Origin: an uncultured bacterium
GTDB taxonomy: Bacteria > Bipolaricaulota > Bipolaricaulia > UBA7950 > UBA9294
Direction: 5' to 3'
Assembly (NCBI GenBank): GCA_903857865.1
Contig: CAIOGO010000002.1
Coordinates: 1-64,000 of the forward strand
DNA length: 64,000 bases
In this document: positions 1 to 64,000 of the stretch, piece by piece
How positions within the stretch are numbered: the stretch's first letter is position 1
Layout of the letters: the number at the start of each line of letters is the position of its first letter
Notes under the pieces: generated by a model
What the model saw: the letters and a program-made list of their open reading frames with translations, nothing else
The model's database searches: none
What the model was told of the DNA's origin: nothing
Translations under genes and position numbers: made by a program

Positions 1-188
1 GGCTGACGGCGTGTCTGGCCGAGGTCGAACGGGAGACGGGCAGAGAGGTCAACGCAACGTTGTTCACGTCTGCTGAGTGGAGCGCTCGGCGCGACGCTGA
101 CGACCACTTCGTCGCGACGCTCCTTCGCGAGCCCAAGATCATCCTCGTGGGGAGTGCGGAGATGCTGGAGGCGCAGCGTGGAGAGTAG
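1..188 (+). CDS. C-terminal end of a nucleotidyltransferase-domain protein (5' end outside window)
   Basis: An open frame enters the window and runs from base 3 to TAG at 186-188, giving 61 residues. The pattern around 'LFTSAEW...RR', 'DHFVATLL' and 'EPKIILVG' matches the tail of small bacterial proteins that join a winged-helix domain to an MNT-type nucleotidyltransferase domain; some of these act as antitoxin-like partners. The catalytic part lies outside the window, so the function cannot be tested here. The stop codon abuts the first copy of a 45-bp direct repeat. Confidence 0.5.
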   Translation, partial: LTACLAEVERETGREVNATLFTSAEWSARRDADDHFVATLLREPKIILVGSAEMLEAQRGE

Positions 189-232
189 GGGCGCGAGGGT
201 CTGGTCTTGCAATCCAGCACCAGCTTCTAGCG
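188..232. repeat. 45-bp direct repeat, copy 1
   Basis: This matches 1735-1779 in the same orientation at 41 of 45 positions, both copies beginning with GGGGCGCGAGGGTCTGG. It starts at the stop codon of the upstream gene, and the two copies bracket the ATPase gene at 267-1583. The unit has internal dyad symmetry (CTGGT...ACCAG). It could be a target duplication, a recombination scar or a cassette boundary. Confidence 0.85.
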
Positions 233-266
233 GATTGCGGTAGTCACGATGGGGTGGCTCCGTTGG

Positions 267-1583
267 CTAGCGCTTCCTCCGCGAGGGCGTCTTCGTGGTG
301 CTCTCGTCGGGCGTCGCAGAACCCTCAAGCAGCCAACGCCAGAGGGGCATGAAGCGGAGGGTTCCATCCATCCCAAACCACGAAGCGCGTTCCTCGCCTT
401 CCTCGGAGTCGGTCAGGACGAGCAGACTGTCGCAGCCGAGTTCGTGCGATGCTTTGAGTAGGGCGCGAACCTCGCGCGCTTTCGTCCTCGGGCTCTCGAG
501 GCTGTAGCACACCTGGATGAGCTGCGTGACGCGGACGCCCCGCTTGATGACGAAGTCGACTTCGTCGCCTTGCGCGCCCTTCCAGCTGTAGCACTCGAGT
601 TCGCCTTCAAGCTCGCGGCGGTGGAGGTCGATGGCAACGAGGTTCTCGTACAGCTTCCCACGGTCGGGGCTCGACCGGAAGCCGGTCGCAGTGACGAGGC
701 CGTTGTCGATCGCGTAGATCTTCCGATCGCCGATCGCTCGCTCACGAGCCTTGAACGAGAACCGCCGGAGCGAGAAGAAGAGGAAGGCTTCCTCCAGGTG
801 TTGGAGGTACTTCTCTGCCGTGTGGACGCTCTGGAGGCGTGTGCTGCGGATGAGGCTGTGGTACGAGTACGGCGACGCGACGTTGGCCATCAGGTGGTGG
901 GCAAGGTCCTCGAGGCTCTGTGGCGCCCGGATGCGGTGCCGGACGACGATGTCCTTGTACAGGATCGATCGTACGAGGGTCGTGAGATAGTCGCGGTGAG
1001 AGATGGCCTTGAGCATGGGCTCGGGATACCCGCCAGACTCGGCATACACCCGGAGGGCTTCGGCCTTCTCCGTGCTCGTCAAATCTCGACTCTGTGCGCG
1101 GACGGCCTCGCGGAAGCTGAACGGGAAGAGGACGATCGGCAGGTGGCGACCTGTCAGGTGTGTGGCGAGTTCGGAACTCAAGAGGTGCGCGTTGCTACCC
1201 GTGATCGTGAGGTCGCGACCTTGTCTCTGCAGTCGGTTCACGAGGAGCTCCCAGCGTGGAATGTTCTGCACTTCATCGAGGAGCAGGCGCTTCGGCCGGT
1301 CGTAGAGGGCGTCGAGAGCCGAGAGAAGGGCGTCGTAGTCGTCGAGGTTGGCAAGATGCTCGTCGTCGAAGTTGACGTAGCCGAAGCTGCCGAGGTCGCG
1401 TACTAGATGGAGCGCGAAGAATGACTTGCCGGCGCGCCGAGGGCCGAGCACGACCTTGATCAGGCTCTGAGGGAGCCGGCGGTCGGCCATGTCGCGTTCG
1501 ACGTACGTCGACTGGAGCAGCGCTTCGGCCTCGCGACGCTGGAGAAGCAGGGCATCTCTGAGAGCTTCACCCGCGACAGGCAT
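267..1583 (-). CDS. DUF4143-type AAA ATPase
   Basis: 438-residue ATPase of the DUF4143 family. The Walker A motif is 'GPRRAGKSF' and Walker B is 'RLLLDEVQNI'. A lid and winged-helix region follows, then a C-terminal restriction-endonuclease-like fold with 'GDEVDFVIKRG' and 'LIQVCYSL'. The frame is open upstream to an ATG at 1697, but the ATG at 1583 is preferred: it follows GAGG at 6 nt, and a good promoter lies between the two (-35 1646-1651, -10 1623-1628). These proteins are common, patchily distributed and of uncertain role; they have been linked to toxin-antitoxin or defence-like functions. The gene sits alone between two direct repeats. Confidence 0.85.
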   Translation of the reverse strand: MPVAGEALRDALLLQRREAEALLQSTYVERDMADRRLPQSLIKVVLGPRRAGKSFFALHLVRDLGSFGYVNFDDEHLANLDDYDALLSALDALYDRPKRLLLDEVQNIPRWELLVNRLQRQGRDLTITGSNAHLLSSELATHLTGRHLPIVLFPFSFREAVRAQSRDLTSTEKAEALRVYAESGGYPEPMLKAISHRDYLTTLVRSILYKDIVVRHRIRAPQSLEDLAHHLMANVASPYSYHSLIRSTRLQSVHTAEKYLQHLEEAFLFFSLRRFSFKARERAIGDRKIYAIDNGLVTATGFRSSPDRGKLYENLVAIDLHRRELEGELECYSWKGAQGDEVDFVIKRGVRVTQLIQVCYSLESPRTKAREVRALLKASHELGCDSLLVLTDSEEGEERASWFGMDGTLRFMPLWRWLLEGSATPDESTTKTPSRRKR

Positions 1584-1622
1584 CTCGAACCTCGTGATGC
1601 ACAAGAAGTGACATATCTGTGC

Positions 1623-1651
1623 AGTATAGTCTCGGAGACCCGTCACGCCAA
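1623..1651 (-). promoter_or_regulatory. Promoter for the DUF4143 ATPase
   Basis: On the minus strand: TTGGCG (1646-1651), 17-bp spacer, TATACT (1623-1628). The predicted start of transcription falls about 30 nt before the ATG at 1583, which supports that start over the upstream ATG. Confidence 0.55.
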
Positions 1652-1734
1652 GTCGGCGAGACGCGGGGGCTTGCGTTCCAGCAATGGACTCTTGCATCCT
1701 CTTGGCCCGATGGACGATGACGGGAGCGCCACAC

Positions 1735-1779
1735 GGGGCGCGAGGGTCTGGTCTTGCATTCCAGCACTAGGCTCTAGCG
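1735..1779. repeat. 45-bp direct repeat, copy 2
   Basis: Second copy of the repeat at 188-232, with four mismatches. It lies upstream of the promoter of the ATPase gene, so the interval between the copies holds exactly one gene with its own promoter. Confidence 0.85.
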
Positions 1780-2009
1780 CACGCCAGCGGCTTCAGTTCG
1801 ACGCGCCCGCGTGCCGTCACAGCGAGCAGTGAGAAGGACCCGATACAAGGAGGAGGCTTTTCTGCCACCAAAGTTGCCGGGTCCTTTCTCTTTGCCCAAC
1901 TTGCCTCCGCCATCTTCCGCTCTACAGTGGCAGTAGAGGAGGCTAGTCATCTGGATACTGGGAGTCAGGCGGTCTTTGACAGGGGCAGGAACGCGGAATC
2001 GCTGTTCTG
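1780..2009. other. Gene-free, structured spacer
   Basis: I see no convincing gene here. It holds two inverted repeats: 1831-1842 with 1878-1890 (GAGAAGGACCCG and its near-perfect complement, about 35-nt loop), and 1920-1925 with 1933-1938 (CTCTAC/GTAGAG, 7-nt loop) nested against GCCTC/GAGGC at 1903-1907 and 1939-1943. These may end transcription coming from the EF-G-like operon on the minus strand. Confidence 0.5.
1831..1890 (-). terminator. Possible terminator or attenuator-like inverted repeat
   Basis: The 12-bp arms carry one bulged T and a long loop. It lies about 120 nt beyond the tRNA-like gene and has only short T runs, so rho-independent termination is possible but not strongly supported. 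Confidence 0.35.
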
Positions 2010-2082
2010 CACGAGCGGCCAGAGTCGAACTGGCAACCTACTGACCGCAGGTCACCTGCTCTTCCGGTTGAGCTACGCTGGC
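2010..2082 (-). tRNA. tRNA-like gene with a non-canonical anticodon loop
   Basis: The cloverleaf is almost complete: acceptor GCCAGCG/CGCTCGT (one C-C mismatch, one G-U), D arm GCTC/GAGC with G18G19, and a perfect T arm GCCAG-TTCGACT-CTGGC. The anticodon stem GGTGA/TCAGT has a G-G mismatch. The loop reads CCTGCGG, so the anticodon position is TGC (Ala), but position 33 is C instead of the near-universal U, and the loop could close into a longer helix. No CCA is encoded. The first bases overlap the end of the CBS-domain gene on the same strand. It may be a pseudo-tRNA, a specialised tRNA or a structured 3' end. Confidence 0.6.
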
Positions 2083-2669
2083 GGTTCCGGGTCTTCGCGA
2101 AGGCGAGCCTCGAGCGCCAAGCGCAGGGCTTCGGGGTCGGCGATGCCCTGGAGTCGGAGGACTACGTCGCGGTGCGTCTCGTTCTCTCTTCGGCTGGCCA
2201 TGCTCACGACATGCACTCCGTGCTCGCGCAGCACGTCAAACGCGCGGAAGAGGTCGTCGGAGTCTTTCCGTAGCTTGATCTCCATGCGCGTCCCGACGAG
2301 TCCGATTCCCAACCCATCGGCCAGACCCCGAAGGACTTCGCTCTGGGTGATCACGCCGACTAACCGATCCCCCTCAACCACGGGCAGCAACACCAAGCGG
2401 TTGTCGAGCATGATCAGAGCCGCCTTCTCGAGCGTATCCGTCGGTTGCACCGCGAATCGGACGGGATGGGACACCGTCTCGACTGCCACCTCGTCGTCCG
2501 CAACGCCCCGCAGCGATGCGCGGGTGACGAACCCTCGCAGGCAACCGTCCTCGGATGCGATCAAGAGGAGCCCGAACCCGTGCTCCTCCATGACACGCCG
2601 AATCGTCCCCACCGTCGCCGACGGCAGGGCGGTCACCGCGTCCCGCTGCATGTGGCGCCCAACGTTCAT
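2073..2669 (-). CDS. Tandem-CBS-domain protein with C-terminal ACT-like segment (AcuB-like)
   Basis: 198 residues. Two CBS motifs span roughly residues 1-60 and 65-120 ('GFVTRASL', 'LVGVITQSEV'); such pairs usually bind adenine nucleotides and act as sensors. Residues about 125-190 look like an ACT-type regulatory domain ('GTRMEIKLRKDSDDLFRAF'), the architecture of AcuB-like proteins. The start overlaps the stop of the EF-G-like gene by 4 nt (ATGA), implying translational coupling, and the stop lies inside the downstream tRNA-like gene. A role in sensing energy state for its GTPase partner is inference. Confidence 0.8.
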   Translation of the reverse strand: MNVGRHMQRDAVTALPSATVGTIRRVMEEHGFGLLLIASEDGCLRGFVTRASLRGVADDEVAVETVSHPVRFAVQPTDTLEKAALIMLDNRLVLLPVVEGDRLVGVITQSEVLRGLADGLGIGLVGTRMEIKLRKDSDDLFRAFDVLREHGVHVVSMASRRENETHRDVVLRLQGIADPEALRLALEARLREDPEPPA

Positions 2670-4636
2670 TCTTCTTCAGCCTGAGCCTGCGCGACAATCT
2701 TCTCCTGGATATGACCAGGAACCGGTTGGTACCGCGCGAACTCCATGTGGAACGTCGCCCGCCCTTGGGTCCGCGACTTCAGGTCGAGCGCGTAGCTTTG
2801 CATCTCGGCAAGCGGCGCCTCGGCATGGATGACGGTCACTTTGCCCGCCGGGTCCATTCCCATGATCCGACCCCGCCGCCCGTTCATGTCGCTGATGATG
2901 TCGCCGGTGAACTCCTCCGGCACCCGGACGTACACGCTCATCACCGGCTCAAGAAGGCACGGCTCCGCGTTGTCGAACGCCTCGCGGAACGCACCCCTCG
3001 CCGCAAGCTTGAACGCCAACTCGGACGAGTCGACGGGGTGGAAGCTTCCGTCGTACACCGCGACGAGCACATCCGTGACCGGAAACTTGGCGAGGCTGCC
3101 CTCTTCCAGGGCCTCGAGAATGCCCTTCTCCACCCCGGGCACGTACTGGTTGGGAATCGAGGCGCCCTTGATCTCGTCGACGAACTTGAAGCCGCCCTCG
3201 CCCTTGTACGGCTCGACCCTCAGATAGACCTCTCCGAACTGCCCACGGCCTCCCGTCTGCTTCTTGTGGCGGTACTTCGCCTCCGCCTTTCTGCGAACCG
3301 TCTCCTTGTACGGGACCCTCGGCTGTCTCGTCTCCAGCGCAACGTTGTAGCGATTCTTCAGTCGCTCGATGATCACGTGCAAGTGGACATCGCCCATGCC
3401 GCGCAGCGTCAGCTCCTTGGTCACCGGGTCGCGCTCGACCACGACGGTCTTCTTCGTCGCGGCCACCTCCTTCAGGGCTGCGCTCATCTTCTCGACGTCC
3501 GCCTGAGTCTTCGGAACGATCGTCCGAGAGAACGCGGGCCGCGGGAATTGCGGGAACTTGAACGGCACCGCGTCCTGGCTCACCGCGAGCGTCGCATAGA
3601 GGACGGCGCCGTCGGCCTTCGCGATCGCCACCACCTCGCCGGCAGTCGCCGAGGAGACTCGCTTCTGCTTCGTGCCTTCGAGCGCATACAGGTCGCGAAT
3701 GTCGACCTTCCCGCCCGTTGCGGTATCGACGAGCGGCTTCCCTTCGTGGAGGGTCCCGTCGAGCACTCGGACGAACGCCAGCCGTCCGAGGTACGGGTCG
3801 TTCGCCAAGTTGAACACCACGGCTCGGCTCGGCGCGCCAGGGTTCCCGACCGCCGGCGCCGTGAGGGTGGTGAAGGCTTTCAGAAGTTGATCGACTCCCT
3901 TTTCCTGCGTCGCGCACGCACAGAGAATGGGGACGATTAGGCCGGCGCTGACTCCCTTCGCCAAGGCGGCCGCAAGCTCGGCGTCGCTGATCGGTTTCTC
4001 GTCGAGGAACTTCATCATCAACTCGTCGTCGACGGTCGCAACCTCTTCGATGAGCGACGCGCGCGAGCTCTCAGCGGCTTCGGCAAGGTCCGCCGGAACG
4101 TCCTTCTTCCCCTTGTCGCCGAAGTAGCTGGGGCGATTCGCGACGAGGTCCACGATGCCGGCGAACGTCGCGCCGGATCCGATCGGGATCTGGATGGGCA
4201 GCAGTTTCGCCTCGAAGTGACTTCGCAAGGCATCGACTGCGGCGTCGAAGTCGACGTTCTCCTTGTCCATGTGGTTGACGAGAATGGCCGTCGGGTACTT
4301 GCCTCCGCTCGCCACTTCCCACACCCGTTCCGTACCCACTTCGACGGCCTTCTCCGCACTCACCACAAGGAAGGTCAGATCGGCGACCGGGATCGCCTTG
4401 TACATCTCCTCAAGGAACTCGTCGCCGCCGGGCGTATCGAGGAGCGTGATCGACACTCCGTCGACCTGGAACGCGCCGATCCCCATATCGATCGTGCAGC
4501 CGCGCTCTTTCTCCTCCTGCGACGCGTCGAACAAGATCTGATCCTTAACGCCCGCCCGCTTCATCAGCGCCAAAGCGAGCGTCGTCTTGCCGCAGCCGGA
4601 ATGCCCTGCCAGGCAGATAGTCCGCGCTTGCCCCAT
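2666..4636 (-). CDS. Elongation factor G-like translational GTPase (EF-G paralogue)
   Basis: 656 residues with the EF-G domain order: G domain, domain II, then III-V. G1 is 'GHSGCGKTT' (residues 11-19), G3 is 'DTPGGDE' where EF-G has DTPGH, and G4 is 'NHMDK' where EF-G has NKxD. These changes set it apart from the canonical fusA at 37339-39414. The family is found beside normal EF-G in many bacteria and its role is poorly defined. The start at 4636 follows AAGGGGG at good spacing; the frame stays open further upstream but runs through the promoter (4675-4703). First gene of a unit with the CBS protein and the tRNA-like gene. Confidence 0.88.
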   Translation of the reverse strand: MGQARTICLAGHSGCGKTTLALALMKRAGVKDQILFDASQEEKERGCTIDMGIGAFQVDGVSITLLDTPGGDEFLEEMYKAIPVADLTFLVVSAEKAVEVGTERVWEVASGGKYPTAILVNHMDKENVDFDAAVDALRSHFEAKLLPIQIPIGSGATFAGIVDLVANRPSYFGDKGKKDVPADLAEAAESSRASLIEEVATVDDELMMKFLDEKPISDAELAAALAKGVSAGLIVPILCACATQEKGVDQLLKAFTTLTAPAVGNPGAPSRAVVFNLANDPYLGRLAFVRVLDGTLHEGKPLVDTATGGKVDIRDLYALEGTKQKRVSSATAGEVVAIAKADGAVLYATLAVSQDAVPFKFPQFPRPAFSRTIVPKTQADVEKMSAALKEVAATKKTVVVERDPVTKELTLRGMGDVHLHVIIERLKNRYNVALETRQPRVPYKETVRRKAEAKYRHKKQTGGRGQFGEVYLRVEPYKGEGGFKFVDEIKGASIPNQYVPGVEKGILEALEEGSLAKFPVTDVLVAVYDGSFHPVDSSELAFKLAARGAFREAFDNAEPCLLEPVMSVYVRVPEEFTGDIISDMNGRRGRIMGMDPAGKVTVIHAEAPLAEMQSYALDLKSRTQGRATFHMEFARYQPVPGHIQEKIVAQAQAEEE

Positions 4637-4674
4637 GTCAGTCCCCCTTGGGTGAATGGAAAGAATTCGTCGGC

Positions 4675-4703
4675 AGTATATCCACGGCCCGAATCGATAG
4701 CAA
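4675..4703 (-). promoter_or_regulatory. Promoter of the EF-G-like operon
   Basis: TTGCTA (4698-4703), 17-bp spacer, TATACT (4675-4680) on the minus strand, about 40 nt before the EF-G-like start codon. Confidence 0.65.
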
Positions 4704-4798
4704 CAAAGCGCGGACCTGATCCCCGGTTCGACCATTCGGGGACCTGGTCGGCCCGCCGACCCCCCTGACAAGCGGGGCGGAATTCGCGCGCGCCCCGG

Positions 4799-4830
4799 TT
4801 GCGACGCAGTCAGGATCAGCGTATCCTGAC
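4799..4830 (+). promoter_or_regulatory. Promoter with overlapping operator-like palindrome upstream of iorA
   Basis: TTGCGA (4799-4804), 17-bp spacer, TATCCT (4822-4827). A perfect 8-bp inverted repeat, GTCAGGAT-N6-ATCCTGAC (4809-4830), covers the spacer and the -10 box, where a repressor would block polymerase. Confidence 0.5.
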
Positions 4831-4883
4831 CGCGCACCCTGCAGGGCGCGTGGCAGGGCTCTGGTTCTCTCTAGGAGGTTTGC

Positions 4884-6500
4884 ATGTCGACTCGCCTACT
4901 GCTCGGCGATGAGGCACTCGCCCAAGGCGCCATCGATGCCGGACTGTCCGGCGCGTTCGGGTATCCAGGCACGCCGTCGACGGAGATCACGGAGTACGTC
5001 CAGAGAAGCCCCGAAGCCCGAAGCGGCGCCGTCCGCAGCCACTGGACCGCGAACGAGAAGACGGCGGTCGAGACGGCGCTTGGGATGTGCTATGCGGGGA
5101 AACGGGCCATGGCAAGCATGAAGCACGTCGGACTCAACGTCGCGGCCGACCCCTTCATCAATGCCGCCATCTCCGGCACGAACGGCGGACTCCTCATCAA
5201 CGTCGCCGATGACCCGTCCATGCATTCCTCGCAGAACGAACAAGACTCGCGCCTCTACACCGAGATCGCCCTCGTGCCGTGCATCGAGCCGGCGAACCAG
5301 CAGGAGGCCTACGACGTTCCGGCGTACGCGTTTGACTTCTCCGAGCGACACCGCATCCCCGTCTTGGTCCGCCTCACGACGCGGCTCGCCCACTCGCGCG
5401 CCCCGGTCACATTGGGGTCAAAGCGCCCGCAGAACGAGCTCTCCGCACCAACGGATCGGGAGCGATTCATCCTTCTGCCCTCGAATGCCCGACGCAGCTA
5501 CGATCGCCTCATCCGGCAACAACGCGACTTCCTCCGCGAGAGCGAGGCCAGTCCGTTCAACCGCCTCGTCGAGGGAACCGATACGTCTCTCGGCGTGATT
5601 GCCTGCGGCATCGCGTACAACTACGTCCTGGAGGTCACCGGCGGTGCCCCACGGTTCCCGGTCCTCAAGGTGGGTCAGTACCCACTTCCTCTGGCCGCCG
5701 TCGAACGACTTCTCGCCCAGTGTTCCGAGATCCTTGTCCTCGAGGAGGGGTATCCCTACGTGGAGTCAAAACTCCTCGGAAGCCCGCCCCGACCCTCTCC
5801 TGTGATTCGGGGGCGCCTCTCCGGCGACGTCCCGCGAACCGGCGAGCTCTCGCCACAAAGCGTCGCGTCCGCCCTTGGATTTCCGGAACTACAGGGCCTT
5901 CCGGCATCGGGCGCCCCGGTCTCTCGGCCGCCGGCCCTCTGCCCGGGGTGCCCGCACGCTGACACCTGCCGGGTCCTGAACGACGCGCTGGCGACGCGCC
6001 GCGAGACCGGCCGCGTCTTCTCGGACATCGGGTGCTACACCCTTGGAGCGCTCCCGCCCTACGGCGCCATCGACACCTGCATCGAGATGGGCGCCTCGAT
6101 CACGATGGCCAAGGGCGCCTCGGATGCCGGCCTGCGTCCCGCCATCGCCCTGATCGGGGACTCGACGTTCGCCCACTCCGGCATGACCGGCCTCCTCGAC
6201 TGCGTGAACGAGAACAGCGACGTGACCATCGTGATTGTCGACAACTCCACCGTGGCGATGACGGGAGGTCAGACATCGTCGGCCGAGCGTCGTCTCGTCG
6301 CAATCTGCGAGGGCATCGGCGTCCAGCCCGCGCACCTCCGCGTGATCGAGCCGCTTCCCGGACGCCACGCGGAGAACGTGGCGATACTGGAGGAGGAGAT
6401 CTCTCATGCCGGCCCTTCGGTCATCATCGCACGGCGCGAGTGCATCCAGACCCTGAAGCGGGGCTCGCGCCGCCCGGCCGACAAAGGAGGAGGGAAATGA
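4884..6500 (+). CDS. iorA: Indolepyruvate:ferredoxin oxidoreductase, alpha subunit, lacking the ferredoxin domain
   Basis: 538 residues. The N-terminal pyrimidine-binding domain begins 'LLLGDEALAQGA' and has 'FGYPGTPSTEI'. The C-terminal thiamine-diphosphate domain has 'CPGCPHADTC', 'DIGCYTLG', 'GDSTFAHSG' and 'VDNSTVAMTGGQ'. With IorB it converts aryl pyruvates plus CoA to aryl-acyl-CoA, reducing ferredoxin, in anaerobic amino-acid degradation. The usual IorA ends in a domain binding two 4Fe-4S clusters; here the protein stops in 'RRPADKGGGK' with no cysteine clusters. A strong AGGAGG precedes the ATG, and the stop overlaps iorB by 4 nt. Confidence 0.9.
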   Translation: MSTRLLLGDEALAQGAIDAGLSGAFGYPGTPSTEITEYVQRSPEARSGAVRSHWTANEKTAVETALGMCYAGKRAMASMKHVGLNVAADPFINAAISGTNGGLLINVADDPSMHSSQNEQDSRLYTEIALVPCIEPANQQEAYDVPAYAFDFSERHRIPVLVRLTTRLAHSRAPVTLGSKRPQNELSAPTDRERFILLPSNARRSYDRLIRQQRDFLRESEASPFNRLVEGTDTSLGVIACGIAYNYVLEVTGGAPRFPVLKVGQYPLPLAAVERLLAQCSEILVLEEGYPYVESKLLGSPPRPSPVIRGRLSGDVPRTGELSPQSVASALGFPELQGLPASGAPVSRPPALCPGCPHADTCRVLNDALATRRETGRVFSDIGCYTLGALPPYGAIDTCIEMGASITMAKGASDAGLRPAIALIGDSTFAHSGMTGLLDCVNENSDVTIVIVDNSTVAMTGGQTSSAERRLVAICEGIGVQPAHLRVIEPLPGRHAENVAILEEEISHAGPSVIIARRECIQTLKRGSRRPADKGGGK

Positions 6501-7078
6501 AACGCGACATCATCCTTGCCGGCGTGGGAGGCCAGGGCTTGCTCTCGATCGCCGCCGTCCTTGGCGACGCCGCCCTCGGGCTCGGCCTGCACCTTCGCCA
6601 GTGCGAGGTGCACGGTATGGCCCAGCGAGGCGGCGTGGTCCAGAGCCACATCCGGTACAGCGACGTCCCCCTCTACTCCGACCTCGTGCGCGAGGGCACC
6701 GCAGACCTCATTCTGTCGCTCGAGCCGATGGAGAGCCTGCGCTACCTGCCGTTCCTTCGCCCCGACGGGGCGCTCGTCACGAACTCCGTCCCGGTCAAGA
6801 ACATCCCCGACTACCCCGATCTCGACTGCATCCTCGGCGAGATCCGCCGCCTCCCGCGTCACCGCATCGTCGATGCAGCGGTCGTGGCCGAACAGGCCGG
6901 ATCCCCTCAGTGCGCCAACCTCGTCGTGCTCGGCGCGGCGACCCCGTTCCTCGGGCTCGCCGAAGACTCGTTGGAGGCCGGCATCCGTTCCGTTTTCGCC
7001 GGGAAGGACCCCCGCATCGTCGAGACAAACCTGCGCGGCTTCCACCTTGGGGTCGAGGCCGCGCGCCGCGCCTCCTAG
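6497..7078 (+). CDS. iorB: Indolepyruvate:ferredoxin oxidoreductase, beta subunit
   Basis: 193 residues of the pyruvate/ketoisovalerate oxidoreductase gamma-type fold. It opens with 'ILAGVGGQGLLSIAAVLG' and has 'VHGMAQRGGVVQSHIR', both diagnostic of IorB. The ATG at 6497 overlaps the iorA stop (ATGA) and follows AAAGGAGGAGG; longer readings of this frame run back through iorA and are not the gene. It completes the alpha-beta enzyme. Confidence 0.92.
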   Translation: MKRDIILAGVGGQGLLSIAAVLGDAALGLGLHLRQCEVHGMAQRGGVVQSHIRYSDVPLYSDLVREGTADLILSLEPMESLRYLPFLRPDGALVTNSVPVKNIPDYPDLDCILGEIRRLPRHRIVDAAVVAEQAGSPQCANLVVLGAATPFLGLAEDSLEAGIRSVFAGKDPRIVETNLRGFHLGVEAARRAS

Positions 7079-7141
7079 AGACCTTGTCGCAAGGCGACGC
7101 GTCCGATAGGCTCGATGCACTACTCTGGGAGGTTGATGATC

Positions 7142-8026
7142 ATGTCCATCCGTCGTCTTCTTGGCACAGCGCTCGCGCTCCTCATCGTTGCAGCGGGGGT
7201 CGCTGCAGCCGCTCCGCTTCGGCTCGGCCTCGTGACCGACGTTCACGCCCACGACACGAACTCGCCGAACCAGCACGCGGTGATGGTCAACTACGCCGAG
7301 CGCCTCGGCGCCTTCGTGCAAGCCATGAACGACTGGCCTGCGGACGCGGTCATCGAGCTCGGCGACCTCGTGAACGGCGCCTTCGTCACGGGCGCACCGC
7401 TCGGCGACCCGGCCCGCATTCCCGGAATCCTCTCAGCAGTCGTGGAGGCGCTCGGCGCGTTCCGCGGACCCAGGCACTTCGTGCTGGGGAACCACGACGT
7501 CTACGATCTCTCGAAGGCCGAGTTCCTCGCCGGCGTCGGCTCCTCGTCAACGTTCTCGAGCTTCGACCTCGGCGCCTACCACATCGTGCTCCTCGACGCG
7601 CAGTACACGAAGGCGGGGGCCGACGTCGCTCACGTGGGGTGGATGGTTCAAGGCACGATCCCGAGCGTCGAACTCGAATGGCTGAAGCAGGATCTCGCCG
7701 CGGCGACTAGCCCGACGATCGTCTTCATCCACCAACCCCTCGATGTGGCCTTCGAGCTCGAAGCCGGCGGCCCATCCATCTCCAACAACCAGGCCGTGCG
7801 TGATGTCCTCTCTGGGTCGGGTCGCGTGATCGCCGTCTTCCAGGGGCACTCCCACGAGAGCCGCCACGCGGTGATCGACGGGGTCCACTACGTCACGCTC
7901 GCCGCGATGATCGACCGCGACGAGCCGGTGCCGCCGACGTGGGCCACGGTCACCCTCGACCCGGAAGCGCGGACCGTGCGCGTGGACGGCGCCGGACTGC
8001 AGGAAGACATCGAGTTCTCCTACTGA
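7142..8026 (+). CDS. Exported calcineurin-type metallophosphoesterase (first of tandem pair)
   Basis: 294 residues. An N-terminal signal peptide ('LLGTALALLIVAAGVAAAA') precedes a metallophosphoesterase domain with all metal motifs: 'TDVHAH', 'ELGDLVNG', 'GNHD', 'FIHQ' and 'GHSHESRH'. The ATG at 7142 lies 9 nt after GGAGG; ATGs at 7115 and 7136 are before or too close to it. The protein should act outside the cytoplasm on phosphate esters; substrate unknown. It shares order of motifs and much sequence with the next gene, so the pair arose by duplication. Confidence 0.85.
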   Translation: MSIRRLLGTALALLIVAAGVAAAAPLRLGLVTDVHAHDTNSPNQHAVMVNYAERLGAFVQAMNDWPADAVIELGDLVNGAFVTGAPLGDPARIPGILSAVVEALGAFRGPRHFVLGNHDVYDLSKAEFLAGVGSSSTFSSFDLGAYHIVLLDAQYTKAGADVAHVGWMVQGTIPSVELEWLKQDLAAATSPTIVFIHQPLDVAFELEAGGPSISNNQAVRDVLSGSGRVIAVFQGHSHESRHAVIDGVHYVTLAAMIDRDEPVPPTWATVTLDPEARTVRVDGAGLQEDIEFSY

Positions 8027-8053
8027 GTTCGTCCTGGGCAAAAGGAGGTTCCC

Positions 8054-8968
8054 GTGCCACGGAAGCGTTCCTTCGCGCTCGCCGCGCTGTTCTCTCTCTG
8101 CCTCGTCGTTTGGCTCGCACTCCCCGGCGCAGCGGGCCTTCCGCAGACGGCGTCGCTCGTCACGTTCGGCCTCTTCACCGACCTGCATGCCCACGACCGC
8201 GATTCGCCACTTGAGGGAAAGTGGATGACGCACACGGAGGAACGGCTGACTGCGTTCACGGAGAGCATGAACGCCCGCGCCGTCGACTTCGTCGTGCAAC
8301 TTGGCGACTTCGTCAACGGCTGGGTGATCCTCGGGGCCGACCCCGGCGACCCGGGACGCATCCCGTCGATTCTCGCGTGGGCCGACGCCCTGTACGGCGC
8401 GTTCGCCGGCCCCCGCTACCACGTGCTCGGAAACCATGACCTGTTCAATCTCGACAAGGCCGAGATCCGGAGCATCCTTGGATTGGACTCCACCTACTAC
8501 AGCTTCGATGCAGGGCCTTTCCACTTCGTCACCCTCGACGTCCAGTTCGCGGAGGACGGTGCGGACCTCGCGAACACCTTCTCGGGAGTTGCCGGCTTCG
8601 TTCCGGACGCTGAACTCGCGTGGCTGCGCCGGGATCTTGCCGCGAACCGCGACCGTCCGACCATCGTCTTCGTCCATCAGATGCTCGACGCCTTTATCGA
8701 GGAGTGGGGACGTCCGCTGGTCGCCAACCAGCCGGACGTCCAGCGCGTCCTCGAGGAGGCCGGCAACGTGATCGCCGTCCTCCAGGGGCACGACCACGCC
8801 TACCACCACGAAGTCGTCGGCGGCATCCACTACGTGACGTTCGAGGCGCTCGTCGATCAGGACTCGCCGCCCTCTTGGGCGGTCATCACCCTCGACCCTG
8901 TCGCGCGAACGATCACCATCGACGGAACGGGAGACCAGCCGAGCGAGACGCTTCGCTACGGCCCGTAG
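8054..8968 (+). CDS. Exported calcineurin-type metallophosphoesterase (second of tandem pair)
   Basis: 304 residues from a GTG start 5 nt after AAAGGAGGT. It has a signal peptide ('FALAALFSLCLVVWLALPGAAG') and the motifs 'TDLHAHD', 'QLGDFVNG', 'GNHDLFN', 'FVHQML' and 'GHDHAYHH'. It is a close paralogue of the protein encoded 27 nt upstream, and the two are probably co-transcribed. Phosphate release outside the cell would fit with the phosphate transporter gene facing it, but this link is inference. Confidence 0.85.
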   Translation: MPRKRSFALAALFSLCLVVWLALPGAAGLPQTASLVTFGLFTDLHAHDRDSPLEGKWMTHTEERLTAFTESMNARAVDFVVQLGDFVNGWVILGADPGDPGRIPSILAWADALYGAFAGPRYHVLGNHDLFNLDKAEIRSILGLDSTYYSFDAGPFHFVTLDVQFAEDGADLANTFSGVAGFVPDAELAWLRRDLAANRDRPTIVFVHQMLDAFIEEWGRPLVANQPDVQRVLEEAGNVIAVLQGHDHAYHHEVVGGIHYVTFEALVDQDSPPSWAVITLDPVARTITIDGTGDQPSETLRYGP

Positions 8969-9152
8969 AGAGACTCATCGTTCCAAGTGCGGCGTCGTGG
9001 CGATCGGCGACGGGAAACCGACAGCCGCTACCTCCGCCGAGGCCTGCCGGATTCTCGGCGCGTCGGGCCGACCTCACGCTCCACGCCATGGGGACGAACG
9101 TCGAGGCCGACGGAGAAGACGTGCGGGCGTCGGCTGAGGCCGAGACGCGATC

Positions 9153-10769
9153 CTAGTCGGCGGCCACCGGGTGGATGATCAGGACGTCGCCGGCGATGTT
9201 CGTCGCGTGGTCGCCGATGCGTTCCAGGTTGTGCAGGATCTCAATGAACAGGATGCCGACTTCGGGATCGCAGCTCTCGGACTCGAGGCGTTCCACGTGG
9301 TTCGCCTTGTAGCGCGTCTCCAGCTCGTCGAGATGCTTCTCCAATTCCAGAGCGCGCTTCGCGCTCTCGGTATCCTCGGATTCGAGCGCCGCCAGCGCCT
9401 GCTGGTAGAGCTCGATCGCCCGATCGAACATGTCGCCGAGCTCCTCCAACGCAGCGCCCGTAAGACCACGCTTCTTCTCCATGATCTTGCTCGCGCGCAC
9501 GGTGATGTTGACCGCCTGATCGCCCACACGTTCGATGTCGGCCGCGATGTGGCGAAGAACGTGCAAGCGGCGCTCGTCCTTTCCACCGAGCGTGCTGCCG
9601 TCGATTCGATCGAGGAACGCATCGACCGACTCCTTGAGCCCGTCGATCGCCTCCTCCACCTCCGCGACTGATGCGATCTCGGTCGGATCGCGTTGGAGGA
9701 TCCCCTGCTTGCACGCGCGGATCATCGCCGTCGTCATTTCGCCCATGCGCAGGAGCTCGCGCTCCGCCTGCCGCACGGCGATCGCCGGCGTCGCCAGGAA
9801 CTGCTCGCCGAGGAACTGCGCCTTTCGCTGCGCCGACTCCTCGCGCCCCCGAACAAGCTGTCGGGCAAGCCAAACCAACAGCCCGACGCACGGGATGAGC
9901 GCCAGGGTGACCGCGACGTTAAAGATCGAGTGCGCGTTCGCAATCTGGCGGGGCAGCGAAGTCGACGTCATCTCCACGAGGCGCGCAAACCACGGCAGGA
10001 ACGGCACGAACGCCGCCACGCCAAGCACGTTGACGACGAGTTGGGTGACCGCGAGGCGACGAGCCGACAGCGACGTCCCGATCGACGCAATCTGCGCCGT
10101 CACCGTTGTTCCGATGTTGGCGCCAAGCACGATGGCGATCGCCGCCGGCAGAGTGATGAGGCCGGAACTGCCCAGCCCGATGACCAGCGCCGTCATCGCC
10201 GCGGAACTGTGGATGGCCGCCGTGACGCCGGCGCCGACGAGGACTCCCAAGAGGACGTTATTCCCACACGCCTGCAGGACGCTGAGAATCGCCGGGCTCT
10301 CCGCCAATCCCTTCAGCCCGCCCGTGAAGATGCTCATCCCGAGGAACACGAGACCGAGTCCGAGGATGATCCGGCCGACGTCGCCGATCTTCTTCCCGCG
10401 GAAGGTCTCCCCGAGGAAGTACCCGACGGCAATGCTCGGCATGAAGTAGAAGCCGATCTTGAACGCAATGATCTGCGCGGTCAGCGTCGTGCCGATCTCC
10501 GCACCCAGCATGACGCCGATTCCCTGCGCCAGGGTGAGGATGCCGGCATTGATGAGTCCGATGAGCAGGACCATCGTCATCGTGCTTGACTGCAACGTTG
10601 CGGACGTCACCATGCCCACGAGGACGCCGCGATACACCTTCCCCGTGAGTCGCTCGATGATCACCCGCATGCGGTCTCCGACCGCACGCTTGAGCGCGTC
10701 GCTCAGAATCCGCAACCCAAACAGGAATACCGCCAGCCCGCCGGCTGTAGTGAACAGGACCTCGACCAT
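9153..10769 (-). CDS. Na+/phosphate cotransporter with C-terminal PhoU-like domain
   Basis: 538 residues. Two Na/Pi-cotransport repeats carry the signatures 'TLQSSTMTMVLLIGL' and 'AIHSSAAMTALVIGL'; about eight or nine membrane helices fill residues 1-320. A PhoU-type four-helix domain follows (about 345-535, with 'RHIAADIERVGDQAVNI' and 'LHNLERIGDHATNIA'). It imports phosphate, or exports it in some family members. The ATG at 10769 follows GGGGGAG; the frame is open 32 codons further but without a ribosome site and through the promoter -10 (TATACT, 10803-10808). Confidence 0.9.
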   Translation of the reverse strand: MVEVLFTTAGGLAVFLFGLRILSDALKRAVGDRMRVIIERLTGKVYRGVLVGMVTSATLQSSTMTMVLLIGLINAGILTLAQGIGVMLGAEIGTTLTAQIIAFKIGFYFMPSIAVGYFLGETFRGKKIGDVGRIILGLGLVFLGMSIFTGGLKGLAESPAILSVLQACGNNVLLGVLVGAGVTAAIHSSAAMTALVIGLGSSGLITLPAAIAIVLGANIGTTVTAQIASIGTSLSARRLAVTQLVVNVLGVAAFVPFLPWFARLVEMTSTSLPRQIANAHSIFNVAVTLALIPCVGLLVWLARQLVRGREESAQRKAQFLGEQFLATPAIAVRQAERELLRMGEMTTAMIRACKQGILQRDPTEIASVAEVEEAIDGLKESVDAFLDRIDGSTLGGKDERRLHVLRHIAADIERVGDQAVNITVRASKIMEKKRGLTGAALEELGDMFDRAIELYQQALAALESEDTESAKRALELEKHLDELETRYKANHVERLESESCDPEVGILFIEILHNLERIGDHATNIAGDVLIIHPVAAD

Positions 10770-10802
10770 CCGCTCCCCCCACGCGTTACAATCAGGCGTG
10801 GA

Positions 10803-10831
10803 AGTATAAGCGGCGAGCCCGACGACGCGAA
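10803..10831 (-). promoter_or_regulatory. Probable promoter of the Na/Pi cotransporter
   Basis: TATACT (-10, 10803-10808) with a weak TTCGCG (-35, 10826-10831) at 17 bp on the minus strand. Confidence 0.4.
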
Positions 10832-10849
10832 ACCCAAAGAGCTGTCGGT

Positions 10850-10878
10850 TTGCGCAACAGCCCAACGGACCGTAGATT
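10850..10878 (+). promoter_or_regulatory. Promoter of add, probably giving a leaderless transcript
   Basis: TTGCGC (10850-10855), 17-bp spacer, TAGATT (10873-10878). The -10 box ends 9 nt before the add ATG and no Shine-Dalgarno sequence lies between, so transcription should start at or beside the start codon. Confidence 0.45.
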
Positions 10879-10887
10879 GGACGTGCG

Positions 10888-11910
10888 ATGACGGAATGGA
10901 TGCGACGGATGCCGAAGGTCGAGCTTCACGTTCACCTCGACGGCTCCTTGCGCTGGGAAACGGTCGAAGAGCTGGCCCGGACCGTCCCTCCCGAGGCCGG
11001 ACTCCCGCCGACGGACAACCTGCGCCAGGCCGTCGTCCCTGAAGGGAAACGGTCTCTCGAGGACTACCTTGCCTCGTTCGGGTTCACGGTACCCCTCCTC
11101 CAGACCCCGTCGGCCCTCGAACGAGCGGCCTACGAGCTCTGCGCCGACGCCGCGGCGGAGAACGTCATCTACCTGGAAGTCCGATTCGCGCCCTTATTGC
11201 ACACGCGGCTGGACCTCAAGCCCCGCGACGTGGTCGCCGCTGTTCTCGCCGGCATGCACCGCGCCGAGGAGAAGCTGGGAGTCGAATCCGGGCTGATCCT
11301 CACGGCCCTCAAACAGGAGACGACGGAACACTCGATCGAAACCGTTCAGCTTGCCGCCCAGTTCCGGCGGGACGGCGTCGTCGGCGTCGACCTCGCCGGC
11401 CCGGAGCGGCAGTTCCCTCCTCTCAAGCACCGCAAGGCGTTCGAGTTCGCGCACGACGCCGGGCTTCACGTCACGATCCACGCGGGAGAGGGGTGCTGTC
11501 CCGAGCAGATCAAGGAGGCGCTCGATCTCGGAGCGGAGCGCATCGGGCACGGCGTCTACCTTTTCCAGGCCCCCAAGACGGAGAGCCGCGTCGCCGAACT
11601 CGGGATCCCTCTAGAGATCTGCCCCACGAGCAATCTGCAGGTCTCGGGATTCATGGCGTCCTACGCCGACCATCCCCTCGGCCGCTACATCGAGCTCGGA
11701 ATCCCGGTCACGATCAACACCGACAATCGCCTCATGTCGCAGGTCGACCTGTCGCACGAGTTCGACGTCGTCGCCAAGGCGTTCAAGTTCAAGCGAGAGT
11801 CGATTCAAAGTCTGCTCACGAATGGCGTCCAGGCGGCCTTCCTGCCCGAAGAGAGGAAGGAGAAGCTGCAGGGGCGGGTGGACGCCTTCTTCTCGCACCG
11901 GCGCCTCTAG
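10888..11910 (+). CDS. add: Adenosine deaminase family protein
   Basis: 340 residues, the normal length. It has the zinc ligands in 'VELHVHLDGS' (H14, H16), the catalytic 'HAGEG', 'ERIGHGVYL', 'EICPTSNLQ' and 'TINTDNRL'. It deaminates adenosine (or a related adenine nucleoside) to the inosine form in purine salvage. Related enzymes act on adenine or aminodeoxyfutalosine; the sequence does not decide. The stop overlaps by 4 nt the stop of the convergent endonuclease Q gene. Confidence 0.85.
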   Translation: MTEWMRRMPKVELHVHLDGSLRWETVEELARTVPPEAGLPPTDNLRQAVVPEGKRSLEDYLASFGFTVPLLQTPSALERAAYELCADAAAENVIYLEVRFAPLLHTRLDLKPRDVVAAVLAGMHRAEEKLGVESGLILTALKQETTEHSIETVQLAAQFRRDGVVGVDLAGPERQFPPLKHRKAFEFAHDAGLHVTIHAGEGCCPEQIKEALDLGAERIGHGVYLFQAPKTESRVAELGIPLEICPTSNLQVSGFMASYADHPLGRYIELGIPVTINTDNRLMSQVDLSHEFDVVAKAFKFKRESIQSLLTNGVQAAFLPEERKEKLQGRVDAFFSHRRL

Positions 11911-13088
11911 ACGACAATCCGCGCCTTCCCGTACACCCCGTCGTATCCCGGAGTCAGGCCAACGTGCCCCGCGCGAACCGCAGCCACCGCATCCGCCACC
12001 GCGCCCGACGCACGCTGGCGGAGCTCCTCGATCGGCCGATCGATCAGGATTGACAACTCCGAGCCGAACGCCGCCACAAGCTCGGCAACCCTCGACGACC
12101 CCGCTCTCGATCCTGCGCTCAACCCCAACGCCTGCCCCACGATCTCGTCAAGCGGCATCACCCTCACGAACGGAGGTACGCCGACTGCGACGGCTTGATC
12201 GGCAAGCTGCTCCACTCGATGGAGCACACCCATTGTCAGGGGCTTGCCGCACGCCGGACAACGGCCCGCGAGCCCTCGCGCCTGGTCGGGCGAGAGAGAC
12301 ACGCCGCACGCGCGATGCCCATCGTGGTAGTACTTGCCTTCCTCCGGGAAGAGCTCGATCGTGCCCACGCAGCCGGCGCCGCCCGTCAGCGCCGACGCCA
12401 CAGCGGGGAACGAGATCTCGTCCAGGCGGAGGATCGTGGCCTCTCGCCCGAGGCGCTCAGGAGAATGGGCGTCCGAGAACGAGACGAGCGTCAGCCGGTC
12501 CAAAGCAGACACCCGGCGACACATGGCAGGATCGCTCGACAGTCCGGTTTCAATGGCCGTGATGCGTTCCGCGTACGGGCCGAAGCATGCATCGAGCGCG
12601 TCGAACCCCGACCGCGCCCCGAACACGGAGTACCACGGCGTCCAGACGTGGGCCGGAATGACCACGGTCTCCGGAGCTTCGGTCCAGATCGCGTCAACGA
12701 CGTCCTTCGCCGACGCGCGGAGCGACGGGCGGCCGTCCGATCGCACCGCACCGATCCGGCTCAGGCTCTTCGACACCGCCTCCGCCGCCCGAATCGACGG
12801 AAGGAGGAGAAGAAGGTGAATGCGCCGACCTCGCTCCTCTTCGCGCCACGAGACCGACACCTCGCCCGTCACGAGGAAGCGCACCCCGCCGGCCGCGTAC
12901 ACACCGTCCCCTGCGGGTTGGAGTTGTCGACTCGCTTCGGCGAGCCACTCCGGGTGGGTACCATCGCCCGTTCCAAGAAGGTCGACGCCCTTCTGCCGAG
13001 CCGCTCGCGCGAGGCCCTCGAAGCCCATGCGCGGACTCGTCGCGCGACTGAATCGGGAGTGAGTGTGCAAGTCGGCGATCGCGCGCAT
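11907..13088 (-). CDS. Endonuclease Q-like PHP-domain nuclease
   Basis: 393 residues. The N-terminal PHP domain begins 'AIADLHTHSRFSRAT' and has 'GTGDGTHPEW', 'VVIPAHVWTPW' and 'SFSDAHSPERLG'. Cysteine pairs at 'RACGVS' and 'GRCPACGKPL' form a zinc-binding part as in EndoQ. EndoQ cuts DNA 5' of deaminated bases (uracil, hypoxanthine, xanthine) and abasic sites; it is typical of Thermococcales and found in few bacteria. It overlaps the upstream lipoprotein stop by 1 nt (TGATG), in an operon with the alkyltransferase-like gene. Confidence 0.8.
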   Translation of the reverse strand: MRAIADLHTHSRFSRATSPRMGFEGLARAARQKGVDLLGTGDGTHPEWLAEASRQLQPAGDGVYAAGGVRFLVTGEVSVSWREEERGRRIHLLLLLPSIRAAEAVSKSLSRIGAVRSDGRPSLRASAKDVVDAIWTEAPETVVIPAHVWTPWYSVFGARSGFDALDACFGPYAERITAIETGLSSDPAMCRRVSALDRLTLVSFSDAHSPERLGREATILRLDEISFPAVASALTGGAGCVGTIELFPEEGKYYHDGHRACGVSLSPDQARGLAGRCPACGKPLTMGVLHRVEQLADQAVAVGVPPFVRVMPLDEIVGQALGLSAGSRAGSSRVAELVAAFGSELSILIDRPIEELRQRASGAVADAVAAVRAGHVGLTPGYDGVYGKARIVV

Positions 13089-13738
13089 CAGCCGCCCGAG
13101 AGATCCGGCGCGTTGCAGGCCGCCTGGAACGACTCGATCTCCACCGTCGCGTAGAAGACGCGGGATTGGAACTCGGTCGCGTCGATCTCGAAGCGTGCGC
13201 GCTCCCCGGGTTCGAGATCAGAGACGTCGAACGTTCCGTCGCTCAGCCTCACCCCATCGAAGTCGTAGAACTTCGCGCGCACCGTGACCGCGTCCAGGCG
13301 GACGCCCGAGCGATTTCCCACGACGCCGCTGACCGCTGGCGGGTAGCCAAGCGTCAGCCTCCATGTGGGGTCGACGAACGCGACGGGTTCTGCGATCAGC
13401 GCCTTCGTCGTCGTCCCGGCCACACCGCGGCGGTCCGTGACGGTGAGGACGACCGAGTACGACCCCGCCTCGAGGAAGCGGTGAAACGCGACGCCCCCGG
13501 TCTCGGCAGGCGGTGTCCCATCGTCGAATTCCCATACAGCCTGGACGATCTCGTTCCCGGGAACCGTTGTGGACGTGGAGACGAAGACGTAGTCCAGCGC
13601 GCCCTCTCTGCCATCCGGACACCAGGTGAAGTCCGCGGCCGGCCTCACGACGGAAGGTTGACAGCCCACGAGCAGACCGAGAAGACTGACGCAAAGAACC
13701 GCCAGCGCGGCGCGGCCCGCGACGATCGCCGGCGTCAC
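13088..13738 (-). CDS. PKD-domain lipoprotein
   Basis: 216 residues. A lipoprotein signal with lipobox 'LLVGC' leads into a PKD-type beta-sandwich ('WEFDDGTPPAETGGVAFHRF', 'YSVVLTVTDRRGVAG'), then a second beta domain ('VVGNRSGVRLDAVTVRAKFY') of the type that gives generic interaction surfaces. It is expected to be anchored outside the cytoplasmic membrane. It sits between two DNA-repair genes and overlaps both, probably a matter of shared transcription and not shared function. Confidence 0.75.
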   Translation of the reverse strand: MTPAIVAGRAALAVLCVSLLGLLVGCQPSVVRPAADFTWCPDGREGALDYVFVSTSTTVPGNEIVQAVWEFDDGTPPAETGGVAFHRFLEAGSYSVVLTVTDRRGVAGTTTKALIAEPVAFVDPTWRLTLGYPPAVSGVVGNRSGVRLDAVTVRAKFYDFDGVRLSDGTFDVSDLEPGERARFEIDATEFQSRVFYATVEIESFQAACNAPDLSGG

Positions 13739-14076
13739 CCGAACAGCCCCTCTTGCCCGAACCCCACGTCATCGATCCCGTCCCACCCATACTCTTGCAG
13801 GTCGATGCGCCCATCGAGCCCGAAGGCGACCCCTTCGGCGCGGAGCCGCACGACCTGTTCCTCCCCAATGCTCGACTCGCCCTTGGCGTTCACGATGCGG
13901 TGCCACGGAACATCGGACCTCGGCGCCCCTCGGCCGAGCGCCGCCATGGCGTACCCCACTTGGCGCGCACCGCGCGGTATGCCGACCGCGCGAGCGATCG
14001 ATCCGTACGTGGCCACCCTTCCCGTCGGAACCTGCCGCACGACAGCGTAGATCCGCTCGTAGAGGCTCTCGATCAT
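13735..14076 (-). CDS. Alkyltransferase-like (ATL) protein
   Basis: 113 residues matching the DNA-binding domain of O6-alkylguanine-DNA alkyltransferases: 'VPTGRVATYGSIARAVG', 'ARQVGYAMA' and 'DVPWHRIVNAKGE'. The acceptor cysteine of the PCHR motif is replaced by tryptophan (P57-W58-H59-R60), the hallmark of ATL proteins. These bind O6-alkylguanine and hand it to nucleotide excision repair instead of reversing it. It is first in a three-gene overlapping unit with the lipoprotein and EndoQ. Confidence 0.88.
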   Translation of the reverse strand: MIESLYERIYAVVRQVPTGRVATYGSIARAVGIPRGARQVGYAMAALGRGAPRSDVPWHRIVNAKGESSIGEEQVVRLRAEGVAFGLDGRIDLQEYGWDGIDDVGFGQEGLFG

Positions 14077-14201
14077 CGACCCTTCCTCCCTGCCGGACGT
14101 GAGATCGTCGCAGTCTACTCCTCGCGTCGGCCGGCGGCGAGTGACTCGCGCGCACGGAGGCCACAGCCTCGCTTCGCTATACTCTGGCGCGGTGATCGCT
14201 C

Positions 14202-14444
14202 ATGTGTCTTGCTGCTCCGGCGCGCGTGGTGTCCGTTTCTGGCCAGACGGCCGTCGTCGACTACGACGGCGTCCAGACGAACGCTCGTCTCGAGACGCTG
14301 TCCGAGCCGCTCAGCCCGGGCGACTACGTCCTCGTCCACGCGGGGTTCGCCATCCAGCGCATGTCCGCCGAGGACGGGGAGGCGACGCTGCGGCTGTTCG
14401 ACGAGTTGGCGGCCTCTCTGTCTTCCCCGCCCACCGGCCCATGA
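14202..14444 (+). CDS. hypC: Hydrogenase maturation factor HypC
   Basis: 80 residues beginning 'MCLAAPARVV' with the essential Cys2, then 'DYDGVQTNARLE' and 'GDYVLVHAGFAIQ'. HypC partners HypD in making the Fe(CN)2CO group of NiFe hydrogenases. A TATACT -10 box at 14178-14183 lies 18 nt before the ATG; no clear -35 box or ribosome site is visible. The stop overlaps hypD by ATGA. Confidence 0.92.
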   Translation: MCLAAPARVVSVSGQTAVVDYDGVQTNARLETLSEPLSPGDYVLVHAGFAIQRMSAEDGEATLRLFDELAASLSSPPTGP

Positions 14445-15526
14445 GCCATCCGTTCCGCTTCTCCGATCCCCGGCGCGCTCGCCAACTCGGCGACGCCATT
14501 CGTCTCCTCGCGCCGCGGGAGCCCGTGAAGCTCGTCCACGTCTGTGGGACACACGAGATCGCGATCACGCGCCACGGCCTCCGCCGGTTTCTGCCGGAGA
14601 CCGTCCGAGTTCTCGAAGGCCCCGGCTGTCCGGTCTGCGTGACCCCGGCCGCGGACATCGAGACGGCCATTCGAATGGGCGAACACGGCGCCATCGTCTG
14701 CTCGTTCGGCGACATGCTCCGCGTGCCCGGGTTCGGCCGGTCGCTTGACGCCGCGCGCACCGACGGCTGCGATGTCCGCACCGTCCTGTCGGCCGACGAG
14801 GCCGTTCACGTCGCGCAGGCCACGTCACGCGAGGTGGTGTTCTTCGCCGTCGGTTTCGAAACGACGGCCCCGATGACGGCGGCCGTGACTTTGGAACGCG
14901 TACCCCCGAACCTCTCCATCCTCCTTTCTCACAAGCGGATCCCGCCCGCGATGGCCGCGCTTCTCGACCTTCCGGACACCGGAATCTCCGGCTTCCTTGC
15001 GCCCGGCCACGTCTCGACGATCATCGGCACGGCCGCCTACGAGCCGTGGATGAGCGGGCGGCGGATGCCCGTCGTCGTCGGCGGATTCGAACCGCTGGAC
15101 ATCCTCTACGCCATCGCCCTCTTGTTGCGACAGATTCGCGACCGCCGACCCACCGTGGAGAACGGGTACCCGCGCGCCGTCGAGAAGAACGGCAACCTTG
15201 CCGCCCAGCGGTTGCTCGACGAGGTGTTCGAACCGTCCGCCGTCGCGTGGCGGGGCATCGGCGTCCTCCCGATGTCCGGCTATCGCTTCCGGTCGTCGTT
15301 CGAGTCTCTCGATGCTCGCGCACGATTCGACGTCGGTGAGATTCCCGACTCCCCCGACGACGCCGGGTGTCGTTGCCCGGAGGTGCTCACGGCGCGCGCC
15401 GTTCCCAGCGACTGTCCCCTCTTCGGGACCCGCTGCACACCCCTTTCGCCCGTCGGGCCCTGCATGGTCGGCGCGGAGGGCGCTTGCGCCATCTGGTTTC
15501 GTTACGACGGGGAGCGACTCCTGTGA
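14441..15526 (+). CDS. hypD: Hydrogenase maturation factor HypD
   Basis: 361 residues. 'KLVHVCGTHE', 'GPGCPVCVTP', 'FFAVGFETTAP' and the cysteine-rich C-terminus that binds a 4Fe-4S cluster ('CRCPEVL', 'DCPLFGTRCTP', 'GPCMVGAEGAC') are all present. HypD holds the iron while CN and CO ligands are added. The ATG at 14441 overlaps the hypC stop by 4 nt; the stop overlaps the hypE GTG. Confidence 0.93.
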   Translation: MSHPFRFSDPRRARQLGDAIRLLAPREPVKLVHVCGTHEIAITRHGLRRFLPETVRVLEGPGCPVCVTPAADIETAIRMGEHGAIVCSFGDMLRVPGFGRSLDAARTDGCDVRTVLSADEAVHVAQATSREVVFFAVGFETTAPMTAAVTLERVPPNLSILLSHKRIPPAMAALLDLPDTGISGFLAPGHVSTIIGTAAYEPWMSGRRMPVVVGGFEPLDILYAIALLLRQIRDRRPTVENGYPRAVEKNGNLAAQRLLDEVFEPSAVAWRGIGVLPMSGYRFRSSFESLDARARFDVGEIPDSPDDAGCRCPEVLTARAVPSDCPLFGTRCTPLSPVGPCMVGAEGACAIWFRYDGERLL

Positions 15527-16554
15527 ACGACCGGGAACCGAGAATCACTTCACTCCACGGAGCCGGCGGCGAGGTCATGGATCAGCTGCTCTCGCGGCTG
15601 GTCTTCCCGCGCCTTGCTGGCAGAGCCTCGGGCCGCATTCCCCTCTCCGCGGGCGACGACGGCGCGACGCTCGACCTTCCGCGGGACGGCGAACTCGTCT
15701 TCACAACCGACAGCCACGTCGTCAAGCCGATCTTCTTCCCCGGCGGCGACATCGGCCGCCTCGCCGCGTCCGGCACGCTCAACGATCTCGCCGTCATGGG
15801 CGCGAGGCCGTTCGCCATCAGTCTCGCCGCGGTCATCGAGGAAGGGTTCCCCATCGCCGATCTTGAACGCCTTCTCGACTCGTTCGCCGCCGCCCTCGAC
15901 GACGTCGGCGCCGCCGTGGCCTGCGGCGACACCAAGGTTATGCCCGCGGGCGACCTCGACGGCATCCTCCTCACCACGTCCGGCATCGGCGTCGCACGGC
16001 GCGCGATCTCGGACGCCGCGCTCCGCATCGGCGATCGCGTCCTCGTGACGGGCACGCTGGGCGATCACGGGATGGCGCTCCTTGCCGCGCGAGGAGAGTT
16101 CCACTTGACGACACTCTTGCGTAGCGACGTGGCCCCCATCTGGCCCATGCTCGCGCCGCTGCTCGACGAGCTCGGCGACGCAATGCATGCCATGAAGGAT
16201 CCAACGCGCGGCGGGCTCGCGGCCGCGCTGAACGAGATGGCGCGGAAGTCGCGCACGTGCATCGAGGTGATCGAGGCCGACATCCCGATCCGGCCGGAAG
16301 TGCTCGGCCTGTCGGAGCTCCTCGGCATCTCCCCCCTCGAAGTGGCCAACGAGGGAAAGGCCATCGTCGTCGTCGACGCGCGCGCTGCCGACGACGCGCT
16401 GCGGATCCTCAAGCGTCATCCCTTGGGCGCCTCGGCCGCCATCATCGGCACGGTCAGCGAGGAGTACCCAGGCCACGTGGTGCTCGCGACGGAAGTTGGT
16501 GGCCGGCGCTTCCTCGACATGCCGCTCGGCGATCCCGTGCCCCGCATCTGCTAG
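15523..16554 (+). CDS. hypE: Hydrogenase maturation factor HypE
   Basis: 343 residues from GTG 15523, overlapping the hypD stop (GTGA). The PurM-like ATP domain has 'HGAGGEVM', 'SAGDDGATL', 'ASGTLNDLAVMGARP' and 'MKDPTRGGLA'. It ends in 'PRIC', the conserved C-terminal cysteine that carries the thiocarboxamide converted to thiocyanate as the cyanide donor. hypA, hypB, hypF and hydrogenase subunits are not in this window. Confidence 0.93.
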   Translation: MNDREPRITSLHGAGGEVMDQLLSRLVFPRLAGRASGRIPLSAGDDGATLDLPRDGELVFTTDSHVVKPIFFPGGDIGRLAASGTLNDLAVMGARPFAISLAAVIEEGFPIADLERLLDSFAAALDDVGAAVACGDTKVMPAGDLDGILLTTSGIGVARRAISDAALRIGDRVLVTGTLGDHGMALLAARGEFHLTTLLRSDVAPIWPMLAPLLDELGDAMHAMKDPTRGGLAAALNEMARKSRTCIEVIEADIPIRPEVLGLSELLGISPLEVANEGKAIVVVDARAADDALRILKRHPLGASAAIIGTVSEEYPGHVVLATEVGGRRFLDMPLGDPVPRIC

Positions 16555-16560
16555 CCTCGG

Positions 16561-17409
16561 CTAGCGGCGGAGCCACGCCCGACGGTCGGCGATCGTCTTC
16601 CCCTTCGACTGACACTGCGGGCAGTAGAACGTCCGCGTCTCGGCGAACCGGATCTCCGCGATCGGCTGCCCACACTCGATGCACGCTTCGCCCGTCCGCT
16701 TGTAGACGGCCATGCCCTCGACGCGCCGCTCCCCCACGAGGGCGCCGCCGGACTCTCGTCGCGTGCGTTCGACAGCGGCCCCTAGCACCGATCGAATGGC
16801 CGCGTCCAGGCGCTCGACCTCGTCGGGTTCCAGGGTGTTCGCGTATCGAATCGGCGACAGCCTCGCCGCGAACAGGATCTCGTCGGCGTACGCCGTGCCG
16901 ATCCCTACGATGAGCGCCTGGTCGGTGATCATCTTCTTCAGCTGTCGCCGCTCCCCGGCGAAGAGTCGCACCAGATGGGCAACCGCGAAGTCACACCCCA
17001 GCGGCTCGATGCCGCCCCTCGCCACCCACTCCACGTCCTCCGGATCCCGAACGACGTGCACCTTGGCCAGCTTCGCCGTGCCGTTCTCAACCAACCGCAA
17101 GTCCTCGCCGTCGGCGAACGAGATCACGAAGCCCGTCGCTTTGGTGACCTTGTTCGCGCTCCCGGTGAGCACGAGCCGGCCGGCAACCATGAGATGAAGG
17201 ACTAGATGGAGGTCGTCGCGGCACGCGAGGATCAGGTGCTTGCCGCGCCGAGTCACCCTCCGAGAGCATTCGCCCGCCAGAGCGTCGAGCGGAGGCTCCA
17301 CGGTTTTGAGAATCCCCGGGCGGTAGGCGCGCGCCTCGCGGATCGTTCGACCCACGACGCGCGCCTCCAGGACCTCCCTCATCACCTCGAGTTCCGGCAG
17401 CTCCGGCAT
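16561..17409 (-). CDS. mutM: Formamidopyrimidine-DNA glycosylase
   Basis: 282 residues starting 'MPELPELEVM' (catalytic Pro2, Glu3). Lys57 in 'RRGKHLIL' and the C-terminal zinc finger 'CIECGQ...CPQCQSKGK' complete the Fpg/Nei signature. It removes oxidised purines such as 8-oxoguanine and formamidopyrimidines. The Met at 17409 follows GGGAGGG; the frame extends upstream but the processed N-terminal proline fixes the start. A TATACT box at 17430-17435 is the likely -10. Confidence 0.9.
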   Translation of the reverse strand: MPELPELEVMREVLEARVVGRTIREARAYRPGILKTVEPPLDALAGECSRRVTRRGKHLILACRDDLHLVLHLMVAGRLVLTGSANKVTKATGFVISFADGEDLRLVENGTAKLAKVHVVRDPEDVEWVARGGIEPLGCDFAVAHLVRLFAGERRQLKKMITDQALIVGIGTAYADEILFAARLSPIRYANTLEPDEVERLDAAIRSVLGAAVERTRRESGGALVGERRVEGMAVYKRTGEACIECGQPIAEIRFAETRTFYCPQCQSKGKTIADRRAWLRR

Positions 17410-17603
17410 GACCCTCCCTTCGCCTGCGTAGTATACCGGCCCGCGAGAGCGCCCCGCCCGCCTCGCTTCGGGAGCGTTCGCGGCCTTCCTGCTACCCGAT
17501 GTCCTCTTCCTTGGCGTCACGCGTGTCCCACGTCGCCACCCCACGATTCCCGGCGCGGGACGCAGCCGCACCCGAGAATCGAAGCCGGGTGGTCGCTGTG
17601 CCG

Positions 17604-18062
17604 ATGTCGAAGAAGAAGCGTCTCGTGTTTGTCGTCCGTCTTGCCTTCATCCTTCTCGCGTGCGCCGTGGGGTGCACCCCCGTGGCTCACTTCAATCTGA
17701 CCGGCGGGTGGAGCGGGACGTATTCCTATACGAGCGGGCCCATGACTTCGTGGACGAGCTCGTTCAGCATGGAACTCTTCGACGACGAGGGCAGCATCAC
17801 CGGCTCGGCCACCTTCCCGAGCAGCGCCATGCAGACGTTCGAAATCCCCATCACGCTCGGCGAGACCCATGCCGATACCGTCGTCCTCGAGGCGTCCGGC
17901 TTCAACGACAAGACGACGCCACAGACCCCCGTGCGGTTCTCGTTCGACGGCGAGGCCACGGCAACGACGATGTCCGGGGTCGGGACGCACACGGTGAACG
18001 GCACTCCGTACACCTTCACGTGGCAGGCCACCCTCGTGGTCCCGCCGGCCCCCAAGTCCTAG
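17604..18062 (+). CDS. Small lipoprotein of unknown function
   Basis: 152 residues. Basic start 'MSKKKRL', hydrophobic stretch and lipobox ('FILLAC' or 'CAVGC') mark a lipoprotein. The rest is a beta-rich, Thr/Ser-rich domain ('FNLTGGWSGTYSYTSG', 'GSITGSATFPS', 'GTHTVNGTPYTFTWQATL') resembling lipocalin-like or transthyretin-like small sandwiches. No family is recognised with confidence. The start at 17604 is chosen because the signal peptide begins there. Confidence 0.65.
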   Translation: MSKKKRLVFVVRLAFILLACAVGCTPVAHFNLTGGWSGTYSYTSGPMTSWTSSFSMELFDDEGSITGSATFPSSAMQTFEIPITLGETHADTVVLEASGFNDKTTPQTPVRFSFDGEATATTMSGVGTHTVNGTPYTFTWQATLVVPPAPKS

Positions 18063-18108
18063 CCGGCCGCCAACGGATTCGCTGCATCGTGAGTTTTGGA
18101 GGAACAAC

Positions 18109-19740
18109 CTAGACTCGCTCTTCGCGGCGGTCCCGCTCGATGAGTTCGAGCGATCGCTGCGCCGGGTCGCCCCACCCTCCACCGCCCGGCGTCTCCACGC
18201 TCAACGCCTCGCCCGGCGAGAGAATGACCGACCCCTTGCTCGGCGCAGGTTCCTCCTGCCCGTTCGCGCGGAGGAGCACATTCCGGCCCACGGCCCCGGT
18301 TCCCCCACCGCGAACGCCGTAGGGCGCTCGACTCCTTCGATCGGTCAACAGGGATACGCGAGCCACATGGCCGACGGCCCGAATCTCGCGACGGATTCCG
18401 AGGCCGCCGCGGTGCTCGCCGGCGCCTCCGCTGCCGCGCACCAGCTCGTAGCGCCGCACCTGGAGCGGGTACGCCGTCTCCAGCGCCTCGACGGGCGTGT
18501 TGAGGGTGTTCGTCATGTGCGAGTGCACCCCGTCGATCCCATCTGCTTCCGCGCGGCCTCCGTACCCACCTCCGATCGTCTCGTACAACGTGTACGCCTC
18601 CCCCGTGCGCGGGTCCGTGCCCCCGACGGCCACGTTGTTCATGGTCCCCTGGCACGCGCCGATCGCTCGCTCGGGTAGGGCCATGCCCAGGGCTCCCAGG
18701 ATGACATCGACGATCCGCTGCGCCGTTTCTAGGTTTCCACCCACCACGGCCGCCGGCGCTACTGCATTCACCACGCTTCCGAGTGGGGCGACGATCTCGA
18801 TCGGGCGGTAGCAGCCCGAATTCGCGGGGATCGTCGGGTCCGTCGCGGCCCGAATCGCGAAGTACGTCGCTGACGCGGTGACGGCAAGGACTGCGTTCAC
18901 GGGACCCGCCACTTGACGGGCGCTGCCGGTGAAATCCACGATCAGACGATCCCCTTGCGCTCGGATCGCGACGCGGATGGGGATCTCGCCGCGAACGATC
19001 CCGTCGCCGTCGAGCGCATCCTCGAACCGGAAGGTGCCGCGAGGGAGCTGCTCGATCTCCGCGCGCATCCGTCGCTCGGAGTAGGCGAGCACTGCGTCCA
19101 TGCCGTCGGCCAGCATCTCGCGCCCATACCGGCTCACCAAGCCTTCCATGCGAGCCACGCCCATGCGACATCCCGCGGCCTGCGCCCGAAGATCGCCCAG
19201 TCGTTCTCTCGGAGTTCGCACGTTGAGAAGGATCAAGGAGAGGAGGTCGTCCACGAGTTCGCCTCCGCGCCACAGGCGCACGGGCGGGATGCGCAGCCCT
19301 TCCTGGAAGATCTCGACGCTGTCCCCAGCGAGGCTGCCCGGCTCCTTCCCGCCGATGTCCGCGTGGTGCGCCCGGTCCGCGACGAACGCCACGAGGTCGC
19401 CGTCGGAGAACACGGGCGCGACGAACGTGATGTCCGGCAGGTGCGCCCCGCCCGCGTAGGGATCGTTGACGACAACGATGTCCCCAGGCGCGAACTGGCC
19501 CGCCGCCTGGATCGCCGCGGCGACGGAGTACGGCATCGCGCCGAGGTGGACGGGAATCGACTCTGCCTGCGCGACCATGTTCCCCGCCGGGTCAAAGACA
19601 GCGGACGAGCAGTCTCTTCTTTCGTTAATGTTCGGACTGTAGGCCGTGCGAATCAGATCGGCGTTCATCTCGTCGGCCACGGCCGCGAGCGCATGCCGGA
19701 GCACTTCGAGCGTGATGGCGTCAATCGGTCCCTGGGTCAT
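18109..19740 (-). CDS. hyuB: Hydantoinase/oxoprolinase B subunit
   Basis: 543 residues. 'ITLEVLRHALAAVADEM', 'INERRDCSSAVFD', 'ADIGGKEPGS' and the glycine-rich end 'ETPGGGGWGDP' identify the HyuB/5-oxoprolinase beta family. With HyuA it forms an ATP-dependent hydrolase for cyclic imides or amides such as hydantoins or 5-oxoproline, or a related acetone/acetophenone carboxylase-type enzyme. Its start lies 20 nt inside the end of hyuA, so the two are coupled. Confidence 0.88.
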   Translation of the reverse strand: MTQGPIDAITLEVLRHALAAVADEMNADLIRTAYSPNINERRDCSSAVFDPAGNMVAQAESIPVHLGAMPYSVAAAIQAAGQFAPGDIVVVNDPYAGGAHLPDITFVAPVFSDGDLVAFVADRAHHADIGGKEPGSLAGDSVEIFQEGLRIPPVRLWRGGELVDDLLSLILLNVRTPRERLGDLRAQAAGCRMGVARMEGLVSRYGREMLADGMDAVLAYSERRMRAEIEQLPRGTFRFEDALDGDGIVRGEIPIRVAIRAQGDRLIVDFTGSARQVAGPVNAVLAVTASATYFAIRAATDPTIPANSGCYRPIEIVAPLGSVVNAVAPAAVVGGNLETAQRIVDVILGALGMALPERAIGACQGTMNNVAVGGTDPRTGEAYTLYETIGGGYGGRAEADGIDGVHSHMTNTLNTPVEALETAYPLQVRRYELVRGSGGAGEHRGGLGIRREIRAVGHVARVSLLTDRRSRAPYGVRGGGTGAVGRNVLLRANGQEEPAPSKGSVILSPGEALSVETPGGGGWGDPAQRSLELIERDRREERV

Positions 19741-21775
19741 CTCGTCCCACCTCGAGAATCATATGGCCATCCGCGTCGCAACGCCCGCGGGCGCCGGGCG
19801 GCACGAGGATCGTCGAGTCCTCACCCACGACGACGAGCGGGCCACGGAAGCTTTCTCCGCGAACCGTGCTGCTACGGCTCTGGACGCGACCGCGCGTCGG
19901 GCCGGCTGCGTCGAACCAAATGTCGTGCGGCCGATCCAGGGCGTCGCCCTTCTCTTGACAGGCCGCTCCGACCTTCCCCGCCCGGAATAGGGGCGGACCC
20001 TGCGCGCGCAGCCGCAGCGTGACCAACTCGGCCTCCTCGCTCGGAGATCCGTGGCCGTAGCGGGCTACGTGGGCCTCCTCGAACGCGCGGCGCAACGCAG
20101 CCAGATCCACCTCGTCGCCCGGCGTCTCGAGCGGCACGGTGAGTTCGTGCGCCTGGCCGACGTAGCGAACGTCGGCCGACGCGTGGAACTGCATCTCGTC
20201 CTCGCGAATGCCCTCGGCACGCAGCGTCGCGGCTCCCCTCGCGCGCAGGGCGTCGACGGTTCGTCCCACCTTCACGGCGTCAAGCCCGTCGAACCGGGCG
20301 ACCACGCTCTGGCTGACGTCGTGGCCGGTCTCTGCGACGACCAGGCCGAAGGCAGACAGCACGCCGGCCGTCCGCGGCACAAGGACGCGGCGAATCCCAA
20401 GTCGCCGGGCGATCGACGCGCCGTGCAGCGGGCCCGCCCCGCCGAAGGCGAGGAGGACGTAGTCGCGGGGGTCTCGCCCCCGCTCCACCGTGACGACGCG
20501 AATCGCGCGCTCCATGGCCGCATCCGCGACCTCGAGGATCCCAAGCGACGTCCGCTCTACGGACAAGCCGAGCTTTTGGCCGACATCCTCCGAGATCGCG
20601 CGCCGAGCGGCGAGCGCGTCGAGCGGCGGCAGGCCTCCGAGCCCCTGATCCGCCACGAGATGCCCCAGCACGAGGTGCGCGTCTGTGACCGTGGCACGTC
20701 CGCCGCGGCCGTAACAGGCGGGGCCGGGACTCGCCCCCATGCTCTCCGGACCCACGCGCAGCGCACCGCCCCGATCCACCCAGGCCACGCTCCCGCCCCC
20801 GGCTCCGATGGTGTGCACGGACACCATGGGCAGGGCCACGGGGTAGCTGCCGACGCCGCCGCTCCGCGTCCTCTCAATCGCGCCGTCGGTGATCAGCGCG
20901 ACGTCACAGCTTGTTCCCCCCATGTCCATCGTGATGAGGTTCCGCTCCCCCATCGCAGCTCCAACCGCCCGCGCCCCTTGAACTCCCCCCGCGGGTCCGG
21001 AGAGAAGGAGGCTGGCCGGCTGCTCCTGCGCCCGCGCCAGCGTTGTCACCGCCCCGCTCGACTGCATGATCCGCCAAGCTCGAGGCAACCCACGCTCCGC
21101 CCCCCCTTGTTCGAGAGCCGCGAGGTACGCGCCGATGACCGGGCGCAGCGCGGCGGAGATCACCGTGGTAGACGTTCTCTCGTATTCGCGGATCTCCGGC
21201 AGGACGTCGCTCGACAGCACGACGGGGACTCCCAGGAGCCCCGCGAGCACATCGCGCGCCGCCCGCTCGTGCTCCGGACGCAAGTACGAGAACAGGAACA
21301 CCACCGCCACGGCCGCCACGTTGGCCCCTCGGAGAGCCTCCGCGAGCCTGCGGAGTTCCGCGACGTCGAGCGGAGTCTCGACCTCCCCGTCGGAGTTGAC
21401 TCGCTCGGTAACCTCGAGGCGAAGGTCACGCGGCACCATGACTGGAGACCGGACAGCCCCGAGATCGTAGAGCGAATCTCGATTCTGCCGCCCGATCTCG
21501 AGCACGTCCCGGAAGCCTCGCGTCGTGATGAGCGCCGTGCGCGCCCACTTTCCTTCCAAGAGCGCGTTCGTGGCGACCGTGCATCCATGCGCGAGCCCGC
21601 GCACCTCTTGCGGGACAATCGAGCCCGCGCCGATCAATCGATCGAGGGCCCGCAGCACGCCGAGCGCTGGCTCTCCCGGCGTGGACGGCTCCTTGGCGAT
21701 CCGGACCCCGGCCTCGCTGGCGATCACAACGTCGACGAAGGTCCCGCCGATGTCGATGCCGATCACCTGAGCCAT
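19721..21775 (-). CDS. hyuA: Hydantoinase/oxoprolinase A subunit
   Basis: 684 residues. The ATP-binding actin-like fold starts 'VIGIDIGGTFVDVVIA', followed by 'HGCTVATNALLE', 'ITMDMGGTSCDVALI', 'ACYGRGG' and 'LAFGGAGPLHG'. The ATG at 21775 is preceded by a strong promoter whose -10 box ends 8 nt upstream and by no ribosome site, so the mRNA is probably leaderless; longer readings of the frame run through the promoter. Substrate cannot be told from sequence. Confidence 0.9.
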   Translation of the reverse strand: MAQVIGIDIGGTFVDVVIASEAGVRIAKEPSTPGEPALGVLRALDRLIGAGSIVPQEVRGLAHGCTVATNALLEGKWARTALITTRGFRDVLEIGRQNRDSLYDLGAVRSPVMVPRDLRLEVTERVNSDGEVETPLDVAELRRLAEALRGANVAAVAVVFLFSYLRPEHERAARDVLAGLLGVPVVLSSDVLPEIREYERTSTTVISAALRPVIGAYLAALEQGGAERGLPRAWRIMQSSGAVTTLARAQEQPASLLLSGPAGGVQGARAVGAAMGERNLITMDMGGTSCDVALITDGAIERTRSGGVGSYPVALPMVSVHTIGAGGGSVAWVDRGGALRVGPESMGASPGPACYGRGGRATVTDAHLVLGHLVADQGLGGLPPLDALAARRAISEDVGQKLGLSVERTSLGILEVADAAMERAIRVVTVERGRDPRDYVLLAFGGAGPLHGASIARRLGIRRVLVPRTAGVLSAFGLVVAETGHDVSQSVVARFDGLDAVKVGRTVDALRARGAATLRAEGIREDEMQFHASADVRYVGQAHELTVPLETPGDEVDLAALRRAFEEAHVARYGHGSPSEEAELVTLRLRAQGPPLFRAGKVGAACQEKGDALDRPHDIWFDAAGPTRGRVQSRSSTVRGESFRGPLVVVGEDSTILVPPGARGRCDADGHMILEVGRDDPGTD

Positions 21776-21783
21776 GGGGCGCA

Positions 21784-21812
21784 AGTATAGGAAGGAATGG
21801 AGGTCGCCGCAA
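21784..21812 (-). promoter_or_regulatory. Promoter of hyuAB with start of transcription at the ATG
   Basis: TTGCGG (21807-21812), 17-bp spacer, TATACT (21784-21789) on the minus strand. Only 8 nt separate the -10 box from the hyuA ATG. Confidence 0.65.
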
Positions 21813-21911
21813 AGCGCAGCGCAGCCCTGTATCCGCCATCGCCTACCCGTTTTCCCGAACGTTGCGTACACTTCGGCCGCACGCGCAACGACAACCCGAG
21901 GTGGAGGAAGA

Positions 21912-22874
21912 ATGCAGCGTATTCTCGTCACGGGCGCCGCAGGCCAGATCGGTTCGGAACTCACGCCCGCACTCCGCGAGCGTCACGGCTCCACGAACGT
22001 CCTCGCGAGCGACCTTCGCGTACCCGCGGCGGGCTCGCACCTCTCATCGGGGCCCTTCGAGACTCTCGATGTTCGGGATCGCTCTCGCTTGCAGGACATC
22101 GTGAGCGACCACCGGATCGACACCATCTACCACCTGGCGGCCATCTTGTCGGCCACGGGGGAGGCGAATCCGCAGCTCGCTTGGGACGTCAACATCGCCG
22201 GCCTCGTCAACGTCCTCGAAATCGCAAGGGCAGGCGGCGTGCGCCACGTCTTCTGTCCTAGCTCGATCGCCGTCTTCGGCCCGGAGACGCCGCGCGATCC
22301 CGCGCCCCAACTGACCGTGCTCCGCCCCTCGACGATCTACGGGCTGACGAAGGTCACCGGAGAGCTCTTGGGCGACTACTACGTCCAACGCTACGGCCTC
22401 GACGTGCGCGGGTTGCGCTACCCCGGCATCATCTCGAGCGAGACCCCGCCCGGCGGCGGCACGACGGACTACGCCGTCGACATCTTCTACCAGGCGATCC
22501 AGACTGGGCGGTACACGTGTTTCGTACGCCAGGACACGGTTCTTCCGATGATGTACATGCCGGACTGCATCCGCGCCACGCTCGCGCTGATGGACGCCGA
22601 CACGTCCCGCTTGACGCGGCACTGCGACTACAACATCGCCGGATTGAGTTTCTCGGCCGCCCAGCTGGCCGGAGAGATTGCGAAGCACATCCGAGGCTTC
22701 GTCTGCACCTACGAGCCGGACTTCCGCCAAGCGATCGCCGACTCCTGGCCTCAGTCGCTCGACGACCGACACGCTCGGGCTGACTGGGACTGGCGCCCGT
22801 CATTCGACCTGTCGTCGATGACCGCGGACATGATTCAGCGGCTCCGCCCCCGGCTCACGGCCAAGAGAGCCTAG
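21912..22874 (+). CDS. SDR-type L-threonine 3-dehydrogenase
   Basis: 320 residues. Rossmann motif 'ILVTGAAGQIGSEL', 'YHLAAILSATGE', catalytic 'YGLTK' and the family-specific 'RYPGIISSETPPGGGTTDYA' and 'LPMMYMPDCI' match the extended short-chain NAD-dependent threonine dehydrogenases, not UDP-glucose epimerases. It would oxidise threonine to 2-amino-3-ketobutyrate. The ATG at 21912 follows GGTGGAGG; upstream codons in frame lack a ribosome site. Confidence 0.85.
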   Translation: MQRILVTGAAGQIGSELTPALRERHGSTNVLASDLRVPAAGSHLSSGPFETLDVRDRSRLQDIVSDHRIDTIYHLAAILSATGEANPQLAWDVNIAGLVNVLEIARAGGVRHVFCPSSIAVFGPETPRDPAPQLTVLRPSTIYGLTKVTGELLGDYYVQRYGLDVRGLRYPGIISSETPPGGGTTDYAVDIFYQAIQTGRYTCFVRQDTVLPMMYMPDCIRATLALMDADTSRLTRHCDYNIAGLSFSAAQLAGEIAKHIRGFVCTYEPDFRQAIADSWPQSLDDRHARADWDWRPSFDLSSMTADMIQRLRPRLTAKRA

Positions 22875-22947
22875 ATCCCAAGCCGTAGGCCGTGGGCCTA
22901 AGGGCCCAGCCTAGGCGAACAAGGCCCGACAAGCCAATCCTGAAAAC

Positions 22948-22974
22948 GAGAAGGACTCCGTTGGAGTCCTTCTT
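22948..22974 (-). terminator. Terminator at the end of the ribosomal superoperon
   Basis: A 12-bp near-perfect hairpin with a 3-nt loop (AAGGACTCC/GGAGTCCTT core), followed on the minus strand by CTCGTTTTCAGG. It lies 33 nt beyond the rplQ stop. It may also stop transcription from the convergent threonine dehydrogenase gene. Confidence 0.8.
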
Positions 22975-23006
22975 CGACAGCCTTCCACGTTCTCGCAGAC
23001 AGCCAG

Positions 23007-23360
23007 CTACTGCACGAGCATCAGTCGAGCTACCTCCGCGCCGTCTCCGCGGCGGGGGCCCATCTTGACGACTCGCGTGTATCCTCCAGCCCGGTCCTTG
23101 AACGTCGGGCCGATCTCCGTGAACAGCTTGTCCACGGCTTCCTTGTCTCGAAGGCGCGAGAAGACGATGCGCCGCGCGTGGAGATCCCCACGCCGGGCCA
23201 GAGTGATCACGCGCTCGGCGAACCGCTGGCTCGCCTTCGCCCGCATGAACGTCGTCTCCACCTTCGAGTGCATGATGAGCGCGTTGGTCAGATTCGCAAG
23301 CACGCTCCGCCGATGGCTCGGCAGCATGCCCATCTTGTCGACACCCATTCTATGACGCAT
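23007..23360 (-). CDS. rplQ: Ribosomal protein L17
   Basis: 117 residues: 'MRHRMGVDKMGMLPSHRRSV', 'LANLTNALIMH' and 'GGYTRVVKMGPRRGDGAEVA'. Lines the exit-tunnel region of the 50S subunit. Its start overlaps the rpoA stop by 11 nt and it is the last gene of the superoperon. Confidence 0.95.
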   Translation of the reverse strand: MRHRMGVDKMGMLPSHRRSVLANLTNALIMHSKVETTFMRAKASQRFAERVITLARRGDLHARRIVFSRLRDKEAVDKLFTEIGPTFKDRAGGYTRVVKMGPRRGDGAEVARLMLVQ

Positions 23361-24303
23361 GGTGCATCTCCCCTTCGCTTCGCAGTGCGTAGCCGAGCTC
23401 GGCCAGTCGGTCCTCCACCTTGCTCAGCGTCTTGGCGCCGAAGCCATGAATGTCGAGCAGCTCTTCCCGAGGTCGCGCCAGAAGCCCTCCGAGCGTCGTG
23501 ATGTCCGCCTCCTGCAGAAGATTGCAGGCACGCTGATCGATGTCCAACTCGGTCAGAGAAATGGCCAGCTCTTCATCCGCGCCCGTCACGGACTCGGCGA
23601 TCGCGACGCCAAACGGGTGCTCGGCGAAGCTCCGGAACAGCTCGAAGTGCCTCTGCAAGAGACGACTCGCCTCGGACAAGGCTTCCTCGGGCCGAATGCT
23701 CCCGTTCGTCGTGAGCTCAAGCACGAGACGCTCGTAGCCCGTCTTGCCCCCGACCCGCGTGTCCTCGACCGTGAAGTTCACGCGCCGCACCGGCGAGAAG
23801 TCCGCATCGATCGGAATCTGGGACAGGGGCGCATCCTCCGAGCGATTCCGTTCGGCTGGAAGATACGAGAGGCCCGTTTCGACCTCCATCTCGATGTCCA
23901 GAACGCCCTTTGCGTTCAGCGTCGCGATGGGGTGCTCGGGATTGATGATCTCCACGCCCGACGGAACGTCGATGTCCCCGGCCTTGATCTCGCCCGGCCC
24001 TTTTTTCTCTAGCGTCAGACGCTGCTTACCCTCTTCTCGGACGCGCAGTGCCACACCCTTGAGGTTGAGGATGATCTCGAGAACATCCTCTTTGATTCCC
24101 TCAATCGTGTCGTACTCGTGATACTTGCCGGCAAAGCGAACGCGAGTGATGGCGGCTCCCGGTATTGCGGAGAGCAGCGTCCGTCGGATCGCATTGCCCA
24201 GTGTCGTGCCGAACCCAGGTTCGAGAGGCTCGAGGATGACTCTCCCGCTCGTCTCGGTAAGTTCAACGACCTTGATCTCCTTGGGGAAGACCAACTCGTC
24301 CAT
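23350..24303 (-). CDS. rpoA: RNA polymerase alpha subunit
   Basis: 317 residues. The N-terminal assembly domain has 'GFGTTLGNAIRRTLLSAIPG'; the C-terminal domain (about 245-310) has 'LTELDIDQRACNLLQEADI' and 'IHGFGAKTLSKVEDRLAELG' for UP-element and activator contacts. The ATG at 24303 is 5 nt after AGGAGG; an in-frame GTG two codons earlier overlaps that site and is less likely. Confidence 0.95.
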   Translation of the reverse strand: MDELVFPKEIKVVELTETSGRVILEPLEPGFGTTLGNAIRRTLLSAIPGAAITRVRFAGKYHEYDTIEGIKEDVLEIILNLKGVALRVREEGKQRLTLEKKGPGEIKAGDIDVPSGVEIINPEHPIATLNAKGVLDIEMEVETGLSYLPAERNRSEDAPLSQIPIDADFSPVRRVNFTVEDTRVGGKTGYERLVLELTTNGSIRPEEALSEASRLLQRHFELFRSFAEHPFGVAIAESVTGADEELAISLTELDIDQRACNLLQEADITTLGGLLARPREELLDIHGFGAKTLSKVEDRLAELGYALRSEGEMHHAS

Positions 24304-24312
24304 GCCCACCTC

Positions 24313-24936
24313 CTAGCGGGAGTAGAACTCGACGATGAGGTTCGTAGAGATGTCGAGGCCCATCTGCGCGACGTTCGGGAGTCCCAGCATCTGGAATCTC
24401 ATCGCGTCGCCGTTCCTCTCAACCCATGCCGGAACCTCCCGGTCCTGATTCGCCCCAACGATCGACTTGAGTTTCTCGCGCCGCTCCGGTTTCGCGGAGA
24501 TCACGTCGCCTTGGCGGAGGAGAATCGACGGGACGTTCGACGAGCGTCCGTTCAGTGCGAAGTGCCCGTGCACGATCAGCTGCCGAGCCTGCTGGCGGGA
24601 ACTGGCGAAGCCGGCTCGATAGACCATGTTGTCGAAGCGTTGCTCGAGCATCGTGAGGAGCGCCTGGCCCGTCGCACCCTTCACGCTCTTCGCCCGAGCG
24701 ACGTACACCCTGAACTGACTCTCGCGGACGCCGTAGATGCGGCGCGCCTTCTGCTTAGCCCGCAGGTGAAGCTGATACTGGCTCTTTCGCGGCCTCCGTT
24801 TCTTCGGCCCCTCGCCCGGCGGGCTCGCCCGTCGCGACACCGCGCAGCTTCTCGAGTAGCAGCGATCCCCTTTCAGGAAAAGCTTGTCCCCTTCTCGGCG
24901 GCACTGTTTACACTTCGGGCCTGTATCGCGTCCCAT
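24313..24936 (-). CDS. rpsD: Ribosomal protein S4 (zinc-binding form)
   Basis: 207 residues. Cysteines 9, 12, 26 and 31 form the zinc knuckle of the C+ type. An S4 RNA-binding domain follows ('LEQRFDNMVYRAGFASSRQQARQLIVHGHF'-type segment). It nucleates 30S assembly and in many bacteria represses its own operon. The ATG overlaps the rpsK stop (TAATG). Confidence 0.95.
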   Translation of the reverse strand: MGRDTGPKCKQCRREGDKLFLKGDRCYSRSCAVSRRASPPGEGPKKRRPRKSQYQLHLRAKQKARRIYGVRESQFRVYVARAKSVKGATGQALLTMLEQRFDNMVYRAGFASSRQQARQLIVHGHFALNGRSSNVPSILLRQGDVISAKPERREKLKSIVGANQDREVPAWVERNGDAMRFQMLGLPNVAQMGLDISTNLIVEFYSR

Positions 24937-25301
24937 TACCCTTTCCCCTTGCTATGGCTATGCGAACTGCTGTGCGACACCGGCGTTACGTTCTTCACTT
25001 CCTCGATACGAATGCCGGACGCCTTGATCGTCTGAACGACCGACTGCCTCCCCGAGCCCGTCCCCTTCACACGGATTGCGACGGACCGCACGCCGTAGTC
25101 TTTGATCTCCCGCACCAGTGCCTCCGCGGCGATCTGGGCGGCGTACGGTGTCCCCTTCTTGGAGTTCTTGTACCCCACGACTCCTGGACTCTTCCAGGCT
25201 ACCGGGTGTCCACTCGGATCCGTGACCGTAATGATCGTGTTGTTGAACGTCGAATGCACGTGGATCAGGGCACGCTCTAGCTTGATGTTCTTTGTCGCCA
25301 T
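24936..25301 (-). CDS. rpsK: Ribosomal protein S11 with atypical C-terminal tail
   Basis: 121 residues. The body is normal ('ALIHVHSTFNNTIITVTD', 'GYKNSKKGTPYAAQIA', 'VKGTGSGRQSV'). The usual end after 'VTP' is a conserved stretch close to HNGCRPPKRRRV; here it is 'VSHSSSHSHSKGKG', rich in His and Ser. The reading to the TAA at 24936-24938 is unambiguous and rpsD starts in that stop, so the tail is not replaced by a frameshifted continuation. The start at 25301 follows GAGGTAGCG. Confidence 0.95.
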   Translation of the reverse strand: MATKNIKLERALIHVHSTFNNTIITVTDPSGHPVAWKSPGVVGYKNSKKGTPYAAQIAAEALVREIKDYGVRSVAIRVKGTGSGRQSVVQTIKASGIRIEEVKNVTPVSHSSSHSHSKGKG

Positions 25302-25303
25302 CG

Positions 25304-25669
25304 CTACCTCTTCTTTCCGGCCTTGGAGGGCCGCGGTCCCTTCCACGTGCGCGCGTTGGCCCGCGTGCGCTGTCCGCGTACCGGTAGTCGCTTCTTGTGC
25401 CGGAGCCCGCGATACGAGTTGATGTCCTTCAGCCGTTGGATGCTCGAAGCGACCCGCCGACGCAGGTCGCCTTCGACCACGAACTGCTCGACCTCTCGTC
25501 GCAGACTGGCGACCTCGTTCTCGGTCAGGTCTTTGACCCGCACTTCCGGCGAGATCCCCGTCTTGGCGATGATGTCGACAGCACGCGGACGTCCAATCCC
25601 GTACACGTACGTCAGCGCAATCTCGATGCGTTTGTTGCTCGGCAGGTTGACTCCGGCTATACGCGCCAT
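25304..25669 (-). CDS. rpsM: Ribosomal protein S13
   Basis: 121 residues: '[20 protein letters not shown]', '[11 protein letters not shown]' and the basic C-terminus '[20 protein letters not shown]'. Contacts the head of 30S and the P-site tRNA. The start follows GGGAGAGGGAG. Confidence 0.95.
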
Positions 25670-25682
25670 GCTCCCTCTCCCT

Positions 25683-25796
25683 CTACCCTTGGCGCTGCTT
25701 GTGCTTGGGGTTCCGGCAGATCACCAACACGCGCCCTTCCCGCCGGAGGACCTTGCACTTCGCGCACATCTTCTTGACCGATGCCCGAACTTTCAT
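25683..25796 (-). CDS. rpmJ: Ribosomal protein L36 (zinc form)
   Basis: 37 residues, '[20 protein letters not shown]' onwards, with zinc ligands C11, C14, C27 and H32 ('[11 protein letters not shown]'). Lies between infA and rpsM as in most bacteria, 13 nt before rpsM. Confidence 0.93.
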
Positions 25797-25817
25797 GTTT
25801 CGTCGGCGTAGTGCGGA

Positions 25818-26060
25818 TCAGCTCTCACGATAGACGATGCGTCCCTTCGTCAGATCGTACGGCGACATCTCAACAATCACGCGGTCGCCGGTCAGGATTC
25901 TGATGTAGTGTTTCCGAATCCGGCCAGAGATGTGGCAGAGAATGACGTGTCCGTTCGCAAGCTGCACACGGAACGTCGACCCGGGCAAGCTCTCGGTGAC
26001 CTCACCACGCTGTCGAATCGCATCCTCTTTCTTGCCGCGAGATTCGTTTGTCGCCACCAC
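25818..26060 (-). CDS. infA: Translation initiation factor IF-1
   Basis: 80 residues of the S1-type OB fold: '[17 protein letters not shown]', '[20 protein letters not shown]' and '[15 protein letters not shown]'. Occupies the A site during initiation. A perfect AAGGAGGTGA sits 9-11 nt before two adjacent GTG codons (26060 and 26057), so the start is GTG and the protein has about 8 extra N-terminal residues ('[10 protein letters not shown]') compared with the usual 72. Confidence 0.92.
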
Positions 26061-26068
26061 GCCTTTCG

Positions 26069-26821
26069 TCACCTCCTTAGGGTTAGGACGTTCACGCCAT
26101 CCTTGGTCACTGCGACCGTGTGCTCGAAGTGCACCGACAGCCCTCCGGTCGCGGTGACCACAGTCCACTGATCGTCGCGCACGCACGTCGGCAGATCATC
26201 GACCTTGACCATCGGCTCGATGGCCAGAGTCATCCCTGCCCGCAGACGCACGCCACGCCCTGGCGGACCGTAGTTCGGGACTTGGGGGTCTTCGTGCAGA
26301 TCCCTCCCAATCCCATGTCCGACGTACTCCCGCACCACGTGGAAGCCTTGCGACTCGACGTATGCGCCAATAGCGTGGGAGACGTCAGACAACCGTTTGG
26401 CGATTCTAACTTCTTTGATCCCTTCCCACAAGCTTCGCTCTCCCACCTCGAGCAACCGTCGCGCAGCGTCATCGATCGGCCCCACGCCGACCGTCGTCGC
26501 CATGTCGACACAGAACCCGTTCCGGATCATGCCGATGTCGATCGAGAACAGGTCACCCTTCCGCAGCAGTCGCTCTTCGCTCGGCACCCCGTGCACGACC
26601 TCGTCGTTGAGCGACGCGTTGATCACTCCTGGGAAGCCCGCGAGTCGATCGAACGCCGACTCCCCGCCACTCGCGGCGATCCGATCCGCAGCCAGGCGGT
26701 TGAAGAAGCCGGTCGTCCGATCCGGGCGCACCTCGGCCACCAGCTCCGCCAGAATCTCCGCGAGGAGCTGGCCGTTCTCCTGCATGATAGCCAACTCATC
26801 ATCTGTTTTAAGCGAGATCAT
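26069..26821 (-). CDS. map: Methionine aminopeptidase, type I
   Basis: 250 residues of the pita-bread fold. Metal ligands are seen in '[20 protein letters not shown]' (two Asp), '[12 protein letters not shown]' (His), 'LAIEPMV' (Glu) and 'HFEHTVAV' (Glu). Removes N-terminal methionine from new proteins. Start overlaps the adk stop by 4 nt (ATGA). Confidence 0.95.
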
Positions 26822-27450
26822 GCCGCCAGAATCCGCATGATCTCCGCGAAGACCTTGTCACTGCCGAGCTCCCCGTTCACGGAGTGGAGAAGCCCGCGTT
26901 GCCGATAGAAGGCGATGAGCGGAGCCGTCGACTTCTCGTAGACGTCGTATCGATTCTCGATCACCGCGGGCCGGTCATCCTCCCGCTGGTAGAGCTCGCC
27001 GCCGCATGCGTCGCACCTCGCCGTCTCGGACGAGAGATTGAAGGTGAGATTATAGATCGCTCCGCACGCCCGGCACACCCTCCGCGACGTGAGCCGCCGA
27101 ACCACTTCCTCACGCGCAAGGTCGATGCTCACCACGGCGTCAAGATCGGTACTGGATGCCAGCGCTTCCGCCTGGGCCACGGTGCGGGGAAATCCATCAA
27201 GCAGGAAACCCTTCTTCGCCTGTCCGATGCGCCCACTGATCATGTCGATGATCAGCCGATCCGGGACCAATTCGCCACGGTCCATGTAGCCCTTGGCCTT
27301 CTCGCCGAGAGTCGTCTTGCGCGCCACCTCATCACGAAGGAGGTCGCCGGTGGAGAGATGGAGAAGCCCGAGTCTCTCCACGACCCGCTTCGCCTGCGTT
27401 CCCTTCCCGGCTCCGGGAGGTCCGAGGAAGACGACTCGTCTCCCCGGCAT
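26818..27450 (-). CDS. adk: Adenylate kinase with zinc-binding lid
   Basis: 210 residues. P loop 'GPPGAGKGTQAKRV', 'HLSTGDLLRDEV', 'GFLLDGFPRTVAQA', and a lid with two cysteine pairs ('CRACG', 'CDACG') as in Gram-positive and thermophilic forms. Interconverts ATP, AMP and ADP. Overlaps secY stop and map start. Confidence 0.95.
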   Translation of the reverse strand: MPGRRVVFLGPPGAGKGTQAKRVVERLGLLHLSTGDLLRDEVARKTTLGEKAKGYMDRGELVPDRLIIDMISGRIGQAKKGFLLDGFPRTVAQAEALASSTDLDAVVSIDLAREEVVRRLTSRRVCRACGAIYNLTFNLSSETARCDACGGELYQREDDRPAVIENRYDVYEKSTAPLIAFYRQRGLLHSVNGELGSDKVFAEIMRILAA

Positions 27451-28739
27451 CAGCCTCTCCTTCCAAGGAGTCGCCCCGACTTCGTCAAGCTCTCGTAGTG
27501 GCGCATGACGAGATGGGCTTCGATCTGCATGATCGTGTCGATGCCGACACCGACCACGATCAAGAGCGACGTGCCGCCAATCAGGAACATGGTCGATAGC
27601 CCGCTCGCAGCGGACAGAATGTAGGGCAGGATCGCGATGGCGGACAAGAACACGGCGCCGACGAGAAGGATGCGGCCCATGATGGCGGTGATGTACTCCG
27701 CCGTCGGCGCCCCCGGCCGCACTCCGGGAACGAACCCTCCGGCCTCGCGGATGTTCTTCGCCATCTCCACCGGATCGAACACGATCGAGCTGTAGAAGTA
27801 CGTGAAGAAGAAGATCAGGATCACATAGAGGCCCATGTACACCGGCCCGCCAGACTGGATGATGTAGAGGTACTGCTTCAGGGCTGGAACCGCCTCGAAC
27901 AGCGTGACCGGGAGACTCAGAAGCGCCGAGGCGAAGATGATCGGAATGACGCCGCCCTGGTTCACGCGAAGCGGAAGGTGCGACGTGTGACCGCCATAAA
28001 TCCGCCTACCCATCGTCCTCTTGGCGTACTGGATCTGGATCTTGCGCTGCCCCTGTTGAACCATCGTCATCGCCGCGATGACGACGATGAGGAGAACGAT
28101 GAAAGCGATGCCCCAGACCGGGCTCGCTGAGCCCGTGCTGATGCTCGTCCACATCGAGTTGAGTGACGAGGGGAATCGCGACAGGATGCCCACCATGATC
28201 AGCATGCTGATGCCGTTCCCGATGCCGTTCTCCGTGATGCGCTCGCCGAGCCACATGAGGAAGATCGTGCCGGTCGTCAGCGCGATCACCGTCGTCACGT
28301 AGAACAGGATCCCCGCGCCTTGCGTCGTGGCGCTCCGAATGAGCGTCGTCATGAACGCGCCCTGGAGGATGGCAAGCCCCACCGTGGCCCAGCGCGTGTA
28401 GGCCGTGATCTTGCGCCGCCCCTCGCGCCCCTGTTGCTGCAACTCCTTCAGCTTCGGCACCACCGACGTCAACAGGCTGAAGATGATCGAGGCGTTGATG
28501 TACGGCGTGACGCCCAGCGCGAAGAGAGAGAACTGCTGCAGTGCGCCGCCGGTAAACATGTTCATGAAGTCAAACAGCCCGCCGCTTCCGGGGTTGAACA
28601 CCTGCTGCAGAAGCGTCTTGTCCACACCGGGAACCGTGATGTGCACGCCCAATCGGAACACGATGATGGCTCCGAGGGTGAACAAGATTCTCTTCCGAAG
28701 CTCGGGAACCTTGAACAGGCTCGCGAATTTCTCCCACAT
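27450..28739 (-). CDS. secY: Preprotein translocase subunit SecY
   Basis: 429 residues with ten membrane segments. Recognisable parts are 'GVHITVPGVDKTLL', the plug region 'FDFMNMFTGGALQQFSLFALGV', 'ASIIFSLL' and 'RTMGRRIYGGHTSHLPLRVN'. Forms the protein-conducting channel with SecE and SecG. Begins 2 nt after rplO ends. Confidence 0.95.
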   Translation of the reverse strand: MWEKFASLFKVPELRKRILFTLGAIIVFRLGVHITVPGVDKTLLQQVFNPGSGGLFDFMNMFTGGALQQFSLFALGVTPYINASIIFSLLTSVVPKLKELQQQGREGRRKITAYTRWATVGLAILQGAFMTTLIRSATTQGAGILFYVTTVIALTTGTIFLMWLGERITENGIGNGISMLIMVGILSRFPSSLNSMWTSISTGSASPVWGIAFIVLLIVVIAAMTMVQQGQRKIQIQYAKRTMGRRIYGGHTSHLPLRVNQGGVIPIIFASALLSLPVTLFEAVPALKQYLYIIQSGGPVYMGLYVILIFFFTYFYSSIVFDPVEMAKNIREAGGFVPGVRPGAPTAEYITAIMGRILLVGAVFLSAIAILPYILSAASGLSTMFLIGGTSLLIVVGVGIDTIMQIEAHLVMRHYESLTKSGRLLGRRG

Positions 28740-28741
28740 CG

Positions 28742-29188
28742 TTAGATCACCTCGGCCCGACCGCCGGCCGCCTCAATCTTCCGTTTCGCCTCGACCCCAA
28801 ACCGGTGCGCGCGCACCGTGAGGGGCTTCGAGATCTCCCCGCGCCCGAGAACCTTGACCGGCATGTCGCGCTTGTTGACGAGCCGCAGCGCGGTCAACGT
28901 CTCCGGCGTCACGACATCGTTCGCCGAGAATCGCTCTTCCAGCGTGTCCACATTGACACATTCATAGACGACCCGCGAGAAGTTGTGGAAGCCACGCTTT
29001 GGCACGCGCATCCAAATCGGCGTCTGGCCGCCCTCATAGCCCAGCCGCGTCCCACCGCCACTGCGGGAGTTCTGGCCTTTCATCCCGCGGCCGACCGTGT
29101 GGCCACCGTGCCCCGATCCGCCCCCGCGGCCAATTCTCTTCCGCCGGTGGTTGCTCCCCGCTGTGGGTCGCAGATCCTCAAGCCGCAT
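28742..29188 (-). CDS. rplO: Ribosomal protein L15
   Basis: 148 residues: 'MRLEDLRPTAGSNHRRKRIG', 'GGSGHGGHTVGRGMKGQNSR' and the C-terminal 'SKPLTVRAHRFG'. The Met at 29188 starts the conserved N-terminus and overlaps the end of rpsE by 11 nt. The usual rpmD (L30) between rpsE and rplO is absent. Confidence 0.94.
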   Translation of the reverse strand: MRLEDLRPTAGSNHRRKRIGRGGGSGHGGHTVGRGMKGQNSRSGGGTRLGYEGGQTPIWMRVPKRGFHNFSRVVYECVNVDTLEERFSANDVVTPETLTALRLVNKRDMPVKVLGRGEISKPLTVRAHRFGVEAKRKIEAAGGRAEVI

Positions 29189-29675
29189 GCCCCGCCTCCT
29201 CGCCCAACCTGACGCCGCGCAACTCCTCCACTTCGTGCTGGCTGCGCAGACGGGACAGCCCATCGAGAGCTGCACGTGACAGCGTGAGGGGATTCGTCGT
29301 TCCAATCGATTTCGTCAGAATGTCCTCGATCCCGGCCAGTCGGCAGATGGCACCTACGGTCACGCCGGCGATGAGTCCCGTGCCGGGGTGCGCCGGCTTC
29401 AGGAGCACGTACCCTGCTTTGAACTTGCCCCACGTTTCGTGGGGAATCGTCCCACCGGCCGCGTTCACCGTGACCATGCTCTTCTTCGCGTCGCGAATCG
29501 CCTGCTGGATGGCACGCGGGATTTCGGTCGTGCTGCCGACCCCCACGCCGACATGCCCCTTCCGGTCCCCGACAACCATGGTCACCCGGAAGCGGAGGTT
29601 GCGTCCTCCCTTCGTGACCTTGCTGACCCGTCGGATGTCGATGATCTCGTTCTCAAACTCGTCACGGCTGATCAA
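29178..29675 (-). CDS. rpsE: Ribosomal protein S5
   Basis: 165 residues: 'RRVSKVTKGGRNLRFRVTMV', 'GHVGVGVGSTTEIPRAIQ' and 'LLKPAHPGTGLIAGVTVGAI'. Helps mRNA unwinding and decoding accuracy. It starts at TTG (29675-29673) overlapping the rplR TGA, an unusual start codon for a ribosomal gene. Confidence 0.94.
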   Translation of the reverse strand: MISRDEFENEIIDIRRVSKVTKGGRNLRFRVTMVVGDRKGHVGVGVGSTTEIPRAIQQAIRDAKKSMVTVNAAGGTIPHETWGKFKAGYVLLKPAHPGTGLIAGVTVGAICRLAGIEDILTKSIGTTNPLTLSRAALDGLSRLRSQHEVEELRGVRLGEEAGHAA

Positions 29676-30037
29676 AACTCCAACCCCCCTTTCCGACAGG
29701 CCTCAGCGAAGGCCGCAACTACGCCATGGTACGGGTACCCGCCGCGGTCGAACACGACCCGCTTGATCCCCGCCTGGGACGCACGCTCCACCAGCTTCGC
29801 CGCGACCTGGGTCGCCGCCTTGCGGTTCGGCCCGCCGACCTCCCCGCGGAGTTCGCGGTCAAGCGTCGATGCCTGCACCAACGTCGCCCCGACGCTGTCG
29901 TCGATGACCTGCGCATAGAGGTGGCCAAGGGTCTTCGTTACGCACAGGCGCGGTCGCTCACTCGATCCGATGACTCGTCGTCGGATGCGGCTGTGTCGCT
30001 TCTCGCGCTCGGCAGCTCGGTTCGCCATTCTCGCCAT
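29672..30037 (-). CDS. rplR: Ribosomal protein L18
   Basis: 121 residues: 'RHSRIRRRVIGSSERPRLCV', 'HLYAQVIDD' and 'VVFDRGGYPYHGVVAAFAEA'. Binds 5S rRNA. The first ATG (30037) follows AGGGAGAG by 6 nt. Confidence 0.94.
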   Translation of the reverse strand: MARMANRAAEREKRHSRIRRRVIGSSERPRLCVTKTLGHLYAQVIDDSVGATLVQASTLDRELRGEVGGPNRKAATQVAAKLVERASQAGIKRVVFDRGGYPYHGVVAAFAEACRKGGLEF

Positions 30038-30049
30038 CGTCCACTCTCC

Positions 30050-30601
30050 CTATGCGGCGCCCTGACCGCCGAGCTTCCCGGCCTTCAGCACGACGACCTC
30101 ATCCTTGTAGCGGATCCCTTTTCCGTCGTACACGTTGGGTTTCCGCAGGCGTCGGATCTCCGCCGCCACCTGGCCCACGTCCCGTTTGTCGGCACCGCGG
30201 ATGATGATCTCCGTCGGGTTCGGCAACTCGGCCTCAATGCCCTTGGGGAGCTCGTACTCCTTGGGGCCGGCGTACCCGAGGTCAAGGATGATCGCGTTCC
30301 CCTGAAGGCGCGCGCGGTAGCCCAGCCCCTTGATGATCAGCCGCTTCTCCCACCGCTCTGCAACGCCCCTGACCATGTTCGCCAGCAGGCTCCGATACAG
30401 GCCGTGGTACGCGCGGTACTCTTTGCCTTCCTTGCGGCGAGACACGTTGACAACGGCGTCGGCAACGGCGATTTCCACCATGTCCGGCCGATACGACTGC
30501 GAGAGCCGCCCGTGCTTGCCTTCCACGGTAAACGCCCCCGCGCCGACCGTGACCTTGACGCCACTCGGAACCGCTACCGGTACTTTCCCTACTTTCGACA
30601 T
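30050..30601 (-). CDS. rplF: Ribosomal protein L6
   Basis: 183 residues with two duplicated alpha-beta domains: 'VPVAVPSGVKVTVGAGAFTV', 'YRSLLANMVRGVAERWEKRL', and the conserved C-terminus 'RRLRKPNVYDGKGIRYKDEV'. Near the sarcin-ricin loop on 50S. Confidence 0.95.
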   Translation of the reverse strand: MSKVGKVPVAVPSGVKVTVGAGAFTVEGKHGRLSQSYRPDMVEIAVADAVVNVSRRKEGKEYRAYHGLYRSLLANMVRGVAERWEKRLIIKGLGYRARLQGNAIILDLGYAGPKEYELPKGIEAELPNPTEIIIRGADKRDVGQVAAEIRRLRKPNVYDGKGIRYKDEVVVLKAGKLGGQGAA

Positions 30602-30613
30602 CGCAGCATCACC

Positions 30614-31018
30614 CTACCAGACCTCGCACAGGACTTCGCCGCCGAGGCCCCGCTCGCGAGCCTCTTTGCCGGACAAGACTCCCTGTGAGGTGGACACAAT
30701 GGAGATCCCCATTCCCCCGAGCGGCTGAGGGATCTCATCCCTACCAACGTACACTCGTCGGCTGGGCTTGCTGACCAAGTGAATCTCGCTGATCGCGCGC
30801 CGTGCGCGATTCCGCTCGCCTCGATACTTCAGCTGGATGCGGAGCTGAGGCTGGGGGGTTCCTTCGATTCTCTCGTACGCTTCCACGTACCCTTCCGACA
30901 GCAGGATCTGCGCCACCGCCTCCTTCAGCCGGGAGTGTGGCATCGTCACGCCGTCGTGGAGGCGCGAATTCGCGTTGCGAATCCGCGTCAGCATGTCGCC
31001 AATCGGATAAGGAATCAT
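30614..31018 (-). CDS. rpsH: Ribosomal protein S8
   Basis: 134 residues: '[20 protein letters not shown]', '[19 protein letters not shown]' and '[20 protein letters not shown]'. Two ATGs lie in tandem; the second (31018) has better spacing from GGAGG. Primary 16S-binding protein and, in E. coli, the spc-operon repressor. Confidence 0.94.
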
Positions 31019-31027
31019 CATGTCCTC

Positions 31028-31213
31028 CTACCAGCTCGCCTTCTTGATCCCCGGAATCTCCCCCAAATGGGCAAGCTTGCGGAAGCAGAGCCGACACAGC
31101 CCGAAGTCACGGATAAAGGCGCGAGGCCGCCCGCAGAGATTGCATCGATGGTACTTGCGGACCGCGAACTTGGGCGTCATCTTCGCCTTGTTGACCAGTG
31201 CTTTTCTCGCCAT
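31028..31213 (-). CDS. rpsN: Ribosomal protein S14 (short zinc type)
   Basis: 61 residues with zinc ligands C24, C27, C40 and C43 ('[11 protein letters not shown]', '[11 protein letters not shown]'). Zinc-type S14 is standard in Gram-positive, Thermus and Thermotoga-like bacteria. Confidence 0.95.
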
Positions 31214-31222
31214 CCTCGCCCC

Positions 31223-31756
31223 CTAGTCGTTGAATGGGAATCCCAACGCCTTGAGGAGCACGTAGCCCTCGCGGTCGTCACGCGCGGTCGTCACGATCGT
31301 GATGTCCATTCCCTGCGTCTTCACGATCTCGTTGTATTCGATCTCGGGGAAGCTCAGTTGCTCGGCAAGCCCGAGGGTGTAGTTCCCACGCCCGTCGAAC
31401 GCCGATGCCGAAAGCCCACGGAAGTCGCGGATTCCCGGCAACACGACGTTGAAGAGCTTGTTGAGGAACTCATAGGCCCGCTCGCCGCGCAGCGTCACAC
31501 GACACCCGATCGGGTCGCCAAGGACGAGCTTGAAGTCGGAGATGGACTTCTTCGCCTTCGTAACCACGGGGCGCTGACCCGTCATCTTCGCGAGGTTCTG
31601 GACCGCCCCTTCCAAGACCTTGGGGTTGTCCTTGTCACCAACCCCCATGTTGGCGACGACCTTGACGACTCGAGGAATCTGCATCACGTTCGTGATGCCC
31701 AGTTCCTCTCTCAGTCGCGGGGCTATCTCTTTCACGTATCTCTCATGTAGCAGCAT
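31223..31756 (-). CDS. rplE: Ribosomal protein L5
   Basis: 177 residues: '[20 protein letters not shown]', '[15 protein letters not shown]', '[15 protein letters not shown]' and '[19 protein letters not shown]'. Binds 5S rRNA and contacts P-site tRNA. The Met at 31756 is just past the rplX stop and follows GGGGAG; an upstream in-frame ATG lies inside rplX. Confidence 0.94.
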
Positions 31757-31758
31757 CG

Positions 31759-32067
31759 CTAGAAGGTCTCCCCACACCGACTACACTTCCGGAGCTTCTT
31801 ATTGTCGACATCCACGAATCTGACCCGGGACGGCGCGTCGCACTCCGGGCATATCGGGAGCACGTTCGAGATGTGAACTGTCCCTTCCCGCTTCACAATC
31901 CCAGGCTCTCGCAGATTCTGGGTGGCCCGCTGGTGCTTCGTGATCATGTTGACGTTCTCGATGACGATCCGGTTCTTCTCGGGGATCACCACGAGGACGC
32001 GACCGATCTTGCCGCGGTCGTCGCCCGACAGCACCTGGACGCGGTCTCCCTTGCGCACACTCCTCAT
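31759..32067 (-). CDS. rplX: Ribosomal protein L24
   Basis: 102 residues. KOW motif 'KGDRVQVLSGDDRGKIGRV' and 'NVNMITKHQRAT'. The C-terminus holds two CxxC pairs (C73, C76, C95, C98; 'CPECDAPSR', 'CSRCGETF'), a probable zinc site. The start follows AGGAGG at 5 nt. Confidence 0.95.
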   Translation of the reverse strand: MRSVRKGDRVQVLSGDDRGKIGRVLVVIPEKNRIVIENVNMITKHQRATQNLREPGIVKREGTVHISNVLPICPECDAPSRVRFVDVDNKKLRKCSRCGETF

Positions 32068-32076
32068 CGCATCCTC

Positions 32077-32445
32077 CTAGAGAACTTCAGGCGCCAGCGA
32101 GATGATCCGCATCATCTTCTTGTCGCGCAGCTCGCGAGCCACGGGTCCAAACACGCGCGTCCCGATGGGCTCCCCTTGGGCATTGATCAACACGATCGCA
32201 TTGTCGTCAAAACGGATGTACGTCCCGTCCTCACGCCGGTAGGCGCTGCGCGTTCGGACGATCACTCCACGGACGATCTGTCCCTTCTCGATGTCGCTCG
32301 TCGGGAGGCGCTTTCGGACCGATCCGACCACAATATCGCCGATCTCTCCAATGCGTCGATTCGACGGACCAAGGATGTTGAAGCAGCGAACCAACTTCGC
32401 GCCGGAGTTGTCCGCCACCTTCACCATCGTCTGCATCTGAATCAT
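32077..32445 (-). CDS. rplN: Ribosomal protein L14
   Basis: 122 residues, '[20 protein letters not shown]', '[13 protein letters not shown]', '[20 protein letters not shown]' and '[15 protein letters not shown]'. Forms intersubunit bridges. Confidence 0.96.
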
Positions 32446-32446
32446 G

Positions 32447-32692
32447 TCAGCCCTCCGCCTTCTCGACGATCTCCAGCAGCCGCCACCGCTTCGTGCGGCT
32501 CAGCGGGCGGCACTCTTCGATCCGCACCAGATCGCCCATCCCTGCCTCCTGCTGCGGATCGTGCGCGTGGAACTTGACGTGCGAAGTCACATGCTTCCGG
32601 TATTGCGGATGAAGACGATGCTCTTCGACTCTGACAACGATCGTCTGCTCCATCCGGTCGCTCACCACCCGACCGGTCTTCGTCTTCTTCAT
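32447..32692 (-). CDS. rpsQ: Ribosomal protein S17
   Basis: 81 residues with the OB-fold signature '[17 protein letters not shown]', '[20 protein letters not shown]' and '[18 protein letters not shown]'. Overlaps rpmC by 4 nt. Confidence 0.95.
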
Positions 32693-32889
32693 CGTCCTTC
32701 CTCCCGCATCTTCTCGACCGTCATCGTCAGAACCCGAGCGACAGCGCGGCGAGCTTTGCCCAACTCGGCCGTGCCCGCGAGCTGTCCGGTCGCCCGCTGG
32801 AAGCGAAGGGTGAACAACTTGCGCTTCAGCTCTCGCGTCTGATGCCCAAGCTCTTCGAGCGTCATCTCGCGCAGCTTGTCGGACTTCAT
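32689..32889 (-). CDS. rpmC: Ribosomal protein L29
   Basis: 66 residues, all helical: 'REMTLEELGHQTRELKRKLF' and 'ARRAVARVLTMTVEK'. Near the tunnel exit, where SRP and trigger factor dock. Overlaps rplP (ATGA). Confidence 0.94.
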   Translation of the reverse strand: MKSDKLREMTLEELGHQTRELKRKLFTLRFQRATGQLAGTAELGKARRAVARVLTMTVEKMREEGR

Positions 32890-33317
32890 ACTTCGCCTCC
32901 CAGAACCGTTCTCCGCTTCAGCCGCGTGCGGACAGGAAGCTTGTTCCCCACCAGATAGTGGACGCGCTTCGCCTGGTCCTCGGTCACGCCGGAGATCTCA
33001 AACAGCACGCTCCCGGGCCGCACCACGGCAACCCAGTGGTCGACCGGTCCCTTCCCCTTTCCCATGCGCGCTTCTGCTGGGTGCTTGGTGATGGGTTTGT
33101 CGGGGAAGATGCGGATCCAAAGGCGCGCGCCACGTTGCGTCGTGCGCGCGATTGTCGTTCGGCAAGCTTCAATCTGCGCCTGAGTGATCCACGACGCTTC
33201 GAGCGTCTGAATTCCGAAGTCCCCGAACGCAATCTGATTGCCGCGCGTCGCCTTGCCGGTCCTGCGCCCGCGATGCATCTTCCGGAACTTCGTTCGCTTG
33301 GGGAAAAGGAGTGGCAT
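32886..33317 (-). CDS. rplP: Ribosomal protein L16
   Basis: 143 residues: 'PKRTKFRKMHRGRRTGKATR', 'GDFGIQTLEASWITQAQIEA', 'RIFPDKPITKHPAEARMGKG' and 'HYLVGNKLPVRT'. Close to the A site of the 50S peptidyl-transferase centre. Confidence 0.96.
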   Translation of the reverse strand: MPLLFPKRTKFRKMHRGRRTGKATRGNQIAFGDFGIQTLEASWITQAQIEACRTTIARTTQRGARLWIRIFPDKPITKHPAEARMGKGKGPVDHWVAVVRPGSVLFEISGVTEDQAKRVHYLVGNKLPVRTRLKRRTVLGGEV

Positions 33318-33318
33318 G

Positions 33319-33972
33319 CTACTTCACCTCGTCTCGGTGGGCGCGAGGAGAGCGCTCGCCGCGGAACACCCATGCCTTGACGCCGATGTTGCCGTACTTG
33401 GTTCGCGCCTCTACGAGCCCGTAGTCGATGTCGGCTCGAAGGGTCTGAAGCGGGATTCTCCCCTCTTTCATCGTGATCGAGCGGGCAATGTCGGTTCCCC
33501 CGAGGCGCCCACTGACCTTGATCTTGACCCCTTCGGCTCCGGCGCCCATCACTCGACGGATCGCCTCTTTCATGGTGCGCGCCGGGACGGTGCGATTCTC
33601 AATCTGGAGCGCAATGTCCTGCGCAATCAATCGCGCCTCGAGGTCGGGACGCTCAATCTCCTGGATTGACACCTTCACGTTTCGTCCGGTGAGATCCTCC
33701 AGCGCCCGCTGAAGAAGCTCGATCTCGCTGCCGCCGCGGCCGATGATGATGCCGGGCCGCGCAGAACGAATGATGATCGAGACGCGGTCTTCCTTCGAGC
33801 GTTCGATGTTGATCTCCGCCACGGCCGCTCTCCGGTAGCGATCCTGGATCAGGTCGCGGATCCGCCTGTCCTCGGCGATGTACTCGGGAGCCAGCTTTGG
33901 GTTGTACCAATTGGAAACCCACTTCCGAGTGACTCCGACCCGGAACCCCACCGGATGGATCTTCTGGCCCAT
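33319..33972 (-). CDS. rpsC: Ribosomal protein S3
   Basis: 217 residues. '[18 protein letters not shown]', KH motif '[19 protein letters not shown]' and C-terminal '[20 protein letters not shown]'. Part of the mRNA entry helicase site. 1-nt overlap with the rplV stop. Confidence 0.96.
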
Positions 33973-34313
33973 TACGCACTCTCCCTATCGCCGACGACGA
34001 TCGTGACGTGACTTGTATGATGCCGCACGACATCGGCGCGCCCATACGCACGAGGCTGCATCCGCCGTAGGGACTTCCCCATGTCGACGGTCGCTCGGAC
34101 GACGAACAGACCGTCGACATCGACGTCATAGCGGTTCTCAGCATTGGCAATCGCTGACTCAAGAGTCTTGCGGATCGGCAGCGCTGCTTTCTTGCTCGAG
34201 AGCCCGACGATCCTGAGCGCCTCGTTCACGCCCTTGCCACGAATCGCGTCGATCACGAGTCGCGCTTTCCGCGGCGACATGCGAATGTGGCGCGCAATAG
34301 CCCGTGCTTCCAT
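33972..34313 (-). CDS. rplV: Ribosomal protein L22
   Basis: 113 residues: '[20 protein letters not shown]', '[19 protein letters not shown]', and the tunnel-loop segment '[20 protein letters not shown]'. Lines the exit tunnel at its constriction. Confidence 0.95.
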
Positions 34314-34322
34314 AGTCTCTCC

Positions 34323-34607
34323 CTACGTCAGGCCCGCGGCCTTCTTCTTCTTCATTCCACCGTGCGAGCGGAAGGTCCGCGTCGGCGCGAACTCACCCAG
34401 CTTGTGCCCGACCATGTTCTCGACAATCGAGACCGGGAGGTGAAGCTTCCCGTTGTGGACCCTGATGATGAGGCCCACCATCTCCGGCGTGACCATCGAT
34501 GTTCGTGACCACGTCTTGATCTCTCTCGAGTCCCCCCGCTTCGCGCGCTGCACCTTTTCGAGAAGGCTCGCGCAGACGTAGGGACCCTTCTTCGTTGATC
34601 TCCCCAT
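34323..34607 (-). CDS. rpsS: Ribosomal protein S19
   Basis: 94 residues: '[20 protein letters not shown]', '[20 protein letters not shown]' and '[18 protein letters not shown]'. Located in the 30S head and contacts S13. Confidence 0.96.
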
Positions 34608-34618
34608 CGGGGCCTCCC

Positions 34619-35455
34619 CTACCGCCGACCTTCGCCCGATCGGCGCACGATCAGCGAGTTGCTCTTCTTCTTCGGTTTGCGGGTGCGGCCACCCTTGGCC
34701 GTCTTTCCCGTCGGCGACACCTTGGGTCCTCCCACATGCCCGCGTCCTTCTCCGCCACCGTGCGGATGGTCGACGGGGTTCATCGCCGTGCCGCGCACTT
34801 CCGGCTTCCAGCCAAGATGCCGCATTCTCCCGGCACTACCGTGCTTCACGTTCTTATGGTCGGGGTTCGACACTTCACCCACCGTCGCTCGGCAATCCGT
34901 CCGGAAGATGCGCACCTCGCCCGACGGCAGCCGAACGTGAGCTCGGTCTCCCTCCTTGCCGATCAACTTGGCCGACGTGCCGGCCGATCGCGCAATGGCC
35001 CCCCCGCTACGCGGATAAAACTCGAGGTTGTGAATCGTGGATCCGAGCGGAATTTTGGACAGCGGCAGCGAGTTCCCCACCGAGACCTCAGCGTTCTCCC
35101 CAGCCTCGACGACCGTTCCGATGGGCAACTCGACCGGCGCAAGGATGTAGCGTTTCTCTCCATCCGCATAGAAGAGGAGAGTGATCCATGCCGTCCGATT
35201 CGGGTCGTACTCTCGCGTAACCACGCGCGCCGGAATGCCATCCTTTTCACGCGCGAAATCGATCATGCGGTACTGCCTCTTGTGTCCGCCACCGCGCCAT
35301 CGCGCCGTGATGTGTCCCTGGCTGTTGCGCCCAGCCTTCTTCGGCTTCGGAAGCAACAGGCTCTTCTCGGGAGCGACCTGGGAGAGCTCGCTGTAATCCG
35401 GGAGCTCTGCATGGCGTCGCCCGGGCGTGATCGGCTTGCTTCGTTTCAGCGCCAT
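34619..35455 (-). CDS. rplB: Ribosomal protein L2
   Basis: 278 residues: '[20 protein letters not shown]', '[20 protein letters not shown]', and the peptidyl-transferase-associated '[15 protein letters not shown]' with the conserved His. Needed for subunit association. Confidence 0.96.
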
Positions 35456-35461
35456 CGTAGA

Positions 35462-35761
35462 CTAGCCTCCCATCATTTCGATGCGGTCGCCGGGCGCAAG
35501 TCGCACGGTGGCCTTGCGCCATCGCGAGGTGTGCCCATGAAGTTGGCTCATGCGCTCTCGGCGAGGCTTCCCGTGAACATTGGCCGTCCACACCTTCTCG
35601 ACCTTGACCTTGAACAGCTCCTCGATGGCCTTGCGGATCTCGATCTTGTTGGCCCCCAGAGCGACGCGGAAGGCGTACTTGCGCTCCTCCGCCTTGCGCA
35701 CGGTGTCCTCCGTGACGAGAGGTGCAAGGACGATGTCCTCGGCATGAAGAAGTTTCGCCAT
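35462..35761 (-). CDS. rplW: Ribosomal protein L23
   Basis: 99 residues: 'IVLAPLVTEDTVRKAEERKY', 'ALGANKIEIRKAIEELFKVK' and 'VWTANVHGKPRRER'. Docking site for trigger factor at the tunnel exit. Confidence 0.95.
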   Translation of the reverse strand: MAKLLHAEDIVLAPLVTEDTVRKAEERKYAFRVALGANKIEIRKAIEELFKVKVEKVWTANVHGKPRRERMSQLHGHTSRWRKATVRLAPGDRIEMMGG

Positions 35762-35763
35762 GG

Positions 35764-36393
35764 CTAGAACCTCCCTCGCAGCTCGTCGACCGCCCCGGCC
35801 GTCATGACGAGGTGGTCGTGTCGGAGAACGTCATACACATTGATCCCGCAACCGGAAATGCACTTCACGTAGCGGAGATTCGTGAACGACTTCTTGACCG
35901 TCCGCCCATATTCGGAGGAACTGACGACGATGAGCGCGCTCCCCGTGACCCCCAGTCGCCCAAGGAGTGCGAGCGCGCCCTTGGTCTTCGGCACATCAAA
36001 CGCGATCCGGTCGACGAGGACCACTCGGCCCTCCTGAGCTCGATCGGACAAGGCAGAGACTAGCGCCCCGGCACGCATCTTCTTCGTCAGGTTCATGGCA
36101 TAGGAACGAGGCTTCGGCCCGAAGACCGTGCCGCCTCCAACCCACAGAGGCGAGCGCCGCGAACCGTGACGGGCGCGACCGGTCCCCTTCTGGCGCCACG
36201 GTTTACGGCCCCCTCCGCGTACCTCTCCGCGCGTCTTCGTCGAACTCGTACCCTGACGGCGATTCGCCATCTGCACTCGGACCATGCGATAGAGGAGGTC
36301 CTTGTTGACTTCCCCGCCGAACAAGCGCTCATCGAGCGCCACGGTCTGCGGCCCAGAACCCTCGACAAACGAGTAGACTTTCGCTTCAACCAT
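35764..36393 (-). CDS. rplD: Ribosomal protein L4
   Basis: 209 residues from Met at 36393 ('MVEAKVYSF'). The tunnel loop has 'RQGTSSTKTRGEVRGGGRKP' and 'GRARHGSRRSPLWVGGGTVF'. In E. coli it represses the S10 operon. The start lies 8 nt inside the end of rplC; in-frame sequence further upstream is not conserved. Confidence 0.95.
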   Translation of the reverse strand: MVEAKVYSFVEGSGPQTVALDERLFGGEVNKDLLYRMVRVQMANRRQGTSSTKTRGEVRGGGRKPWRQKGTGRARHGSRRSPLWVGGGTVFGPKPRSYAMNLTKKMRAGALVSALSDRAQEGRVVLVDRIAFDVPKTKGALALLGRLGVTGSALIVVSSSEYGRTVKKSFTNLRYVKCISGCGINVYDVLRHDHLVMTAGAVDELRGRF

Positions 36394-37009
36394 GGCGCTT
36401 CCCCAATTCCAGAAGACTTCCGCGGGCGCCCGGCGTCGACCCCTTGAGGATGAGTAGATTCCTCTCGGCATCGACCTTCAGTACTCGGAGTCCGCGCACC
36501 GTCACGCGCCGGTTGCCCATGTGCCCCGGCATCTTCTTCCCCTTGATGACCCGTCCCGGCTCCACGTGGCAGCCGATCGAACCGGGCCGTCGGTGAAACT
36601 TCGATCCATGGCTGGCGGGTCCGCCGCTGAAGTTGTAGCGCTTGACGACGCCTTGGAATCCAAGACCGCGGCTCAGTCCGGACACATCAACCTCTTCGCC
36701 CTCCGCGAAGATTCCCACCCCGATGGCGTCACCGATCTTGTAGGCGTCCACGTTGTCGACACGGATTTCGAACAGGTGACGATGCGGCGCAACGCCGGCC
36801 TTCTTGAAATGACCTGCCAGCGGCCGAGAGACCTTCGTCTCCTTCACCTCGCCATAGCCTAGCTGCAGTGCGTCGTAGCCGTCCTTGTCCTTCGTCTTGA
36901 TCTGGACGACGGTGCACGGACGCGTCTCAATGACCGTCGCGCCTACCGCACGGTCATCGACGAACACCTGCGCCATGCCTATCTTCTTTCCGAGAAGCCT
37001 CCGAGCCAT
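36386..37009 (-). CDS. rplC: Ribosomal protein L3
   Basis: 207 residues: 'LLGKKIGMAQVFVDDRAVGA', 'DVSGLSRGLGFQGVVKRYNF' and 'SIGCHVEPGRVIKGKKMPGH'. Nucleates 50S assembly. GGAGG lies 10 nt before the start. Confidence 0.96.
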   Translation of the reverse strand: MARRLLGKKIGMAQVFVDDRAVGATVIETRPCTVVQIKTKDKDGYDALQLGYGEVKETKVSRPLAGHFKKAGVAPHRHLFEIRVDNVDAYKIGDAIGVGIFAEGEEVDVSGLSRGLGFQGVVKRYNFSGGPASHGSKFHRRPGSIGCHVEPGRVIKGKKMPGHMGNRRVTVRGLRVLKVDAERNLLILKGSTPGARGSLLELGKRHG

Positions 37010-37028
37010 GCGTCGCCTACCTCCGTGC

Positions 37029-37337
37029 CTAGAGTTTGATCTCGATATCGATGCCCGTTGGAAGCTCGATGTCCATCAGCGCGTTGATCGTCTCGGAGGT
37101 TGGCTCCTTGATGTCGAGGAGGCGCGTGTGGATCCGCCGCTCGAAGTGCTCCATCGACCGCTTGTCGATGTGCGGAGACCGCAGCACCGTGTAGACACGG
37201 CGCTCCGTCGGAAGCGGAATCGGTCCCGCAATCTTAGCCCGCGTCTCTTTTGCCGACTCCACGATCTTCCGAACCGAGCTGTCGACGAGCTCGTGATCGT
37301 ACCCTCGCAGCTTGATCCGGATCTTCTCTCTCGCCAT
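37029..37337 (-). CDS. rpsJ: Ribosomal protein S10
   Basis: 102 residues: '[20 protein letters not shown]', '[20 protein letters not shown]' and '[19 protein letters not shown]'. Also the NusE partner in antitermination. Here it follows fusA by 1 nt; tuf, normally between them, is absent. Confidence 0.96.
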
Positions 37338-37338
37338 G

Positions 37339-39414
37339 TCAGTACCCTCTGCTCTTGACGATCTTCTCTCGCAACCCTTCCGGGACCATCTCGTAGCGAG
37401 CCACTCGAAGCGAGTAGGTCGCCCTTCCCTGGGTCAAGGAGCGCAACCGCGTTGCATACCCAAACGTCTCGGCCAGCGGAATGCAAACCACGAGGATCTG
37501 CACTGTCTCCAGCGACCGAAGCATGTGGATCTCTCCACGCCTGCGCGCCAGGTCCTCCATCACTTCACCCAAGTACTCGGCAGGCGTGATCACTTCTCCC
37601 TCCATGATCGGCTCGAGAAGCTCAAACACACCCGCGCCGTACGCTCTGTGCAGCGCAGCAGATGTGGCTGCACGAAACGCAAGCTCGGACGAGTCTACCG
37701 GATGAAAAGATCCACCGATAACGGCGGCTCCGATGTCGGCCAGAGGATATCCCGCGAGTGGACCGTTTGTCAACGTCCCGCGCAACGCGCTTTCGATGGC
37801 CCCCTCGTACGCCCTTGGGATCTCCTCCGGCTTGGCGTCAAAGCGGAATGTGATCCCGCTCTCCCTCGGCAGCGGCTCAAGCCGCAGAATGACGTGCCCG
37901 AACTGCCCCCGCCCGGCGGCTTGCCTCGCGAAGCGGTCCTCAACGACCACCGGCTCGCGGAGCGTTTCGCGGTAGGCCACCTGCGGCTTACCCACGCTCA
38001 CGTGGACGTGCAGATCCTCGCGAAGGCGGCGCACGAGCACGTCCAAGTGCAGCTCTCCCATACCCCCGATGATGATCTGATCCGTCGTCTCGTCGGTCCG
38101 GACATGGAAGGTCGGGTCTTCCTGCGCCAGCTTCGTCAATCCGTCCATGAGTTCCGGCAGTTCCGCTTCCGTGCGAGGCTCCACGGCCGCAAACACGACC
38201 GGATCTGGGAATTCGATCTTCTCGAGGAGGATTGGCGCGCTTTTGTCGCAGAGCGTGTCCCCGGTCGAGACATCCTGGGAGCCCACAATGGCCACGATGT
38301 CTCCCGCCGTCGCCTCTTCCAAGGCAAGCCGGCGGTTCGCATGCATTCGAAACAGCTTCGTGATCCGCAGTCCCTTCCCCGTCGAGCTGTTAAGGGCGTG
38401 CCCGCCTGCCTTCATCGTTCCGGAGTAGATGCGGAGGTACACCAGACGGCCGGCATACGCATCGGAGGTAACCTTGAACGCAAGCGCGGCGAGCGGAGCG
38501 CTCGGATCGGCCGGCCGTTCGTCCTTGCCGTCGGCGCTCTGGACGGGAGGAACGTCAACTGGCGACGGGAGGTAGCGGACGACGGCATCGAGCAGCGGCT
38601 GCACGCCGATCTTCTGAAAGGCCGATCCCCCGACGACGGGGATAACCCCGTGGCCGATGCATGCGCACCGGAGCCCAGCGTGGAAGTCCTCCGGACGAAC
38701 ATCTCGCCCATCGAGAAAGGCCTCCATCACTCGGTCGTCGAATTCGGCGACGCGCTCGATGGCCAGATCCCGGTACAACTCCACCTGGTCACGAAGAGCT
38801 TCCGGGACCGGCCCACGCGTCATGGCGGTGCCTTGGCTCTCGCCGTCCCAGATGACCAGCTCACGGGCCAGGAGATCCACGATTCCGATGAGGCGGCGAT
38901 CGCCGTCCCGGTAGGGGAAGCTCAGCGGAACCGTGCGCACGCCGAGCCGAGCCTCGATCATCGCGAGGGTATCGGTGTAGCTTGCTTCCGCGCGATCAAG
39001 CTTGTTGACGAACGCAATCCGCGGGGTCTTGTAGCGGTCCGCCTGCCGCCAGACGGTCTCCGATTGAGACTCGACCATCTCCACGCCCGAGAACAGCACT
39101 ACGGCGCCGTCAAGCACGCGCAGGCTTCGCTCCACCTCGGCAGTGAAGTCGACATGCCCCGGTGTGTCGATGATGTTGATCTGGTGCTCGAGCCACTGGC
39201 AGGTCGTCGCCGCGGACGTGATCGTGATCCCGCGCTCCCGCTCCTGCGCCATCCAGTCCATCTCGGTGTCACCCTCATGGACTTCGCCCATCTTGTGGAT
39301 CTGGCCGGTGTAGAAAAGGATGCGCTCCGTCGTCGTGGTCTTTCCAGCATCGATGTGTGCCATGATGCCGATGTTGCGCACCCTACGGAGGTCGGACGCA
39401 CGCGCAGGCACCAT
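37339..39414 (-). CDS. fusA: Elongation factor G
   Basis: 691 residues. G1 'AHIDAGKTT' (19-27), switch region '[20 protein letters not shown]', G3 'DTPGHVDF', G4 'NKLDR' and domain IV '[20 protein letters not shown]', followed by domain V. Catalyses ribosomal translocation. The Met at 39414 begins the conserved N-terminus; the frame is open for 32 further codons into rpsG, which is not expected. Canonical copy, in contrast to the paralogue at 2666-4636. Confidence 0.96.
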
Positions 39415-39457
39415 CCGTTCCTTTCCCGAGACTCCGGGCGAGCGCCGAGCGCAGCTC

Positions 39458-39916
39458 CTACCAGCGGTAGTGCGCGAAGGCCTTGTTCGACTCGGCCATA
39501 CGATGGACATCCAGCCGTTTGGTGTAGGCCTTGCCCTCTTTGCGCGACGCGTCGACGATCTCGGAACCCAGACGCTCGGCCATCGTGTGCTCGCCGCGCT
39601 CCCTCGCTGCCGCCACTAGCCACCGCAGCGCCAATGCGATCTGCCGATCGGCTGGCACTTCGTAGGGAACCTGGTAGTTCGCGCCGCCGACGCGGCGGGT
39701 CCGCACTTCCAGGCGCGGGCAGCAGTTCGTGATCGCCTCGTTGAAGACATCCAAAGCCGGAGAGCCGCTCCTTGCCTCGACGAACTCCAACGCCCCGTAG
39801 ACGATGCTCTCGGACGTGGGCTTCTTGCCCTCCTGCATGATGTAGTTGATGAGCTTGGCCAAGAGCTTGCTGTTGTGGCGGATGTCGGGCTTGACGTCAC
39901 GACCGGGGATGTTCAT
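39458..39916 (-). CDS. rpsG: Ribosomal protein S7
   Basis: 152 residues: '[20 protein letters not shown]', '[20 protein letters not shown]' and 'TYTKR'-type C-terminus '[20 protein letters not shown]'. Start at 39916 follows GAGGAG by 7 nt. Confidence 0.95.
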
Positions 39917-39926
39917 GCTTGTCTCC

Positions 39927-40295
39927 TCATTGTTTCTTGGCACCATACTTCGAGCGGCTCTGATTCCGTCCCGTCACGCCTTCCGAGTCCAGGGTGCCGC
40001 GAATGATGTGGTACCGAACCCCCGGCAAGTCCTTGACGCGCCCGCCTCGCACCAACACCATCGAGTGCTCCTGGAGGTTGTGTCCCTCGCCCCCGATGTA
40101 GGCGGTAACTTCCTTCCCGTTGCTCATCCGCACGCGGGCGACCTTTCGCAACGCCGAGTTCGGCTTCTTCGGCGTTCGCGTATAGACGCGCGTGCACACC
40201 CCCCGCTTCTGCGGGCACGTGCTGAGCTGCGGAGCCTTGCTCTTCTTCGTCTTGGGCTTCCGCCCGAGTCGGATCAGTTGATTGATCGTTGGCAT
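39927..40295 (-). CDS. rpsL: Ribosomal protein S12
   Basis: 122 residues: '[20 protein letters not shown]', '[20 protein letters not shown]', '[20 protein letters not shown]'. Central to decoding; the lysines mutated in streptomycin resistance are the usual ones ('TPKKPN', 'GRVKDLPG'). The ATG at 40295 follows GGGAGTGAAG; a GTG two codons earlier is a weaker choice. First gene of the superoperon. Confidence 0.95.
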
Positions 40296-40322
40296 CTTCA
40301 CTCCCTAGCTAGGATGGCCGTG

Positions 40323-40351
40323 ATTATAGGTTGGCTCCGAGGTCCCTTCAA
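40323..40351 (-). promoter_or_regulatory. Promoter of the str-S10-spc-alpha superoperon
   Basis: TTGAAG (40346-40351), 17-bp spacer, TATAAT (40323-40328) on the minus strand, 28 nt before the rpsL ATG. The -35 box overlaps the stop codon of rpoC. It is the only clear promoter I find for the genes from rpsL to rplQ. Confidence 0.75.
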
Positions 40352-43300
40352 GGTTGTGTCGACTCGTCGCCGCTCGTTGGCTCCCCCACGTGCGCTGCGA
40401 CGCCGGCAGGCACCCCGGCGACCGCGAGGGGCCGGAAGCCAGTCCCGGAGGGAATCCTCTTGCCGACAATGATGCTCGGTTTGAGTCCTTCCATTTCGTC
40501 GGTCTCGCCACGCAATGCCGCCTCCGCGAGGACCTTCGTCGTCCGCTGGAACGACGCCGCAGAGAGCCAACCCTTCGTCTGCAGCGCCGCCTTCGAGATC
40601 CTCAGGAGTTCGCGCACGCCGTTAGGAAGGCGCTTCTCCGCAACGACAATCTCCACGGGCTCCTCGTCGCGCAGCACGCGGACGACATCCACCTTGGCCT
40701 TCCGCGCTGCGGCGAGGATAGGCTCCGTCAGCGGCTCGCCGCTACGGGCCATCACGCGCTCCGCGTCGGCAACGTCCTCCGCTAACGGGAGCCCGAGAGC
40801 CTCGGCACGCGTCTTGTCCGCGTCCTGATTCCACGCGGCGAGCGCCCTATTCTCCTTGCGGAATTCCTCCAGTGTGACGAGGTCGCCGAGCAGGAAACGG
40901 GAGTCGCCCCGATCCGTGATGCGCACGTTGTTGAGGATCTGGCGGATGATGACCTCCAGGTGCTTATCATTGATGTCGACACCCTGTTGCCTATACACCC
41001 TGTGGATCTCCGTCATCAGGTACTGGCGCGCCTTCTGTACTCCCGCCGTGTCGAGCACCGTGTGAGGCGCAACGGTGCCCGCGGTGAGAAGGTCCCCCTC
41101 TTCTACCTTATCGCCCACGCGGACGGAGACCGCCTTGTCGGTCGTCACCACGCTCTTCGGCTCGACTCGGACCCGCGCCGTCTCGCCGTCCACCTCGATC
41201 GACTCCACGCGGACCCCATCCGCGTGAGGGATCTCAATTCTGACAATCGCCTCGCCGACTCGCACGGTCTCCCCATGCCCCTTCAGCGCCGAGATGTCCC
41301 TCGTGAGAGGAATGCGCAACCCGCCCCCTTCAGGGTTATGGACCACAATGCGATCCTCCAAGACAATGACGGTGCCCTCCCCATCGGCGGCGACGAAGAT
41401 CGGTTTCGAGCGGGACGTGACGGCCTTCCCCGCTTCGACCGTCTCCCCCGGCTCGACGAGCAGCCGCCCGCCGTACGGAATCTCGTACTCGACGACCTCT
41501 CCCCCGTCGGAGATGAGTCGGAACACCCTGTCGCTCTCCTCGGACAACTCAAGCCGCGCCTTGCGCATCGCGACGACCGCCTCGGTGTTGAATCGATCGG
41601 TCAACGCGTCCTTCGCGGAGACTACGTCGCCGGTCTCGACCTTCACCGTGGCGCCCTGCGGGATCGCATAGGACCGATCGCCGCTTGCCGTATCCAGGAG
41701 GAGCATCTCTTGGCTTTCATCGTCGGTGCGGAAGATGAGGACCTCGCCCTTACACGGACTCTTTGTCCGGATGAGGTCCTCGATCGTGACTTCGTCACCC
41801 TCCTCCACGTTCAGGATCGCCGCCGGAAGAACGACCTCGCGCGGCTCTCCCACGATCTCGACCTGATCGTGTCCCGCTTCCGTAGACGCAATGCTCGTCA
41901 CGAACCCGTCGAGCGGCGAGAGCCCCGCTTCGTTCTCTTTCGTCGTCTTCCGCGCCTCGAACAGCTCCTCTGCGCGCGGAAGTCCCTGCGTGATGTCCTC
42001 TCCAGCGACTCCGCCTGTGTGGAACGTGCGCATCGTCAGCTGTGTCCCCGGCTCGCCGACGGACTGCGCCGCGATCACGCCCACCGCTGTACCCAAAGCC
42101 ACTGGCTGGTGGTTGCTCATGTCGTAGCCATAGCAGAGTTGGCACACGCCGCCCGTCGACTCGCACGTCATCGCCGAGCGGATGACGATGCGGGGCCGCA
42201 CGCGGATCTTCTTGATCTTCGCCCCACGCAGCGCCTCGAGGAGACGCGCCGTGACCGTCTCGTCTACCCTAACGAGAACACGCCCCGAGCGCGGATCTCT
42301 GACGTCCTGTAGGCTCTTCGTGTTCATGATGCGCTCGCGGTCGGCCGCACTCGTGGTCGACAGCTCGCACTCCATTTGGCCGATCAGCGTCGCCATCTCT
42401 CGGGTGATCCACTGGTTGGCATCCGCGACGACATCGCCACTCGACGGATCGACGACCGGCAAGGCCGTGACCCGTCCGTAGATGCGCTCTTCGATGGCTT
42501 CCATGATCTCCGACTTGCTGAACCGGAACGGGTCGATGTCCACACCCTGCGTCGTGCCGCAATCGATCTCGCGAGTGATCGTGTCCGATGAGGCGTCGAC
42601 AAGCCGCCGCGTCAAGTAGCCGGAGTCGGCCGTCTTCAACGCGGTGTCCGCCGCGCCCTTGCGCCCACCGTGGGTCGAGATGAAGTACTCCATCATGTCC
42701 AGGCCCTCGCGGAAGTTCGAGATGACCGGCCGCTCGATGATTTCTCCCGAGGGCCCCGCCATCGGGCCGCGCATGCCGCACAGTTGCTTGACCTGGTCCG
42801 GCCCTCCTCGCGCGCCCGACATGACCATCCCGTAGACCGGATTGAAAAGGTGGCTGCGGAGGTTGTCCATCGTCGCTTTTTCCACGTCGTCGACGGTGCG
42901 GCGCCAGATGCGGATCACCGCGTCGCGCCGCTCTTCCTCGGTGGACAGTCCCATCTTGAACATCGTCTCGATGCGGAGCACCGCCGCCTGGGACTCGCGC
43001 ACAATGCCCACCTTCTCGTCCGGGATGAGGCAGTCCTTGAGCGAAATCGTCAACCCAGCGTACGTGGCGTACTTGAACCCCAGGTCCTTCAGATCGTCCA
43101 GGACGTCCGCCGTCTTCTCCCACCCGTACTCGTGGAAGCAGCGCATGACGATCTTCTTGACGGCACGACGGTCGATCACCACTCCATAGTCCCGAATCGG
43201 CTCGGGAAGCACTCGGTTCACTTCAGCGCGGCCGAGCGTCGTGTCAACGATCTTCCCGTCCATGCGGATCTTGACCTGGCTGTGCAGCCCGAGCGCGCCC

Positions 43301-45330
43301 GTCTCGAATGCCCTCCGAGCCTCGTCGATGTCCCGGAACGCCTTGCCCTTTCCCTTCCCTTCCGGCTCTTCGAGCGTCAGGAAGTAGAAGGCGAAGATCG
43401 GATCCTGCGTCGGCAGCGTGATCGGCTCACCGCTCGAGGGCGAAAGGATGTTCCGCGGCGCGGCCATCAGCTCTCGCGCCTCGCGGATCGCTTCCGGCGA
43501 AAGAGGGAGGTGAACCGACATCGTGTCGCCGTCGAAGTCCGCGTTGTACGGCGGGCACACGAGGGGATGGACGTGGATGGCTTCTCCGTCGACAAGAACC
43601 GGCTCGAACGCCTGCATGGACAGCCGGTGCAGCGTCGGCGCTCGGTTGAGGAGCACCGGGTGCTTCTTGATCAGCTTGTCGAGGATGTCCCACACCTCAG
43701 GCATTTCCCCCATCAAAGCGCGGTTCTTGATCTCGTCGAAGTCTGAGAACGTCGTCGTCTCAAGATAGTGCAAGATAAACGGCTTGAACAGCTCGAGCGC
43801 CATCTTCTTGGGGATTCCGCACTGGGCGAGCTTCAGCTTCGGATCAACGACGATCACCGCGCGCCCGGAGTAGTCGACGCGCCGACCCAGCAGATTCCGG
43901 CGCAGGCGTCCGTGCTTGCCATGAATGCGTTCGGACAGCGACTTCAGCGGGCGGTTGTCGCGGCCGCGAATCGGGCTCTCCTTCTTCTCGTTGTGGATCA
44001 GGGCATCGACCGCCTCCTGCAGCATCCGCCGCTCGTTCCGCAGGATGACCTCCGGGGCGCCCATGTCGACAAGCTTCTTCAACCGGTTGTTGCGGTTGAT
44101 GATGCGGCGATAGAGGTCGTTGAGGTCGGTTGTGGCGAACTTCCCGCCCTCAAGCTGGATCATCGGGCGCAGGTCAGGCGGCAGCACCGGGATGACCTCC
44201 AGGATCATGTCCTGCGGGTTGTTGCCGGAGCGGCGCAGTTGGTCGACGACCTCGAGCCGTTTCATGAGGCGCCGCTGGTTGCCGATGCCCTTCTCCTGAC
44301 GCAGTTCTTCCGTCAGGGAAGCGTAGAGCTCCTCGATGTCAAGCGACTCAAGGATGCCCTTGATGCCGGCGGCGCCGGTCTCGGCCGTGAAGCCATCGGG
44401 GTAGATGCGTTCGTAGGCCCGTTTCTCCAGATACGTCAATCGATCCCCGAGGGAGAGGGAGACGCCTCGGCCCTTGATGCGCGTGACGATGAACGCAAGG
44501 CTGTCAAGGACCTCGCGATCCAGAGCCTCTCCCGTCACTGCGCCGTATCGGTCCACGAGCATGTCGTAGGCCGTCTTGGAGCACATTTCGCCGACCGGAC
44601 GCTCGGCGATCACCGTGTCCGCTTCGACCTCGTCGCCGTCCTCAAGCATGATCTCCGCGTCCCCCACCATCGGGTACTCCTGGCCCCCGATGATGACCGA
44701 ACGGATGCGCTCGCCGTTCGTGAGCTGCCGTTCCTCGATCGTGACTCGCCCGCCCTCTTCCGCGAGGACGCGGGGCGCCTCGTCGATGTAGTACGCCGGC
44801 TCGACTTCGAAGCTCAACGCCTGGGAGAGGATGGCGTGCTCGGACGTGTACAGCGATTCGCCCGGGCGCACGTCCTTGCTCTCGGAGGTTGTCACGATGT
44901 ACAGCGCCTGCTCAAGCGGCTCCGTCTCGTAGTATGCGATTCGCTGCAATTCACGCCGCTTCAGACCCAACAGGCGACTGAGAAGGCTGGAGACACCCTT
45001 CAGGAACCAGAAGTGGACCACGGGACTGGCGAGCTGGATGTGGCCCATGTTGATGCGCCGGACCGAGGAATCCGTCACGAGGACGTGGCACTTCTCGCAC
45101 GTAATCCCCTCGTACTTCTTGCCCTTGTACTTGCCGCACGCGCACTCGTAGTCGTTAGCGGGTCCGAAGATCTCCTCGGCGTACAAGCCACCTCGCTCCG
45201 CACGATGCGTCCGGTAGTTGATCGTCTCGGACTCCGTGATCTCTCCGTGCGACCAGCCAAGAATCACCGATGGAGGAGCCAGTTGGAGCTTTATGCGACG
45301 GATGTCATCGCCGGCAATCACTCGCCTCAC
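40348..45330 (-). CDS. rpoC: RNA polymerase beta' subunit with N- and C-terminal insertions
   Basis: About 1,660 residues (E. coli 1,407). Zinc site 1 is C63, C65, C78, C81; the catalytic 'NADFDGD' is at 596-602; zinc site 2 is formed by 'DCGTTQG' and '[12 protein letters not shown]'; the bridge/trigger segment '[18 protein letters not shown]' is intact. An insertion of about 140 residues sits between roughly 135 and 330, as in Thermus and Thermotoga. About 200 more residues with repeated 'GDxVxxGxxL' barrel-sandwich motifs precede '[20 protein letters not shown]'. Start is GTG at 45330 or, with better spacing to AAGGAG, GTG at 45321. No rpoB precedes it. Confidence 0.95.
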
Positions 45331-45383
45331 CTCTCCTTAGTCACTGTAGGAGCAGAACCAGGCAGCGCGGCTGCTTGTCCACC

Positions 45384-45626
45384 CTAGTCATCAGCCACGG
45401 ACGTCGACTCTGCGGAGCCCGAACGCGGCGCACTTCCGCCCTTGGTCCTCCGATAGTCCGTGGAGTAGTAGCCTTTACCCTTGTAGATTACGCCGATCCG
45501 CGGGAGGAGGCGCTTCGTCCGAAGACTGCCGCAATGCGGGCAAGAAACAGAACTCCCATCATCATTTCGACGCAGGACGCGGAACTCGCTCTCGCAGCTC
45601 GCGCACTCATACCGGTGAAAAGGCAT
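45384..45626 (-). CDS. FmdB-type zinc-ribbon protein
   Basis: 80 residues. The N-terminal zinc ribbon 'YECASCESEFRV...CPHCGSLRTKRL' is that of the FmdB/CxxC_CxxC_SSSS family of putative regulators; the C-terminal half is Ser/Gly-rich and probably disordered. It lies 53 nt upstream of rpoC on the same strand, between that gene and a strong promoter, so the two are probably co-transcribed. Function unknown. Confidence 0.8.
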   Translation of the reverse strand: MPFHRYECASCESEFRVLRRNDDGSSVSCPHCGSLRTKRLLPRIGVIYKGKGYYSTDYRRTKGGSAPRSGSAESTSVADD

Positions 45627-45638
45627 AGTTGCCCCGCC

Positions 45639-45656
45639 CTAGTCCTGCAGGGCTAG
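45639..45656 (-). promoter_or_regulatory. Leader hairpin before the zinc-ribbon/rpoC unit
   Basis: CTAGTCC-TGCA-GGGCTAG, a 7-bp stem (one T-G pair) with a 4-nt loop, 13 nt before the zinc-ribbon start codon in a leader of about 120 nt. It could affect ribosome access or attenuation. Confidence 0.35.
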
Positions 45657-45755
45657 CTCCGCTGTCTTCGCTCTCATCGATTGCGATCACGGGGAAACCG
45701 AGACGCCTTCTCCCGAAGCCGCGCACCTCTTGTTGTCTGTCCGACTGATGGGGCG

Positions 45756-45783
45756 AGTATAGCCTCCGCGCGCTGTCTGTCAA
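45756..45783 (-). promoter_or_regulatory. Strong promoter for the zinc-ribbon gene and rpoC
   Basis: Perfect TTGACA (45778-45783), 16-bp spacer, TATACT (45756-45761) on the minus strand. The -35 box overlaps the stop of the upstream PP-loop gene. Confidence 0.75.
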
Positions 45784-46832
45784 GCCGGCGTCGGTTCCTC
45801 CGCAAGAAGCGCCATCCCCTGCACGCCCGCGATCTCCAGGAGCTCGTCGGCCGAGCCAAGAGCCTTCGCGTTCACGAGGAGCGTTTCGTCGTCGCTCTCC
45901 AGGCGATAGTAGATCGGCACGGACGCGAACCGCCCACCGCTCGTGTGAGTCGCCGTGATGCAAGCGGCCAGCTCGATGATGCGCGCTCTCTCGGCGCTCG
46001 TCCTCTCTTCCCAGTTCGCCCGAACAAGCGCCATCGGACCGTGAGGAGTGGAGGGGTAGACTCGCAGGTCCTCGGGAAGGAAGAGGTTCTGCAGTTCCCG
46101 CTTCTCCTCTTCCAGAACGGCGAGAACAACCTTCGCCCCCGGCTCGATCTTGTAGTAGAGCGCGAAGTCGAGGAGACGGAGGCCATTCAGCGTGAAACCC
46201 TCTTCCGCGAACAGATTCGCCACGCGCTCCCCAAACCCGGGTACGGTCAACTTGCACCGTCCACAGGAACCCATACGGTTTCCCGATCGGAGATGAAGAT
46301 CCGCCGCGAGGCCCGCCAGGTCCTCGTCATCCATCGCGTAGGGGGACCCGGCGCCATCCAGTCGTGTCCATGTCTCCAGATCGGCGCTTCCTCGCCCGGG
46401 ACGGAAGCAGAGCGGCCTGAGAATCCGCCCCTGAACGCCGCATCGGTCTGCCAGCCAGCCCATCTCCTCGCGGCCCAAACCGTGCCGTCCCAGTCGTTCT
46501 CCCGTGAGCAAGAAGTCGCCACCAACTCGCTCCATGTACCGAACGGAGCGCGCAACGAGAAGCGCACGGCACTGGATACACGCTTGACGAAGCGAGAACG
46601 CCTCTGCGTCCGATTCGACGAACCTACGATACTCTCGCTTCAGAGACTGGGTCCGCAGGACGGTCCCCGACCACTCCTCGCGGACGAGATCTCGCAGCTC
46701 CTCCGTCTCTGCCGCGAAGGGAGACCGGAAGTGAAGCAGCTGGACGGAACTCACATCCGGATGGCGCTGCGCAAGCGTAGCCGCGACCCGACTCGCCAAG
46801 CTGCCCGAAAACAGGACGAGAACCTTAGCCAA
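45780..46832 (-). CDS. MnmA/ThiI-related PP-loop protein (tRNA thiolation family)
   Basis: 350 residues. The PP-loop is 'LFSGSLASRVA' (residues 8-18), a variant of SGGxDS in which the second Gly and the Asp are replaced. 'ACIQCRALL' (C85, C88), 'GGDFLLTGERLG' and 'GSCGRCKLTVPGFGERV' match the conserved blocks of a family related to tRNA 2-thiouridylase with a C-terminal 'KIEPGAKVVLAVLEEEKREL' module. It probably activates a substrate with ATP for sulfur transfer, but the altered PP-loop may mean weaker or different chemistry. It follows hpf by 33 nt in the same transcription unit. Confidence 0.65.
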   Translation of the reverse strand: MAKVLVLFSGSLASRVAATLAQRHPDVSSVQLLHFRSPFAAETEELRDLVREEWSGTVLRTQSLKREYRRFVESDAEAFSLRQACIQCRALLVARSVRYMERVGGDFLLTGERLGRHGLGREEMGWLADRCGVQGRILRPLCFRPGRGSADLETWTRLDGAGSPYAMDDEDLAGLAADLHLRSGNRMGSCGRCKLTVPGFGERVANLFAEEGFTLNGLRLLDFALYYKIEPGAKVVLAVLEEEKRELQNLFLPEDLRVYPSTPHGPMALVRANWEERTSAERARIIELAACITATHTSGGRFASVPIYYRLESDDETLLVNAKALGSADELLEIAGVQGMALLAEEPTPA

Positions 46833-46865
46833 ATCCTACCCCGATTCCTCCCCCAGCTCTCCGTA

Positions 46866-47399
46866 CTACCGTCGCGGTTCGATCAGCCCGTAGTTGCCAT
46901 CGCGCCGATGATAGATGATCGCGACCGCGTCCGTCTCGGCGTCCACGAAGACAAGAAACCCCTTCTCGATCGCCTCCAGCTGCAGCGCGGCCTCCTCGGG
47001 CGTCATCGGTTTGAAGAAGTGGGTTTCGGTGCGAATGATCTGCTTGTCGGTCTTTCGCTCGGCATCTTCGCCGCCTTGGTCGTCCGCTCCCCCACCCCTC
47101 ACCTTGACATCGCCAAGCTGGTCTTTGAACTTGACCAACTGGCGGCGAAGCCGATCCACAGCCTTGTCAACCGACGCGTACATGTCCGTGGACTCTTCGC
47201 GTGCCGTGATGACTTTCTTGTTCGTCAGGTGCGCGTGGAAATCGGCAGTCTGCCGCTCCTTCTCCGCGGACAGGACGACGTCCACGCTGATGATCCGGTC
47301 GAAGAACCGCTCGAGCGCCTCCGTCTTCTCGATGACGTACGCCCGCAAAGCTCCGCTCGACTCTGCATGACTGTGCCGCTCAGCGATCTTGATCTTCAT
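46866..47399 (-). CDS. hpf: Long-form ribosome hibernation-promoting factor
   Basis: 177 residues. The N-terminal S30AE domain ('ALERFFDRIISVDVVLSAEK', 'KKVITAREESTDMYASVDKA') and the C-terminal dimerisation domain ('RTETHFFKPMTPEEAALQLE', 'FVDAETDAVAIIYHRRDGNY') are both present, so this is the long HPF that pairs 70S ribosomes as 100S dimers in slow growth. A strong promoter lies close upstream, leaving a leader of only about 15 nt with AAGGGGAG. Confidence 0.95.
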   Translation of the reverse strand: MKIKIAERHSHAESSGALRAYVIEKTEALERFFDRIISVDVVLSAEKERQTADFHAHLTNKKVITAREESTDMYASVDKAVDRLRRQLVKFKDQLGDVKVRGGGADDQGGEDAERKTDKQIIRTETHFFKPMTPEEAALQLEAIEKGFLVFVDAETDAVAIIYHRRDGNYGLIEPRR

Positions 47400-47419
47400 C
47401 GGCTCCCCCTTCCAACGAG

Positions 47420-47448
47420 ATTATGACAGAAAAACTGATATCGGTCAA
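47420..47448 (-). promoter_or_regulatory. Promoter of hpf
   Basis: TTGACC (47443-47448), 17-bp spacer, CATAAT (47420-47425) on the minus strand. Just upstream is an inverted repeat CTGTCTG-GT-CAGACAG (47452-47467), a possible protein-binding site. Confidence 0.75.
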
Positions 47449-47493
47449 CGGCTGTCTGGTCAGACAGGCGCGAAACTTCCTTCCTGTCCAGGT

Positions 47494-49035
47494 TTAGGGA
47501 ACGTCGATGAGGCGGTCGGAGAGCTGTCTCGTGACCGCATGAAGGCCGCTCTCGCCGATGTCCGGCAAGTAGACTGCGAACTCATCGCTGACGAATGTCT
47601 TCAAGCGGCTTTGGAAGCGGAGACCGTCCGTTCTCCTCTCGCGAGCGATCAGGCCCACCTCGAGCAGTTCGCGAGGCAGTTCGTCCTCGACCATTTCGCG
47701 CGCGCAGTGAGTCCACGCCGCGATCTGCGACGCCGTGTACGAACCGGGCGCATGTTCGAACAGGAACGACAATACGCGCCGCTCCAACAGGCTCCGACGC
47801 TCGACGCGCGCGACGAGGCGGTCGATGTGCCGCCGAACGGCCGGCGGAAGAGCGGACGAGGAGCTCGCGGGGACGGTGGGCGCTACCTCGATGACCCCCC
47901 ACCCCGTCTCCGACGCGACGCGCTCGCGCGCCGTCGATCTCTCCTCGGCGGAGTCGCACCGCGTTGTGCCCATCAGGTGCGGGGCGAATCCGACGCTCAC
48001 GGCCTCCTGCGGAACGCAGTCCCGCTGGACGACGGCCGGCGGCGGGCCTTGGGGGACCTCAACCTTGATGTACCCCAGCGTTCGCGCCGTCTCCTCGAGC
48101 TCGTCGATCTTCTCTTCTTTCTGGGTCAGCTTCTCCTGCAGCCGCGCCAACTGCTCCTCGAGCTCCTGCGTCCGCGTCCGGCGTCCGCGACCCTCTCGTG
48201 CGCGCTCGATGGCCTCGATGATCGAGGCACTGACCTGCTTGAGCTCGGGCGTCGCTACGGCCTCCAGCGAGGGCGTGAATCCCGCGTGGAATGTGGCGCG
48301 CTCTCGGACGTAGATTGGGCGGACCGTCTCGCCGTTCACGAAGATGCAGTTGCCGGTCTCCAGCGATCCGATGATTTCCTTCACTTCGCTCTTGCGCCAC
48401 GGAAGCAGCTCGCTGTAGACGCGCATGTCCACTTCGTGCACCACGCGATGCAGGAGCAGCATGCCAGCCTGGCTGAGGACGTCCTTCTCCACTTTCGCGC
48501 TGCGTTGCGACACGACGATGGCACCCAGGCCGCGCTTCCGGCCGCGCAGCGCGATGCGCGAGATCATCTCCTTGAGTTCCGTCTTGACACCCTGCGGAAT
48601 GAACTCGTGCGCCTCCTCAATCCCGATGATGTACGGCCGGCGCAACGTCCCCGCCAGATTCCACAGGCTGGAGAGGTACTCCATCAACACCTCGGTCCTC
48701 TCTTCCGAGAGGAATCCGCTGAGATCGAGGACGACGGGCACGTTCTTCTCCATGCTGACCTCGGCGATCTCGGCCGCGCAGCCTGCGTCGATCTCGATCT
48801 CGACGCCGTCACCGGTCCCGACGACGAGGACCTCGTACTTCTCCTTCAGCCCGAAGTACTCGCCCTCGATGTCGACGATGGACATCGGGTAGTTGTTGTT
48901 GAGCAGTTCTTCGAAGATGACCCCAGCGGTGTTCGACTTGCCCGATCCGCGAATGCCGAGGATCGCAACGCACTGCCCGATGAGACTCTCCAGATCCAGT
49001 TCGAGATCCCTGCTGATGTAGAGCGGCGTCCCCAT
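47494..49035 (-). CDS. HerA/DUF87-type ATPase with coiled coil and C-terminal winged helix
   Basis: 513 residues. Walker A 'GIRGSGKSN' (27-34), Walker B 'YIIGIEEAHEF', and a HerA-like core to about residue 270. A charged coiled coil follows (about 290-335, 'LEEQLARLQEKLTQKEEKID'), then a low-complexity linker and a C-terminal winged-helix-like part ('FLFEHAPGSYTASQIAAWTH'). HerA-type hexamers pump or translocate DNA, usually with the nuclease NurA; no NurA is next to it. Substrate and partner are unknown. Confidence 0.8.
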   Translation of the reverse strand: MGTPLYISRDLELDLESLIGQCVAILGIRGSGKSNTAGVIFEELLNNNYPMSIVDIEGEYFGLKEKYEVLVVGTGDGVEIEIDAGCAAEIAEVSMEKNVPVVLDLSGFLSEERTEVLMEYLSSLWNLAGTLRRPYIIGIEEAHEFIPQGVKTELKEMISRIALRGRKRGLGAIVVSQRSAKVEKDVLSQAGMLLLHRVVHEVDMRVYSELLPWRKSEVKEIIGSLETGNCIFVNGETVRPIYVRERATFHAGFTPSLEAVATPELKQVSASIIEAIERAREGRGRRTRTQELEEQLARLQEKLTQKEEKIDELEETARTLGYIKVEVPQGPPPAVVQRDCVPQEAVSVGFAPHLMGTTRCDSAEERSTARERVASETGWGVIEVAPTVPASSSSALPPAVRRHIDRLVARVERRSLLERRVLSFLFEHAPGSYTASQIAAWTHCAREMVEDELPRELLEVGLIARERRTDGLRFQSRLKTFVSDEFAVYLPDIGESGLHAVTRQLSDRLIDVP

Positions 49036-49141
49036 GGCTCCCCTCGCCCAGCAGACGGCTTATTGGCCTCGTCGGCGACCGTCTGCGGTGCACGGAACAC
49101 GGTACGGGAACCATCAGAACGCATGGAGGCCGACTGTCCCG

Positions 49142-50608
49142 TCAGTGCCCCCCGAACGTCCCGTGGTCGCCGTGGAGGAGAGACCGCGCGGCCTCGAGCG
49201 CCTGGTCGCGCGAGTCCATCTCGCCCGCGAGGATCCGATCGTGCAGGATGCCGAGCACTCGTCCCATCTCCGGACCGTCGCGCAGTCCAAGCTGGCTGAG
49301 ATCGTGGCCGTCCACGAGATCCCGAGCACGTCGCAGGTTTCCGACCCGCTCGACGTGGAGAACTACCCGCAGCGTCTCGTCCAGAATCGGCCCCCATCCC
49401 GCGGCCCGATGCGCGCTCGCTTCGCAATCCGCCACGAGAACTTGCAGGAGCTCAAAGAACCGCGGATATCGCTCGCCGAGCGGACCGACGCCGGGCACTT
49501 CCCCTTCCGTAAGAAAGAGCACCTGCTTTCCCCGCCCCATCTCGGGGAAGTCGGCAATGCGCATGTGATTCTTGACGAGGAACGTGAGCCGCGCGGTGTC
49601 AGCTCGGCTGAGGCGAAGACGGTGCGCGATCCGCTTCGCTTGCCAAGCGCCAAGCGCGCAGTGCCCGCCCATGTTTACCCCATCATTTCTTGCCAGGGCT
49701 TGCGGCTTCCCGATGTCATGAAGGAGCACGGCAAGCTTCACCATGGGGTCTCGGATGAACGTGTCGGCAACGCGCATCGCCGCCAGGGTGTGCTCGAAGA
49801 CGTCCCCCTCCGGATGGTAGGCTTCGGGCTGAGACACTCCCTTCCCCTCGCCCAGTTCCGGGAGCACGTGCGCGAGGAGTCCCAGTCGGTCGAGGAGCTC
49901 GACGCCACGGCAGCCCCGCGGGGTTGCCAGAGTGCGCAGGAGCTCGTCGCGGATGCGCTCCCCGGAGATGGCCGTCAGCCCCCCCGCATGGGCCGAGATG
50001 GCCTCCGCCGTCGGACCGTCGAGCTCGGCGTCGATCTGACACGCGAAGCGCACGGCCCGCAACATGCGAAGGTAGTCCTCCGCGAAGCGGACGCTCGGGT
50101 CACCGATCGCGCGGACGCGCCGCGCCTTCAGGTCGTCGATCCCCCCGACGAGATCGATCACGTCCCCATCGAGCGTCGCGGCCAACCCGTTCATCGTCAG
50201 GTCCCGCCGACGCACGTCTCCAGCCAGATCGCGGACGAGTTCGACCCGCGACGGCCACCGTCCGTCGTACTCGCCCTCGACGCGATAGGTCGCAACTTCG
50301 TAGGGGCGCCCGTCGGGCGAGACAACGACGATCACGCCGAACTCCTCGCCGACGCCGACCATCGGGTGTCCGACGAACAAGCTACGTATCTCCGCGGGCA
50401 CGGCCGACGTCGCGATGTCAACGTCGGCAGGCGGGTACAGCACGTCGTCTCCCCAGAGGAACCGCAGGCCGTCGCGCACCACGCCGCCAATGAGAACCGC
50501 CTCATGGCCCGCCGCCCCAAGCCGGTCGAGGATCACCCTAGCGAACGGGTGGCGGGCGAACAGCGTTTGAACGTCGATCTGCTCTCGGCTATTCATCGTT
50601 GTGACCAT
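49142..50608 (-). CDS. cca: CCA tRNA nucleotidyltransferase / poly(A) polymerase family
   Basis: 488 residues. Nucleotidyltransferase core 'AVLIGGVVRDGLRF' with 'PADVDIATSAVP', RNA-binding 'FAEDYLRMLRAVRFA', and an HD domain 'VFEHTLAAMRVAD...LAVLLHDIGKP'. It adds or repairs the 3' CCA of tRNAs; neither tRNA in this window encodes CCA, so such an enzyme is required. The ATG at 50608 has GAGG at 4 nt; the frame runs on upstream inside fhs but that part is not coding for this protein. Confidence 0.88.
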   Translation of the reverse strand: MVTTMNSREQIDVQTLFARHPFARVILDRLGAAGHEAVLIGGVVRDGLRFLWGDDVLYPPADVDIATSAVPAEIRSLFVGHPMVGVGEEFGVIVVVSPDGRPYEVATYRVEGEYDGRWPSRVELVRDLAGDVRRRDLTMNGLAATLDGDVIDLVGGIDDLKARRVRAIGDPSVRFAEDYLRMLRAVRFACQIDAELDGPTAEAISAHAGGLTAISGERIRDELLRTLATPRGCRGVELLDRLGLLAHVLPELGEGKGVSQPEAYHPEGDVFEHTLAAMRVADTFIRDPMVKLAVLLHDIGKPQALARNDGVNMGGHCALGAWQAKRIAHRLRLSRADTARLTFLVKNHMRIADFPEMGRGKQVLFLTEGEVPGVGPLGERYPRFFELLQVLVADCEASAHRAAGWGPILDETLRVVLHVERVGNLRRARDLVDGHDLSQLGLRDGPEMGRVLGILHDRILAGEMDSRDQALEAARSLLHGDHGTFGGH

Positions 50609-50684
50609 ACACCTCGGGAGCCGCAGCAGCAACACGGGCCGCTGCTGGTGGGCCGCACCACGAGCAGGCGCTCGCTGGGAACAC

Positions 50685-52415
50685 CTAGGAGATGCCCCTG
50701 ACCTCACCTTGGGCATCGATATCGATGTCCATGAACACAGGATGCACCGGAAGGCCGGGCATGGTCTGCATCTCCCCGCACAGCGGATAGACGAATCCGG
50801 CGCCGGCGCTGACGCGCACCTCGCGAACAGGAAGCGTGAAGCCCGTGGGCGCGCCCTTGAGTGCGGGGTCATGCGACAAGGAGAGGTGGGTCTTGGCCAT
50901 GCACACGGGAAGTCGGCCATAGCCCAGCTCTTCGCACCGCTCGATGTCTCTCTGCGCGGCCTCGCTATAGTCGACGCCGTCAGCACCGTAGACCTCGCGT
51001 GCAATGGTCTCGATCTTCTGCCGGAGCGGAGCGTCAAGAGGGTAGAGGAAGCGGAACGTCTTCGGCCTCGCCGCCGCGTCCATGACCGCATCAGCGAGCT
51101 CGAGCGCCCCCTCGCCGCCCCTTGCCCAATGGTCGGCCACGGCGGCAACGGCCCCTGCCTCGTGCACCGCTCGCCGCAGCCTCTCCAGCTCGCGACGCGT
51201 GTCCTCCGGGAACTGATTCACCGCGACGACGACAGGCACGCCGAACCTTCGGACGATCTCAAGGTGACGGATCAGATTCGGAAGACCCGCTTCGAGGAGC
51301 CCCAAGTCCTCGCGCGCGTACGGCTCCGGAAGCGGCTTCCCGGGCGACACGCGGGGGCCTCCACCATGCATCTTCAGCGCGCGAATCGTGGCAACAAGCA
51401 CGACCGCGTCGGGCACAAGCCCGCTCGCTCGGCACTTGATGTCGAAGAACTTCTCCATTCCGATATCCGCGCCGAATCCGGACTCCGTGACCACGAAGTC
51501 GGCCACCTTGAGGGCGAGGCGATCCGCGATGATCGACGAGTTGCCATGCGCGATGTTGGCGAACGGACCGGCATGAACGAACACGCCCTGCCCCTCAAGA
51601 GTCTGCAGCAACGTGGGGTTCACCGTGTCCTTCATCAACACCGTCGCCGCCCCAGCCACGCCAAGGTCCTCCGTCGTCACCGGCTGCCCGTCCATGCTGT
51701 AGGCAACGACGATTCGCCCGATGCGTCTCCGCAGATCGACGAGATCGTCGGCCAACGCCAGACAGGCCATGAGTTCGGACGCAGCAGTGATCTCAAACCC
51801 CGACTGGCGCGGAACGCCGTCCCCCTTCGCTCCGAGGCCGACCACCACGTTACGCAAGGCTCGATCGCACGTGTCCACGACCCGGTGCCACACCACGCTG
51901 TGCGGATCGATGCGCAGTCGCTTGAGCCCGCGAGCCGCCCAGCCTTGATCGCTGAAGTCCCGCTCGTGCATCAGCCGCGCATCGAGCGCCGCGGCGATCA
52001 AGTTGTGGGCCGCGGTGATGGCGTGGAAGTCGCCCGTCAGATGGAGATTCAGGTCCTCCATCGGAACCACCTGGGCGCGGCCTCCCCCCGCCGCCCCTCC
52101 CTTGATACCGAATGTCGGTCCCTGTGAAGGCTGTCGAATGCACGCCACGGCCCGCTTTCCCCTTCGGGCGAGGCCCTGAACGAGGCCGACGGTCGTCGTC
52201 GTCTTCCCCTCTCCGAGCGGCGTTGGGGTGATGGCCGTGACGTCGACGTACACCCCGTTCGACATCCCGCTCCGATCTACGTATGCAGACAGCCGGACCT
52301 TCGCCTTGATGTCCCCAAAGAGGATGAGTTCGTCCCTCGTGAGTCCGAGGTCAGCCGCAACGTCCACGATCGGCCGCGGCGTAACGGATCGCGCGATGTC
52401 CAGGTCGTGGTTCAT
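50685..52415 (-). CDS. fhs: Formate-tetrahydrofolate ligase
   Basis: 576 residues. P loop '[18 protein letters not shown]', '[19 protein letters not shown]', '[15 protein letters not shown]', '[17 protein letters not shown]' and '[11 protein letters not shown]' are all diagnostic. Makes 10-formyl-THF from formate, THF and ATP: the entry of the methyl branch of the Wood-Ljungdahl pathway, or one-carbon supply for purines and fMet-tRNA. Overlaps rbfA by 4 nt (ATGA), tying it to the translation-factor operon. Confidence 0.95.
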
Positions 52416-52816
52416 GAGGCTCCATCCTCATCCACCCCATCCTGGCCCGCGTTCTCCTCCGCGGGACGGATCTCCGCGCCGTCGTCGCGGAGCAACGCTT
52501 CCAGCCGTAGCGAGCGCTCCACGGTCTCATCCATGACGAATCGGAGCTCCGGCGTATGGCGCAAGGAGAGACGGTCGGCAAGCATGCTCCGGTAGAAGCC
52601 GCGGTCGTGTGCGAGGGCCTTCGCCACGTCGTCCCGGCTCACGTCGCCGGCGATTGCGACGTAGACGTTGGCGTAGCGGCCATCCACCGTGAGCCGCACG
52701 TCCATCAGCGTGGGGAATGCGTCTCGGACCACCGGATCGCGGCTCTCGAACTCCAGGATGCCTGACAGTTCGCGCTGAATGTCCTCGCGCAGCCGCGCGT
52801 TCTTCCGTCCACTCAA
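52412..52816 (-). CDS. rbfA: Ribosome-binding factor A
   Basis: 134 residues with the KH-like core '[20 protein letters not shown]', '[17 protein letters not shown]' and '[20 protein letters not shown]'. Matures the 16S 5' end in 30S assembly. Ends in an acidic tail. Overlaps ylxP and fhs by 4 nt each. Confidence 0.93.
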
Positions 52817-53097
52817 AGCATCTCCGTTTCCGCGCCGGTGACCTCGTAGCCATCGCCACGCTCAAGCTTCTCGTGCAGGCGCGCGAGCGCTGACGCTGTA
52901 CGTGCCGAATCAGACGAGAGATGAGCGACGCGGATCGATGCGCGGTGAAGGCCGCCGTCGGGATCGATCTCGCAGACAGCGAACGCCGCTGCTTCCGCGT
53001 GGACTTGCGCGACAAGATGCTTCACGATCGCGCGCCTCTCTTTGATGGACCGCAGTCCGAACAACTGGTACGAGAGCGTCAGCAGCCCGACCCTCAT
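52813..53097 (-). CDS. ylxP: YlxP-like protein (DUF503)
   Basis: 94 residues: 'VGLLTLSYQLFGLRSIKERR', then 'FAVCEIDPDG'. The family sits between infB and rbfA in many bacteria, as here, and is thought to help ribosome biogenesis. Begins 6 nt after infB. Confidence 0.85.
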   Translation of the reverse strand: MRVGLLTLSYQLFGLRSIKERRAIVKHLVAQVHAEAAAFAVCEIDPDGGLHRASIRVAHLSSDSARTASALARLHEKLERGDGYEVTGAETEML

Positions 53098-53103
53098 CGC
53101 ACC

Positions 53104-54873
53104 CTAGCGCTCGACTTCCTTGAGATCGAACACGACAAGCCGATCGCCGACCTGCACGTCGTCGAAGTCCTTGAAGCGAATGCCGCACTCTCGCCCCGTC
53201 AGGACCTCGCGAACATCGTCTTCGAACCGTCGCAACGACGCAATCTCCCCCACGAACACCTCTTGGTCGTCGCGCAATACCCGCACGTGGCTCTTCCGGG
53301 TCACCTTCCCGTCGGCAACGAAACAGCCGGCCACTTTGCCCGTAGGAATCTTGAACACATTTCGCACTTCGACGGCCCCCACGACCACTTCCTCGAACTC
53401 CGGGGCAAGCTTCCGCTTGAGGGCCCGTTCAATCTCATCGACGAGGTCGTAGATGATGTCGTACGTCAAGACGAGGATTCCGTGCTCTTCCGCCGCTTTC
53501 GCAGCCTTGCCGTCGGACTTCACGCCGAACCCTACGACGAAGGACTCATTCTGGACGGACATGGCAAGCAGGACGTCGCTCTCGGAGATCGTGCCGACGC
53601 CGGCGTGCAGAATGGAGAGCTCGACGCCCTCAATGCTCAGGGACTCCAGCTCTCGCCGGGCCGCCTCCAGCGCGCCGGTAGACGAGGCCTTCAGAATGAG
53701 CTGAAGGCGGAGCTTTTCTCCCGCCTCCTCCAGCAGTTCGTCGAACGTCATGACGCGCCGCACGCGCTTCGGCTTCTGCTCCTCTCTGGCTGCTTCCACC
53801 GCTCGCTTCGCTGCCGCTTGGTCTTTGGCCACGACGATCCTCGTCCCGACCGCCGGAACCTCGTCGAACCCCAGCACCTCGACCGCGTCCCCGGGCTTCG
53901 CTTCCGCGACGCGCCGGCTCGTTTCGTCGAGCAGAGCCTTGACACGTCCGTAGGTTGACCCGGCAACGGCCCAGTCCTTCTCGCGGAGGGTGCCATCGCG
54001 AACGATCACGGTCGCGACGGGGCCCCGACCCGGGGAGAGGTGGCTCTCGATGATGACAGCTTCCAGAGTGCCCTTCGGATCGGCTCGCAGATCCTCCATC
54101 TCCGCCACGAGGAGGATCATCTCCAGCAGCTCTTCCACGTTCGTGCCCTGCAGGGCGGAGATCTCCACGGTGACCGTGTCGCCCCCCCATGCTTCTGGCG
54201 TCAACCCCTGTTTGGCCAAATCCCCCATGACCTTGTTCACGTCAGCGTTCGACTTGTCCACCTTGTTGATCGCCACGATCATCGGAATCCCCGCGGCCTT
54301 GATGTGATCGATGGCCTCGATGGTCTGCGTCATCACGCCATCGTCCGCCGCCACGACAAGAATCGCGATGTCGGTGGCACTCGCGCCGCGCGCGCGCATT
54401 CCGGTAAACGCCTTGTGTCCCGGCGTGTCGATGAACGTGATCCTGCGTCCGCCAAGATCGGCCTGGTAGGCAGCGACGCCCTGCGTGATGCCACCCGCCT
54501 CCTTGGCCGCGAGATGCGAGTGCCGGATCGCGTCGAGTAGCGTCGTCTTGCCGTGGTCAATGTGCCCAAGGACCGACACGATCGGCGGCCGCGGTACCCC
54601 GTGACGCGGCCCGTGCGCCGCCGGCTTCCTCGGCCCCGGCGCCGGAGCGACGATCGGCGCGGACGCCGCTGCCGCGGGAGGCACTTGCGCCTCCGCGCGT
54701 GCCGCCGGCTTCGCGGGCTCCTTGTACAGGCGGACGATCAGCGCGTACTCCTCTTCTTCAACGGAGTTCGCCGCCTTCCTGCCGGCCATCCCCATCTCCT
54801 CGAGCTTGGCAATCAGGTCCTTGCTCGAAACACCTACTTCGTGAGCGATCTCGTAGATCCTCTTCCGTGCCAA
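53104..54873 (-). CDS. infB: Translation initiation factor IF-2 (short form)
   Basis: 589 residues from a TTG start (54873). One IF2_N domain ('[20 protein letters not shown]'), a short Ala/Pro linker, then G1 'GHIDHGKTT' (103-111), G3 'DTPGHKAF', G4 'NKVDK' and domains C1-C2 ('[20 protein letters not shown]'). It delivers fMet-tRNA to the 30S subunit. Shorter than E. coli IF-2 because the N-terminal region is reduced. TTG is favoured because the conserved N-terminus starts there, after GGAAGGG. Confidence 0.94.
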
Positions 54874-54918
54874 GAATGCCCTTCCTTTCCGGTTCTGGAG
54901 ATGGTGAACGCGGTCCTG

Positions 54919-54947
54919 ACTATACGTGATGCGTTCGGGTCCGTCAA
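54919..54947 (-). promoter_or_regulatory. Promoter of the infB-ylxP-rbfA-fhs unit
   Basis: TTGACG (54942-54947), 17-bp spacer, TATAGT (54919-54924) on the minus strand; leader of about 40 nt to the infB TTG. Confidence 0.7.
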
Positions 54948-55040
54948 ACGCAAGACCCACCCGAGCGCGAGGCTCCCCCCTTCCACTTGAACGGGGGTCC
55001 TAGTGCCTAGAGCTGCGCTGGGCCTCGGTTCTCGGAGGTC

Positions 55041-55655
55041 TTAGGACTCCGTCGCCGCACCCTGCGCGTCGAGCCACGCCTTGACCTTCTGGACGTCGAT
55101 CCACGTGAGGTACTTCGGACTCCCTTTCTCCTTCGACGGATACCGCAGCAGGTAGCTCGGGTGGAACATCGGAAACACGAGGATCCCGCCCCGCCAGGCG
55201 AAGAACGACCCGTGCGACTGAGTGATCCCGGGGGCGTCCGGAAGGAACCACTGGGTTGGCGTGTTCCCCAACGCGACGATCAGCGACGGCTGGATGAGAG
55301 CAATCTGCGCCTCGAGGTACGGCGAGCACGTCTCCATCTCGCCGCGCGCCGGGACGCGGTTGCCCGGCGGGCGACACTTGACGATGTTGGTGATGTAGAC
55401 GTCTTCCCGGCGAAGGCCGACCGAGTCCATCACTTCATCGAGCTTCTGGCCAGCCGGCCCGACGAACGGCCGACCCGTCGTGTCCTCCACCTCTCCCGGC
55501 CCCTCGCCAACCATCATCAGCCGCGCCTGCACGGCGCCCTCTCCGAACACGGCGTTCGTCCGCGTGGCAGAGAGAGAACAGGCTGTGCAGCCCTTCACGC
55601 GAGCACACAACGACTCAAGGCTCAGGAGCGTTGCTGGACTGGGGCGTTGTTCCAC
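55041..55655 (-). CDS. Uracil-DNA glycosylase, family 4 (iron-sulfur)
   Basis: 204 residues. 'VGEGPGEVEDTTGRPFVGPA', 'YITNIVKCRPPGNR', 'ALGNTPTQWFL' and 'FPMFHPSYLLR' define the family; four cysteines (C23, C26, and those of 'VKCRPPG' and 'ETCSPYL') bind the 4Fe-4S cluster. Removes uracil from DNA. GTG at 55655 follows GGGAGG by 5 nt; the frame is open further, but only to a TTG touching the tRNA-Gly 3' end. Probably co-transcribed with that tRNA. Confidence 0.9.
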   Translation of the reverse strand: MEQRPSPATLLSLESLCARVKGCTACSLSATRTNAVFGEGAVQARLMMVGEGPGEVEDTTGRPFVGPAGQKLDEVMDSVGLRREDVYITNIVKCRPPGNRVPARGEMETCSPYLEAQIALIQPSLIVALGNTPTQWFLPDAPGITQSHGSFFAWRGGILVFPMFHPSYLLRYPSKEKGSPKYLTWIDVQKVKAWLDAQGAATES

Positions 55656-55706
55656 CGCCGCCTCCCACAGATAGCGCACTGCGCCAGCTACACGAACGAG
55701 GGACAA

Positions 55707-55779
55707 AGCGGACAGCGGGATTCGAACCCGCGACCCTCAGCTTGGGAAGCTGATGCTCTACCAACTGAGCTATGCCCGC
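55707..55779 (-). tRNA. tRNA-Gly (CCC)
   Basis: Complete cloverleaf: acceptor GCGGGCA/TGTCCGC, D arm GCTC/GAGC with GG, anticodon loop TTCCCAA (CCC, glycine), perfect T arm CGGG-type stem with TTCGAAT loop. No encoded CCA. A promoter lies 13 nt upstream. Confidence 0.95.
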
Positions 55780-55791
55780 AACACGGGAAGC

Positions 55792-55820
55792 AGTATAACG
55801 ACCATCCGATGGCGAGTCCA
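55792..55820 (-). promoter_or_regulatory. Promoter of tRNA-Gly
   Basis: TGGACT (55815-55820), 17-bp spacer, TATACT (55792-55797) on the minus strand; transcription would begin about 6 nt before the mature 5' end. Confidence 0.6.
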
Positions 55821-55874
55821 CCGTAGGACGTTCACCTTGCCCAAGGGCCGCCGAACGCCTCAAAAGGGGGAAGT

Positions 55875-56225
55875 ATGGCGGTCGTTCAGGAGCCGGACTT
55901 CGGGGCAGCGAGGGACCTCTTCGCTCTCTACTGCAAGGCGAAGGGGCTGTCTGTTCGCACTCTGGAGACGTATCTCGCTTCCATTGACGAGTTGGGAACG
56001 TTCCTCGCGCAGTCAGACTGTGGGGACGGCATTCCATTGCCCCAGGACATCCGAGCGTTCGTCGCGTCTCTCCTCGACCGCTCGCTCGCCAGGACCACCA
56101 TCAGCATCAGGCTTCGTTCCGTACGCTGCTTCTTCAACTTCCTCGCCCGTGAGGAGATCATCGCACAAGCCCCATGGCAAGCGTCGAGATCCCAAGGTTG
56201 CCGGCAAGGTACCCGGAGGTCCTGA
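55875..56225 (+). pseudogene. Tyrosine recombinase, N-terminal (core-binding) fragment
   Basis: 116 residues. 'LFALYCKAKGLSVRTLETYL' to 'RSVRCFFNFLAREEIIAQAP' is the SAM-like core-binding domain of XerC/D-type integrases. After 'APWQ' the frame loses similarity and ends; the expected continuation ('...MASVEIPRLP') is in the next frame from 56174. One inserted or deleted base near 56165-56175 would rejoin the halves. Confidence 0.8.
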
Positions 56226-56794
56226 CGGAGGCTGAGATCAAGGCGATCTTGGCTGTGACCCGGCAGAGGACCTGGACCGGAACGAGGAACCGAACCATGC
56301 TCCTGATGCTTCTGGATACCGGAGTGAGGCTTGGCGAGCTGATAGGTCTCGACCTTGGTGATCTTGACCTCCATGCGGCGAGGGTCCGCGTTCGCAATGG
56401 AAAGGGCGAAAGGGAAAGGTACGTCTTCGTTGGGCGCACGCTTCTCCGCTCCCTCAGGACGTGGCTCGACACCCGTGGCACGGGACAGGAATCCTGGCCG
56501 CTGTTCATGACGCGTGGGGGTGAGCGACTTGATCGCCGAAACGTCCAACGGATCTTGGAGCGGATTTCCGCCAAGGCGGGACTCGCAGCAGGGCGAGTCA
56601 GTCCGCACCGCCTCCGGCGCACCTACGCGACGCACTACATCATCAACGGCAGCGATCCCTTCAGTCTGCAACGCATTCTGGGCCACTCCGACATCAAGAC
56701 GACAGTGATTTACGTCAACCTTGCCGGGGTTGGACTGAGAGAGGCACACGCGAAGGCGAGTCCGGTGGATCGGGTGCTGTCGAGCGAGGCGTAG
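56174..56794 (+). pseudogene. Tyrosine recombinase, C-terminal catalytic fragment
   Basis: 206 residues with the full catalytic set: R52 ('TGVRLGEL'), K77 ('RNGKGER'), H145 and R148 ('SPHRLRRT'), H171 ('LGHSD') and nucleophile Y180 ('VIYVNL'). The first ATG is inside the end of the upstream fragment, with no good ribosome site. The catalytic part looks undamaged, so either the gene broke recently, the sequence has an error, or the parts are joined by frameshifting or used as two chains. Confidence 0.8.
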
Positions 56795-56895
56795 CCTCGG
56801 CGAGAGGGCCGCGCACGATACAGCCGGAACGGAACGCGGGCCATGCTAGCCCGCACCCCATTCCGGGGATGGCCATCTTCGGGGCGCATCGAGCG

Positions 56896-58023
56896 CTAGT
56901 GACGGCGCGCTCTCTCCTCGCTTCGTTTGAGGAGGATGTCCAGCCTGTCCACGGCAATTCCGTGCTTCTCTGCAGCTTCGGGCGCAGGCAACCCCTTCCG
57001 AATGTCACCTCTGATCCGGTCTGCTTTCTTCCGGCATCCATCCCCATTGGTGCGGCAGTAGAGTGATCTCGGATGCTGTAGTGCATCGAACCCCTTTGCG
57101 CAGACCAAGCACTCCCGAATCAGCCTCTTGCCAGAGAAGTCCAGGTATAGCTGGAGCCACAACGCGCCAAGAAGACTGTCGGGCGAAAGCTCCGTGCGCA
57201 CTACGGTATCCCTGCGCGGGCTGCGTGCCAGCTCCAGCTGAGGACTGACTCGCCCTCGGATGTTCCCGTTGATGAGGAACAGGACAAACCTCTCCGCTGG
57301 CCCCATCAGGTTACGCGTTCTCTTCCACTCGGCGTCGGGGTCCCCGAGGCGCGGGAAAGCGATCGGCCTTGCTTTGGGTTGGAGAAAGAAGTCGGCCTCC
57401 AGATGCGCGCGTGGTTTCGGGTCGTCAAGACATGCAATCGCCTCAGTCAGGCGGGCGCTCTCTCCGTCCGTTGCCTGATACCAAAGGCTGCCTCTGTGCC
57501 ACACAAGGAATTCCTCCAGCCCTTCCGTGCTTCCGCTTTCCTTGGCCGCCTGAAGGGCGTCCGTGACCTTGACCGCCATCCTCATGGTCTGGATCTCAGC
57601 CCACCAGGCGAATAGAGACTCACCTACGAGAGGCGAGTGCCCTCCCTTGGGTGCCGGATCGAATAGGAGGACGCTGTCACAACCGAGCAGACCATACTGT
57701 TTCGCAAAGCGCAGTATGCCGTCAGCACTGAGCGGCACCTCGGCGAACTCCCGGTACAGATGCGGTTGCTTGACCAGGGGACTGTAGCTGCACCCCTTTT
57801 CGCCACTGCGGGTCGGAACCAGCCATGGGGGCCATTCCTTCACCGCTGCCGCTTGTCGATGCCCCCTGATGGGCAGTCGCCATATCGGACCTGTGGAGTG
57901 GTGGTCGCCCCATCTATGCTGCCCCAGTGCCAGCACTGGACTAGCGAGGCAGTATCCAGATGGGGCTGCACCCCACTCAAATCTTTCCGCGAGGACCTCC
58001 CGTTCGACCTGCGCCCTACTCAA
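56896..58023 (-). CDS. CGNR-like zinc-finger protein of unknown function
   Basis: 375 residues. The C-terminus has 'RECLVCAKGFDALQHPRSLY' followed by 'CRTNGDGCRKKADRIR', resembling the CGNR zinc finger that ends ABATE-type regulators; the large N-terminal part is unfamiliar. TTG at 58023 lies 6 nt after GGGAGG; the frame stays open upstream but crosses an operator-like palindrome (58049-58077), which argues against a longer protein. It diverges from an XRE-like regulator. Confidence 0.55.
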   Translation of the reverse strand: MSRAQVEREVLAERFEWGAAPSGYCLASPVLALGQHRWGDHHSTGPIWRLPIRGHRQAAAVKEWPPWLVPTRSGEKGCSYSPLVKQPHLYREFAEVPLSADGILRFAKQYGLLGCDSVLLFDPAPKGGHSPLVGESLFAWWAEIQTMRMAVKVTDALQAAKESGSTEGLEEFLVWHRGSLWYQATDGESARLTEAIACLDDPKPRAHLEADFFLQPKARPIAFPRLGDPDAEWKRTRNLMGPAERFVLFLINGNIRGRVSPQLELARSPRRDTVVRTELSPDSLLGALWLQLYLDFSGKRLIRECLVCAKGFDALQHPRSLYCRTNGDGCRKKADRIRGDIRKGLPAPEAAEKHGIAVDRLDILLKRSEERARRH

Positions 58024-58048
58024 GGTGATCCTCCCGTGGGACGATCTT

Positions 58049-58077
58049 GGGACACTTAAACGATTGTTTACTGTCCC
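58049..58077. promoter_or_regulatory. 29-bp operator-like inverted repeat between divergent genes
   Basis: GGGACA-C-TTAAAC-GATT-GTTTA-C-TGTCCC. The outer 6 bp and inner TAAAC/GTTTA are symmetric. It lies 25 nt from the CGNR-like start and 35 nt from the XRE-like start. TTGTTT (58065-58070) with TACTCT 18 bp on could be a plus-strand promoter, so a regulator bound here would control both sides. Confidence 0.5.
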
Positions 58078-58112
58078 TCTTCCATGGTACTCTGGTGGTG
58101 GAGGTGGTGCAA

Positions 58113-58322
58113 GTGGCGGCAAACCCAATAGCGAAGGTCCGGGACGACCTCGCGATGAGTCGGCGTGAGTTGGCCGTGACGGCGGGCGTGCCATGCATAC
58201 TGGAGGTGAGCTATGAGCTCGGGTCTATTCGTTGTAGGCGTCGATCTAGGTCAAGCTCAGGACTACACTGCGATCTGCGTCGTGGAAGCGACGGCGACCG
58301 AGTACAGGCGGACGGTGTCTGA
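58113..58322 (+). CDS. Small XRE-like helix-turn-helix protein, possibly truncated
   Basis: 69 residues from GTG 58113 (GGAGG upstream). 'NPIAKVRDDLAMSRRELAVT' then 'AGVPCILEVSYELGS' follows the XRE helix-turn-helix pattern. After about residue 40 the sequence is basic and unlike the family, and it overlaps the next gene by 110 nt in another frame, so the real protein may be a frameshifted remnant. Confidence 0.4.
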   Translation: MAANPIAKVRDDLAMSRRELAVTAGVPCILEVSYELGSIRCRRRSRSSSGLHCDLRRGSDGDRVQADGV

Positions 58323-58896
58323 CCTTGACCCAGAGTACCGTGTTCGGCGCGAGTTGCAGGAGACGTACTGCGATCGGCCAGTGAGCTACGAACTGCGCTA
58401 CTTGGAGAGACTGCCGCTTGGAACCTTCTACCCGCAGGCCGTGGAGCGGACAAAGGAGATCGTGCACAGGCTGCCGGCTGGCGAGTGGCTGCTGGCTGTG
58501 AACCACACCGGGGTCGGGCGTCCCGTCGTGGACCTGTTCGAACAGGCCGACCTCCGGCCTGTCGCCATCAGCATCACCGGCGGCGACGCGGTGCAGGGTG
58601 AGGGGCGCCGATTGTGGGTGCCTCAGCGCGACCTCGTGGGCGTTCTCACAGTCGCTTTCCAGTCAAGCCGGTTGAAGATCGCGCAGGCCCTTCCACTGGC
58701 GAAGGAGTTGTTCGACTTCAAGGTGAAGACCGACGCCTGGGCAGCACACGAGACCTATGGTGCCTGGCGAGAGGGCCAGCACGACGACCTCGTCCTATCT
58801 GTCGCCCTCGCCTGCTGGACGGCGGAGCGGTGGTTCTCCACTCCCCCAGAAGAGATCGTGATTCTCGACAACTTCCGCATGATCAGCCGCTACTGA
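58213..58896 (+). CDS. Terminase large-subunit nuclease-like protein (RNase H fold), no ATPase domain
   Basis: 227 residues. 'FVVGVDLGQAQDYTAICVVE' gives the first acidic residue (D11) of an RNase H-like fold; 'VNHTGVGRPVVDLF' matches the DxTGVG block of terminase nucleases but with Asn97 in place of Asp; 'GQHDDLVLSVALACW' (D191, D192) is the C-terminal metal motif. The N-terminal packaging ATPase of a true TerL is absent. The ATG follows GGAGGTGAGCT. It may be a phage remnant or a domesticated nuclease. Confidence 0.65.
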   Translation: MSSGLFVVGVDLGQAQDYTAICVVEATATEYRRTVSDLDPEYRVRRELQETYCDRPVSYELRYLERLPLGTFYPQAVERTKEIVHRLPAGEWLLAVNHTGVGRPVVDLFEQADLRPVAISITGGDAVQGEGRRLWVPQRDLVGVLTVAFQSSRLKIAQALPLAKELFDFKVKTDAWAAHETYGAWREGQHDDLVLSVALACWTAERWFSTPPEEIVILDNFRMISRY

Positions 58897-59049
58897 TGAT
58901 GGTGGACCGCCTCGCCTTGTCGATCGAGCGGAGCGGGCCCGCAGATCGCCCCATCACCGCTAGTTGCACACTGTCCGGGAGTTGGCTCGTGAAGCGTCTG
59001 CCGTGATAAGCTCAGACCGAAGACTTTCCCGGGCACGTAGGAGAACTAG

Positions 59050-60843
59050 ATGACCGCGCCATTCGATGCAGTGAAGGGCCTCTTACTAGCAGCCTTCATA
59101 CTCCTCTTCCTCGTATGGGTTTCATCACCTGCGGTTCTGCAACGATTTGGACTTGCGACCACAGAGGATCGCGCCGCGACCGACCTTCGGCCGCCGGCCG
59201 CTGTCCCTCCGCTCGTCGCCTCATCAATAGAACCTATGGTTCCCGCCGCGCCTGCGAACACGCACACGATGCCCGTGCCTCCCCCTCTCGCAGGATGCGT
59301 CGCTCTCTCACGGGTACCCGCAAGGGCGTTCAGTGACACGACGGGGGTCTACTCGCTCGCGTTCAGCCCGGACGGGGAAACGCTCGCGGTGGGTTTCGTG
59401 GAGGGAGAGATCAGTCTGTGGGACGTCACCACCAGCCGCCGCACGTCGATTCTGGCGGAAAACACTGGGGATGACTCCTCGATCGTGAACTCGCTGACGT
59501 TCAGCCTGGATGGGACAATGCTTGCCTCTGGGTCTGGGGACAAGACCGTCAAGCTCTGGGATGTAGCCAGCGGGCAGTGCTTGCACACCCTGACTGGTCA
59601 TACAAGCTTCGTGTTTGATGTGGCATTCAGCCCTGATGGCGGAACCCTTGCGTCAGCGTCAAATGACGCGACGATCAGACTATGGAACGTCGCGACCGGG
59701 CAGCCTGTACGTACTCTCGCAGGTCATGCGAGTTGGGTTTCCTCTGTCGCTTTCTCCGCCGACGGCAATCTTCTCGCCTCGGGGTCGTGGGATAGGACGG
59801 TGAAGCTGTGGGACATCGCCAAGGGAGCCGTCCTCCAGACCCTCGTATGCGGCGACTCCGTCGCTTCCGTGGCCTTCTCCCCGGATGGTACCCTCCTTGC
59901 TGCGGGACTCAATGACCACAGCATCACGTTCTGGAATGCACAAACTTGGAATGTGGTGCGTACTCTGCACGGCCACACGAGTTGGGTTCGCTCTCTCGCC
60001 TTTTCCCCCGACGGCAAGCTCCTCGCCTCGGCGTCAGAGGACGAGACGATCCGGCTTTGGTGTATTGGACAAGGTAGGAACGTCGCGACGCTGAGCTGCG
60101 TTCCCCGTGGCGTCACAGCCGTTGCATTCAGCTCGGACGGGACGACCGTCGCCTCGGCGTCCGGCGGTAGGGTGGGGGGGATGGTGCAGCTGTGGGATCT
60201 GTCCGCGGCGTCAATCGCCCAGCTTCCTGCCGTGCTGCCCGTACTCCCGACTCCAGCACCGCCGAAGACTGTCTTCCGCAATCGAGACGTGCTGCTCCAG
60301 CTCCTGGAGCCCCAAAACGGTGGGGCGACCCAACGGCAGATAGATGACGCAGTCAACGAAATACTCGAACGACCCCTCACGGTGAGTACTGGTGCCACGG
60401 CCTACTACACCGATGGGAAGATCGCTGTGGGTTTCTCAGTCATCAAGAGTGTGCGCTACCCGGGCTGGGATGTTGTGGAGAGCCGCCTGTCCTTCTCTCT
60501 CTCGAACCTCACGAGCGCCCCGCTAGTTGTCATCTGGGACCGCTGTTCGATGCAGTTACCAGCCGGTGGAGCGACGAACGTGATGCACTCCGGCCAACGG
60601 TACATCGCCCGTTCCGAGCCGACCATACCCACGACGGTTGTTCAGGGCGGAGTTCTCTCGGATGAGGTGATCCCGTCCTCGGTGGTCTACTACAGTGAGA
60701 TCAGCAAGGAGTGGACGATCCCACCCGGTGCACTCGACGGGGGACCGTTCTGGTTCACACTGGCGGTCGAGGTCAACGGGGAGTTGAAGTACTACACGTT
60801 CAAGTTCCTGGTGACCTATCGCGAAGTGGGCGGCTCCCCGTAG
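59050..60843 (+). CDS. Membrane-anchored WD40-repeat protein
   Basis: 597 residues. One N-terminal membrane helix ('GLLLAAFILLFLVWV'), a Pro/Ala-rich linker, then seven WD40 repeats (about residues 98-390), each ending in a form of 'xxLWD', enough for one closed seven-blade propeller. A C-terminal beta domain of about 190 residues ('YYTDGKIAVGFSVIKSVRYP', 'FWFTLAVEVNGELKYYTFKF') resembles no family I know. The propeller is probably outside the cytoplasm and serves for binding. No enzymatic motif is seen. Confidence 0.8.
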   Translation: MTAPFDAVKGLLLAAFILLFLVWVSSPAVLQRFGLATTEDRAATDLRPPAAVPPLVASSIEPMVPAAPANTHTMPVPPPLAGCVALSRVPARAFSDTTGVYSLAFSPDGETLAVGFVEGEISLWDVTTSRRTSILAENTGDDSSIVNSLTFSLDGTMLASGSGDKTVKLWDVASGQCLHTLTGHTSFVFDVAFSPDGGTLASASNDATIRLWNVATGQPVRTLAGHASWVSSVAFSADGNLLASGSWDRTVKLWDIAKGAVLQTLVCGDSVASVAFSPDGTLLAAGLNDHSITFWNAQTWNVVRTLHGHTSWVRSLAFSPDGKLLASASEDETIRLWCIGQGRNVATLSCVPRGVTAVAFSSDGTTVASASGGRVGGMVQLWDLSAASIAQLPAVLPVLPTPAPPKTVFRNRDVLLQLLEPQNGGATQRQIDDAVNEILERPLTVSTGATAYYTDGKIAVGFSVIKSVRYPGWDVVESRLSFSLSNLTSAPLVVIWDRCSMQLPAGGATNVMHSGQRYIARSEPTIPTTVVQGGVLSDEVIPSSVVYYSEISKEWTIPPGALDGGPFWFTLAVEVNGELKYYTFKFLVTYREVGGSP

Positions 60844-60881
60844 GGTCGATCCGCGTCACGGCAACTAGGCTGAAGAGAGAG

Positions 60882-60920
60882 ATGGTCGCCGCCTGAGTCC
60901 GATCAAGAGGAGGCGTGATG
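60882..60920 (+). repeat. Duplicated 5' leader, copy A
   Basis: Bases up to the ATG at 60918 match 62565-62604: both share CCTGAG(T/G)CCGATCAAGAGGAG followed by GTGATGA. It carries the ribosome site of the lipoprotein gene below. Confidence 0.75.
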
Positions 60921-61307
60921 AACAGCGGGCGGATGCGTTCTATTGGATTGCTGGCGGGGTTGTTCTTGGTGGCTGCGTTGGGCGGGTGTTTGCAGCCGGT
61001 GCACCCCGTGATGAGTCCTCCGACCTGGATTCACGGGACGTGGGGGCCGGAAGATCTCGATATGGACTACGAATTCACGGCAACCACCATGATCCAGAGG
61101 ATAGGGAACGTGAGCGTTGACGTCGGGGAGCTCTACCGGCGCGCGGGAACGCACGTAGACGAACTGATCACGGATAGCCTGTATTCCTCCACGGTCCCGA
61201 TGGAGAGCGACGGGTTCATGACTTAGGAGTTCAGGAAGATCAGCGATGATTCCATCAATATGACGATGCGAACCGACGTTGGAACGATCGGCCCAAGCAC
61301 GCTCTGA
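60918..61307 (+). pseudogene. Small lipoprotein gene interrupted by an in-frame TAG
   Basis: From ATG 60918 the frame encodes a lipoprotein signal ('LLAGLFLVAALGGC') and a beta-rich stretch ('WIHGTWGPEDLDMDYEFTAT'), stopping at TAG 61224-61226 after 102 residues. The same frame continues 26 codons to TGA 61305 with plausible protein ('EFRKISDDSINMTMRTD') that reads as the rest of a lipocalin-like fold. A nonsense mutation, readthrough or sequencing error is possible. The signal-bearing part may still be exported. Confidence 0.6.
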
Positions 61308-61599
61308 CGGCAGTAGGATAGAGCGGCAGCCATGAGGCCCTTCTCGCCGCCCGGAGACGGTCGCGGAGTGACTCCGCGGGCCGTGCAGCGAGACGAGACG
61401 AGTGTTCGGCGCGAATCCGATCGAGCATAGAGTCCCGCGGATCGTCTTGAACGCCCGCGGCAGGCTCTTCCTCTTGTCCCCCCGCGGGCACATGCGCCAG
61501 GGGTTTTGGCTGCCGTTCGCGGAGACACGCCAAACCTAGCTCGAGAAGCGGGCCGAACGGGTGGGAGACAAGTCGGCGTCAGCCCCGGATTCTGCTAGA
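61308..61599. other. Gene-free interval with hairpins
   Basis: No convincing gene. Two perfect inverted repeats stand out: CGCGGAG-TGA-CTCCGCG (61362-61378) and GCCCGCGG...CCGCGGGC (61453-61460 with 61482-61489). Possible remains of a structured RNA or element end. Confidence 0.4.
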
Positions 61600-61992
61600 C
61601 TAGTAGCCGATCATGATCGCATACACCACAACCACGGTGGCAACCCACACTCCCCAACCGGCGAGCGCGTTCCTAGTTCGTATGCTCTTCCACTCCTTCT
61701 GGTAACCCTCTAGATACCCCCGCTTGTACTCGTCCGATGCCCCCAGTGCCTTGACTCTGCCAAGGGGCGGTAACTTGCCATCAGCAAGCGCCGAGTATGC
61801 GACATAGAAGACCCCAAGGGAGAGCCCCGCGACAAACGACGCAGAGGGTTTGATCTCAGCCTTGGCGTCTACTCGGCCGGCTTCGAACCCGTCGACATAC
61901 CCCGTCAGTTGCTGGGTTTGCGCTGTGGCGGGGTAGACCGCCGCTACCAGGAGACACGAAACAACAAGGAGCACCCACTTCGCGCGACGCAT
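61600..61992 (-). CDS. Small exported or membrane protein of unknown function
   Basis: 130 residues: signal peptide ('WVLLVVSCLLVAAVYPATAQ'), a middle part with 'GYVDGFEAGRVDAKAE' and 'DEYKRGYLEGYQKEWK' (two similar GYxxGFxxG-type segments as in tetratricopeptide-like or glycine-zipper proteins), and a C-terminal membrane helix ('GWGVWVATVVVVYAIMIGY'). The start at 61992 begins the signal peptide and follows GGAAGGAG. Confidence 0.6.
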   Translation of the reverse strand: MRRAKWVLLVVSCLLVAAVYPATAQTQQLTGYVDGFEAGRVDAKAEIKPSASFVAGLSLGVFYVAYSALADGKLPPLGRVKALGASDEYKRGYLEGYQKEWKSIRTRNALAGWGVWVATVVVVYAIMIGY

Positions 61993-62134
61993 ATTCCTTC
62001 TCCTTCCTCTAAGCAGAGAATTGTTCCACACTATAACACAGTCTAGGCCATTCGCGGATCGCCTCGGAAACATCGACCTCACCGTTTTGCCTATACTGAC
62101 AGGAAGGCTTTAGACTGGCAGGGAGGTAGGTCGA

Positions 62135-62524
62135 ATGAGAACACGAGAGAGAGAGGTCGCAGTTCTTGTGGTGGCGCTGACGTTGGTGGCTGTCCTCTCT
62201 GGCTGCTACCTAATCGATCCAACGCCAACAGCCCGCTTCGAAATCACCAACTGGACGCAGGAATACTATCAATACTCCGACCACGGCGAGTACTCCGACT
62301 ACGTGTATGTCTACTTCAAGGTGACAAACACTGGGACCGTGGATATCGACTATTACGAGGTGTGGATCGAGGTCCGCTGTGCCGATGGAAGCACTTATCA
62401 AGACTGGACAAACGGGTTGAACGTAACGCGGGGGGGATACCTGACCGATTGGACGCTGATCAATGTCGCGGGCAAGCAGGCTGTTTCCGTTTCCGTCACG
62501 AATCATGAGTTGACGTCGTACTAG
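62135..62524 (+). CDS. Small lipoprotein, FxLYD-like
   Basis: 129 residues. Lipobox 'VLSGC' after a hydrophobic stretch, then a beta-sandwich: 'YVYVYFKVTNTGTVDIDYYE', 'GGYLTDWTLINVAGKQ' and 'VSVSVTNHELTSY', as in small extracellular FxLYD-type domains. Start follows GGGAGG. A TATACT box at about 62092-62097 is the likely -10. Confidence 0.65.
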   Translation: MRTREREVAVLVVALTLVAVLSGCYLIDPTPTARFEITNWTQEYYQYSDHGEYSDYVYVYFKVTNTGTVDIDYYEVWIEVRCADGSTYQDWTNGLNVTRGGYLTDWTLINVAGKQAVSVSVTNHELTSY

Positions 62525-62564
62525 CCTGCGCTCGCGACGTCGAGGCCGCGATTGCGCACCCGGA

Positions 62565-62604
62565 GGTGGTTGCGACCTGAGGCCGATCAAGAGGAGATGT
62601 GATG
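62565..62604 (+). repeat. Duplicated 5' leader, copy B
   Basis: Second copy of the leader at 60882-60920, here before the membrane-protein gene that starts at 62602. The match spans about 40 nt and ends at the start codon, while the encoded proteins differ. Confidence 0.75.
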
Positions 62605-63174
62605 AGCGGGAACTTGGAGACAGGCACAGCATGGGGGAGCAGTGGAAAGCCGACGAAGAAGTGGGGCTGGGTCTGGATCATCCTCGGGATACTCGCAGGG
62701 TTGATAGTCATAGCGAGCGTGGTCAGTAACAAAGACAAAGCGCCGCCATCCCCATCGACTCCAACGCCGGTCACACAGAAGGAACCGGCCTACATCAAAG
62801 ATGTAGTGGCGTACAAGGAAGGGACTGGAGCCATGGTCGTCTATTTCGTTCTTGCCACTGCCGCCGGAGAGGAGACGCGGGCGGACGGCACTGTCAGGCT
62901 TCAGGTGTACGAGAAGGTAATGAACACGGACACCTACAAGATGGAAGACCGGTGGCTGTGGACGCTACTCGAGACACCCGTTGCTGCGAGCGACTTCCAT
63001 ACAGCCGAAGTTGGGCAGGGAGCGTTTGCCCACAAGCGGCTCATCTGCTCTCTTGGGCGCATCCTCTACTCGCGGTTCAATGCCCAGCCATCGCAGATGA
63101 CTGGAACGGTGAAGATCATCTTCCGCACCATAAGCGGCCGCGAACTGCCCGGTGAAGGGACCATTTTCTTCTAG
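62602..63174 (+). CDS. Single-span membrane protein of unknown function
   Basis: 190 residues. A short polar start, one membrane helix ('WVWIILGILAGLIVIASVV'), a Pro/Ser/Thr linker and a C-terminal beta-rich domain ('YIKDVVAYKEGTGAMVVYFV', 'GTVRLQVYEKV', 'GTVKIIFRTISGRELPGEG'). The domain should lie outside the cytoplasm. Not recognised. It uses the same 5' leader as the interrupted lipoprotein gene. Confidence 0.65.
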   Translation: MSGNLETGTAWGSSGKPTKKWGWVWIILGILAGLIVIASVVSNKDKAPPSPSTPTPVTQKEPAYIKDVVAYKEGTGAMVVYFVLATAAGEETRADGTVRLQVYEKVMNTDTYKMEDRWLWTLLETPVAASDFHTAEVGQGAFAHKRLICSLGRILYSRFNAQPSQMTGTVKIIFRTISGRELPGEGTIFF

Positions 63175-63390
63175 AACGAAGAGCGTAGCGGCCCGCCAGT
63201 CGCCTCGACCGTGCCCGCGCTATCGAGAAAGAAGGCCGCCCGTCTCCCGAACGGCCACAGCGAACGGCGACGAGGCCGAAGAAGCCTGCCATGCGCGTCA
63301 GTCGGTAGGCGTCGGTCGTCCCACCGAGCCTGGCACAGGCTATGGGCATTTAGAACGATGTCGCGCGTCGAGGAGCACGATAAACAGCGA

Positions 63391-63411
63391 GGCCTCGAAT
63401 GATCCGAGGCC
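63391..63411 (-). terminator. Terminator after the 54-residue membrane protein
   Basis: GGCCTCG-N7-CGAGGCC hairpin, followed on the minus strand by TCGCTGTTTATC. It lies 10 nt past the stop at 63422. Confidence 0.55.
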
Positions 63412-63421
63412 CCGTTCCTGT

Positions 63422-63586
63422 TTAGAGCCGCCCAACGGCGAAGAAAACCGCGGGCACACAAACCCCCATAATGAGGACGAAGATCGGGTACGAAATCCAG
63501 CCGCGACTTACCGCCCACGTCCCCGCAAGACCAATGAAGGTGACCGAGACTGTCGCCATAAGCGGCCGAAGCGCAGACACAACCAT
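63422..63586 (-). CDS. 54-residue membrane protein
   Basis: Short gene with ATG at 63586, GGGAGG 7 nt upstream and stop TAA at 63422-63424. The product has two hydrophobic stretches ('LMATVSVTFIGLAGTWAV' and 'YPIFVLIMGVCVPAVFFAVG') separated by a short polar turn ('SRGWIS'), so a two-helix hairpin in the membrane is expected. A terminator follows directly. No known family recognised. Confidence 0.65.
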   Translation of the reverse strand: MVVSALRPLMATVSVTFIGLAGTWAVSRGWISYPIFVLIMGVCVPAVFFAVGRL

Positions 63587-63622
63587 GGTTTCCTCCCTTC
63601 GGAGGACCAGGCGCTACCCCTC

Positions 63623-63652
63623 TTGACTTCCCCGCCCCAGGCAGACTATTCT
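63623..63652 (+). promoter_or_regulatory. Promoter of a candidate small RNA
   Basis: TTGACT (63623-63628), 18-bp spacer, TATTCT (63647-63652), divergent from the 54-residue membrane protein gene. Confidence 0.5.
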
Positions 63653-63658
63653 TGCGGT

Positions 63659-63732
63659 GCATAGACGCAGATTCGTCTGCGCGGGGTGGTTCCGGCAACA
63701 TCTAGCGGATAGCGCCGGGACCTCCCTTTTTG
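63659..63732 (+). ncRNA. Candidate small RNA of about 75 nt
   Basis: The interval after the promoter codes for no protein but holds a perfect hairpin with UUCG loop (CGCAGA-TTCG-TCTGCG, 63666-63681), then a second hairpin GGTTCCGGC/GCCGGGACC (63688-63696 with 63714-63722) followed by a T run at 63726-63731. Promoter, stable stem-loop and terminator in 110 bp is the layout of a stand-alone small RNA. Target unknown. Confidence 0.5.
63688..63732 (+). terminator. Rho-independent terminator of the candidate small RNA
   Basis: A 9-bp stem with one G-T pair and a 17-nt loop, then TCCCTTTTTG. Confidence 0.6.
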
Positions 63733-64000
63733 TAACCCCTTATCATCGCGGGCTCTCGCCTTACATATCACATCCATATGCTAGTAAGGCAAGAATCCGC
63801 AATACATAGGCTAGCGAGAACGCGTACTTCGGTCAAGTATGCCTCCCTCGTGTTGGTATCCTTTCGCGTCACGGGTTCCCATGTCAAGCGGGAGAACGCT
63901 GTCCCTTACGACATTTGCGCTTTGTGCCGAGAGACTAGTGTACATTACGTGATCTAGTGTGCCGGTTGTCAGAAAAGCTGGCATAGCTGTCATAGATTGA
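63733..64000. other. Gene-free, AT-richer end of window
   Basis: No supported gene. It has a 7-bp inverted repeat GCCTTAC/GTAAGGC around 63760-63795 and two copies of CTAGTGT near 63935-63962. It may be the upstream region of a gene beyond the window. Confidence 0.35.

Follow-up and report, generated by a model that had tools for sequence, protein, structure and literature searches.

A conserved, translationally coupled pair of an EFG II-type EF-G paralogue and a CBS-ACT protein in Bipolaricaulota

Near one end of a 64,000-nucleotide stretch of a Bipolaricaulota MAG (hereafter, the window), a translation GTPase, a protein with CBS domains and a tRNA-like gene lie on one strand and overlap, which raises the question of whether they work together and, if so, at what. 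The sequence-only reading of this DNA had proposed a translation-stress or ribosome-tuning module of three parts, with the CBS protein as its nucleotide sensor. The GTPase gene (positions 4636-2666, minus strand, as are the other features of this locus) starts with ATG at 4636, stops at 2668-2666 and encodes an EF-G paralogue of 656 amino acids, EF-G2, with five of the five EF-G domains (Pfam EFG_IV, EFG_C, GTP_EFTU, EFG_III and EF-G_D2). Motif alignment bears out the altered G3 and G4 motifs described previously: G3 reads DTPGG (4424-4438), with Gly in place of the catalytic His (H87 in Thermus thermophilus), and G4 reads NHMD (4265-4276), with His in place of the Lys of NKxD; G1, the Asp of G4 and the tip of domain IV are all preserved. 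The ATGA overlap that joins this gene to the tandem-CBS/ACT-like gene was likewise found, at 2669-2666, as was the stop codon (TAG) of the CBS gene within the same-strand tRNA-like gene at 2082-2009. Upstream of EF-G2, a weak sigma-70-like promoter candidate (TTGCTA-17-TATACT, 4675-4703) matches at 9 of 12 positions, with 0.4 such matches expected by chance in the scanned region.

The same genome has two more EF-G genes, a canonical one on another contig (C10) and one at window positions 37354-39270. In the latter, the genome's third EF-G homologue, the motifs DTPGH and NKLD are canonical and loop I of domain IV is altered (ARQAAGRGQ). Upstream of EF-G2, at 4884-7078, there is a divergent gene pair resembling indolepyruvate ferredoxin oxidoreductase subunits; the second gene of this pair has no Pfam match, and the first also adjoins EF-G2 in several relatives from family f1.

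Among the relatives used for comparison, which are mostly incomplete MAGs, EF-G2 and the CBS gene lie next to each other in all 47 genomes in which both were found (31 in family f1, 2 in f2, 9 in f4 and 5 in f6). Of 35 loci measured for spacing, 27 have −4 nt, 5 have −11, 1 has −22 and 2 have +6, and the 4-nt overlap of the window recurs in all 26 f1 and f2 loci measured. Both genes are under purifying selection, as judged by dN/dS values of about 0.1-0.2 (~0.10-0.22 for EF-G2 and ~0.14-0.23 for the CBS gene). Thus, EF-G2 and the CBS-ACT protein are supported as a true, conserved and translationally coupled pair. In families f3, f5, f7 and f8, an EF-G2 orthologue is present and an adjacent CBS gene is absent, so that a CBS partner is not needed for the work of EF-G2 in these families. 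In a tree built from Bipolaricaulota sequences and T. thermophilus EF-G1 only, the nine unlinked EF-G2 proteins of these four families form one clade (support 100/99), and the CBS-linked proteins group together, with support of 100/97 for f1, f2 and f4 but a weak 82/42 when f6 is included; given this separation, a single gain or a single loss of the CBS linkage is enough. When 84,980 genomes were scanned with a single peptide pattern, which missed every f4 and f6 relative, 24 loci were detected, nearly all of them titled Bipolaricaulota/Acetothermia or unnamed bacterium. The reading that we favor, with a rough probability of 0.45, is that of an ancient operon in which a hydrolysis-impaired alternative EF-G of the EFG II subfamily would be regulated by a dedicated CBS-ACT adaptor derived from AcuB.

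The CBS gene (2669-2073) encodes a protein of 198 amino acids with two CBS domains (Pfam CBS, E = 4e-19) followed by an ACT-like C-terminal domain. The AlphaFold model has a pLDDT of 90 and a pTM of only 0.62, so that the orientation of the CBS part relative to the ACT domain is uncertain. In a Foldseek search of this model against the PDB, AcuB took ranks 1-17 and 19 (best match 9s52, E = 5e-18, TM-score 0.63) and TTHA0829 took rank 18; a CBS profile run against the PDB matched 5awe (E = 9e-28). Fold and length speak for the view that the protein is an AcuB-type sensor of adenylates or Ap4A serving metabolism or protein acetylation, with EF-G2 as an operon-mate only; AcuB itself senses AMP, ATP and Ap4A (PMC13121692, PMC13039410). 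However, Arg33, His34, Arg51 and Asp52 of AcuB are replaced in nearly all of the 21 EF-G2-linked CBS proteins: position 33 is mostly Gly, Ser or Ala (Arg in 1/21), His34 gives way to Leu, Ile or Val, and Asp52 is found in none. Thr at the CBS2 site is present in 18 of the 21, and at position 122, an adenine-nucleotide residue (Asp122) in AcuB, 15 have Glu or Asp. The unlinked AcuB-like proteins, from the CBS-less sister families and from f9, still have both Asp residues that bind ribose, along with the Arg pair or an equivalent of it, as well as an inter-CBS stretch that is missing from the linked proteins. Because the AcuB residues are lost in the linked proteins and retained in the unlinked ones, the linked CBS protein is, as judged by its residues, a specialized AcuB relative and no typical adenylate sensor. 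We therefore rejected its assignment as a canonical AcuB nucleotide sensor, and the 'nucleotide sensor' of the sequence-only reading finds no support. An AcuB-type sensor with metabolic duties would also leave the strict coupling to EF-G2 unexplained, and we regard this explanation as unlikely.

Carrying about the same low probability is the proposal that the CBS-ACT protein resembles the archaeal CBS proteins in binding the ribosome, for hibernation or protection, with EF-G2 loading, clearing or restarting resting ribosomes. The CBS modules of archaeal ribosome factors (9znf, a 70S ribosome complex, and 9sr9) are among the better PDB profile matches, the archaeal factors HibA and Dri use CBS modules on the ribosome (PMC13324472), and in relatives, the EF-G2/CBS operon adjoins tRNA-tuf genes. 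However, HibA has a four-CBS module and Dri has two modules, and such chains were matched only locally, whereas the window protein consists of one CBS pair plus an ACT domain, with AcuB as the full-length fold match; the archaeal matches reflect common CBS domains rather than orthology.

We compared EF-G2 and its relatives at the positions diagnostic of the EFG II subfamily (Margus et al. 2011, PMC3150367), numbered as in T. thermophilus EF-G1. At the type I positions, Gly19 is present in 49/49, Leu28 in 48/49, Gly360 in 50/50 and Lys379 in 50/50 of the relatives, compared with Ala, Val, Ala and Gly, respectively, in FusA of the same genome; at the type II positions, Lys498 and Lys499 are each present in 50/50, Glu543 in 46/50 and Gly633 in 50/50. 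Two positions depart from this pattern in part: at position 64 (G2), Ser replaces Thr in 35 of 49 relatives, but the window EF-G2 has Thr, and at position 316 (domain II), Leu occurs in 41 of 50, versus the Thr expected for EFG II. By most of its diagnostic residues, EF-G2 belongs to EFG II. The overall score of EF-G2 is higher against T. thermophilus EF-G1 than against the EFG II structure 1WDT, and such a score test of EFG I against EFG II is uninformative. The NCBIfam model NF009381 was tried as an EFG II marker and rejected as unspecific; normal FusA scores higher.

His87 is lost in every EF-G2 relative, being replaced by Gly, Leu or Ala in CBS-linked proteins and by Phe in unlinked ones. 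Lys138 of NKxD is lost in 38 of the 40 CBS-linked proteins, compared with Lys or Arg in 8 of the 9 unlinked ones, and the G3 Asp (D83) is lost in all seven f4 proteins. Kept are the P-loop, the NKxD Asp and the domain IV tip loops YRHKKQ[ST]GG[RH]GQ and H-VDSSE. This residue pattern fits a translocase with weak or no hydrolysis. Since T. thermophilus EFG II retains intrinsic GTPase activity (PMC3150367), the NKxD and His changes alone are no proof of GTPase loss. The general loss of the catalytic His and the loss of the G3 Asp in f4 would also be compatible with an EF-G2 that has degenerated into a regulator and does not translocate, such as a decoy or a ribosome-occupying factor, of which the CBS protein would be a subunit; the preserved domain IV loops and the low dN/dS, which point to work in the decoding site, make this improbable.

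The tRNA-like gene was called tRNA-Ala(UGC) by ARAGORN and scored 41.3 bits (E = 1e-7) with the Rfam tRNA model. The tRNA-Ala identity was rejected: the best match is tRNA-Thr(UGU), with 90% identity over 69 nt (homologous body 2082-2014), after which the sequence diverges exactly where a copy in the sister genome G001 diverges, and the genome has an intact tRNA-Ala(UGC) on C10. The acceptor and anticodon stems are broken or mismatched, U33 has become C33 and the anticodon has changed from UGU to UGC. Compared with G001 and another relative, G002, the window lacks the tRNA promoter, the intergenic region and the original 3' end of the CBS gene, and these losses account for the position of the CBS stop codon inside the tRNA relic. 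In relatives, namely f4, f6, f5 and most f1 loci with enough flanking DNA, the pair is followed by a tRNA-Thr(UGU)-Tyr-Thr(GGU)-tuf-Trp cluster; no such cluster was found near the pair in f2 or in genus g3. A TTGACN-17-TACAAT-like promoter lies directly upstream of the first tRNA of the cluster in relatives, and tRNA-Thr-Tyr-Thr-tuf is thus a transcription unit of its own. Of the three-part reading, the EF-G2/CBS pair is supported and the tRNA as a functional part is not. On this comparison, what remains of the tRNA-like gene is a leftover of the tRNA-Thr-Tyr-Thr-tuf operon, outside the EF-G2/CBS unit. An intact Thr-Tyr-Thr cluster is present on contig C5 of the same genome, for which no end overlap with the contig of the window was found. 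A single translation-stress module of EF-G2, CBS protein and tRNA-like RNA is therefore largely refuted and retains very little probability: the shared strand, the overlaps and the tRNA-Thr cluster next to the pair in many relatives speak for it, but that cluster is separately promoted and is missing beside the pair in f2 and g3, and the window copy is a promoterless, broken relic at a probable mobile-element junction, with intact Thr(UGU) and Ala(UGC) genes elsewhere.

The tRNA-like gene is followed by TGTCAAAGACCG (1970-1981), an element-end sequence that recurs at this position in G001 and, from another genus, G031, where elements are inserted in this tRNA as well; the pattern is short, with 0.34 chance matches expected in the window at one mismatch, and the evidence is its shared position by the tRNA. 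In G001, a ~9-kb element encoding a tyrosine recombinase (Phage_integrase) and a D5 primase lies between the CBS gene and the tRNA cluster, bounded by exact 96-nt copies of tRNA-Thr together with its −10 region (L100, 7900-7995 and 16816-16911), and G002 represents the empty site. The window shows no more than the tRNA copy and one element end, and the contig ends 2 kb further on. We infer that an integrative element entered tRNA-Thr(UGU) and broke the window's copy. The G001 element carries the 5' part of the tRNA plus the −10 region, so that the downstream tRNA-tuf operon keeps a promoter after insertion. Integrative elements more usually restore the 3' part of a tRNA.

Beside the tRNA relic, an AAA_14/DUF4143 ATPase gene (267-1697, minus strand), assigned to the PADLOC candidate defence family PDC-S01 (E = 1.5e-97), is plausibly element cargo. 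Elsewhere in the window (55707-56794), a tyrosine recombinase with 44% identity to the G001 element integrase is found beside a tRNA-Gly(CCC) gene; it is probably broken, because the coding region falls into two frames (55875-56225 and 56174-56794). On contig C5 (L094, 11665-18001), an HKD+SNF2 helicase (PADLOC C3a139) next to the intact tRNA-Thr cluster, followed by a long DNA-methyltransferase-like ORF, likely forms a defence island.

A further member of the operon in relatives is a UPF0047/YjbQ gene (Pfam E = 3e-23; TIGR00149 score over the cut-off), located 3' of the CBS gene or directly 3' of EF-G2. Families f4 and f6 have it there, as do most f1 genera and members of f3, f5, f7 and f8; loci across the class in which it lies directly downstream of one or the other include L132, L135, L136, L137, L138, L139 and L113. 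At the EF-G2/CBS locus, the gene is absent in the window's own genus (g1) and in g13. The association of EF-G2 with UPF0047 is deeper than that with the CBS gene, given that UPF0047 also follows EF-G2 in the CBS-less families. We found no settled function for UPF0047 in the literature.

Under the favored reading, an ancient operon of a hydrolysis-impaired EFG II protein and its AcuB-derived regulator, the CBS-ACT protein would descend from an AcuB-type adaptor and would have given up the adenylate site. It could bind EF-G2, probably through the ACT domain, by analogy with the binding of AcuC by AcuB, and this binding may set when EF-G2, as a slow or low-GTP translocase, comes into play. The most plausible occasion is energy limitation, for which the Bacteroides EF-G2 is the studied precedent. 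The more specific proposal that an EF-G has a dedicated regulatory subunit in the CBS-ACT protein, which would switch the hydrolysis-impaired translocase on or off by direct binding, is possible but doubtful. If true, it would make the CBS-ACT protein a kind of EF-G regulatory partner that we did not find in the literature consulted; our search for work linking CBS domains to EF-G, or on EF-G in Bipolaricaulota, returned nothing useful. EFG II is the most numerous group of EF-G duplicates in bacteria (PMC3150367); with a conserved coupled partner, along with UPF0047, a set of two or three proteins becomes available for joint work on ribosomes. The lineages also order the events: the catalytic His is missing from every one of them, the CBS gene occurs in a single clade, and within that clade some branches have lost the G4 or G3 residues.

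Among the known systems, AcuB of Bacillus and Geobacillus and TTHA0829 (PDB 5awe) share the CBS-CBS-ACT architecture and fold with the window protein. In AcuB, the CBS pair senses adenylates and Ap4A (PMC13121692, PMC13039410) and AcuC is bound mainly via the ACT domain (PMC13039410). Unlike AcuB, the window-type protein is devoid of R33, H34, R51 and D52, and the neighbors in the loci examined are EF-G2 and UPF0047, with no acuA or acuC; unlike in TTHA0829, the inter-CBS linker of the EF-G2-linked protein is about 15 residues shorter. The archaeal hibernation factors HibA and Dri are similar in that CBS domains are tied to translation, and differ in their four-CBS modules, the added HPF/RaiA domain of HibA and the lack of ACT, whereas the window protein is bacterial and has two CBS domains only. 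The Bacteroides EF-G2 is, likewise, a paralogue that coexists with a normal EF-G; it reportedly has no GTPase activity and acts when carbon is limiting: fusA2 is described as rising 238-fold on carbon limitation while fusA drops (PMC6989115), and translocation without GTP hydrolysis is reported (Han 2023, cited in PMC12775393). In the parts of these accounts consulted, no CBS partner is mentioned and regulation is transcriptional (BT4338). By residues, EF-G2 resembles EFG II (T. thermophilus EF-G-2, PDB 1WDT), with the P-loop Gly and Leu, the domain II Gly and Lys, the Lys-Lys in domain IV loop I and, in most relatives, the relaxed G2 motif RxxSI in common. However, the G4 Lys is lost in most CBS-linked EF-G2 proteins, although G4 is reported to be conserved in EFG II, and whereas conserved genome context (the str operon) is described for EFG I (PMC3150367), the EF-G2 analyzed here has a conserved context and a dedicated partner of its own.
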